Shown: positions 1-35,000, counted from the first letter of the stretch. The stretch: 35,000 nucleotides of DNA from Candidatus Methanomethylicota archaeon (GCA_020833005.1 JAJHRD010000013.1:1-35000); one strand, 5' to 3'. Numbers and translations are program-made. The notes: generated by a model not told the origin, from the sequence alone.

Positions 1-1
1 C

Positions 2-901
2 ATCAAAACCTTGGTAGCGGAGAAATTCAACTTTAAAGAAGGCATTAAAGTGAAAGTTTCAGCGAAAAGGGCAGATAAAAATTTACCTTTCACCTCCATA
101 GATGTAAACCGCGAATTAGGCGCTTATCTTAAGGAAAAGTTTAAGGTTGGCATATCTCTTAAAAATCCTGAAAGAGAAATCTTTGTTGAACTCGCCGATG
201 GAAAAGCTTATATCTTCGACAGAAAGATTAAAGGCTTATATGGTTTACCAGTTGGGGTTTCCGGTAAGGTTTTACATTTATTATCTGGAGGAATAGATTC
301 TCCCGTAGCAGCATGGCTCCTTATGAAACGCGGTTGCGAAGTCGACTTCCTACACTTCCATGCTTTCGAAAAATTCGACGAAGAGAAAAATGCCAAAATT
401 TTGAAGCTGGCAAAAATTCTATCACAATACTGTTTTGGGACCAGAATATTTTTCGTCCCCTTCTACCCATTTCAAGTGGAAGTTGTAGAAGTCCCGCCAA
501 AATATAGGTTAATTATATTCAGGAGATGGATGGTTAGAGTCGCTGAGGAAATAGCCAAGCAACATGGCATAAAAGCCCTTGGAACTGGAGAGAACCTTGC
601 ACAAGTTTCCTCTCAAACTCTAGAGAATATGGCTGTAATAAGTCAGGCAACCTCACTACCCATCTTAAGACCATTACTAACATACGATAAAAACGAAATA
701 ATTGAACTAGCAAAAAGAATAGGGACATTCCAAATTTCCATAACGCCATACAAAGATTGTTGCACTCTTTTCCTCGCGAAACATCCAGTAACAAAGGCTA
801 ATCCCAAGCTTATAGAAAAATTGGAGGAAAGAATTGAGTTAAAATTAGCCATAAACGAAGCTCTAGCAAAAACAGAGGTAGTAGACATCAAAAATAAATA
901 G
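2..901 (+). CDS. thiI: tRNA 4-thiouridine synthetase ThiI (5' end outside the window)
   Basis: This is the C-terminal part of the ThiI sulfurtransferase, which adenylates U8 of tRNA and places sulfur there; it also serves thiamine thiazole synthesis in some organisms. The reading frame is open to the left edge, so the gene begins upstream; the first start-like codon in view (TTG at 11) falls inside the THUMP domain (VKVSAKRADKNLPF). After THUMP comes the PP-loop ATPase motif SGGIDSP at about residues 92-98 counted from that TTG. Next is the conserved ThiI tail with DCCT followed by KHPVTK. The protein stops after this region with no rhodanese domain, as in many archaea, so sulfur must come from another donor. 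Function is secure; the true start cannot be seen. Confidence 0.93.
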   Translation: MKTLVAEKFNFKEGIKVKVSAKRADKNLPFTSIDVNRELGAYLKEKFKVGISLKNPEREIFVELADGKAYIFDRKIKGLYGLPVGVSGKVLHLLSGGIDSPVAAWLLMKRGCEVDFLHFHAFEKFDEEKNAKILKLAKILSQYCFGTRIFFVPFYPFQVEVVEVPPKYRLIIFRRWMVRVAEEIAKQHGIKALGTGENLAQVSSQTLENMAVISQATSLPILRPLLTYDKNEIIELAKRIGTFQISITPYKDCCTLFLAKHPVTKANPKLIEKLEERIELKLAINEALAKTEVVDIKNK

Positions 902-1410
902 TTTACTTTAATATTAAACAACTATTGTAATTGCGATACGATTGAAATAATTCCCGTAGTCAACATTTGAAGTGTAAGTGAGTAATCCACTTAAAAAATA
1001 ACTTCTCACTATGTCTAGAACCTTAAGTCCTCATAAAATTATCAAGAAGACTTCTCACATTCACCATTAGTCTGCAACTCTGATATGAATTCACTCTTAA
1101 GTTCACGAAAACTATTCAACTTTTTCATCAAACAGTCCTGAAAAGAAGTGAAATTGAAGCTAAAAATAAACAATGAGAATAAAAAGGGTTTAAAATAGGA
1201 AATAGAGTCAAAACTATGTGAAAAATGGCAAAATGGTTATGGAAATTGTTTTGGCGAGCCCGGTGGTGTACAATTAAAAATTAAGTGAGTCCTTTTCTAG
1301 ACTGTTCAAGAGTATAGTTAATTACTTGTCGAAGAAATTGAACAAAAAGGATTTAAAATGATAAAGAAGTAATATTATAAAAAGATCCAACAGCCATATA
1401 CACGGTACAA
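902..1410. other. Gene-free stretch of about 0.5 kb
   Basis: Between thiI and the CPBP protease gene I find no convincing reading frame, tRNA or strong hairpin. The nonamer ACTTCTCAC occurs at 1001-1009 and again at 1050-1058. A G+C-richer island near 1253-1270 (GAGCCCGGTGGTGTA) resembles the 5' end of a tRNA but has no matching 3' half. The last 40 bases hold a TATA-like promoter for the next gene. The stretch may be decayed sequence or hold a small RNA; neither can be shown from sequence alone. Confidence 0.5.
1376..1385 (+). promoter_or_regulatory. TATA-like box of the CPBP protease gene
   Basis: TTATAAAAAG lies about 30 nt before the ATG at 1411. This is the usual archaeal spacing for a transcript starting at or next to the start codon, and no ribosome site precedes that ATG. 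Confidence 0.5.
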
Positions 1411-2205
1411 ATGCTCACTATGGGTGTGCAAATGAAAAAGCTGATCAATTGGAAATTATTTGGGATTTTGCTTGGAGCAAGTATTTTTAGTATTATAGCA
1501 ATCATCCCCTATGTTTTGACCTTGCAAGCCAATTTATTGAGCAAACTCCCCATGCCTCTGCATACGTTGCTGTTTCTTCAAATTCTTCAAAATGTGATTT
1601 TGTTTTCGATTTTCATTTTCGTTGGCCTATATTTGGCGAAGAGAGTTGGTCTCGGCATGCCAATCTTAGAGAGTTGGTTAGAAGGTAAAGAAGCAAAAAC
1701 TTATCTTAAATCGATTCTAGGAATATCCATAGGACTTGGAGTGTTGGTAGGAGTTTTACTAATTGGGATTGATTTTTTATTTTCTGTTTTTACTAAACCA
1801 ATAACCGTTGTTCAAATAATCCTACCTCCACCACCGATATGGCAAGGATTTCTAGCATGTTTTTATGGAGGAATTTGCGAAGAAGTCGCTATGAGGCTCT
1901 TTTTCATGACATGGCTAGTTTGGATATTTTGCAAGATTAAGAAAACAAGGGAAGGCAAACCAACCAATCTAGATGTATGGCTGGCCATTATCATAAGTGC
2001 TATATTATCTGGGCTTGGTCATTTGCCTATTACATCCGTTTTAATTCCAATTACACCATTGATAGTTGTTCGTGCTATTATCCTGAATGCTCCTGCCGGA
2101 ATCATTTTTGGATGGCTTTATTGGAAAAAGGGATTAGAATCAGCGATGATTTCTCATTTCTCCGCTGATATAATATTACATGTGGTTTTTCCATTGTTTA
2201 TTTAA
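1411..2205 (+). CDS. CPBP-family intramembrane glutamic protease
   Basis: This is a polytopic membrane protein of the CPBP (CAAX prenyl protease/Rce1-like, formerly Abi) family, about 264 residues, with roughly seven hydrophobic segments. The active-site motifs are in order: GGICEEVAMRLFF (EExxxR, Glu157-Glu158 and Arg162), then SGLGHLP with His204, then a C-terminal membrane helix with ISHFSADI (His249). Family members cleave prenylated proteins or peptides within the membrane in eukaryotes and are linked to bacteriocin immunity in bacteria; the archaeal substrate is unknown. ATGs at 1411 and 1432 are both possible. I took 1411 because it suits the TATA box; 1432 gives the more typical Met-Lys-Lys-Leu N-terminus. 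The gene stands alone with its own promoter. Confidence 0.85.
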   Translation: MLTMGVQMKKLINWKLFGILLGASIFSIIAIIPYVLTLQANLLSKLPMPLHTLLFLQILQNVILFSIFIFVGLYLAKRVGLGMPILESWLEGKEAKTYLKSILGISIGLGVLVGVLLIGIDFLFSVFTKPITVVQIILPPPPIWQGFLACFYGGICEEVAMRLFFMTWLVWIFCKIKKTREGKPTNLDVWLAIIISAILSGLGHLPITSVLIPITPLIVVRAIILNAPAGIIFGWLYWKKGLESAMISHFSADIILHVVFPLFI

Positions 2206-2344
2206 GTCATTAAAGCGCCCCTTCTGCTTGCACCATCGCCTATAGCAAAGGAGAAGTTGTTGCCAAAGGCTATTCAAAGAATCTTTATTTCTTAACTAAA
2301 TCCATTATCGCCTTCTTAACGAGCTTGCTTATGGTCATTAATAT

Positions 2345-2355
2345 TATTTAAGTTT
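2345..2355 (+). promoter_or_regulatory. TATA-like box of the Fpg/Nei glycosylase gene
   Basis: ATTTAAGTTT lies about 28 nt upstream of the ATG at 2378, which has no ribosome site in front of it. The arrangement fits a leaderless transcript. Confidence 0.45.
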
Positions 2356-2377
2356 AAACCCTCCAATAATTTAATTC

Positions 2378-3154
2378 ATGGTTGAAGGGCCTACAGCTAA
2401 AGCCTACGCCATCAAGATAAGTAGGGAGTTTAGTGGTGAAATTGTTAAGGACGTTTTAGTTAAAACTTTTAGGAGGGTCCACATCCCATTAACTGAGCTT
2501 TTTGGTAAGAGATTTGTGAATGCAGATTCTTTAGGGAAGAATATACTTTTATTCTTTGATGGACTGGCTGTGCGTGTTCATTTAATGATGTATGGAGCAA
2601 TCCACATCTACAACATCAATGAAGATTTACTTAAACCGAAGAGACTTGTTAGACTCCTTGTGAAAGGGTGTGAAAGGAAGCTTGTAGTTTATAATGCACC
2701 AATAGTTGAGATTGATAGAGCTGAAGGACTTGTTGGTAGACTTAAAGGTGAGCTTGGACCAGACCCATTGAGTGGTGATTGGGATAGGGGGAGGGCTATT
2801 GAAAATCTATTGAAGTTTAAAGGTGAGAAGGTTGGTGTGGCATTATTGAATCAATCTATAATTGCAGGGGTGGGGAATATTTTGAGGAATGAGATACTAT
2901 TTAGAGCTGGAGTGAACCCTGAAAGGACTATTGGAAGTTTAACAATGGTAGAGATTGAGAAGATAGTGGATGTATGTGAATCGCTCAGCAAGGAATTTCT
3001 TAAAATGAAGATTGAGGGGAAGAGGATTGGGCCGCTCCTCATGGTATACAATAAGTATAATGGGATTTGCAAGGTATGTGGGGGTAAAATAAGGTTCTAT
3101 ATGCAGAAACCCATAAATAGGAAGACTTTCGTATGCACTAATTGCCAAAAGTAA
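2378..3154 (+). CDS. Fpg/Nei-family DNA glycosylase with Val as N-terminal residue
   Basis: This base-excision repair glycosylase/AP lyase removes oxidised bases. The whole family architecture is present in 258 residues. It has an N-terminal catalytic domain starting MVEGPT with catalytic Glu3, and Lys54 in SLGKN. HLMMYG (family HLGMSG) follows, then a H2TH region with LNQSIIAGVGNILRNEILF. A C-terminal zinc finger has Cys231, Cys234, Cys253 and Cys256, with the ring sequence NRKTFVCTNCQ. In Fpg and most Nei proteins the residue after the initiator Met is the nucleophilic Pro; here it is Val, as in vertebrate NEIL3, which still works through its N-terminal amine. Start is fixed by the need for this N-terminus. 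The gene is convergent with the retropepsin-like gene, 14 bp away. Confidence 0.9.
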   Translation: MVEGPTAKAYAIKISREFSGEIVKDVLVKTFRRVHIPLTELFGKRFVNADSLGKNILLFFDGLAVRVHLMMYGAIHIYNINEDLLKPKRLVRLLVKGCERKLVVYNAPIVEIDRAEGLVGRLKGELGPDPLSGDWDRGRAIENLLKFKGEKVGVALLNQSIIAGVGNILRNEILFRAGVNPERTIGSLTMVEIEKIVDVCESLSKEFLKMKIEGKRIGPLLMVYNKYNGICKVCGGKIRFYMQKPINRKTFVCTNCQK

Positions 3155-3168
3155 GTGGAAATATTAGT

Positions 3169-3630
3169 TCACTTCCAGTATTTTGGGGGTTCACTTCTTC
3201 TAACCCTTTCTTTAGGTTCCCATGTGAATCTCCAATACCCTCTACCGGGATCTTCAAGTGCTATTTTTAGTTCGCTTATCATTTTATCGCTGAGTAAGAC
3301 TTCATCTGCAAGTGGGGATATTATGAGATCTGCTTCAACCCACGTTGTTTCAACATCTACCACTACAACCTTCACTTTAACGGATTTTGATGCTATCCAA
3401 ACTCTTAATGGTCCTCCTGCAGATTCAAATACGCTTTCTTCTAGATCTATTGTTGGAGGCCATAATCCAAGTTGTTCAGCCAATTTTATTGGAACCAATA
3501 TTTGCGGAGTTTCAGATTCATAACCACTATTTGCTAGAGCACTAGTTTCAATTTCCTTACCATTTCTATTCAGCTTTACCCTCACCCTTACAACCAGTTG
3601 AACCACCCCTAACAGCTTTAATCCTACCAA
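3169..3630 (-). CDS. Retropepsin-like (clan AA) protein with the catalytic Asp replaced
   Basis: This is a small protein of about 150 residues resembling the archaeal retropepsin-like families. It has beta-rich sequence VRVRVKLNRNGKEIETSAL, then ANSGYESETP where the active-site D-[TS]-G should be, then hydrophobic beta strands (VKVKVVVVDVETTWVEADLI) and SPLADEVLLSDKMI. The Asp is Asn here, so proteolysis is doubtful. The start is uncertain: TTG at 3630 gives the longest form, while GTG at 3606 or 3585 would begin at the point where the conserved fold begins. It overlaps the 3' end of a 43-codon ORF (3566-3697) in another frame that is closer to a TATA-like sequence, so the two may be co-transcribed. 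The role is unknown. Confidence 0.7.
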   Translation of the reverse strand: MVGLKLLGVVQLVVRVRVKLNRNGKEIETSALANSGYESETPQILVPIKLAEQLGLWPPTIDLEESVFESAGGPLRVWIASKSVKVKVVVVDVETTWVEADLIISPLADEVLLSDKMISELKIALEDPGRGYWRFTWEPKERVRRSEPPKYWK

Positions 3631-3697
3631 TCTTCGTCCTATGATCCCTTATTAAACCAATAAATGCTTTCCTTCCTTCACCCATTTCAATCAACAT
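3566..3697 (-). CDS. Possible 43-residue basic small protein
   Basis: An ATG-started frame of 43 codons reads MLIEMGEGRKAFIGLIRDHR and continues basic and glycine-rich to a TAG. A TATA-like stretch (GAATATAAGC on the minus strand, near 3713-3723) lies about 20-25 nt upstream of the ATG. It overlaps the N-terminal part of the retropepsin-like gene in a different frame. I do not recognise the sequence. It could be a real leader gene of a two-gene unit, an accidental frame in the 5' region, or an upstream frame that controls the protease-like gene. No homology can be claimed. Confidence 0.35.
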   Translation of the reverse strand: MLIEMGEGRKAFIGLIRDHRTKIGRIKAVRGGSTGCKGEGKAE

Positions 3698-3741
3698 TAT
3701 CTTAGATTAACAAGCTTATATTCTTTCACAATAACTAATGC

Positions 3742-4605
3742 TTACTCCATGTTGGGTGAATTTTCCAGTTCACGTAGGAGCTTTTCCGCGAAATTCCTAT
3801 CCCCATATGCTTTCACTCGCTTTATGGTTGTATCATATGGATCTATTACCTCCTCCTCTAAGGTTTTGGGGTAATTTGCCTCAGGATCTATTTCATCCAG
3901 CATCTGTATTAATAGCTCCCTCTCCTCCTTTGGCATAACCCTACTATCAGTCATTGCAGCAGCCCTCGCATATATCCCCTCATCCAATAAGTATCTTAAA
4001 GCTTTGAATGGAAGGCTGTAGAATTCCCCCATAGCTCCAGTTCTCCAAGTAAAACCCTCTGGAGTTGCAGCTTTAAATGATACCCTAACATAAAGTTTAT
4101 CCTTAAATTCTGCAAGCCTCTTCACATAACTCCTATCACTTCCAAGAATTATCCCATTAGTTTCAAGTATGAAGAGTGGATACCTTGATTCTTTAACGTA
4201 TTCTAAGAGTTTTATTAGATGCTCCATCCCTATTGTTGGCTCACATCCAGATATGCGTAGCTTACTTATCTTAGGTATCAATTTCCTCCAATAATCCGAG
4301 TATACTATCCCCTCCTCAGCCGCCTTGAAGAGTTTCTGTGCAGCTTGCCTTGGAGAATAGAATCTCCCAAACTTCTCAGGGAAATCCCTAGACCAATTCG
4401 ACCAGCAATAAAAGCATCTCAAACAACAACCAACAGCATACCCAGTGGCAATCCCCCTATAAACTGGAACACAATAGAAATCAGTATACTTCCTCTCCAA
4501 CCCCTCATCCCCCCACCTAGTAACAATCCTCTCAGTTTCCCTTGCAAGTTTAAGTGGGTCGAATGGCTTAAAATCTGGAGTTAAGAAACGCTGATAACCC
4601 TCCAT
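3742..4605 (-). CDS. Radical SAM protein, function unknown
   Basis: This protein of 287 residues carries the radical SAM iron-sulfur motif CX3CX2C at Cys60, Cys64 and Cys67 (GCCLRCFYCW). About 55 residues later comes ISGCEPTIG, the counterpart of the GGEP S-adenosylmethionine-binding motif, and then ILETNGIIL on a core strand. There is no SPASM-like cysteine cluster at the C-terminus. The family includes archaeal proteins often labelled MoaA-like or pyruvate-formate-lyase-activase-like, but the substrate is unknown and no partner gene is adjacent. The ATG at 4605 directly follows GAGGT, and a TATA-like sequence lies about 30 nt upstream on the minus strand. It is divergent from the SppA-type gene. 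Confidence 0.8.
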   Translation of the reverse strand: MEGYQRFLTPDFKPFDPLKLARETERIVTRWGDEGLERKYTDFYCVPVYRGIATGYAVGCCLRCFYCWSNWSRDFPEKFGRFYSPRQAAQKLFKAAEEGIVYSDYWRKLIPKISKLRISGCEPTIGMEHLIKLLEYVKESRYPLFILETNGIILGSDRSYVKRLAEFKDKLYVRVSFKAATPEGFTWRTGAMGEFYSLPFKALRYLLDEGIYARAAAMTDSRVMPKEERELLIQMLDEIDPEANYPKTLEEEVIDPYDTTIKRVKAYGDRNFAEKLLRELENSPNME

Positions 4606-4696
4606 ACCTCAATTAAGAATCCACAAAGCTGATTATAAAAATAATTGTAGGCATAGAATTTCACACTCCTTAAAGCCTTTTAACTAATTTTAGGAT

Positions 4697-4710
4697 AACA
4701 TTTAAAAGAA
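4697..4710 (+). promoter_or_regulatory. TATA-like box of the SppA-type protease gene
   Basis: AACATTTAAAAGAA lies about 35-40 nt before the ATG at 4746, in the short divergent region shared with the radical SAM gene. Confidence 0.4.
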
Positions 4711-4745
4711 GCATTTCACCCTTAATATTGTATTGATTGCTGAAT

Positions 4746-6986
4746 ATGTCTAAGTTACTTAAATCTATTTACAAGAGAAGGGTTGTATCTTTAACATTAC
4801 TTAGCATCATTATCATTTTACTGGCTGGTTACACTATCTATACTTGGATAAGCCCAATCTATACTAAGAGGGATCTCATTGGCATTATAAGGATTGAGGG
4901 TTACATAGAAGAGCCCATAGTCTTGAAGCGTTGCGTTGATATCATAAATCAAGCCATCTACAATGACAGCATAAAAGCAGTTGTGGTGGTCATTGATTCC
5001 GGTGGAGGATATGCAGATTACATTGAGCAGATATATCTTGACCTTATGACCCTCAAGGGGAGGAAACCTCTCGTCGCATCAATAATTTCAGCCCTTTCAG
5101 GAGGCTACTATATTGCCGTCGCCGCCAACTACATATTTGCACATCCAACATCCATGGTGGGAAACATAGGCGTAAAAGCCTCCATGCCACCAATACTAAT
5201 ACCCTCAGAAATATACATAGAAACTGGTGCATATAAGTGGACTGGCTTCTCAACACTACTCTTCCCATTCAATTTAAGCAGAGCACTGGACAACTTCATC
5301 TCAGCCATTGAGAAGAATAGAGGCGATAAATTGAAGGTTCCACGAGACCATCTCAAGAAGGCACTAATATATCTTGGAACTGAAGCTTTGGAGCTTGGAT
5401 TGATCGATGAAATAGGCTCACTCCAAAAAGCTGTGGAAAAAGCTGCTAAGATGGCTAATTTAGCAAGATATGAGGTTGTTGAAATTAAACCTAAAAGCAT
5501 ACAAGAATCGACGTTTCAATCCAAATTCGGCGGCTACTCCTCGACGAATACAAGCATACCAACCATGGACATGCTAAATATCCTCCATCCACCACCCGCC
5601 ATACACTACATCTACCTACCACCGGAAGCCATAATATCATCATCCCATTCAACCCTTCCAGCAGAGTTTAATACCACAATATCCAGTGGTGGAGGAAACG
5701 TTGTAATTGACGTTTCACATGGAAATAAAGCATCTTGGTGGGTGCTGGACAAATTGATATTTGAATTGGCAAAGATGAATGTGAGTGTAAGCTTCGCATA
5801 TTCATGGAGTGACTTACATTCCAAGCTGGAAAGAGCATCGGCACTCATAGTGGCCTCCCCAACAAAACCATACTCAGCCGAAGAAGTGGATGCAATTGAA
5901 AAATATGTGAGGAAGGGAGGTTTACTCCTACTATTCTTTGATCCATCATGGGAGTATATAGGGATGGAGGGGCTTAAAAGTGAGATAATTGCTCCAATAA
6001 ATTCATTAGCCATAAAATTCGGATTATCATTTGCTAAAGGATACCTCTACAATGAAGGGGAGTATTTTGGGATATACAGGAACATTTACATTAGAAATTT
6101 TGCCAACCACACATTAACGCGGAATCTAAAATCATTGGTTTTCTTCACAGCCACAGGCATATATTCGGCTAATAAAGGTATTGCATGGACATCAAATAGA
6201 ACATATTCCTCAGTTTCAGAGAGAGCCAATGAATACACCGTCATAACTGCTGTTAAGAGTGGTAATGGAACTGTAATAGCCATTGGAGACTTAACATTCC
6301 TAATGGAACCATACTGTTACGTTGAAGACAACTATAAACTCCTAATAAACATAGCTTCATTCATAGCAAATGTGAGCATACAAATCCCCAAGGGGGAGGG
6401 GAGGGTTGTAAAGGAGGAAATCACCAAACCATATTTGCCAGTGGGAACTGAGAAGGTTTTTAAAGAGCGGGTTGATGGGAGGGAGTACATGCTTAAATGG
6501 GTTAAGGTGAGCGGAAGAGAGATAATAATTGAGAGAGCAAATGAAACGATACACTACTACCTAACTGAGGATGAAGCTTTAGAAAGATGGGTTTCAAATG
6601 GTAGGGAGTGTATATATGAAAAGCCAATACCTGAACCTCCATACCCATTAACCATGGGTAAGAGTTGGAGCCATAAAACCAATTTCACATTAACAATTGA
6701 AGGAGCTAAGTATACTGGTGAGCTTATTGAAGAGAATTATGTTAGAGGCTTCGAAAACATAACTGCAGAAGATGGGAGAACATACTTCTGCGCCAAAATA
6801 GAATACAATAGAGAGGAAACTATTTTCATTAATAAAAATGTTATGAAAATTCATTTAACTGGCAATTATTGGATATCATCTGAAGTGGACGTAGTTAAAG
6901 AGGATTTCCTAATACGATATTACATGAACAATTCTCTCATCGGATTGGAAAGAGATGTCATCATACTAGTTTCCATTAAGAAGTAA
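4746..6986 (+). CDS. SppA-type (S49) membrane serine protease fused to C-terminal extracytoplasmic domains
   Basis: A long protein of about 746 residues. An N-terminal membrane segment (VVSLTLLSIIIILLAGYTIY) is followed by an S49 signal-peptide-peptidase domain to about residue 245. Visible motifs are VVIDSGGG, the nucleophile Ser118 in SALSGGYYIA, PTSMVGNIGV, and the likely general base Lys164 in TGAYKWTG (the SGKYK site in Bacillus SppA). After a linker comes a DUF4350/glutamine-amidotransferase-like domain (about 305-550: GGNVVIDVSHG, SALIVAS, VRKGGLLLLFFDPS, AIGDLTFL), then a beta-rich C-terminal part with many Asn-X-Ser/Thr sites. Ordinary SppA is about 300 residues, so this is a fusion. 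ATG 4746 (MSKLL) is preferred to the TTG at 4737. It probably cleaves membrane peptides or proteins outside the cell. Confidence 0.83.
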   Translation: MSKLLKSIYKRRVVSLTLLSIIIILLAGYTIYTWISPIYTKRDLIGIIRIEGYIEEPIVLKRCVDIINQAIYNDSIKAVVVVIDSGGGYADYIEQIYLDLMTLKGRKPLVASIISALSGGYYIAVAANYIFAHPTSMVGNIGVKASMPPILIPSEIYIETGAYKWTGFSTLLFPFNLSRALDNFISAIEKNRGDKLKVPRDHLKKALIYLGTEALELGLIDEIGSLQKAVEKAAKMANLARYEVVEIKPKSIQESTFQSKFGGYSSTNTSIPTMDMLNILHPPPAIHYIYLPPEAIISSSHSTLPAEFNTTISSGGGNVVIDVSHGNKASWWVLDKLIFELAKMNVSVSFAYSWSDLHSKLERASALIVASPTKPYSAEEVDAIEKYVRKGGLLLLFFDPSWEYIGMEGLKSEIIAPINSLAIKFGLSFAKGYLYNEGEYFGIYRNIYIRNFANHTLTRNLKSLVFFTATGIYSANKGIAWTSNRTYSSVSERANEYTVITAVKSGNGTVIAIGDLTFLMEPYCYVEDNYKLLINIASFIANVSIQIPKGEGRVVKEEITKPYLPVGTEKVFKERVDGREYMLKWVKVSGREIIIERANETIHYYLTEDEALERWVSNGRECIYEKPIPEPPYPLTMGKSWSHKTNFTLTIEGAKYTGELIEENYVRGFENITAEDGRTYFCAKIEYNREETIFINKNVMKIHLTGNYWISSEVDVVKEDFLIRYYMNNSLIGLERDVIILVSIKK

Positions 6987-7115
6987 ATGGCTCCATCCTC
7001 ATTTATCAATGCAAAATGCGCTCAGAATTATCTGAAGTTGACAGTATCATATGGAAGTTGAGGCTAATTGAATAAGCACGTAGTGATTCTCCATAAGCAT
7101 TCAGAACTAAATTGT

Positions 7116-7325
7116 TTACCCCCCTGCATACATTGGCATTATTAGTACTACATCACCATCGTTTAAGCGTCTCCCCTCCTCTGGAAATCTATAGTTTACG
7201 AACACTAAACCTTTAGTCTTAACATCTTCCAGTTCATGTGAAATCATTTCAATTAAGTCATTTAGTGTAGCATTATCTTCGATAAAATATACTATGTAAA
7301 AAATATAACTAATAAATGCGTAAGT
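7116..7325 (-). pseudogene. MoaD/SAMP-like (ubiquitin-fold) remnant ending in Gly-Gly, no clear start
   Basis: On the minus strand an open frame of 69 codons ends in VLIMPMYAGG and a stop. The stretch FIEDNATLNDLIEMISHELE, then LVFVNYRF, then RLNDGDVVLIMP matches the order of elements in MoaD/ThiS/SAMP proteins: second strand, helix, central strands, and C-terminal strand leading to the diglycine that is thiocarboxylated or conjugated. The first strand of the fold is missing and the frame has no ATG, GTG or TTG before the helix; the first ATG is in its middle. Part of a first strand (NLRIY) may lie in another frame just upstream. It could be a frameshifted pseudogene, a sequence error, or a gene with an unusual start. 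Confidence 0.55.
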
Positions 7326-7357
7326 TCACTTCGACATTACATAACGCGTATAACCCA

Positions 7358-8374
7358 TTATATTGCTAGTACTTCTTCTATCTCTTTCCCAAGTATTAGT
7401 TTTATTCCATACTTTTCTGCTAGTTCTTTCAATGTTTTTGAAGCTTCTTCTACAACCCTTGCAACTGATAGTACTACCATTTCTGGCTTTCTACCATACC
7501 TTTCTTCAACTATTTTAGTGCGTATTAGAAGTTTCTCGATCTCTCTCCTTGCTTCTTCAACACTTCTTATACTTACAGTTGCTTCCCCCACTATTAAGGG
7601 TTTTTCGCAGAATAGGTTTATCTCCACTGCCTCACCATTGTATACTAGGATTTTCCTTTCAACTTTTGCGTCAGGATAGCCCATTTCTTCAAGCATTAAT
7701 TGTAGGAAGGATGCTGCATGATCTTGGAATGCCACTCCTATGGATGCTTTAAGGTCTCTGAACCCTGAAATCATGTATTTCCTCATTCTATCATAATTTA
7801 TTCTGAGGAATTTCACTTCCTCCCAAAGTCTATTTTGACTTTCCCAAAGTTTATTTTGATTCTCCCACAATTTGTTTTGACTTTCCCTTAAAGTCTTAAC
7901 TTCTTCCCATAGCTTATTTTGTCCTTCTCTCAATGACTTTACCTCTTCCCATAGTTTGTTCTGGTTTTCCCACAACCTATTCTGTCCTTCTCTTAATGCT
8001 TTGACCTCTTCCCATAGTTTATTCTGTCCTTCTCTTAATGATTTCAATTCTTCCCAAAGTTTGTTTTGATTTTCCCATAACCTATTTTGCCCCTCCCTCA
8101 AAGCTTTGATTTCCTCCCATAACTTGTTTTGATTCTCCCATAATTTGTTCTGTCCTTCTCTTAATGATTTGATTTCCTCCCAAAGTCTATTCTGATTTTC
8201 CCAAAGTTTATTTTGGTTCTCCCAAAGTTTATTCTGCCCTCTCTCCAGTATGTCAAGTCTCTTAAGAATTTCGGATAACCCTATATAGCCTGCTACGATA
8301 TAACGAAATTCAATATCCCTTTCAAGTAATTCAATGAATTCCCTCTTAAGCTTTTCAGACATGCATCGACACAC
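7358..8374 (-). CDS. Heptad-repeat coiled-coil protein with a PD-(D/E)XK-like C-terminal domain
   Basis: A protein of 338 residues. A short N-terminal region is followed by 21 uninterrupted heptads (residues 47-193), 14 of the form QN[KR]LWE[NES] and 7 of the form [IVL]K[SATF]LR, with Leu and Ile/Val/Gln at the a/d positions: a long parallel or antiparallel coiled coil. The C-terminal domain (about 200-338) resembles archaeal DUF3782-type or restriction-endonuclease-like domains: AVEINLF then LIVGEATVSI, and a later strand EMVVLSVARVV. In an active nuclease one expects D-Xn-E-X-K; here the Lys is Thr (GEAT), so catalysis is doubtful. A TATA-like ATTTAAATAAG sits about 30 nt upstream on the minus strand; ATG at 8362 is an alternative start. 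The role is unknown. Confidence 0.8.
   Translation of the reverse strand: MCRCMSEKLKREFIELLERDIEFRYIVAGYIGLSEILKRLDILERGQNKLWENQNKLWENQNRLWEEIKSLREGQNKLWENQNKLWEEIKALREGQNRLWENQNKLWEELKSLREGQNKLWEEVKALREGQNRLWENQNKLWEEVKSLREGQNKLWEEVKTLRESQNKLWENQNKLWESQNRLWEEVKFLRINYDRMRKYMISGFRDLKASIGVAFQDHAASFLQLMLEEMGYPDAKVERKILVYNGEAVEINLFCEKPLIVGEATVSIRSVEEARREIEKLLIRTKIVEERYGRKPEMVVLSVARVVEEASKTLKELAEKYGIKLILGKEIEEVLAI
7796..8236 (-). repeat. 21-bp tandem repeats coding for coiled-coil heptads (21 units)
   Basis: Twenty-one in-frame 21-bp units encode the heptads of the coiled-coil protein. Units alternate in a higher order: one to three LWE heptads followed by one K-L-R heptad, giving 14, 21 or 28-residue super-units. 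Codons vary between copies, so the array is not a recent perfect duplication, but the near identity favours copy-number change by slippage or recombination. Confidence 0.9.
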
Positions 8375-8583
8375 TTCAAAATCATTCTACTCAAAATCTT
8401 ATTTAAATGTTAGCTATTTAAGTAAATTATACTTCATCTAGTTTCATATCTCCATAATTTCTTTGGGATTGTTATTTCATCAGTATGATTATATTCACAT
8501 GATTTTAGAAGTGTAAGTGTTACCATTCATTCTATGGAAAACTTTAATTGCTAGATGGTATCAGTGATGAACGGTTGAAGATT

Positions 8584-9504
8584 ATGAGTAAGGGAGTTAT
8601 ACAAGCAAATTACGTTTGGCTTAATGGAAAGCTTGTGGAATGGGATAATGCGAAGGTTCATGTATTAGCTCAAGGAATTCATTATGGAATTGGAGTATTT
8701 GAAGGTATAAGGGGGTATTATGATAATGATTGTATTAAGATATTTAGACTTGAAGATCATATGAAAAGATTCCTAAAGTCTGCTAAGATAATCCATTTGG
8801 AAATACCATATACCTTAGATGCATTGATTAACGCTGTTATAGAGGTTGTTAAGGCAAACAACTTTAAAACAGACATATACATAAGGCCAGTGGCATTTAG
8901 AGGTCCTGGAAGCATTGGGGTTAGAGCTAAAAATCCAGTTGAAGTGGCAGTAATAGCCTTTGAATTTGGTAAATACTTAAAGCCCACGGGGGTTAAGTGT
9001 AAAATTTCAAGTTGGAGGAAACCTCCAGCAGACTCCCTCCCAGTATATGCAAAGATTGCAGCCATGTACCTACTTTACCATCTAGCTGCCGTAGAGGCAA
9101 ATAACTGTGGATTTGATGAGGCAATACTACTAGATGGTGAAGGCTATGTTGCTGAGGGATCAGGGGAAAACATATTCATAGTTAAAGATGGAGTGCTGAT
9201 AACGCCGCCAACATATGGTGCAATATTGGAGGGGATAACTAGGGACACAATAATGAAGGTTGCCACAGAAATTCTCGGGATGAAAGTTGTTGAGAGGAGA
9301 ATTAAGAGGGAGGAGCTCTACACTGCTGATGAAGCATTCTTCACAGGAACAGCTGCAGAAATAACACCAATAGTGGAAGTAGACAATAGAATTATTGGGG
9401 ATGGCCAAATAGGTAAAGTAACATCACAACTCATGGAACTCTATCAAAAGATCGTTAGAGGAAAAATAGATAAGTATGGGAGATGGATTACAGAAGTCAA
9501 GTAG
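8584..9504 (+). CDS. ilvE: Branched-chain amino acid aminotransferase (class IV)
   Basis: This PLP enzyme transfers the amino group between leucine, isoleucine or valine and 2-oxoglutarate, the last step of their synthesis. Seen in the sequence: YVWLNGKLVEWDNAKVHVLA, HYGIGVFEGIRGY, the PLP-lysine in VYAKIAAMY, then LLDGEGYVAEGSGENIF, and EAFFTGTAAEITPI near the end. All are class IV fold-type motifs in the BCAT order. A frame is open from TTG 8548, but the family normally begins just before the YVWLNG strand, so I chose ATG 8584. Length (306 residues) is normal. A D-amino-acid or 4-amino-4-deoxychorismate enzyme is possible but less likely. No pathway partner is adjacent. Confidence 0.9.
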   Translation: MSKGVIQANYVWLNGKLVEWDNAKVHVLAQGIHYGIGVFEGIRGYYDNDCIKIFRLEDHMKRFLKSAKIIHLEIPYTLDALINAVIEVVKANNFKTDIYIRPVAFRGPGSIGVRAKNPVEVAVIAFEFGKYLKPTGVKCKISSWRKPPADSLPVYAKIAAMYLLYHLAAVEANNCGFDEAILLDGEGYVAEGSGENIFIVKDGVLITPPTYGAILEGITRDTIMKVATEILGMKVVERRIKREELYTADEAFFTGTAAEITPIVEVDNRIIGDGQIGKVTSQLMELYQKIVRGKIDKYGRWITEVK

Positions 9505-9633
9505 GCTAAACTCACTCCAAAAATATTCATTATTTTTATCTCAGTAATCAGGTATTCATAGTTTGATGAAAACTAGTCTTATAATAGTGGTTTAAGAGGA
9601 AGTTTATTAACATGATAATGGCATTGTATTTTG

Positions 9634-9641
9634 TGGTGGAG
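9634..9641 (+). promoter_or_regulatory. Ribosome binding site that fixes the GTG start of the first HEPN gene
   Basis: GTGGTGGAG immediately precedes the GTG at 9645. It supports that GTG over later codons as the start. Confidence 0.45.
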
Positions 9642-9644
9642 TGA

Positions 9645-10037
9645 GTGAGTTACGAAAGGTATAGGGATTGGTTTGAAGAAGCTATTGACGATTTTGAAGC
9701 AGCCACTGAATTATTTAAGGTTGGGAAGTGGAGTAAAGTTTGCTTTCTCTCCCATCAAACAGTGGAGAAGGCTTTAAAGTCTCTAATGATCAAAGAGCTC
9801 AACATATATAGGCATACACATAGCATCGCAGAACTTTTGAGGGAAATAGGCAATAGAATTGAATTCCCCCAAGAATTAAGGGATCAAGCAAGTAGACTAG
9901 ATAGGCATTACATACCAACAAGGTATCCCAATGCATGGCCAGCCCTCCCACCACATAAACATTATTCAAAGGAGGATGCTGAGGAAGCTTTAAACATTGC
10001 AAGGAGCGTGATAGATTTTGTCAAGAAAAGATTTTAA
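9645..10037 (+). CDS. HEPN-domain protein (likely toxin of a HEPN/MNT pair)
   Basis: An all-helical HEPN protein of 130 residues: SHQTVEKALKSLMI on the second helix, HTHSIAELL, and the signature LDRHYIPTRYPNAWP followed by YSKEDAEEALNIARSVIDFV. HEPN proteins are often RNases in toxin-antitoxin or defence settings, but this one shows no clear R-X4-6-H catalytic motif, so RNase activity is uncertain. The next gene, an MNT nucleotidyltransferase, overlaps it by 20 nt. This is the typical organisation in which the nucleotidyltransferase modifies or restrains the HEPN partner. The GTG start follows a GGTGGAG ribosome site. Confidence 0.85.
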   Translation: MSYERYRDWFEEAIDDFEAATELFKVGKWSKVCFLSHQTVEKALKSLMIKELNIYRHTHSIAELLREIGNRIEFPQELRDQASRLDRHYIPTRYPNAWPALPPHKHYSKEDAEEALNIARSVIDFVKKRF

Positions 10038-10368
10038 TGATATTCTGAAATGTGAAGGTGTAAGAGATCTTACTGAAGATTTGAAAGAATTAATTAATGA
10101 GCTTGTAAGGGAATTTAAACCATTGAAAATCATATTAACAGGATCCCTTGCCAGAGGGAGATTCGTGAGGGGGTTAAGTGATATAGACATACTAGTTATA
10201 GTAGATGAAGTAAAATCTAAGGATAGATTCATGCTTAAAACTATTAAAGATGTTGATGTAGAAATAACTGTTATCTCTAAAGATGAATTTGAAAAGGCAA
10301 TTAACATGGGAAGAGAATTCTACATTGAAGCAATAAAGTGGGGTATAATAGTGCATCAACAATGCTGA
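10018..10368 (+). CDS. MNT-type minimal nucleotidyltransferase (likely antitoxin)
   Basis: A protein of 116 residues with the nucleotidyltransferase fold: GSLARGRFVRGLSDIDILV carries the GSxxRG motif (Gly42-Ser43, Arg46) and the two metal-binding aspartates Asp55 and Asp57, and DVDVEITVIS supplies the third acidic position. The gene overlaps the end of the HEPN gene, so translation is coupled. The TTG at 10018 is the earliest start. In characterised HEPN/MNT systems the MNT protein adenylylates a Tyr of the HEPN toxin and so silences it; that chemistry is inferred here. There is no HTH domain, unlike the second nucleotidyltransferase in the window. Confidence 0.87.
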   Translation: MSRKDFNDILKCEGVRDLTEDLKELINELVREFKPLKIILTGSLARGRFVRGLSDIDILVIVDEVKSKDRFMLKTIKDVDVEITVISKDEFEKAINMGREFYIEAIKWGIIVHQQC

Positions 10369-10426
10369 AGACTATTAAATGGAAAGCTTCTTATTTTCAA
10401 CAATTCAATAATCATACGAAGCCTAA

Positions 10427-11110
10427 ATGATGACCATTAACGACATAATCTCAGATATACCCATAACATTAATAATGTTGGTATGGGTTGTCTTTGTGAT
10501 AATGTATTTGGCTAAGTGGACCTATAATTATGCTGTAGCTCATGGTAGGACACCACACTCAGCAACATACTTTGGACGCAAAGTCATACATTTCTTTGCA
10601 GGAGGACTTGTAGCCATACTACTACCATACTATTTCAAAGAACCAGTACTTCCATTCATAATGGCTTTAGCACTGGCAACATTCTGCTACATACCCCACA
10701 AGACGGGAAAACTAATGTTCTGGTTTCAAGATCCTGACAACATATATGAAGTAGATTTTGCAATAGCTTGGGGGTTAATAATATTCATCACATGGTTTAT
10801 TGATAGAACATTCTGGCTAGGTATAATACCAGTATTATTTATGGCTTGGGGTGATGGGATAACTGGAATTGTGAGAAACCTTAGGTATGGGAGGAGGGTT
10901 AAGGGTTGGGAGGGGAGTGTAGCAATGTTAATTGTAAATACCCTAATAGGGTTGAAGTTTGGAGCTGCGGGTTTAATTGCAGCGGTAGCATCCACAATGG
11001 TGGAAAGATGGGAGGGGATGGATGATAACATAACAGTACCAGTAATATCGCTACTTATACTCGTAATTGCAAAAACATTTGCACCAAATTTAACCATTGG
11101 CTTATGGTAA
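10427..11110 (+). CDS. CTP-dependent polyprenol/lipid kinase family membrane protein (SEC59/VTE5-like)
   Basis: A polytopic membrane protein of 227 residues with about six or seven helices. It carries the family markers GRKVIHFFAGG early and, later, MAWGDGITGIVRNLRYGRR followed by KGWEGSVAMLIV. This matches dolichol kinase, phytol kinase and yeast DGK1: a G-D-G-x-x motif in the nucleotide site followed by the K-x-x-E-G-S signature. In archaea relatives probably phosphorylate polyprenols or geranylgeraniol-type lipids using CTP, for glycosyl carrier recycling or membrane lipid synthesis; the substrate cannot be told here. The first two codons are both ATG (10427 and 10430), and either may be used. 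Often mislabelled phosphatidate cytidylyltransferase. Confidence 0.8.
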   Translation: MMTINDIISDIPITLIMLVWVVFVIMYLAKWTYNYAVAHGRTPHSATYFGRKVIHFFAGGLVAILLPYYFKEPVLPFIMALALATFCYIPHKTGKLMFWFQDPDNIYEVDFAIAWGLIIFITWFIDRTFWLGIIPVLFMAWGDGITGIVRNLRYGRRVKGWEGSVAMLIVNTLIGLKFGAAGLIAAVASTMVERWEGMDDNITVPVISLLILVIAKTFAPNLTIGLW

Positions 11111-11167
11111 CGGAAAACTAAAATAATAAAACATAATTGTAATTTTAATCACTATGTAAAACTGAAT

Positions 11168-11173
11168 GGAGGT
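11168..11173 (+). promoter_or_regulatory. Strong ribosome binding site of the MarC gene
   Basis: GGAGGT with a 6-nt spacer before the ATG at 11180. It settles the start and shows that this archaeon uses classical ribosome sites as well as leaderless starts. Confidence 0.6.
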
Positions 11174-11179
11174 ATAGGC

Positions 11180-11779
11180 ATGCTCAACATAGAGCCATCA
11201 ATTATCGCCCCCTTATCGATACAATTATTCGCTATCATGGATCCATTAGCAGCCATACCCACATTGCTTAGCGTAATAAGCAATGTACCAGAAAAGGAAG
11301 TGAATAAACTAATAAATAAAGCTGCCCTAGCGATATTTGCTTTAATAAATGCATTCACGATGGCTGGATGGTATATACTGTCACTTTTCGGCATAAGTAT
11401 GCCAGCATTTAAAGTAGCTGCTGGAATAATTCTCATGGCCATAGCCTTAGACACATTAATAACTGGACATAAACCGGAGAAGCTTGATATTGGAGAATAC
11501 ATAATCGTGCCAATAGCAACACCATTAATAGTTGGACCTGGAACAATGACTCTATTACTAACTTCAGCAAAAGTTTATGGAATAATAAATACTCTAATAG
11601 CATCATACATAGCCTTCATACTAACATACATAACCATAAGGAATGCCAGAATAATAGTTAAATTTACAGGGGAAACATTTATACATGGACTAGGCAGATT
11701 CATGTCAATAATAATAGCCTCCTTCGCCATTGAAATGATGGCATCGGGAATAAATGAATACATGAGTAAAGAAACTTAG
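11180..11779 (+). CDS. MarC-family integral membrane protein
   Basis: A membrane protein of 199 residues with six hydrophobic segments in the MarC/UPF0056 arrangement. The first half has QLFAIMDPLAAIPTLLSV, with the conserved Asp-Pro and Pro. AGIILMAIALD follows, then the second-half PIATPLIVGPGTMTLLL that mirrors the first. The MarC name comes from the E. coli multiple-antibiotic-resistance locus, but the protein was later shown not to cause resistance; a transport role (amino acids have been proposed for an archaeal relative) is not settled. The GGAGGT ribosome site fixes the start. It is 69 nt downstream of the lipid-kinase-like gene on the same strand and so may be co-transcribed with it. 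Confidence 0.87.
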   Translation: MLNIEPSIIAPLSIQLFAIMDPLAAIPTLLSVISNVPEKEVNKLINKAALAIFALINAFTMAGWYILSLFGISMPAFKVAAGIILMAIALDTLITGHKPEKLDIGEYIIVPIATPLIVGPGTMTLLLTSAKVYGIINTLIASYIAFILTYITIRNARIIVKFTGETFIHGLGRFMSIIIASFAIEMMASGINEYMSKET

Positions 11780-11867
11780 CTCATATATCACCGTAAGCAT
11801 AGGTCAAATATTAAATATCACACTACATGAGGGGGAGATAAGTAAACGATTTCAAGTATGGATTTGC

Positions 11868-12143
11868 CTAAATGGGTCTTGATGTCGGTTCCTTCGGTTT
11901 AACCCTCAACTCTTTAGGTATATTAATGGCTCTAACGATGTTTTGGGAGTTTATTATGTATATTGGTGTTCCATCAGGATTATACTTCTTCAATCTCTTC
12001 ACACCAATCAATACAAGCTTAACCTTCAATACTGTGCCATCCTTAAGTTTATATACATTCCAATGCTCCTCGATCTCTTCAAAATCAACATCCTCCCCCT
12101 CCATAATATCTTCAGGAGTTATAGTTGGTATGGGCATAGCCAT
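11868..12143 (-). CDS. Small conserved archaeal protein, unknown function
   Basis: A 91-residue soluble protein: an acidic N-terminal part (MAMPIPTITPEDI, then EGEDVDFEEIEE) followed by a beta-rich core WNVYKLKDGTVLKVKLVLIG and PIYIINSQNIVRAINIPKEL. I have seen this pattern in archaeal hypothetical proteins but can name no function. The start is fixed at 12143 by GGAGGTG at 12151-12157 (minus strand) with a 7-nt spacer; the upstream extension of the frame to 12197 is not coding. It is convergent with marC and divergent from the HTH-nucleotidyltransferase gene. Confidence 0.7.
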   Translation of the reverse strand: MAMPIPTITPEDIMEGEDVDFEEIEEHWNVYKLKDGTVLKVKLVLIGVKRLKKYNPDGTPIYIINSQNIVRAINIPKELRVKPKEPTSRPI

Positions 12144-12150
12144 AATTTTA

Positions 12151-12157
12151 CACCTCC
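12151..12157 (-). promoter_or_regulatory. Ribosome binding site deciding the start of the small conserved gene
   Basis: GGAGGTG on the minus strand lies 7 nt before the ATG at 12143, which moves the start 54 nt inside the longest open frame. Confidence 0.6.
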
Positions 12158-12262
12158 AAATGACTCTATGAAATAAATTAGTTTTAAGGATTATCATAAC
12201 TCCGACTCCATCTTCTACAATAACTATTTATTTAGCTAAACTATTTGTTAATATGATCTTTA

Positions 12263-13006
12263 TTGTGGATTCCAAGATGGCTTGGTGAAGTGTACACTAG
12301 ACTTTACTTAGAATTCGGCTTAGAGACGTTTACATTTAATGATGCAATGAAAATTCTTGGTAGGAGTGAAGGGTGGGTTAATGTTGCTTTCAGCAAACTA
12401 CATAAATTTAGGTTACTGTACATACATGAGAAATCTAAGACTAGGCTTTATAGGGTTGTTAAACCTGAAACATTTACATTGATACTGTCTGGGAAGATAA
12501 AGAATATAGATAAAGTAAAGCAAGAAAGGTATATACAATTGATATGCGATGCATCTTTAAATCTAATGAGAAACTATAATTTAACGTCGATATGCTTGTA
12601 TGGTTCCGTTGCACGTGGGACGGCGCGTCCAAATAGCGACATAGATTTACTGGTGATTTCAGATGATTTTAAGGGTACTCTAGCTTCCAGGATTGAACGA
12701 ATTCTAAACGATGTTGAAAGCAAAGTTAAAGATGAAATTGAACGTCTAAAGAGGTTTGGTGTGGATACTGAATTAAGCATATACCCATTAAGGAGAGAGG
12801 AGGTTTTACGCTTCCCACCAATACTATTGGATTTAACTGAAGATGGAATAATAATCTACGATTATGAACTCTTCCTAGAGAAGGTTCTGACAAAATTAAA
12901 GGCTAAATTGATCGAATTGAATGCGAAGAGGGTATTCATAGATAAGGATACATGGTATTGGGATCTAAAACCAGATTACAAGTTTGGAGAGGTAATTGAA
13001 TTTTGA
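12263..13006 (+). CDS. Winged-helix plus MNT nucleotidyltransferase (likely antitoxin/regulator)
   Basis: A two-domain protein of 247 residues. The first ~75 residues form a winged-helix-like DNA-binding domain (FTFNDAMKILGRSEGWVNVA is the likely helix-turn-helix, RLYRVVKPE the wing). It is followed by an MNT nucleotidyltransferase with LYGSVARGTARPNSDIDLLV (Gly114-Ser115, Arg118, Asp126, Asp128) and a third strand VDTELSIYPL with Glu in the acidic position. The downstream HEPN gene overlaps by 4 nt. The DNA-binding domain suggests autoregulation of the pair. The TTG start (12263) lies about 30 nt after a TATA-like ATTTATTTAG; no ATG in frame is nearby. This type of HTH-MNT/HEPN pair is common in hyperthermophilic archaea. 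Confidence 0.85.
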   Translation: MWIPRWLGEVYTRLYLEFGLETFTFNDAMKILGRSEGWVNVAFSKLHKFRLLYIHEKSKTRLYRVVKPETFTLILSGKIKNIDKVKQERYIQLICDASLNLMRNYNLTSICLYGSVARGTARPNSDIDLLVISDDFKGTLASRIERILNDVESKVKDEIERLKRFGVDTELSIYPLRREEVLRFPPILLDLTEDGIIIYDYELFLEKVLTKLKAKLIELNAKRVFIDKDTWYWDLKPDYKFGEVIEF

Positions 13007-13431
13007 AGTTGATGGATATCGCTAAATCATATCTTAAACAAGCCAATGCACGTTTAAAGGATGCTGAAGAAGCTTTGAGAGAAGGGTTAAACCCCTACGC
13101 ACTTAGATTATCACAAGAATGTGTGGAATTATCTCTAAAAGCAGCTTTAAAAATAGTGGCTGTAGAGTACCCAAAGAAACATGATGTTTCAGATGTTCTA
13201 ATTCAAGTTAGAAATAGATTTCCAGAATGGTTTCAGAGGGAAATAGACTTCATGGCAAACACGTCTAGAACACTTGCAAAGAAGAGAAGTATAAGCATGT
13301 ATGGTGATGAAACATTTGCACTTTCACCAGAAGAGTTGGTAAGTGGTGAAGAAGCAAGAATAGCTGTGGAGAATGCTAAGAAGACTTATAGTTTATGTAG
13401 AAAGCTACTTGATGAATTAAAATATGCGTAA
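13003..13431 (+). CDS. HEPN-domain protein (likely toxin partner of HTH-MNT)
   Basis: A helical protein of 142 residues: AKSYLKQANARLKDAEEAL, then the helix LSQECVELSLKAALKIV, KKHDVSDVL, and the conserved segment SRTLAKKRSISMYGDE, a hallmark of this archaeal HEPN branch. As in the first HEPN protein, the R-X4-6-H RNase motif is not evident. It overlaps the end of the HTH-nucleotidyltransferase gene by 4 nt, so the two proteins are made together. Possible starts are TTG 13003, TTG 13009 and ATG 13012; GGAGAGGT near 12986 favours the first. Toxicity is inferred from the family. Confidence 0.83.
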   Translation: MKLMDIAKSYLKQANARLKDAEEALREGLNPYALRLSQECVELSLKAALKIVAVEYPKKHDVSDVLIQVRNRFPEWFQREIDFMANTSRTLAKKRSISMYGDETFALSPEELVSGEEARIAVENAKKTYSLCRKLLDELKYA

Positions 13432-13559
13432 ATGTTCATAGAAGCACATATTAAAACTTCCATTTAACAAGCAAACTTTAAATAAATGTAACTCACAATA
13501 GTCTGAATTCCATCAAACCAAAAACCAATTTTCATCTACCACCGCAATCTTCATAAACA

Positions 13560-13573
13560 TTATATATTAAAAG
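13560..13573 (+). promoter_or_regulatory. TATA-like promoter of the MtrH-type gene
   Basis: TTATATATTAAAAG is about 40 nt upstream of the ATG at 13608, giving a leader of roughly 15-20 nt that contains AGGTG, a possible ribosome site 6 nt before the ATG. Confidence 0.55.
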
Positions 13574-13607
13574 GGTAAAGTCTTTGTAAGAAATCTAGGT
13601 GCCAACA

Positions 13608-14513
13608 ATGTTTAAATTCGGTAGAGAGCAAAAGATTTACGATATAGCTGGAGTAAAGATCGGGGGACAACCAGGTCAATTACCAACAGTAATGATTGGA
13701 TCAATATTCTACCATAAACATAGAATCGTAATAGATGAGAAGACCGGCCAATTTGATGAGAAGAAGGCTGAAGAACTACTAATGAAGGAGAAAGAGATAT
13801 CTGAGAAAACTGGGAATCCGAGGATAGTTGATGTATGTTGCAGTTGGCCTCAAGCTTTTGGAAAACTAATAGATTTCGTAGCTGGAAAAGTTGATGGACC
13901 ATTCTGCATAGATGGAGCAACAGCGGAAGTTAGAATTGCAGGGGCAAAATATGTTGGGGAAGTTGGGTTGTCAAATCGGGTAATATATAATTCAATCGTA
14001 CCACATACGCGTGAAGATGAAATTGTGGCAATTAGAGATGCTAAAATAAAATCTGCAATACTACTGACATTGAATACAAGAAACCCCACAATAGCTGGAA
14101 GATTACAGGTAATGGATGAACTGTTGGCAATAGCGCAAAAAGCGGGTATCGAAAATACATTGGTGGATGTATGCGTCCTAGACATACCGGATCCAGGACC
14201 AATTAGCAAAACAATATATGTGGTGAAGGAGAAGTATGGTTTACCTGCAGGGGCTGGGGTGCGTAATGCAGTTATAATGTGGAAAAAGAAGCGTGCATTA
14301 ACCCCTGAAAACTATATGCTTGCAGATGGGGTAGCTAATGCAATACCCATAGTCCTCGGAGCCAACTTCATACTCTATGGACCCATAGAACGCGCTTCTA
14401 CAGCATACTTCTCATGCGCATTGGCAGATGCATATGTAGCGTATAGTGTAAGACAGGAATATGGAATAAAACCGTTAACAAACAATCATCCATTATACAG
14501 AATATTTAGGTAA
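13608..14513 (+). CDS. MtrH-type methyl transferase (tetrahydromethanopterin methyltransferase subunit H family)
   Basis: A protein of 301 residues that follows MtrH from end to end: MFKFGREQKIYDIAGVKIGG at the N-terminus, TVMIGSIFYHKHRIV, IVDVCCSWPQAFGKLIDFV, PFCIDGATAEVRIAG, and KKRALTPENYMLADGVANAI near the end. In methanogens MtrH is the Mtr subunit that carries the methyl group between methyltetrahydromethanopterin and the corrinoid of MtrA. Here no other mtr subunit is near; instead a free corrinoid protein and an MttB-type methyltransferase follow. The likely role is methyl transfer from that corrinoid protein to tetrahydromethanopterin or tetrahydrofolate. I chose ATG 13608 over GTG 13599 because the family begins MFKF and AGGTG precedes it. 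Confidence 0.88.
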   Translation: MFKFGREQKIYDIAGVKIGGQPGQLPTVMIGSIFYHKHRIVIDEKTGQFDEKKAEELLMKEKEISEKTGNPRIVDVCCSWPQAFGKLIDFVAGKVDGPFCIDGATAEVRIAGAKYVGEVGLSNRVIYNSIVPHTREDEIVAIRDAKIKSAILLTLNTRNPTIAGRLQVMDELLAIAQKAGIENTLVDVCVLDIPDPGPISKTIYVVKEKYGLPAGAGVRNAVIMWKKKRALTPENYMLADGVANAIPIVLGANFILYGPIERASTAYFSCALADAYVAYSVRQEYGIKPLTNNHPLYRIFR

Positions 14514-14625
14514 CACCCAAAATATCACAATGAATACTTGAAGCAATGATATACCATCCCCACAGCTTACATATTCATCGCATTTTTCATTTTTAATTAA
14601 TATGTAAATTCCAGTGTAAAACCAA

Positions 14626-14638
14626 AAACTTTAAATGC
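14626..14638 (+). promoter_or_regulatory. TATA-like promoter of the corrinoid protein gene
   Basis: AAACTTTAAATGC lies about 33-35 nt before the ATG at 14667, in the 153-nt gap after the MtrH-type gene. The corrinoid and MttB-type genes may therefore be transcribed separately from mtrH. Confidence 0.5.
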
Positions 14639-14666
14639 AAAAACCTCACACTTACTTTAGGACACT

Positions 14667-15320
14667 ATGCATTCCGAAAGGGAGGAATTGTTAAGTAAAT
14701 TGAAGGAAGCCGCGATAAATGGAGATTCCGATCAAGTTGTTAAATTATCCAAAAGAGTTATTGAAGTTGGAATAGACCCTCTTGAAGCTGTTGAAAAAGC
14801 TTTAATAGCAGGAGTCATTGAACTTGGTGATAAATGGATAAATGGAGAAGCATTCATAGTGGACCTAATAGCCGCAGCTGAAGCAATGAAAGCTGGATTA
14901 TCAATTTTGAAGGAAGAGATTACTAAGAGAGGGGGGAGCATCAAATATCGTGGAAGAATAGTCATTGGGACTGTTGAAGGAGATATACATGACATTGGGA
15001 AAAGCATAGTTGCATCATTGCTCGAAGCCGCCGGCTTCGAAGTAATAGACCTAGGAGTAGATGTATCCGCACAGAAATTCATAGAAGCCATAAAACAATA
15101 CAACCCAGACGTGGTAGGCATGAGCGCACTAATGACCACCACCATGCTTAAACAAAGGGAGATTATAGAAGCAATCAAACAAGCAAACCTAAGGGATAAA
15201 GTGAAGATAATAGTGGGCGGAGCCCCAACAACTGAGGAATGGGCTAAGAGTATAGGTGCAGATGGATGGGCACCAGACGCCACAGGCGCAGTGGAATTGG
15301 TAAAAAGATTGCTGAAATAA
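14667..15320 (+). CDS. Corrinoid (methyl-carrier) protein, MttC/MtbC-like
   Basis: A protein of 217 residues with the standard two domains: an N-terminal helical cap (about 1-90: WINGEAFIVDLIAAAEAMKA) and a Rossmann-like B12 domain. The cobalt-ligating His is in GDIHDIGKSIV (Asp106-x-His108-Asp-x-Gly111), followed by VVGMSALMTTTM and IIVGGAPTTEEWAKSIGADG. Such proteins accept a methyl group on Co(I) from a substrate-specific methyltransferase and pass it to a second one. The MttB-type gene follows after 3-12 nt and the MtrH-type gene precedes it, giving both partners. No reductive activase (RamA-like) gene is in the window. Which amine is used depends on the MttB-type partner. Confidence 0.92.
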   Translation: MHSEREELLSKLKEAAINGDSDQVVKLSKRVIEVGIDPLEAVEKALIAGVIELGDKWINGEAFIVDLIAAAEAMKAGLSILKEEITKRGGSIKYRGRIVIGTVEGDIHDIGKSIVASLLEAAGFEVIDLGVDVSAQKFIEAIKQYNPDVVGMSALMTTTMLKQREIIEAIKQANLRDKVKIIVGGAPTTEEWAKSIGADGWAPDATGAVELVKRLLK

Positions 15321-15332
15321 GAGGTGAGTCAA

Positions 15333-16784
15333 TTGACTAAACCTAAAATAAAAGTTTTAGACGATAATGAAATTCTGGAGATCCACTGGAGATCACTAAG
15401 CATATTGAGCAAAGTTGGTGTTAAGGTAGATCATAAGGGGGCTCTTAAATTACTGCAAAATATAGGAGCTGAAGTTGATTTAAACAGTGGAATAGCAAAA
15501 ATACCAGAATACATTGTGAGAGAAGCTTTGAAGAAGACGCCAAGCATAATTAAATTGTATTATCGTGACGGCAAAAGATTCATTGAACTATACGGAGACA
15601 ACACATACTTCGATGTTGGCTCATCCGCATACTACTACATGGACTACAAAAACAATGAAATAAGGAGACCAACATCAAAGGATTTAGCGGAAGTAGCCAA
15701 AGTTACAGATTTCCTCCCAAACACCCACATAATGTCAACGGCACTAGTGCCTTCAGACATCCCGGAAATAATTGCTGATAGATGGAGAATGTATGTTGTA
15801 GCGAAAAACTGCACCAAACCAATAGATACTGGAGCATTCACCATGGAAGGAGTTCCAGACGCAATTAAAATAATGGCTTCAATAATTGGAGAGGAAAATG
15901 TTAGTATGAAGCCATTCATGATATTTGCAGCATGCCCATCACCACCACTCAAATGGAGTGAACTGACAACACAAAACCTAATGGACTGCGCCAAATATGG
16001 AATACCAGCACACATAATACCAATGCCCCAAACAGGAGGGACATCCCCAGCAACCATCGCAGGCTCAATAGTTCAATCCAATGCAGAATTCCTAGCTGGA
16101 CTCGTAATAGCACAATTCACAAAGCCAAGCGCACCAATAGTCTACAGCGGTTCACCAACAGTATTCGACCAGAGATTTGCAACCTCATGCACTGGATACA
16201 TAGAAGTTGGATTAATATCAGCAGCATTCTCACAACTTGCAAAATTCTACAATATCCCAAGCGCATCATACACCATGGTAAGCGATTCAAAAACCATTGA
16301 TTCACAATCAGCCATAGAATCATCCTTAGGTGCATTAATATCAGTCCTATCTGGAATAAACATGGCAATAGGCTCCGGAATGCTACTAGAAGAGAACTGC
16401 ATAAGCCTAATAAAACTTGTTATAGATGATGATATAGCAGGCTCAGCATTAAGATTTGCAAGAGGGATACAGGTAGATGTGGATACATTGGCTGAGGAGG
16501 TTATAAGGGAAGCTGGACCTGGAGGATTATTCCTAAAACACAAACATACACGTGAATGGTGGAGGAAAGAACACTACATACCAAAACTATTCGATAAGAG
16601 GACATATGACATGTGGAAAAAGCTTGGATCAAAAGATCTAAACACAATTGCAAAGGAAAACGTTGAGAAAATCCTTAAAGAACATGTCGTAGAACCATTA
16701 CCAAAAGATGTGGAGAAAATGCTCGATGAAACCATGAAAAACATAGCACACAAATATGGAATAGAGAAATTGCCAGAAATATAA
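15333..16784 (+). CDS. MttB-family methyltransferase without pyrrolysine
   Basis: A trimethylamine methyltransferase-superfamily protein of about 483 residues. Visible family elements are IHWRSLSILSKVGVKV with IGAEVDLNSGIAKIP, DVGSSAYYYMDYKNNEIRRP, MPQTGGTSPATIAGSI, VSDSKTIDSQSAIESSLGAL and GSGMLLEENC. It is one uninterrupted frame with no in-frame TAG, so it lacks the pyrrolysine of true MttB. It belongs with the glycine betaine, proline betaine, carnitine or unknown quaternary-amine demethylases (MtgB, MtpB, MtxB). It should methylate the corrinoid protein encoded just upstream. TTG 15333 is preferred because GAGGTG at 15321-15326 has the right spacing; GTG 15324 is the alternative. The substrate is not known. 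Confidence 0.88.
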   Translation: MTKPKIKVLDDNEILEIHWRSLSILSKVGVKVDHKGALKLLQNIGAEVDLNSGIAKIPEYIVREALKKTPSIIKLYYRDGKRFIELYGDNTYFDVGSSAYYYMDYKNNEIRRPTSKDLAEVAKVTDFLPNTHIMSTALVPSDIPEIIADRWRMYVVAKNCTKPIDTGAFTMEGVPDAIKIMASIIGEENVSMKPFMIFAACPSPPLKWSELTTQNLMDCAKYGIPAHIIPMPQTGGTSPATIAGSIVQSNAEFLAGLVIAQFTKPSAPIVYSGSPTVFDQRFATSCTGYIEVGLISAAFSQLAKFYNIPSASYTMVSDSKTIDSQSAIESSLGALISVLSGINMAIGSGMLLEENCISLIKLVIDDDIAGSALRFARGIQVDVDTLAEEVIREAGPGGLFLKHKHTREWWRKEHYIPKLFDKRTYDMWKKLGSKDLNTIAKENVEKILKEHVVEPLPKDVEKMLDETMKNIAHKYGIEKLPEI

Positions 16785-16810
16785 AACGCATAAAATAAAA
16801 TTACTCTATA

Positions 16811-16816
16811 TTTTTT
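16811..16816 (+). terminator. Oligo-T terminator after the methyltransferase cassette
   Basis: TTTTTT within an A+T-rich tract about 27 nt after the MttB-type stop codon. Archaeal RNA polymerase terminates on short T runs. Confidence 0.35.
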
Positions 16817-16906
16817 AATCTAAAGTTCTTTGATTCATAAGGATTTTGATGGTAATTATGTCAACTTTAGTTATATGGACTAAAATATCTAGGAGGGCAT
16901 ACTACT

Positions 16907-18430
16907 TCAACTTCGTATATGTGGGATAGGTTTTAGTGTATCAACTGGAATAGCTTTCCTCGCTCTCGGAATACTAATGCTTCTACACTTTCTCCGCACA
17001 ATATTTATGAAAAGCTTGTAGAATGGGTAAATGAGTTTGCCACGCCATCCATTGAAATACTGCTTTGATAATTCATCAATCCAGTAAAGATCATGCTCCA
17101 AACACTTAATAAGCAACTCAATATGCAATTCATTCATATCCTCAAATCTAAACCAATCTTCATACTTCAATTTCCCAAGGGGGACGAAGAGTAATGGGAC
17201 TATTAAGCTCTTAAACCATTTAAGACTTTCTACAAGTTCTATAGTCTTTATAATATCATCCTCAGTTTCTTGCGGTAACCCTGCAATTAACGTGCATGCT
17301 GGGAAAATATTGTTATCCATCATTATCCCAGCAGCTGTTTTAACAAGTTCAGGCCACTCCTCAGGCTCGAAAGGCTTAGCTTTTGCCGGCATAACCCTCT
17401 TTACGAGTTCAGGTGAACCAGTCTCTATACCTATCTCTACACCCAACCACCTCTGCCTTCCATCAATGACGATTTCGGAAATCTCTTCAATAAGCTTTGG
17501 CTTTGAAGCTATAGCGGCTATTGAAGCATGACTCCAGCCAATACTTGAAAAATGGCTTTTAAATAGTTTATGTAATTTTAAAACCTTCTCTTCATCTGGT
17601 ATAACACTCTTAGAACCATATAGTAGGACGTCTTCAGCATGTATTATTGCGGATTTCAATCCAGCCTTAACATTAACCATAATCTCCTTCTCTATCTTTT
17701 CGTATGGGTACCAGCGTAGAGGTCTTAAAGTTACACTGCAAAATTCACATCCACGACAACATCCCCGTCCAACTTCAATTAAACCATTTATTGATGGATT
17801 TCTTATATCTGGAATTTCATCTATGCTTGGAACTTCATCAAATTTAACTTCATAGAATTTTGGGAGTTCACCGCCTTCAATGGCAGTCTTAAATATCTTT
17901 CCAACAACCTTCTCAGCTTCACCATTTATAACACAATCTATTCCATGAACATCAACAAATTCTGGTTTAAGCTTAAACTGCCATGCCCCAGGACCTCCAA
18001 CTATAATCTTCAAACCACGCTTCTTAGCCCTAACAATCTCACGCTTCTCCAATAGCATCCTGAAATATTTAGCAACGTATGGTTCACCGGTCTTCAACAC
18101 ATTGGCGAATGTGGATGAAGCTGGACCTAAACCAAAGGGATCCATAACATGAATCCCCAAAACTTTTGCATCATCTATAAAGCGATCCAAGTGGTCTGGA
18201 TCAACTGTTAAAACATCAAACCCTTCATTCAAAAGTTGAGCTTCAATTTTCCTAAGACCGTAAGGGGCTTGTAAAACCACACCATCCCTATTCTTAACTG
18301 GAGGGAAGAACAACCATCTAAAAAGCCATTCTGGAACCACATTTGGCGGTGCAGAAGCACCAAAACCTAAGAATTCCTGGTTGTGGTGATTGCTCATGAG
18401 AGTCCTATCAGCCGTCAACAGCACCTTCAT
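16907..18430 (-). CDS. B12-binding-domain radical SAM protein (possible lipid methyl/ring-forming enzyme)
   Basis: A protein of 507 residues. The N-terminal part (about 1-170: MKVLLTADRTLMSNHHNQEF, VDPDHLDRFIDDAKVLGIHV, IIVGGPGAWQF) has the look of a cobalamin-binding domain, as in class B radical SAM proteins. Then come the cluster motif GRGCCRGCEFCS (Cys224, Cys228, Cys231) and the TIM-barrel strand VEIGIETGSPELVKRVMPAK. The last ~100 residues are a basic, hydrophobic C-terminal extension (IYPFYKLFINIVRRK) that may touch the membrane. Sulfolobus GDGT ring synthases GrsA/GrsB have this size and architecture, so a role in lipid modification is possible, but other archaeal families share it. 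It is convergent with the MttB-type gene. Confidence 0.82.
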   Translation of the reverse strand: MKVLLTADRTLMSNHHNQEFLGFGASAPPNVVPEWLFRWLFFPPVKNRDGVVLQAPYGLRKIEAQLLNEGFDVLTVDPDHLDRFIDDAKVLGIHVMDPFGLGPASSTFANVLKTGEPYVAKYFRMLLEKREIVRAKKRGLKIIVGGPGAWQFKLKPEFVDVHGIDCVINGEAEKVVGKIFKTAIEGGELPKFYEVKFDEVPSIDEIPDIRNPSINGLIEVGRGCCRGCEFCSVTLRPLRWYPYEKIEKEIMVNVKAGLKSAIIHAEDVLLYGSKSVIPDEEKVLKLHKLFKSHFSSIGWSHASIAAIASKPKLIEEISEIVIDGRQRWLGVEIGIETGSPELVKRVMPAKAKPFEPEEWPELVKTAAGIMMDNNIFPACTLIAGLPQETEDDIIKTIELVESLKWFKSLIVPLLFVPLGKLKYEDWFRFEDMNELHIELLIKCLEHDLYWIDELSKQYFNGWRGKLIYPFYKLFINIVRRKCRSISIPRARKAIPVDTLKPIPHIRS

Positions 18431-18540
18431 TCCCTTATAATCACCATTCGAAAAACGAATATACTACCTAAAAAGTCTTTCTACCATAAAACGGCTAGTA
18501 TAGATCAATAAACATGTGAAATGGAATTCAACTATGAAGG

Positions 18541-19770
18541 TTAACCATCAAATAAACTCTTCAAGTTCAGAATCCTTTTAACATCCCAAACCTCGAGCTT
18601 TTCAGGAGTTCTAGGAAGCATGTCGGCATTGGGCAAGAAGAGGATTCTCCTACAATTGAATCTACTTAGCTTATCTTCGATCTTTGATAATTCAATTCCA
18701 CTAATATCCCCCCACTTTACTTCAACTACAACATTCAATTGCCTGAAATCTGTTAAAGCTATATCCACTTCAAAATCCCTCTCAACTATCTTCTCAGCCC
18801 ATAAGCCAAAAATCTTCGATAACAATTTCGATAGGAACCTTTCAACATAATGTGGAATTTTCAATTCCAAAACCTTCCTAGCTTGTGACGGTTGAATATC
18901 TCTTTCACTAATACCATACTTTGCATCGAGATAGTAATAGTAGTCTGTTACTGGTGAAGCGTGATAATAATAGTATTTGTTCTTACCATAAATTTTAACC
19001 TTTTCAAGTAAGCCAATGTGCTCTAGGATCTTTAGGTATGGATGAACGAAGCTTGGGCTTTCAGCTGGTATAAGCTTGAGGGAGTATAGTTGAGATGTGA
19101 TTTCAGTGGATAGCATCTTGCCATCGGCAACAGCCTTCAATATAGCATCATAAACCCTAGAGTAACTCCTCTCCTCCTCAGTGAATATCTCACCAATGAG
19201 TGAGGGGACTGTTAACCTTATAGTGTATGGCAGAGATTCGAAGAATTCTTCAGAAGCCTCCCAGAGAGGGATAAGCCACGGCTCCCTTAGAAATATGGAA
19301 TACTCTAAAAGTCTTCTAGAATCTTTAATGTATTTTTGCATGTTTTGTAAAATATCCATTTCATCGATTATTCCCATTTTGAAATCTGAGAATAGACCAA
19401 GGATGGGGGAGGATGCTTCAAAAATCTCCTTAGACAACCAAAGCGTCGATGTTACTGCTATAAGTTTCCCCTTAACACCCATACCATGAAGTACATCTAA
19501 AAACTCCTTTGGTAAACGTTGAAACTCATCCACCACTATCGTTTCATCATTCTCCAACCCTTTAATAAGTTCTCTCCTAAAGGCATCATAACCTATGGTT
19601 TCATCGTCAATAAATATGCTTCCACTCCTACCAATGAAATAATATTTATCCCACTTAACATTATTCCTAATGAAAAAGCTCTTACCAACCTTCCTTCTCC
19701 CATAAACCAAAACCCATCTACCAACATTCCTCCACCGATCCAAATCACTAAATCTGATTATACTAACCAT
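18541..19770 (-). CDS. Archaeal AAA ATPase with C-terminal DUF234-like nuclease domain
   Basis: A protein of about 409 residues of the archaeal ATPase family that is widespread in hyperthermophiles. The P-loop is GRRKVGKS (residues 24-31) and Walker B is ETIVVDEFQRLP. A winged-helix middle part contains DGKMLSTEITSQLYSLKLI. The C-terminal domain holds FEVDIALTDFRQLNVVVEVKW, a PD-(D/E)XK-like motif with Asp, Glu and Lys present. The function is unknown; the genes are often mobile or duplicated and may act in DNA repair or defence. The longer frame to 19818 is A+T-rich leader sequence read as a Leu/Ile run, so ATG 19770 was chosen. The gene is divergent from the NagB fusion. Confidence 0.83.
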   Translation of the reverse strand: MVSIIRFSDLDRWRNVGRWVLVYGRRKVGKSFFIRNNVKWDKYYFIGRSGSIFIDDETIGYDAFRRELIKGLENDETIVVDEFQRLPKEFLDVLHGMGVKGKLIAVTSTLWLSKEIFEASSPILGLFSDFKMGIIDEMDILQNMQKYIKDSRRLLEYSIFLREPWLIPLWEASEEFFESLPYTIRLTVPSLIGEIFTEEERSYSRVYDAILKAVADGKMLSTEITSQLYSLKLIPAESPSFVHPYLKILEHIGLLEKVKIYGKNKYYYYHASPVTDYYYYLDAKYGISERDIQPSQARKVLELKIPHYVERFLSKLLSKIFGLWAEKIVERDFEVDIALTDFRQLNVVVEVKWGDISGIELSKIEDKLSRFNCRRILFLPNADMLPRTPEKLEVWDVKRILNLKSLFDG

Positions 19771-19918
19771 AATTAGTATAATTATAATTAGCAACAAATA
19801 AATTTTCCCATGGAACATAAGTAATCTTAGAGTGATAGAGCTTAGCTAAAGAAAGAGATATACAAAATTATGAAGGTAATCTCACTCTTAAATGCATGTA
19901 TGTTAATATGCTGATGAA

Positions 19919-19986
19919 TCCAAATTTTAATTAAATTTAATTTAAATTAATTTTAGTTTAAAAAAAGTTTAATATTTAATTTATAA
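19919..19986. promoter_or_regulatory. Very A+T-rich promoter region with a 14-bp palindrome
   Basis: Almost only A and T between the AAA ATPase and NagB genes. It contains the perfect palindrome TTAATTTAAATTAA (19937-19950), and several TATA-like stretches such as AGTTTAAAAAAAGTTTAA end about 28 nt before ATG 19998. The palindrome could bind a regulator, or may simply reflect base composition. Confidence 0.4.
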
Positions 19987-19997
19987 ACTCATAATTG

Positions 19998-21812
19998 ATG
20001 ATTGAAGTAATTGTTGTAGAGGATTACTGGGAGATGAGTAGGAAGGCTGCACAAATAATTGCGAGACATGTATGGGATAACCCTGAAAGTGTAATTGGAC
20101 TTGCCACTGGCAGTACACCCATTGGAATGTATGATGAATTGATAAAGATGTTTAAACATGGATTAATAGACTTCTCAAAAACTGTAACTTTCAATTTGGA
20201 TGAATATTGGCCTATGAAGAAGAGTAGTCCATACAGCTACCACTACTATATGAGACAGTACTTCTTCAACCATGTAAACATTAAACCTGAAAATATACAT
20301 ATACCGGATGGTGAAGTTAAGTGGGAGGATATTAACGAGCATTGCTCATGGTATGAGGATGAAATTAAGAGTCATGGCGGAATAGATATACAAGTACTTG
20401 GAATAGGTGGAGGATACTATGATGCTGATGGAAGATATATTGGCGGCCACATAGGGTTCAATGAGCCTGGATCACCATTCGATAGTAGAACGAGACTTGT
20501 AAAACTTTCAGAGCAAACCAGGAGCGATAATTCAAGATTCTTCATGAGAATAGAGGAAGTCCCATATTACGCTATAACCATGGGGATAGCAACAATAATG
20601 GAAGCAAGGGAAATAATACTCTTAGCTTCAGGGGAGCATAAAGCCAACAGCATTAGGGAAGCAGTTGAAGGGCCATTAACAAATATGGTTCCAGCATCAA
20701 TACTACAAAAACACAGAAATGTTAAGTTCATAATAGATAAGGGGGCTGCCTCAAGGCTTACCCAAACCATAATGCCATGGCTCCATGGAAATGTAAATTG
20801 GAGTTTGGAGGTTAGGAAGGCTTATAATGGTTTTGAAAACCTCATAACTAGAGCATTAACTTTAACATCAATGAAGATGGGGAAGGAGATAATGAAGATA
20901 GATTTAAACGACCTAGCAACTTTAAAACTTGAGGAACTAGCCAAATTCGATTTGAACGAATTGAAGAGAAGGGTCTTCGAAGATTTGAAGAGTAAAGTTA
21001 TGGATTACGATAAAACTCCAAGGGGGAGGAGGATACTAATATTCTCACCACACCCAGATGATGACGTAATATGCGTAGGGGCAACGATGAAAATATTAAA
21101 TGACACTGGAAACGACGTTAGAATTGCATACATGGTTTCAGGGAATATAGCCGTAAGGGATGACGATATAATAGAAATTGCAAATGAAATTTCCTACAAT
21201 AAAGAGGATTTAATTGAAAACCTAAAGCTTGAGAGAATCCCAATAAAGACATTAATGGATTTAAAAGCCAAAGTCAGAATGATGGAAGCAATAAATGCCG
21301 CTAAAACATTAGGTATAGATGAAGGGAAAATATACTTCCTCAGATTACCATTCTACGAAACTGGCTTCATAATAAAGAATCCAATAACAGAAATGGATGT
21401 AAATGCAACAATCAAAGTTATTGAAGAAGTAAAACCAGAAATAATCATAATGCCAGGGGAAGTGGATGACCCCCATGGAACCCATGGGAAATGCATAGAA
21501 ATAATAAATAAATCCCTTGACAAATTGAACTTGAGAAATGAAATTGATATGTGGCTGTATAAGGGTGGATGGGAAGAGTACATGATATATGAAGCCAACA
21601 TAATAGTTCCATTTAATAGGGAGTTAATGAATTTGAAGATTGAAGCCATAAAGAAGCATAAATCCCAATTAACACCACTATTCCAAGGCTTAGATCCAAG
21701 ACCATTCTGGAAGAGGGCTTTAGATAGAAACAAGTTTAACGGAGATATTCTTAGGAAGATTGGATTAATAGACGCAGAATACGCAGAACTACTCAAACGC
21801 CAAAAACTGTGA
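19998..21812 (+). CDS. NagB (glucosamine-6-phosphate deaminase) fused to a PIG-L deacetylase
   Basis: One frame of about 604 residues with two enzymes. Residues ~1-275 are NagB: LATGSTPIGMYDEL, FNLDEYW, LGIGG, then GHIGFNEPGSPFDSRTR with the active-site His and Glu, and GEHKAN. A helical linker follows (about 275-340). Residues ~345-604 are a PIG-L/LmbE deacetylase: IFSPHPDDDVICVGA, the metal site, and PGEVDDPHGTHGKC with the C-terminal His pair. The natural sequence is deacetylation of N-acetylglucosamine (phosphate), then deamination to fructose-6-phosphate, so one polypeptide could do both. The frame is intact across the junction. ATG 19998 follows an A+T-rich promoter. I recall the same fusion in Bacteroidota, so transfer is possible. 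Confidence 0.87.
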   Translation: MIEVIVVEDYWEMSRKAAQIIARHVWDNPESVIGLATGSTPIGMYDELIKMFKHGLIDFSKTVTFNLDEYWPMKKSSPYSYHYYMRQYFFNHVNIKPENIHIPDGEVKWEDINEHCSWYEDEIKSHGGIDIQVLGIGGGYYDADGRYIGGHIGFNEPGSPFDSRTRLVKLSEQTRSDNSRFFMRIEEVPYYAITMGIATIMEAREIILLASGEHKANSIREAVEGPLTNMVPASILQKHRNVKFIIDKGAASRLTQTIMPWLHGNVNWSLEVRKAYNGFENLITRALTLTSMKMGKEIMKIDLNDLATLKLEELAKFDLNELKRRVFEDLKSKVMDYDKTPRGRRILIFSPHPDDDVICVGATMKILNDTGNDVRIAYMVSGNIAVRDDDIIEIANEISYNKEDLIENLKLERIPIKTLMDLKAKVRMMEAINAAKTLGIDEGKIYFLRLPFYETGFIIKNPITEMDVNATIKVIEEVKPEIIIMPGEVDDPHGTHGKCIEIINKSLDKLNLRNEIDMWLYKGGWEEYMIYEANIIVPFNRELMNLKIEAIKKHKSQLTPLFQGLDPRPFWKRALDRNKFNGDILRKIGLIDAEYAELLKRQKL

Positions 21813-21856
21813 TGTGAAACATTTATTTAAAGGAGAAAACAATTAAAAGTTCTGAA

Positions 21857-21904
21857 GCACCACTAATCAGCCCTTCAAATATGGGGGCTGATGTAAAGTG
21901 GTGC
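21857..21904 (+). promoter_or_regulatory. Hairpin that buries the start of the cysteine-cluster gene
   Basis: GCACCACT (21857-21864) is the exact complement of AGTGGTGC (21897-21904), and ATCAGCCC (21866-21873) of GGGCTGAT (21885-21892). Together they make two 8-bp stems separated by an A/GTAA internal loop, with an 11-nt apical loop. Both GTG start candidates (21898 and 21901) are in the 3' arm, so the RNA would hide them. It may regulate translation, or terminate the upstream gene. Confidence 0.5.
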
Positions 21905-22473
21905 AATTCCAATGCACATTATGTGGTGAATGCTGCAAATGGTACTGGATTCCACTAACACATCTGGATACACTTAGACTGAAAATATATGGAAACCATA
22001 ACCTAAAGAGGATTCTAGACTTAAGAAGTACAGACGATAATGATGAATTTACAGTGGAAGTAGAGGAAGGGAGATACCATCTGGCTTTAGCTAAAATTGA
22101 AGATGCATGCATATTCTTAAATGATGGCAAATGCATAGTTCACGACTATAAACCCCTTACATGCAGATTCTACCCATTCATGTACTCAGTGGGATACAAT
22201 GGGAGGATAACCATAGAAGTTAATAGCGAAGCTGTAGGAAAATGCCCAGGACTAAAAATCGACTCAAAAATAATACCAAAAGAGATTAGGGAGAATTTAA
22301 GGAAGCTTGCAAGGATAAGGTTACTCGAGAAGCAGCTTTGGATAAATACTATCAAATCTTGGAATGAAAATGATGGTAGAAAGAGGAGCTTAAAGGAGTT
22401 AATAGAATTCATAGTTAAGAGAGCTGAAGCTGATATGAATTATCTCTCAAAATTAGGCGTCTGGGTTAAATAA
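21898..22473 (+). CDS. YkgJ-family cysteine cluster protein
   Basis: A protein of 191 residues with the Cys pattern of the YkgJ family (a putative zinc- or iron-chelating domain). It shows CTLCGECC at residues 6-13, then CIFLNDGKCIVHDYKPLTCRFYPF (given as CIFL..GKC and PLTCRFYPF), and a final Cys-Pro (GKCPGL). Such proteins are thought to bind metal or an iron-sulfur cluster, and some act in RNA or protein modification, but no activity is settled. The Cys motif starts at residue 6, so GTG 21898 or GTG 21901 must be the start; there is no upstream in-frame room. It follows the NagB fusion by 85 nt. A long hairpin covers the start. Confidence 0.82.
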   Translation: MVQFQCTLCGECCKWYWIPLTHLDTLRLKIYGNHNLKRILDLRSTDDNDEFTVEVEEGRYHLALAKIEDACIFLNDGKCIVHDYKPLTCRFYPFMYSVGYNGRITIEVNSEAVGKCPGLKIDSKIIPKEIRENLRKLARIRLLEKQLWINTIKSWNENDGRKRSLKELIEFIVKRAEADMNYLSKLGVWVK

Positions 22474-22487
22474 ATGTGAATTAAGGT

Positions 22488-22940
22488 TCAGGATTTACGA
22501 GTTTCAATATCAAATCTCTTAAGCTCCTCTATATTCCCCAATTCAGATGGATCTGGCTTAACTACGGAAAACCACTCATCAAGAATCTCCCTAGCAACCT
22601 CCTCCGAGAGTAATCTAGCACTCAATGCAAGCACATTTGCATCATTCCAAAGTCTAGCACCCCTAGCAGTTTTAGCATCAAAACATAGAGCTGCACGAAC
22701 CCCACAAACCTTATTTGCAGCTATACTAACCCCAGTACCAGTATAACATATGACTATACCCATATCCACTTCACCCCTAGCCACAAGTTCAGCAACTTCC
22801 AAGCCAACCTTAACCCATGGATAAGGATTACCAGTGGATAGGGAACCTATGGGGATTACCTCAACCCCCCTCCTCTTAAGCTCTTCAACAATGAATCGAG
22901 CAATACTGTAATTATCATCTGAACCTACAGCAACCTTCAT
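22488..22940 (-). CDS. RpiB/LacAB-family sugar-phosphate isomerase
   Basis: A 150-residue enzyme fold: MKVAVGSDD at the N-terminus, IVICYTGTGVSIAANKV with the base Cys and phosphate-binding glycines, and VRAALCFDAKTARGARLWND then ANVLALSARLL. RpiB interconverts ribose-5- and ribulose-5-phosphate; LacAB acts on galactose-6-phosphate. In many RpiB proteins the motif reads HNDANVL with a His that opens the sugar ring; here that His is Trp, so the substrate may differ. The frame continues upstream to 23045, but this is inside the threonine synthase gene; ATG 22940 matches the family start. It lies 34 nt after that gene on the same strand. Confidence 0.82.
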   Translation of the reverse strand: MKVAVGSDDNYSIARFIVEELKRRGVEVIPIGSLSTGNPYPWVKVGLEVAELVARGEVDMGIVICYTGTGVSIAANKVCGVRAALCFDAKTARGARLWNDANVLALSARLLSEEVAREILDEWFSVVKPDPSELGNIEELKRFDIETRKS

Positions 22941-22974
22941 ACAATAGAAAATCAGTGAAGGGGGGATAAAAGAG

Positions 22975-24207
22975 TTACTGAAGAAGCCTCTTAACCTCCT
23001 CGAGGAATTCATCTCTGGATTCAATTTTAAATGGGAATCCAACATAGGATTTTATGGCGCTTAAATCCTTCATTCCAGATCCTGTTAGAATACAGACTAT
23101 GGTTTCATCTTTATCGATATCACCGTAATCCATTAGCTTCCTCAAAACAGCCACGGAAGCTGCTGAAGCAGGCTCAACAAATAGCCCCTCAGAAATAGCT
23201 AAAATCTTCTGGAAGTTGAGGATAATGTCATCTGAAACAGACTCAGCAATCCCCTTGAAGTTTCTAAGTATCCTCAAAACCCTATTACCACTAGCTAGGG
23301 ATGGGTTGGGGTTGGAAATTGAATGGGCAACTGTCTTCGCATCCCCCCAAGGCTTCAAATCTCCTCCACTCTTAAATGCCTCCACTATCGGCGCACAACC
23401 ACTACTCTGAACACAAATCATCCTTGGAAGCTTATCTATAAACCCAAGTTCATAGAATTCCATAAACCCCTTCCAAATAGCACTAAAATTCCCACCACTA
23501 CTCGTCGGAACGATAACTATGTCTGGAGCCTTCCAGCCGAGTTGCTCACAAATCTCATATGCAACTGTCTTTTGACCCTCAACCCTCATGGGACTATCTG
23601 AATGAACAAGATATAAACCATAATTCAAAGAAGCTTCAAAGGATAACTTATAAAGTTCAGGGTATGGTAGATCCAAAGAGAAAACCTTTGGATCATAGTA
23701 TAATGTTTGTAGAACCTTCTCCATGGGCGTTCCATATGGAATTAGAATGAAGCATTTCAATCCAGCTTTAGTTGCATATGCAGAGAGCGATGAAGCCATA
23801 TTCCCAGTGGAAGCACACCCAACAGCTTTAGCTCCAATCTCCAAAGCCTTTGAAACCCCAACAGTAGACCCCCTATCCTTAAAGGAACCAGTTGGATTTC
23901 TACTCTCATCCTTAAAGAACAAGTTTCTAAATCCAAATAAACGTGAAATCCTCTCACTCCTCAATAGTGGAGTTCCACCCTCAAATAAAGTGACAATTCT
24001 ATCCCCCCTCACTGGTAGGAGCTCCCTATAACGCCAAACCCCAAACACCCTAGACTTAAAAGACTCTTTACTAACAACATTCTTCAAAGATTCATAATCA
24101 TAAATCACAGTTAAAGGTTCATTACATTCAAGACATCTAAAAGCATAGCCATCCAATGGGAACTCTCTACCACAAACCTCACATTTCATGGATAAAGCAT
24201 AACCCAA
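22975..24207 (-). CDS. thrC: Threonine synthase
   Basis: This PLP enzyme converts O-phosphohomoserine to threonine. It has an N-terminal zinc-ribbon-like piece (CEVCGREFPLDGYAFRCLEC), the PLP-lysine in NPTGSFKDRG, ASTGNMASSLSAYATKAGL, the phosphate loop TSSGGNFSAIWKG, and the C-terminal EPASAASVAVLRK and VCILTGSGMKDL. The length of 410 residues is usual. TTG 24207 follows GAGGGTGAT with good spacing; ATG 24189 is an alternative. It is divergent from the amidohydrolase and co-directional with the RpiB-like gene. No other threonine pathway genes are nearby. Confidence 0.9.
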   Translation of the reverse strand: MGYALSMKCEVCGREFPLDGYAFRCLECNEPLTVIYDYESLKNVVSKESFKSRVFGVWRYRELLPVRGDRIVTLFEGGTPLLRSERISRLFGFRNLFFKDESRNPTGSFKDRGSTVGVSKALEIGAKAVGCASTGNMASSLSAYATKAGLKCFILIPYGTPMEKVLQTLYYDPKVFSLDLPYPELYKLSFEASLNYGLYLVHSDSPMRVEGQKTVAYEICEQLGWKAPDIVIVPTSSGGNFSAIWKGFMEFYELGFIDKLPRMICVQSSGCAPIVEAFKSGGDLKPWGDAKTVAHSISNPNPSLASGNRVLRILRNFKGIAESVSDDIILNFQKILAISEGLFVEPASAASVAVLRKLMDYGDIDKDETIVCILTGSGMKDLSAIKSYVGFPFKIESRDEFLEEVKRLLQ

Positions 24208-24322
24208 CAGGTATCACCCTCAAACAGTACACATTACAAGTTTAATCAAATAACTACTATTTAAAGTGTGGTTTTGAAACTGTTAAATCCAAGTAACTTC
24301 AATAATAATTGTTGGTGATTCA

Positions 24323-25756
24323 ATGGTTGACATGATAATTAGAGGGGGACATTTATTAACTATGAAGGGTAGCGGCGTTGGATACATTGAGGATGGAGCT
24401 ATAGCCATAGAAGATGGAAGGATAATTGCTGTTGGGAAGAGTGGGGATGTGGAATCAAAAGTTGGTGGAGCGGAAGATAGGATATATGCCCATGGAAAGA
24501 TAGTTATGCCTGGGCTAATAAATGCCCACGTCCACACATACATGACCATAGCCAGAGGATTATGCCAAGACGTTCCAGAAATAGAATGGATGATAAAGAC
24601 AGTTTCACCACTAACAAAACACCTAACACCAGAATTAGCTGTGAAATCATCTAGACTCGCAGTTCTAGAGGGGGTGAAGACTGGCACAACCCTATTCTCA
24701 GATTACGGCCCATACATGATGGAAATAAATAGTGAAGTACATTCCAAAATGGGGGTTAGAGCATTAACATGCACACCAATAAGTGAAGTTAAAAGTCTAG
24801 TTGGGCAAAACCCATATGAACCATACCAATTCGACTTAGAACTTGGGGAAAGGAGGATTAAGGAGGCGATGCAACTAATTGAGAAGTGGCACAATTGGGG
24901 TTATGGGAGAATAAGATGTTGCCTTGGACCCGTAGCAGCAGACATGCTAACCAAAGAAACGTTGTTAAAAGTGAAGAGGATTGCTGAAGAATTAAATCTT
25001 CCAATACACTTCCACCTAGCTCAAGGGGGGAGGGAAGCAATACAAATAAAATTGAGATACAATACGACAACAGTCAAGTACCTTGAATCCATAGGATTCT
25101 TATCTGAAAAGGTTATTGGAGTACACTGCCATGGAGCCAGCGATGAAGAACTAAAGATAATGGTGAGTAGGGGGGTTAAAATGGTGAGTTGCCCAACAGC
25201 CATAGCATTAATAGATGGATTAATATCACCACTAAATCAATACATACAGCTTGGTGGAATGGCATGTATAGGGAGTGATCAAGCCAATGGGAATAATAGT
25301 GTAAACATGTTCAATGAAATGAGGATGGCTGCAATACTAAATAAAGTTAAACACAAAGACCCAACAGTTCTACCAGCATGGAAAATCCTCAGATTAGCCA
25401 CAATTGAGGGAGCTCAATGCATAGGATTTGAAGATTTGGTAGGCTCATTGGAGGAGGGGAAGAGGGCTGACATAATAATATTGAATTTAAAGAAGCCAAA
25501 CCTAACACCAGTAATAGATAAACCGATAAGAAACATAACCTTCAACCTCGTGCACAGTGCCAATGGAAGTGAAGTTGAAACAGTAATAATTGATGGTAAA
25601 GTAGTCGTGGAGAATGGCGTTTACAAGGTTATGAGTGAAGAGGGTATAATTGAAGATGCACAGAAAGCTTCAAATAAACTCATGGATATGGCTGCTGAAG
25701 ACTATGTGAATTCAAACCCACTTATAATGAAGTACGCTAGGGAAAACCTCATATGA
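24323..25756 (+). CDS. Amidohydrolase, S-adenosylhomocysteine/methylthioadenosine deaminase type
   Basis: A 477-residue metal-dependent hydrolase of the MtaD/TrzN/SAH-deaminase branch. N-terminal beta domain MIIRGGHLLTMKG, metal motif GLINAHVHTYMTIARGL (His69, His71), PIHFHLAQGG, VIGVHCHGASDEEL and CIGSDQANGNNSVNMFNEMR with the metal-binding Asp. The C-terminal composite domain contains GSLEEGKRADIIILNL. Relatives deaminate SAH or 5'-methylthioadenosine to inosine compounds, and others act on guanine, triazines or similar rings. SAH removal would suit a genome with many SAM-dependent enzymes, but the exact substrate is an inference. GGTGAT at 24313-24318 supports ATG 24323. Confidence 0.85.
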   Translation: MVDMIIRGGHLLTMKGSGVGYIEDGAIAIEDGRIIAVGKSGDVESKVGGAEDRIYAHGKIVMPGLINAHVHTYMTIARGLCQDVPEIEWMIKTVSPLTKHLTPELAVKSSRLAVLEGVKTGTTLFSDYGPYMMEINSEVHSKMGVRALTCTPISEVKSLVGQNPYEPYQFDLELGERRIKEAMQLIEKWHNWGYGRIRCCLGPVAADMLTKETLLKVKRIAEELNLPIHFHLAQGGREAIQIKLRYNTTTVKYLESIGFLSEKVIGVHCHGASDEELKIMVSRGVKMVSCPTAIALIDGLISPLNQYIQLGGMACIGSDQANGNNSVNMFNEMRMAAILNKVKHKDPTVLPAWKILRLATIEGAQCIGFEDLVGSLEEGKRADIIILNLKKPNLTPVIDKPIRNITFNLVHSANGSEVETVIIDGKVVVENGVYKVMSEEGIIEDAQKASNKLMDMAAEDYVNSNPLIMKYARENLI

Positions 25757-25758
25757 AA

Positions 25759-27534
25759 TCATCGACTAAAAATACGTCTAAAACGCCACGTGTATGGTAA
25801 AGCCTCCCGCAACCCCTCAATAACATTAAACATGCTCTCAACATAAGATTTGAAAGCTGAAATGAAATTTTTGAAATCCAATTTACCCTCAAACCCCCTA
25901 ACGTGAAACCATGATGGAGAATAATCTTTAGGCAAGTATCGTATCCAACGCTTCAACCATTCATCTATGAAGTTAAGGTCGAAGAACATTAGATGTGGGA
26001 TGTAAGATTCAAATAATTGTGGTGTGGCAGTCTTCTCCAGAATTCTCCCAGACTCATCATCCTTAATTAGAGCCATGTAATTCAAATGATTCCTCCAAAA
26101 ATCACAAGCCTCAAAACCCTCAGCAGTATATGGCACATACATGAAGAAGGAAATTAAACCCATCGATAAGAAACCTACACCGAACCCAGCAACTATAACG
26201 TAGAGAGCTTTAAAGAGGCTAAATAATTGTGGATTTAGAGGTGGGGAAGAGAACATCAAAATGCTGGCAATTATAAGGGCTATGGAAAGCCCTACAGGTA
26301 TTGATAGTAGAAGTATCCTCTTAACCTTAAACCTACTCTTAAGATACCTCCTCTCAACAAGCCTAGATTCAACTTTAAACTCCACATCTCTCTGAATATC
26401 ATCAAAGAAGGAGAGGAAGGATTTTGCATTCTTACAAGACAAAGCTAAACGTAGAATATCCCCATCAAAAACGTTTAAATCATACCTCCTCAAATTCCTC
26501 AAAGCATCCTCCGTTGATGAAGTGGAAGAGAAAAATGCATTCCTCTCCCCCTCATCATACTCTATATTCAAAACACCCTTCCTAGCCAATTCAAGAATCT
26601 CACTTAAAGCAGCCTCATAATCCAACTCCCTATTCAACAAATATGAAACCTCAATTGGAGACAAATTTGAGGGTTGAACGACCATTGATGGTAAAGCATA
26701 CTCTTCAAAATGCGTCATAAACCTCCTCCTCTTAAAATACCAAAACATAAAAGTTCCAAAGGCTGAGAATAGTATCACAATTAACGTTATTTCCAGCGGA
26801 TAATCCTTAATTATACGGAAATTGTCTGGTTTAGGCTCATACATCTTTGGGAAAGTCACGGAAATTCTACAACCGGTATAAGCTGGAACATTGCTATAAT
26901 TAAAAAGTATAGTGGTGTAGTTGTCTGAGTAGAATATGTTTTGAGGGGTTGGATCCACCTTAAATAAAGTGCTACCGGATATGTTCCCAGGAATTTTAAG
27001 TATGATGCTCACTGAATTTATTGCAACCTCGAAATCCCTACCCACAGGATCCCAGTTAATTGAATTCTGCAATGAATCAATGAGCTTCAATCCACCATAA
27101 ACCCTATAATTAAACATAAAAGTAACTTCGCGGGGTGGATTAACCACACTATGATATACAACTGTAACATCACGATGATAAATCGTTAGAATAACTCGTT
27201 GCAAATTATAAAATGCCCTAACACCAGTCAAATTTACACCATAAGCCTTAGCGGATAGAAAATCGACATAATCCACATCACTAAGTGGAATCAACCTACC
27301 AAAAGAGGAAAACGTGCCATGAACATATCTCACAGTAATATTCTCATAAACCATGAACGTACCATCATGATAAACCTCAACAACAATGGACATTGAGGGA
27401 ATCTCATAAATCTTAGATGAAATTTGATATGGGAATATTTGAGGATGCGTAAATGCAATTTCGGGGGCTAAGGAAAAGATGATTAGCAGAAGTGAAAACG
27501 AAAACCAAAATAGTTTACTGTAAAATGTAGGCAT
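25759..27534 (-). CDS. DUF2207 membrane protein, copy A
   Basis: 591 residues. A signal peptide (LFWFSFSLLLIIFSL) precedes an extracytoplasmic beta-sandwich DUF2207 domain with YEIPSMSIVVEVYHDGTFMV, a first TM helix near 250-270 and a cytosolic region with SYLLNRELDYEAALSEILEL. Two further TM segments near 405-460 and a soluble C-terminal domain complete it. DUF2207 proteins are widespread in archaea and bacteria and their function is unknown. It is about 60 nt downstream of a paralogue of equal length on the same strand and ends in RRIFSR, without the Gly-rich tail of that paralogue. Confidence 0.83.
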   Translation of the reverse strand: MPTFYSKLFWFSFSLLLIIFSLAPEIAFTHPQIFPYQISSKIYEIPSMSIVVEVYHDGTFMVYENITVRYVHGTFSSFGRLIPLSDVDYVDFLSAKAYGVNLTGVRAFYNLQRVILTIYHRDVTVVYHSVVNPPREVTFMFNYRVYGGLKLIDSLQNSINWDPVGRDFEVAINSVSIILKIPGNISGSTLFKVDPTPQNIFYSDNYTTILFNYSNVPAYTGCRISVTFPKMYEPKPDNFRIIKDYPLEITLIVILFSAFGTFMFWYFKRRRFMTHFEEYALPSMVVQPSNLSPIEVSYLLNRELDYEAALSEILELARKGVLNIEYDEGERNAFFSSTSSTEDALRNLRRYDLNVFDGDILRLALSCKNAKSFLSFFDDIQRDVEFKVESRLVERRYLKSRFKVKRILLLSIPVGLSIALIIASILMFSSPPLNPQLFSLFKALYVIVAGFGVGFLSMGLISFFMYVPYTAEGFEACDFWRNHLNYMALIKDDESGRILEKTATPQLFESYIPHLMFFDLNFIDEWLKRWIRYLPKDYSPSWFHVRGFEGKLDFKNFISAFKSYVESMFNVIEGLREALPYTWRFRRIFSR

Positions 27535-27594
27535 ATCAAATTAAACTGTGAATTGGAATGTTAAAAAAGTTTGTTGAAATTGAATTTATGCAGG

Positions 27595-29370
27595 CTACCC
27601 AACCCTACCTCCCCCACCACCAAGCCCCCCTCTACCGCCAAACCCACCTCCAATGAATGGTCCACCACCAGTGGCCGTCGATACTCTACTCTGAATAACG
27701 CCAAGCATACTTTCAATAGATGAATTTAAAGCTGAAATAAATGATGGGAAATCCAATTGAATACTCTCATATCCTTTAACATGGAGCCATGATGGAGAAT
27801 ACCGATAAAACCTCGTAACGGGTATTGACCAACGATTCAGCCATGTAGTTACATAGAATGAGTTGTATAGGAGTACGTATGGAAGATAGGATTCAATCAA
27901 TCTGAGTCCACTAGCCTCCTTAACAATCTTCTCAATTTCACTCTCCTTAACATTTACTAAGCTATTCAAATACTCCTTCCAATACCTATATGCTTTAGCA
28001 CCATCAACCGTGTATGGTGTAAATAGGTGTAAGTATATTATGCCCACTGGTATGAAACTTAATCCAAAACCAATAGTTAATGGGTATAGGGCCTTATATA
28101 AGCTGAACAGCCATGGATTTGGAGGTGGAGAATTGAAGACATAGAAGCCAATAATGAGTGTTGCAATAAAAGCTGCACCACAAATGTATATCGTTAACAT
28201 CCTCTTACGCTTAAAGCCACTCTTAAAGTAGCCCATACGTGTAAGTTCAGCTTCAACCTTACTCTCAACATCCACCCTAACATCATCAAATAGGGCTATA
28301 AACTTCTTCACATCCCTAGAAGAAACAGCTAAACGTAGAATTTCAACCTCAAAGGGTTTCAAACCATACCTCTCAAAGTTCCCCAATACATCATCAGTTC
28401 TACTGGAAGGTTTGAAGTAGGTATTCCTCTTCTCCCCATCATATTCTATGTCAATGAACCCCCTCCTAGCCAGCTCGAAAATCTCACTTAAAGCAGCTTC
28501 ATAGCTCAACCCCCTATTCAGTAGGTATGAAACTTCCAGGGGGGAGAGGTTTAATGGTTGAGCTAATAAAGATGCTGAACCAATTTCAAAATCGGTTTTA
28601 GGCATCCTGCCCCTAAAGAACCAAAATACAAGCATAACCAATGTGGAAAGCGTTACAATGGTTAAAGCCGACTCTACAGGATAATTCTTTAATATACTTA
28701 GATTATCCGTTTTAGGCTCATAGATCTTTGGGAATAATACCACAACCCTATAACCAGTACGTGCCGGGAGATTCCTATACGTGAACAATACACTTGTATA
28801 TCCATTGGAGTAAGAAACTTCCACAGGATCTGGGCTAACACTAAACAAGTTGCTACCCACAACGTTACCTGGAATCCTCACCACAACATTTACCAAACCT
28901 ATTGGAACCTCCCAATCACTACCAACAGCATTCCAATCCACAGAATTCTGTAGAGAACTCGGGGAAATCAATCCACCATAAACCCTATACCTCAACATGA
29001 AAGTAGCTTCACGGGGACCTAAAACATCACGATAATAGATTGTCAGAGTCAATCTACTAAGGGTATAAAACGTTCTAACACTGGTTACATCAACACCATT
29101 AGCATCAACAGACAACAATTCAATGTAATCTAATCCCCAAAGCGGAATCCACCTTTCAAAGAACGTGAATGATCCATAAACATACCTTATAGTAATATTC
29201 TCGGAAATCAATAAAGTGCCATCACCACAAACCTCAATATCCACAGATATCGATGGAACCTCATAAACCTTCGATTGAAGTTGCGATGAAACTGGCTGGA
29301 AAAGCAAAACCACGTAGACAAATAATATAAAGGGTATTAGGAATCTGATTTTAACTGAATTCGAATTCAT
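27595..29370 (-). CDS. DUF2207 membrane protein, copy B, with Gly-rich tail
   Basis: 591 residues and the same layout as the downstream copy: signal segment (IPFILFVYVVLLFQPVSS), DUF2207 domain (VYEVPSISVDIEVCGDG), TM helix, SYLLNRGLSYEAALSEIFEL, two central TM segments and a C-terminal domain. It ends in a Gly-rich tail, GGGPFIGGGFGGRGG, continuing to VG, typical of DUF2207 proteins. The start ATG 29370 precedes the signal peptide. The pair is a tandem gene duplication that has diverged; both copies are intact, so neither is obviously decaying. The role is unknown; cell-envelope assembly or sensing has been guessed for the family. Confidence 0.84.
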   Translation of the reverse strand: MNSNSVKIRFLIPFILFVYVVLLFQPVSSQLQSKVYEVPSISVDIEVCGDGTLLISENITIRYVYGSFTFFERWIPLWGLDYIELLSVDANGVDVTSVRTFYTLSRLTLTIYYRDVLGPREATFMLRYRVYGGLISPSSLQNSVDWNAVGSDWEVPIGLVNVVVRIPGNVVGSNLFSVSPDPVEVSYSNGYTSVLFTYRNLPARTGYRVVVLFPKIYEPKTDNLSILKNYPVESALTIVTLSTLVMLVFWFFRGRMPKTDFEIGSASLLAQPLNLSPLEVSYLLNRGLSYEAALSEIFELARRGFIDIEYDGEKRNTYFKPSSRTDDVLGNFERYGLKPFEVEILRLAVSSRDVKKFIALFDDVRVDVESKVEAELTRMGYFKSGFKRKRMLTIYICGAAFIATLIIGFYVFNSPPPNPWLFSLYKALYPLTIGFGLSFIPVGIIYLHLFTPYTVDGAKAYRYWKEYLNSLVNVKESEIEKIVKEASGLRLIESYLPYVLLYNSFYVTTWLNRWSIPVTRFYRYSPSWLHVKGYESIQLDFPSFISALNSSIESMLGVIQSRVSTATGGGPFIGGGFGGRGGLGGGGGRVG

Positions 29371-29516
29371 TTCAAGATAAAATCTAGATTCAAGGATTTA
29401 AACATTTCGTGTAGAGCCTTATTTCGAATTATCCGTATCTCTAACCAAAACCAACAATAATAAACGTCAAATTCATACTTTCATTAAGCATGTATTGAAA
29501 GTCTTAGAAGACACAT

Positions 29517-29525
29517 AAAAAAAAA
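29517..29525 (-). terminator. Oligo-T terminator of the 390-residue amidohydrolase gene
   Basis: Nine consecutive T on the minus strand, about 25 nt after the stop codon of the amidohydrolase gene, form a strong archaeal-type terminator. It separates that gene from the DUF2207 pair downstream. Confidence 0.6.
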
Positions 29526-29549
29526 GGGAGATTAATGATTAAGTTTAGC

Positions 29550-30722
29550 TTATTTTGCCGTCCAAACTATTTTACCATCTATAATTACCATTTCAACTTT
29601 ACTCTTAATATCCAAGGGGTCTCCATTGAGTATTCTTAGATCTGCATCTTTCCCCTTCTCAATACTTCCAACCCTATTTGCTACTCCAAGGATTTCAGCT
29701 GGATTTATCGTTATGGCTTTCAATGCCTCATCATAGGGTAAGCCGTGTTTCGCAACCATCATGGCACATATTGGTAGGAAGGATATTGATTGCCCTAAGG
29801 CATCTGTTTGAATTGCAAATTTAACTCCAGCCTCATATAGTATTCTCGGAGTGTTGAAGTTTAATTCCCTCATCTCCCACTTCCCCCTAGCCAGTAGGCT
29901 TGGACCCCAAACTGCAGGAACCCCCTTCTTCGCAATCCAACTGGCTATCCTATGACCTTCAGTGGCATGCTCCCAAGACAATTTAGCTCCAAATTCCTCA
30001 GCAATCCTTATGGCTGTAGCTATATCGTCAGCTCTATGGGCATGAGCTCTAAATGGTATTTCACCCCTCAAAACCTTCTCCAAAGCTTCAAGCTTCAAAT
30101 CCACTTCAGGCATCTTTGATGGATCATCCTTTGCAAGCTCCTTCTTCCTCATATAATTCTTAGTCTTCTGAAGCCACTCCCTAAGAAGCCCTGCAACACC
30201 CATACGTGTAGCTGGAGTCCTCTTAAGCTCTACACCATAAACCCTCCTGGGATTCTCACCGAAAGCAATCTTCATCCCAGAAGGCTCCTTCAAAACCATC
30301 TCATCAACAACAGGTTTGGGAGCAGTCTTCAAAACTACACCCATACCTCCAATCACATTAGCACTTCCGGGGAGAATTTGAACTGTGGTTATCCCAGTTT
30401 CAAGGGCTGCTTGCAACCCCTTCTCATCAGCATTAGCTTTAATAGCATCTATAGCCCTCAAATGAGGTGTAACTGGATCTGTCATCTCATTGGTATCATC
30501 ACCAAACCAACCAACAGTCTCTTCAGCAATCCCAATGTGGCAGTGGGCTTCCACAAGTCCAGGCATAACAACCTTATCCCTAGCATCAATAACCTCTGCA
30601 CATTCAGGTATCTTCAAATCTACACCAACATCAACTATCTTCCCATCATCAATGAGTATAGTCCCCCTCTTAAGGACACCCTTAGTTATTGTCAATATCG
30701 TTGCATCCTTAATAGCCAACAT
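29550..30722 (-). CDS. Amidohydrolase, imidazolonepropionase-like branch
   Basis: A metal-dependent hydrolase of 390 residues. N-terminal strands AIKDATILTITKGVLKRG, then PGLVEAHCHIGIAEE (the HxH metal pair), TTVQILPGSANVIGG, HAHRADDIATAIRIAEEFG, WEHATEGHRI, FAIQTDALG with the metal-binding Asp, and the C-terminal VGSIEKGKDADLRILNGDPL. The nearest characterised relatives are imidazolonepropionase and prolidase-like amidohydrolases; the archaeal branch has no assigned substrate and no histidine pathway genes are nearby. The ATG at 30722 (MLAIKD) is the natural start. The 100 bases upstream hold a 13-bp direct repeat, shared with the divergent small ORF. Confidence 0.85.
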   Translation of the reverse strand: MLAIKDATILTITKGVLKRGTILIDDGKIVDVGVDLKIPECAEVIDARDKVVMPGLVEAHCHIGIAEETVGWFGDDTNEMTDPVTPHLRAIDAIKANADEKGLQAALETGITTVQILPGSANVIGGMGVVLKTAPKPVVDEMVLKEPSGMKIAFGENPRRVYGVELKRTPATRMGVAGLLREWLQKTKNYMRKKELAKDDPSKMPEVDLKLEALEKVLRGEIPFRAHAHRADDIATAIRIAEEFGAKLSWEHATEGHRIASWIAKKGVPAVWGPSLLARGKWEMRELNFNTPRILYEAGVKFAIQTDALGQSISFLPICAMMVAKHGLPYDEALKAITINPAEILGVANRVGSIEKGKDADLRILNGDPLDIKSKVEMVIIDGKIVWTAK

Positions 30723-30754
30723 GAAATGTCACCATAGATACTATATGCAAATTG

Positions 30755-30791
30755 AATTTAAGCATTACAATTGAGCAAAATTTAAGCATTA
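30755..30791. repeat. Direct repeat of AATTTAAGCATTA with 24-bp period
   Basis: AATTTAAGCATTA occurs at 30755-30767 and exactly again at 30779-30791. The 24-bp period is close to two helical turns, so both copies face the same side of DNA, in the region between the amidohydrolase gene and a small ORF. A regulator site is possible; each copy also contains a TATA-like TTTAAG. Confidence 0.5.
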
Positions 30792-30824
30792 TAGATTCAA
30801 TAGAAGAGGGGTTTATGTGGAAAT

Positions 30825-30992
30825 ATGGGTGCGTGGATTGAAGAGATTTATAGACTGTATCCATGGCCTGAAGACCCTTCAAAAGATGAAGGTAAGAGGA
30901 GGTATCATGAAACATTAAATAAGTTTAAATTATGGAATATTGGAGACAAATTGGGCAAATTTGGAATCTTTGAAATAAAGGTTTCACAGTAG
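30825..30992 (+). CDS. Possible 55-residue small protein
   Basis: An ATG-started frame, MGAWIEEIYRLYPWPEDPSK onward, continues for 55 codons as a mostly soluble, charged sequence with Trp and Tyr and ends in a TAG. A TATA-like sequence in the second copy of the direct repeat is about 40 nt upstream. I do not recognise the protein; its amino acid composition looks coding (few rare residues, plausible helix and strand pattern). It lies 53 nt before the kinase-like gene, so may be the first gene of that operon. It could also be accidental. Confidence 0.4.
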   Translation: MGAWIEEIYRLYPWPEDPSKDEGKRRYHETLNKFKLWNIGDKLGKFGIFEIKVSQ

Positions 30993-31045
30993 GGAGAGTG
31001 ACTGTAATGAGGTTTAATGTCCATGGGAAAAATTTCTAAGTAGAA

Positions 31046-31858
31046 GTGGACAATAAATTTAGTGTGTTTAGGAGTTTAGAGTGGAGGACAAATAGCATTA
31101 AAGTTGAGGATGCTGAAGAGGGTAGAGTATTGATTAAAGAGTTTGATGTCGTAAAGCCAACCTTGATATTCACATTATACAATATTGCATGCTTCGTGGA
31201 TAATCTATTAAATCTGTCGATAGTTAAAACGGAGGATTACTATTTCCCATCATTAAGGGAGAGAGTGGAAAATGAAGTTAAAGCTAGGGAGATATTATCT
31301 GGATTGGGGGTTAAGTGTCCAAAGATACATTGGCGTAAGGAGAACGTTATTTGCATGGAGTATATAGGTGGCAAAACTGTATTAGAATTCTATAGGGATG
31401 GGGATTTGGAGGAGATTTATGATGTTTCCAAGAGAATTGGATTTGAAGTTAGGAAGGTGCATGAAGCAGGATATGCTTTTGTGGATTGCAGAGCTGAAAA
31501 CTACATCATGAGAGATAATGGAGAGATTTATAGGTTGGATTTGGAATTCTTCACAAAGAAGACTAGGTTTAGGAGTTTATGCGACATCGTAACTTATGAT
31601 GTTAGCATACTCGGATTAAGTGAAGATAAATGTATGACTGCAATAAGGGGGTTTCATGATGGTTATGGAAGGAAACTCTCGAAAACTGAGTTAGCGTACA
31701 TATCACTATTCTCGTCGATATATCCATTATCGCTTAAAGAGGGGGTTGATGAAATTGCCAATAGAGCATCCAACGCCCTCACATTATTAAAGGAAAGCAT
31801 AAAAGACTTAAACTTACTCAAATTACTCAAATCATTAACCTCAAAAATGGAGGAATGA
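31046..31858 (+). CDS. Protein-kinase-fold protein (Bud32/RIO/LPS-kinase-like)
   Basis: A 270-residue kinase-like protein. ENVICMEYIGGKTVLEFY is the hinge between lobes, and KVHEAGYAFVDCRAENYIMR the catalytic loop with Asp and Asn in D-x-x-x-x-N; the usual His of H-x-D is Phe. YRLDLEFFTK stands for the DFG loop. The glycine loop is weak, and an insertion near residues 45-70 replaces part of the N-lobe. Such small archaeal kinases include Bud32, RIO and heptose-kinase relatives. It is followed by HIT and DUF2905-like genes, with Sua5 just beyond. The start GTG 31046 is likely but the TATA is weak. The substrate is unknown. Confidence 0.72.
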   Translation: MDNKFSVFRSLEWRTNSIKVEDAEEGRVLIKEFDVVKPTLIFTLYNIACFVDNLLNLSIVKTEDYYFPSLRERVENEVKAREILSGLGVKCPKIHWRKENVICMEYIGGKTVLEFYRDGDLEEIYDVSKRIGFEVRKVHEAGYAFVDCRAENYIMRDNGEIYRLDLEFFTKKTRFRSLCDIVTYDVSILGLSEDKCMTAIRGFHDGYGRKLSKTELAYISLFSSIYPLSLKEGVDEIANRASNALTLLKESIKDLNLLKLLKSLTSKMEE

Positions 31859-31862
31859 TTGT

Positions 31863-32303
31863 TTGATTACATGCCCATTCTGCAAACGAGATTTCAGCAG
31901 AGAATTAATTTATGAGGGAAGTTATTGGAGAGTTGCATTAAATGAAAATCAATACTATCTGGGTAGATGTATGATAATATTGAAGAGGCATCTTGAAGAC
32001 CCCATACAACTATCAAAGATGGAAATAGAAGAACTAATAGACTTAACTGTTAAATGCGTTAAAGTTTTGAGGGAAATGTTCAACCCAAACCTATTCAATT
32101 ACGCTATGCTTGGAAACATAGTTAGACATGTACATTTACACGTAATACCAAGATACAGTTCTGAGAGAACATATGATGGATTAAAGTTTATTGATGGGAA
32201 TTGGGGTGGACACTACTACCCATACCCAGAATTTAAAATGCCAGAAGATTCATTTAGGAAGTTGAGGGATGAAGTAAAGATTTATTGGAGTAGGGTGAAA
32301 TAG
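31863..32303 (+). CDS. HIT-family (histidine triad) nucleotide-binding protein
   Basis: A 146-residue HIT hydrolase. N-terminal CPFC is a half zinc site. The core has ILKRHLEDPIQLSKMEIEEL and the triad RHVHLHVIPRY (His89, His91, His93), which hydrolyses or transfers nucleotides from adenylated phosphates such as dinucleotide polyphosphates or AMP-lysine. A late region with GHYYPYPEFKMPEDSF is unlike small HINT proteins. GGAGGA at 31849-31854, inside the end of the kinase-like gene, sits 8 nt before the TTG at 31863, so the start is supported and translation is coupled to the gene before. Confidence 0.87.
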   Translation: MITCPFCKRDFSRELIYEGSYWRVALNENQYYLGRCMIILKRHLEDPIQLSKMEIEELIDLTVKCVKVLREMFNPNLFNYAMLGNIVRHVHLHVIPRYSSERTYDGLKFIDGNWGGHYYPYPEFKMPEDSFRKLRDEVKIYWSRVK

Positions 32304-32307
32304 GTTT

Positions 32308-32556
32308 ATGGTGGAGGTCTTGGAAATCTGGGAGAAAATGCTGACTAGTATGGGAATAGCATTCATAATAATAGGGGTAGCACTAATAATGATACCATTA
32401 ATCGTTAAGATAATCCCATCAATATCCATTGAAAGGATACCATGGATAATACTATGGGTTTATAGGAAGGATGGCTTTACATTTGCCACCTCACCCATAC
32501 TCATAATAATTGGACTAATATACCTGATATGGATAAAACTGAAATGGATACGTTGA
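32308..32556 (+). CDS. Small two-helix membrane protein (DUF2905-like)
   Basis: 82 residues with an N-terminal helix (MGIAFIIIGVALIMIPLIV), a short loop, and then IPWIILWVYRKDGFTFATS followed by a second helix PILIIIGLIYLIWI. The phrase between the helices, with its charged turn and F-x-F, is like DUF2905 proteins, which have two TM segments and no known function. It starts at ATG 32308, 4 nt after the HIT stop, so these genes form one operon. Confidence 0.68.
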   Translation: MVEVLEIWEKMLTSMGIAFIIIGVALIMIPLIVKIIPSISIERIPWIILWVYRKDGFTFATSPILIIIGLIYLIWIKLKWIR

Positions 32557-32616
32557 AAATCATGATGAGTTTACATTTAAATAATTGAGTTCAGCCAATA
32601 ATTAGATTGACGAAGA

Positions 32617-33687
32617 TTGAAGGGGAATTTGAAGACAATAGTATTCAAGGTGGACCCTGAAAACCCAGAGGAGGAGAAGATAAGTGTGGCAGCGGAAGCT
32701 ATAAGGAGGGGTGGAATAGTAGCATTCCCCACAGAAACAGTCTATGGACTTGGAGTAGATGCATTAAATCAGGAAGCAGTTAAAAGGATGTATGAAGTTA
32801 AGGGTAGACCTCCAGACAATCCAACAATAGTGCACATAGCAGAATTCAACGACGTATACAAGTTGGCTGTGGATGTACCTGAAGTAGCTGAGGAGCTTAT
32901 GAGGAGATTCTGGCCTGGACCACTAACAATAGTATTAAAAGCTTCAAAGATAGTTCCAAGAGTTACAACAGGGGGGCTTGAAACTGTTGGTATTAGAATG
33001 CCAAAACATAAAGTGGCTTTAGCATTAATAAGGGCATCAAAAACACCCATAGCAGCTCCAAGTGCAAACATTGCTGGAAAACCAAGTCCAACCACAGCCC
33101 AACATGTGATACAAGACTTCTATGGATCAATAGATGTAATACTAGATGCAGGTCCAACTAAAATTGGAGTGGAATCCACAGTCCTAGACTTAACAACAAA
33201 ACCCCCACAAATACTTAGACCTGGAGGGGTAACATATGAAGAGTTAAAGGAGGTTTTGGGGGAGGTAATTGTACATGAAGTAGCAAAAGCCAGGGAGAGT
33301 GTACAATTGATTGAAGCAAGATCCCCCGGGATGAAGTATAGGCATTATGCACCAAAAGCTGAGTTAATAGTTGTAGAGGGGGAGACTAACAGAATTGTTA
33401 AAGAAATCAAGAAGCTAATTGAAGAATACTCTAAAATGGGGAAGAAGGTTGGGGTAATGGCTACAGATGAAACCATCGAGAATTATAAAGCTGGAATCGT
33501 TAAGAGTGTTGGGAGTAGATTAGATTTATCCACAATAGCAAGAAACCTATTCAGAATACTGAGGGAATTCGATGATGAGGGGGTTGAAGTAATCCTCGCC
33601 GAAGGAGTTCCAGAAGAGGGACTTGGATTAGCAATAATGAATAGACTTAGAAAAGCATCAGGCTACAAAATAATACATGCCAATTAA
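32617..33687 (+). CDS. Threonylcarbamoyl-AMP synthase, Sua5 type
   Basis: This enzyme makes threonylcarbamoyl-AMP from threonine, bicarbonate and ATP for the t6A37 modification of tRNA. The N-terminal YrdC domain (1-200) has GGIVAFPTETVYGLGVDA, KGRPPDNPTIVHI, FWPGPLTIVLK, GIRMPKH, PIAAPSANIAGKPSPT, and then GVESTVLDL and LRPGGVT. The C-terminal Sua5 domain (about 235-356) starts with SPGMKYRHYAPKAEL, the signature linker of the long form. TTG 32617 is the start in view, with a TATA-like CATTTAAATAA 35-45 nt upstream. It is next to, but not obviously in, the kinase-like operon. Confidence 0.9.
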   Translation: MKGNLKTIVFKVDPENPEEEKISVAAEAIRRGGIVAFPTETVYGLGVDALNQEAVKRMYEVKGRPPDNPTIVHIAEFNDVYKLAVDVPEVAEELMRRFWPGPLTIVLKASKIVPRVTTGGLETVGIRMPKHKVALALIRASKTPIAAPSANIAGKPSPTTAQHVIQDFYGSIDVILDAGPTKIGVESTVLDLTTKPPQILRPGGVTYEELKEVLGEVIVHEVAKARESVQLIEARSPGMKYRHYAPKAELIVVEGETNRIVKEIKKLIEEYSKMGKKVGVMATDETIENYKAGIVKSVGSRLDLSTIARNLFRILREFDDEGVEVILAEGVPEEGLGLAIMNRLRKASGYKIIHAN

Positions 33688-33705
33688 ACCCTCCAGTCAA
33701 CATCC

Positions 33706-33714
33706 TTTATAAGG
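33706..33714 (+). promoter_or_regulatory. TATA-like box of coaBC
   Basis: TTTATAAGG lies about 35 nt before the ATG at 33746 in a 58-nt gap after the sua5 gene. It implies that coaBC has its own promoter. Confidence 0.5.
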
Positions 33715-33745
33715 TAAACAAGTAAAGATTATTTCAGTGGGTTAT

Positions 33746-35000
33746 ATGCCACATCCAAGTAAGGAGATCATTGGATCATGGGGTGATGAACTTAAAGGCA
33801 AGAGAATTGTGTTATGCATTTGTGGAAGTGTAGCTGCCATTAGATGTCCAGATATAGCTAGAGGGTTAATGAGACATGGAGCTGAAGTATACACGGTGAT
33901 GAGTAAAGCAGCCACAGAACTCATACATCCAAACATAATGGAGTGGGCTACTGGAAACCCAGTAATCACAACCCTAACTGGCAAGATTGAACATGTGGAG
34001 CTATGTGGAAAGACTGCAACTAAAGCTGACTTGGTTTTGATAGCTCCAGCCACAGCCAACACAATAAGCAAAATAGCTTGCGGAATAGATGATACACCAG
34101 TAACAACATTTGCATCCACAGCCCTAGGAACAGGGATACCAATAATGATAGTTCCAGCAATGCATGAAACCATGTACACAAACCCATTCGTAGCTGAAAA
34201 CATAAGGAAGCTGAAGGAGAAGGGGGTTATATTCATTGGACCAAGAATTGAAGAGGGGAAAGCTAAGATAGCCTCCACAGAAGAAGTTATAAATGCTGTG
34301 ATAAGATTCTTCACACCAAAAACGATGACTGGGAAGAATGTCCTCATAACAGCTGGACCAACAAGAGAATACCTAGATGACGTAAAATATCTAACAACAC
34401 CAAGCAGTGGGAAGATGGGTTTAGCATTAGCTGAAGAATGCATAGCTTCAGGAGCCAATGTAACAATAATCCTGGGACCCACAAACATCGAACCACCCAC
34501 AGATGCAAAAGTCATACGTGTAACCACGTGTGAAGAAATGCTAAACGCCACAATAGAGGAATTAAGGGGGAGGGAGTACCAATACATATTCCTATCAGCA
34601 GCACCATTAGACTATAAATTCGCCGAAAAATTTAGTGGGAAGATTCCAAGCGAAAGAGGTGAATTGAACGTGAAGCTTGTAGCAACACCAAAAATATCAA
34701 GCCAAGTTAGAAGATACGCTGAGAATAGCGTGATAGTAGGATTCAAAGCAGAATATGGAGTACCATTAGAAGAGATGATTGAAAGAGCATATAGGAGATT
34801 GCTGGAGAACAACCTAGACTTAATAGTGGCCAACGACGTTTCAAGAAGGGATATAGGATTCGAATCAGAATACAACGAAGTATACATCATAGATGCAAAG
34901 AAAAACGTAACACACATACCAAAAATGAAGAAGAGGATGATTGCAAGGGAAATAATTAAAAGAGCATTGGAAATCGAGAAATCCAAGAACATCAAAGCAT
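33746..35000 (+). CDS. coaBC: Bifunctional CoaBC (Dfp), 3' end outside the window
   Basis: Phosphopantothenoylcysteine decarboxylase joined to phosphopantothenate-cysteine ligase, two steps of CoA synthesis. The CoaC part has IVLCICGSVAAIRCPDIARG, active-site His83 in KIEHVEL, APATANTISKIACGIDD and VPAMHETMYTNPF. The CoaB part (from about 195) has VLITAGPTREYLDDVKYL, TTPSSGKMGLALAEE, FLSAAPLDYKF and later IVANDVSRRDIGF. The FMN-type Cys on the substrate flap of some bacterial CoaC proteins is not in the same form here (EEGKAKIAS). The frame is open to the last base at 418 codons, about full length for the family, so only a few C-terminal residues are missing. ATG 33746 follows its TATA box. 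Confidence 0.93.
   Translation, partial: MPHPSKEIIGSWGDELKGKRIVLCICGSVAAIRCPDIARGLMRHGAEVYTVMSKAATELIHPNIMEWATGNPVITTLTGKIEHVELCGKTATKADLVLIAPATANTISKIACGIDDTPVTTFASTALGTGIPIMIVPAMHETMYTNPFVAENIRKLKEKGVIFIGPRIEEGKAKIASTEEVINAVIRFFTPKTMTGKNVLITAGPTREYLDDVKYLTTPSSGKMGLALAEECIASGANVTIILGPTNIEPPTDAKVIRVTTCEEMLNATIEELRGREYQYIFLSAAPLDYKFAEKFSGKIPSERGELNVKLVATPKISSQVRRYAENSVIVGFKAEYGVPLEEMIERAYRRLLENNLDLIVANDVSRRDIGFESEYNEVYIIDAKKNVTHIPKMKKRMIAREIIKRALEIEKSKNIKA

Follow-up and report, generated by a model that had tools for sequence, protein, structure and literature searches.

Three adjacent genes in a 35,000-nucleotide stretch of archaeal DNA (the window) probably encode a methyl-transfer cassette leading from an MttB-type methyltransferase through a corrinoid protein and an MtrH-type protein to tetrahydromethanopterin (H4MPT), with the activase supplied from outside, the corrinoid/MttB pair as core and MtrH as a swappable part. 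As proposed, MttB would demethylate a small methylated compound and place the methyl group on Co(I) of the corrinoid protein, and the MtrH-type protein would carry it from methyl-Co(III) to H4MPT. The resulting methyl-H4MPT could be oxidised via Mer or combined with CO by CODH/ACS. The RACo-type activase of the CODH/ACS cluster, encoded away from the locus, would reactivate oxidised corrinoid. The proposal draws on observed genes, families and residues, on genome content, and on gene replacement and co-occurrence; the direction of the reaction, the acceptor and the activase partner are what we infer. The features of the locus are as follows.

12263..13431, + strand: nucleotidyltransferase (NTase) and HEPN gene pair, outside the pathway (PF01909, PF05168)
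13560..13569, + strand: putative TATA-like box TTATATATTA upstream of mtrH (sequence reading)
13608..14513, + strand: mtrH-type gene, MtgA/MtoA-like methylcorrinoid:pterin methyltransferase (PF02007)
14630..14637, + strand: putative TATA-like box TTTAAATG, located some 30 bp ahead of the mttC start codon, ATG (sequence reading)
14667..15320, + strand: corrinoid-protein gene, MttC/MtgC-like, 217 aa, GDIHDIG (PF02310, PF02607, TIGR02370)
15324..16784, + strand: non-pyrrolysine MttB-superfamily methyltransferase gene, 486 aa, uncharacterised clade (PF06253)

An earlier note on this DNA had described three adjacent genes for MtrH, a corrinoid protein and MttB, and all three are present as + strand open reading frames with strong family matches. 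For mtrH, comparison with the N-terminus of the family favours the ATG at 13608 (MFKFGREQ) over the mechanical start, a GTG at 13599. Only 3 bp separate mttC from mttB, and 153 bp separate mtrH from mttC. This 153-bp gap and the separate TATA-like boxes argue against a single mtrH-mttC-mttB operon, and the box ahead of mttC suggests that mttC-mttB may form a transcription unit of its own.

The arrangement was also found in G002, a more distant congener, where NTase-HEPN-mtrH-mttC occur in the window's order with 83% DNA identity and mttB follows mttC on another short contig. An assembly artefact in place of a true cassette was ruled out, as congeners share both flanks and the gene order. In G002, mttB breaks at one point into two reading frames (L248, G002:C97, 1571-3021), by either a gene frameshift or an assembly error. 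A second HEPN/NTase-type pair lies at 9645-10368 of the window, less than 4 kb from the pair at 12263-13431; both pairs are absent from the syntenic stretch of a sister genome, G001. Elsewhere in the window, the protein encoded at 7358-8374 (- strand) has many QNKLWE(N/E)-type heptad repeats before a conserved-looking C-terminal part and is probably a long coiled coil, and at 19995-21812 a domain of the glucosamine-6-phosphate isomerase type is fused to a PIG-L deacetylase domain, which suggests amino-sugar use.

The MtrH-type protein matched PF02007 (284.6 bits, 1e-84) and exceeded the cut-off of NCBIfam NF002142 (304 bits). It scored under the cut-offs of two NCBIfam equivalog models, those for mtrH and MtgA, reaching 267.9 bits on the latter (cut-off 550). 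The Asp and Asn altered in the MtgA variant structures 6sjo/6sjp are kept, and on the PF02007 match and these active-site residues the protein is assigned as a putative MtrH-type methylcorrinoid:pterin methyltransferase. It is the only MtrH in the window's genome (G000). A biochemical parallel to the predicted free-MtrH step comes from M. shengliensis, whose MtoA takes methyl from MtoC and passes it to H4F, used in place of H4MPT, but not to CoM (PMC8630106).

The corrinoid protein matched PF02310 (4.5e-33), PF02607 (1.5e-17) and TIGR02370 (217.2 bits, over cut-off). The D-x-H-D-I-G of the B12 carrier read earlier is present, as GDIHDIG. The protein also carries the His/Asp/Thr ligand triad of MttC (7xcn; triad from PMC9842639). 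With B12 cap and core domains, DxHxxG and the triad Thr, it belongs to the methylotrophic corrinoid proteins; its 227.6 bits on the MtgC model lie below the NCBIfam cut-off of 310.

Membership of MttB in its superfamily (COG5598/PF06253) is clear from PF06253 (289.6 bits against a curated cut-off of 25; residues 6-470; 3.7e-86), and its fold from matches to 7xcl and 2qne. On TIGR02369, the model for pyrrolysine MttB, it reached 418 bits, short of the cut-off of 525. Aligned with M. barkeri MttB (7xcl), it has Val in place of Pyl334 and Ile in place of Tyr364, and no in-frame stop was found in its reading frame, in agreement with the earlier description of an MttB without in-frame TAG. Of the set of TAG/Pyl334, Tyr364 and Gly110 that marks the pyrrolysine enzyme for trimethylamine, the first two are therefore lacking.

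In a 99-row tree, built by a quick method with M. barkeri MttB and D. hafniense MtgB as its two characterised references, the window protein fell in a 69-row group of archaeal and bacterial proteins (SH-aLRT 100). The comparison with characterised enzymes that the earlier note had called for was made with these two references, and neither of them falls in the group. Judged from its sequences, the clade is large, uncharacterised relative to MttB and MtgB, and common to archaea and several bacterial phyla.

The earlier note had favoured a quaternary amine such as a betaine as methyl source, and a glycine-betaine system orthologous to MtgB/MtgC/MtgA would have the same three families, as well as the sub-threshold scores on the MtgC (227.6 bits) and MtgA (267.9 bits) models. 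Betaine demethylases are also known among non-pyrrolysine members of the MttB superfamily (PMC6855144; works cited in PMC9723716). Nevertheless, those scores are below the cut-offs of 310 and 550, and MtgB lies outside the clade. The glycine-betaine contacts of MtgB predicted by docking (Y94, N199, R309 and H345; PMC6855144) are S, C, A and G in the window protein (0/4 kept) and S, C, mostly H, and G in the 69-row clade. Orthology to the Mtg system is highly improbable on these grounds, and the betaine claim was not borne out by either the clade or the contacts. MtgB-like betaine binding by the window MttB is not supported by the predicted contacts; a betaine could still be its substrate, probably one not bound as glycine betaine is.

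The genome contains two MttB-type genes, that of the window and a second on a short contig (L001, G000:C133, 1001-2440) from which a corrinoid gene is absent. No corrinoid gene was found within 4 kb of its G001 copy. The C133 protein retains the equivalents of N199 and R309 and groups loosely with MtgB, which makes it the better candidate for a betaine enzyme in this genome and counts further against Mtg orthology of the cassette. A '1 TGA' flag on the C133 gene and its G001 copy was rejected as recoding, the TGA being a stop ahead of the ATG. In the three genomes of family f43, an amino-acid permease gene lies immediately 3' of mttB (L059 10030, L060 4352, L061 9065), a possible hint of an amino-acid-like substrate. 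Such a substrate was set aside as a reading from neighbours, the permease in f43 and the class-III aminotransferases in L061 and L071 being absent at the window locus.

The window comes from Ca. Culexarchaeum or a very close relative, a non-methanogenic archaeon of hot springs. McrA, present in 27 of the 41 genomes searched (the window's genome and relatives), was not found in this 2.23-Mb, 95% complete genome. The search for other mtr subunits proposed earlier covered MtrA, which was likewise not found, so that the Mtr membrane complex is missing as judged by this subunit. Among the window open reading frames scanned there was no MtbA/MtaA-type URO-D methyltransferase. Mer is encoded once (412 bits, over cut-off) and CdhC once. 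Contig C10 carries a CODH/ACS cluster of CdhA-type, CdhC, CdhD and CdhE genes together with a RACo-type activase, a CooC-like ATPase and Mer. Because of Mer and this cluster, the genome encodes paths from methyl-H4MPT to oxidation and to acetyl-CoA; none leads to methane.

The absence of McrA and MtrA and the presence of Mer and CODH/ACS point to a pterin rather than CoM as acceptor, as had been proposed. The class does include McrA-bearing relatives, and the cassette might be regarded as a remnant of methanogenesis with CoM as acceptor. This is scarcely credible for a genome in which neither McrA nor MtrA was found, and published Culexarchaeia have 0 of 38 methanogenesis markers (PMC9723716).

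The cassette had also been called self-contained, a description that did not hold. It includes no RACo/RamA activase: the earlier suggestion to look for ramA led to a single activase in the genome, of the RACo type and located in the C10 CODH cluster. Moreover, MtrH is replaced in the sister species.

In this sister genome (G001, same genus), the flanks of the locus are syntenic with the window at 93-99% protein identity. DNA similarity breaks off where the 11180-11779 gene ends and is regained at the start of mttC. Between these points G001 has, in place of the window's NTase-HEPN-mtrH block, genes for an SDH-type protease and a RACo-type activase on the opposite strand, and the corrinoid protein (94% identity) and MttB (97%) are retained. 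The 289-aa gene adjoining the activase was considered as a substitute acceptor and rejected, as it encodes the SDH-type serine protease. In G001, listed as 99% complete, MtrH, CdhC and Mer were all looked for and none was found. Loss of mtrH in G001 would be the simpler reading, because the more distant G002 has the window's order and also CdhC. As G001 keeps the pair, the pair is useful without MtrH. The two near-identical species represent a natural experiment in which MtrH, CODH/ACS and Mer are kept in one and all missing in the other, and the acceptor question is directly testable with two small protein sets, one from each.

Of 42 Thermoproteota genomes that carry MttB, 18 had MtrH as well as CdhC and 18 had neither, with MtrH only in five and CdhC only in one. 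The association was significant (Fisher p=1.5e-6), although the counts are not fully independent, a few families being heavily sampled; with one count per family and state, p=0.004. This co-variation supports MtrH feeding the H4MPT/CODH route. CdhC may, however, track MtrH only as another marker of the Wood-Ljungdahl pathway. In G332, mtrH and mer lie next to each other in divergent orientation.

The window MttB is sister to the f43 MttB, its closest relative outside the genus. The window MtrH is not closest to the MtrH of f43, where mtrH lies elsewhere in the genome and not beside mttB. Its nearest relative outside the genus (73%) is from a Bathyarchaeota locus, L097, and adjoins an MttB of the clade. 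The disagreement between the MtrH and MttB trees therefore indicates a pairing assembled from parts of different history. MtrH looks like an exchangeable acceptor module, and the corrinoid/MttB pair like a stable core.

Neighbours within 3 kb were counted at those clade MttB loci that had 2.5 kb or more of flank on each side (27 archaeal, 36 bacterial). A same-strand corrinoid gene was present at 19/27 archaeal and 20/36 bacterial loci. MtrH was near at 1/27 archaeal loci, to which the window, L097 and L102 are added with shorter flanks. Core MetE proteins, which retain the HxC...E...C zinc motif, were encoded at six of the 27 archaeal loci, and URO-D proteins at four. At L072, metE and mttC overlap and are followed by mttB. 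Bacterial loci had a PF02574 homocysteine methyltransferase in 6/36 cases and a MetH-activation-type protein in 6/36. MtrH, core methionine synthase, URO-D proteins and homocysteine methyltransferase are all possible acceptors beside MttBs of this clade. Given the MetE and URO-D neighbours and a G001 pair without MtrH, H4MPT need not be the sole or original acceptor.

Methionine synthesis is a live alternative as the fate of the methyl group. The pair might mainly feed methionine, with MttB loading MttC, an unlinked core MetE-type synthase methylating homocysteine, and MtrH adding an H4MPT link in Wood-Ljungdahl species. The MetE, PF02574 and MetH-activation-type neighbours counted above, including the L072 overlap, are consistent with this, as is a pair kept at 94-97% identity in G001, where MtrH, CdhC and Mer were not found; core MetE is encoded in both the window's genome and G001. 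Nevertheless, core MetE lies on contig C9 of the window's genome, whereas MtrH adjoins the pair. The CoFeSP of the CODH cluster is itself a proposed donor for MesB/MesC-type synthases (PMC7857596), and the MetE-like proteins score under NCBIfam cut-offs. This account is considered unlikely for the window.

Flow in the opposite direction was also considered: MtrH would load MttC from methyl-H4MPT, MttC would feed core MetE as a split, MetH-like synthase, and MttB would be an extra source. MtrH reactions are reversible in principle, as in Mtr, and core MetE is present. Nevertheless, mttC is coupled to mttB (3-bp gap) rather than to mtrH, and G001 keeps MttC without MtrH, which makes reverse flow very unlikely. 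Transfer from MttB towards H4MPT is the preferred direction.

For the clade as a whole, a more general proposal is possible but doubtful: MttB, the corrinoid protein and core MetE or PF02574 might be a non-folate methyl-donor module for homocysteine, a modular methionine synthase supplied by some methylated compound, with MtrH a later plug-in diverting methyl to H4MPT in Wood-Ljungdahl species. If so, Culexarchaeum YNP-LCB-024-027 (G001) would make methionine in this way, without MtrH, CODH/ACS or Mer. The question addressed here is which substrate and which acceptor serve the non-pyrrolysine MttB proteins that are widespread in non-methanogenic archaea, and the exchangeable acceptor and the possible role of the clade in methionine synthesis are worth following. 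Caution is warranted in annotation: 'betaine' is not readable from MttB membership, nor 'methylotrophy' from MtrH alone.

Several known systems resemble the cassette. That of D. hafniense (MtgB-MtgC-MtgA, glycine betaine to THF) has the same three-part logic and families, with a free MtrH-type second methyltransferase. It differs in that the window MttB is of another clade and is without the predicted betaine contacts, the organism is an H4MPT organism, and the scores are under the Mtg equivalog cut-offs. M. shengliensis MtoABCD, for methoxylated aromatics, likewise uses an MtrH-type protein, MtoA, from corrinoid to pterin (H4F tested, H4MPT inferred) and has a corrinoid-activating enzyme, but its substrate enzyme MtoB is not MttB-type (PMC8630106). 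Clusters of MtrH, corrinoid, URO-D (~425 aa; several side by side in L255) and RACo genes in other Thermoproteota (L255 8300-17555; L253 6657-11366) resemble Mto-type O-demethylase sets. In Ruegeria pomeroyi, one corrinoid protein, MtgC, is proposed to serve both betaine demethylation and methionine synthesis (PMC12478193); that system, unlike the window's, is bacterial and for glycine betaine. Non-pyrrolysine MttB/MtbC near MtrH in Asgard archaea, Brockarchaeia and Thermoproteota (PMC11291895, PMC8065059) probably belong to the window's MttB clade. Substrate and acceptor were left unassigned there; the 69-row clade includes L099 and L105, which are loci of Jordarchaeia and Freyarchaeota, and core MetE adjoins both.

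The closest known cassettes are those of Ca. Culexarchaeia, of the same genus and gene families. The main text of Kohtz et al. (2022; PMC9723716) describes loci in which genes for MttB, a corrinoid protein and an activase accompany mtrH, the absence of MCR, pyl genes and Mtr subunits other than MtrH, and a quaternary amine or unknown methylated substrate as the proposed methyl source. The cassette itself is thus not new, having been published for the genus. That main text is silent on the absence of MtrH from MAG YNP-LCB-024-027, on its co-loss with CODH/ACS and Mer, and on the residue and neighbour evidence from the clade. To this the present analysis adds a last step that is probably exchangeable, and a substrate that probably binds in a manner other than that of glycine betaine.
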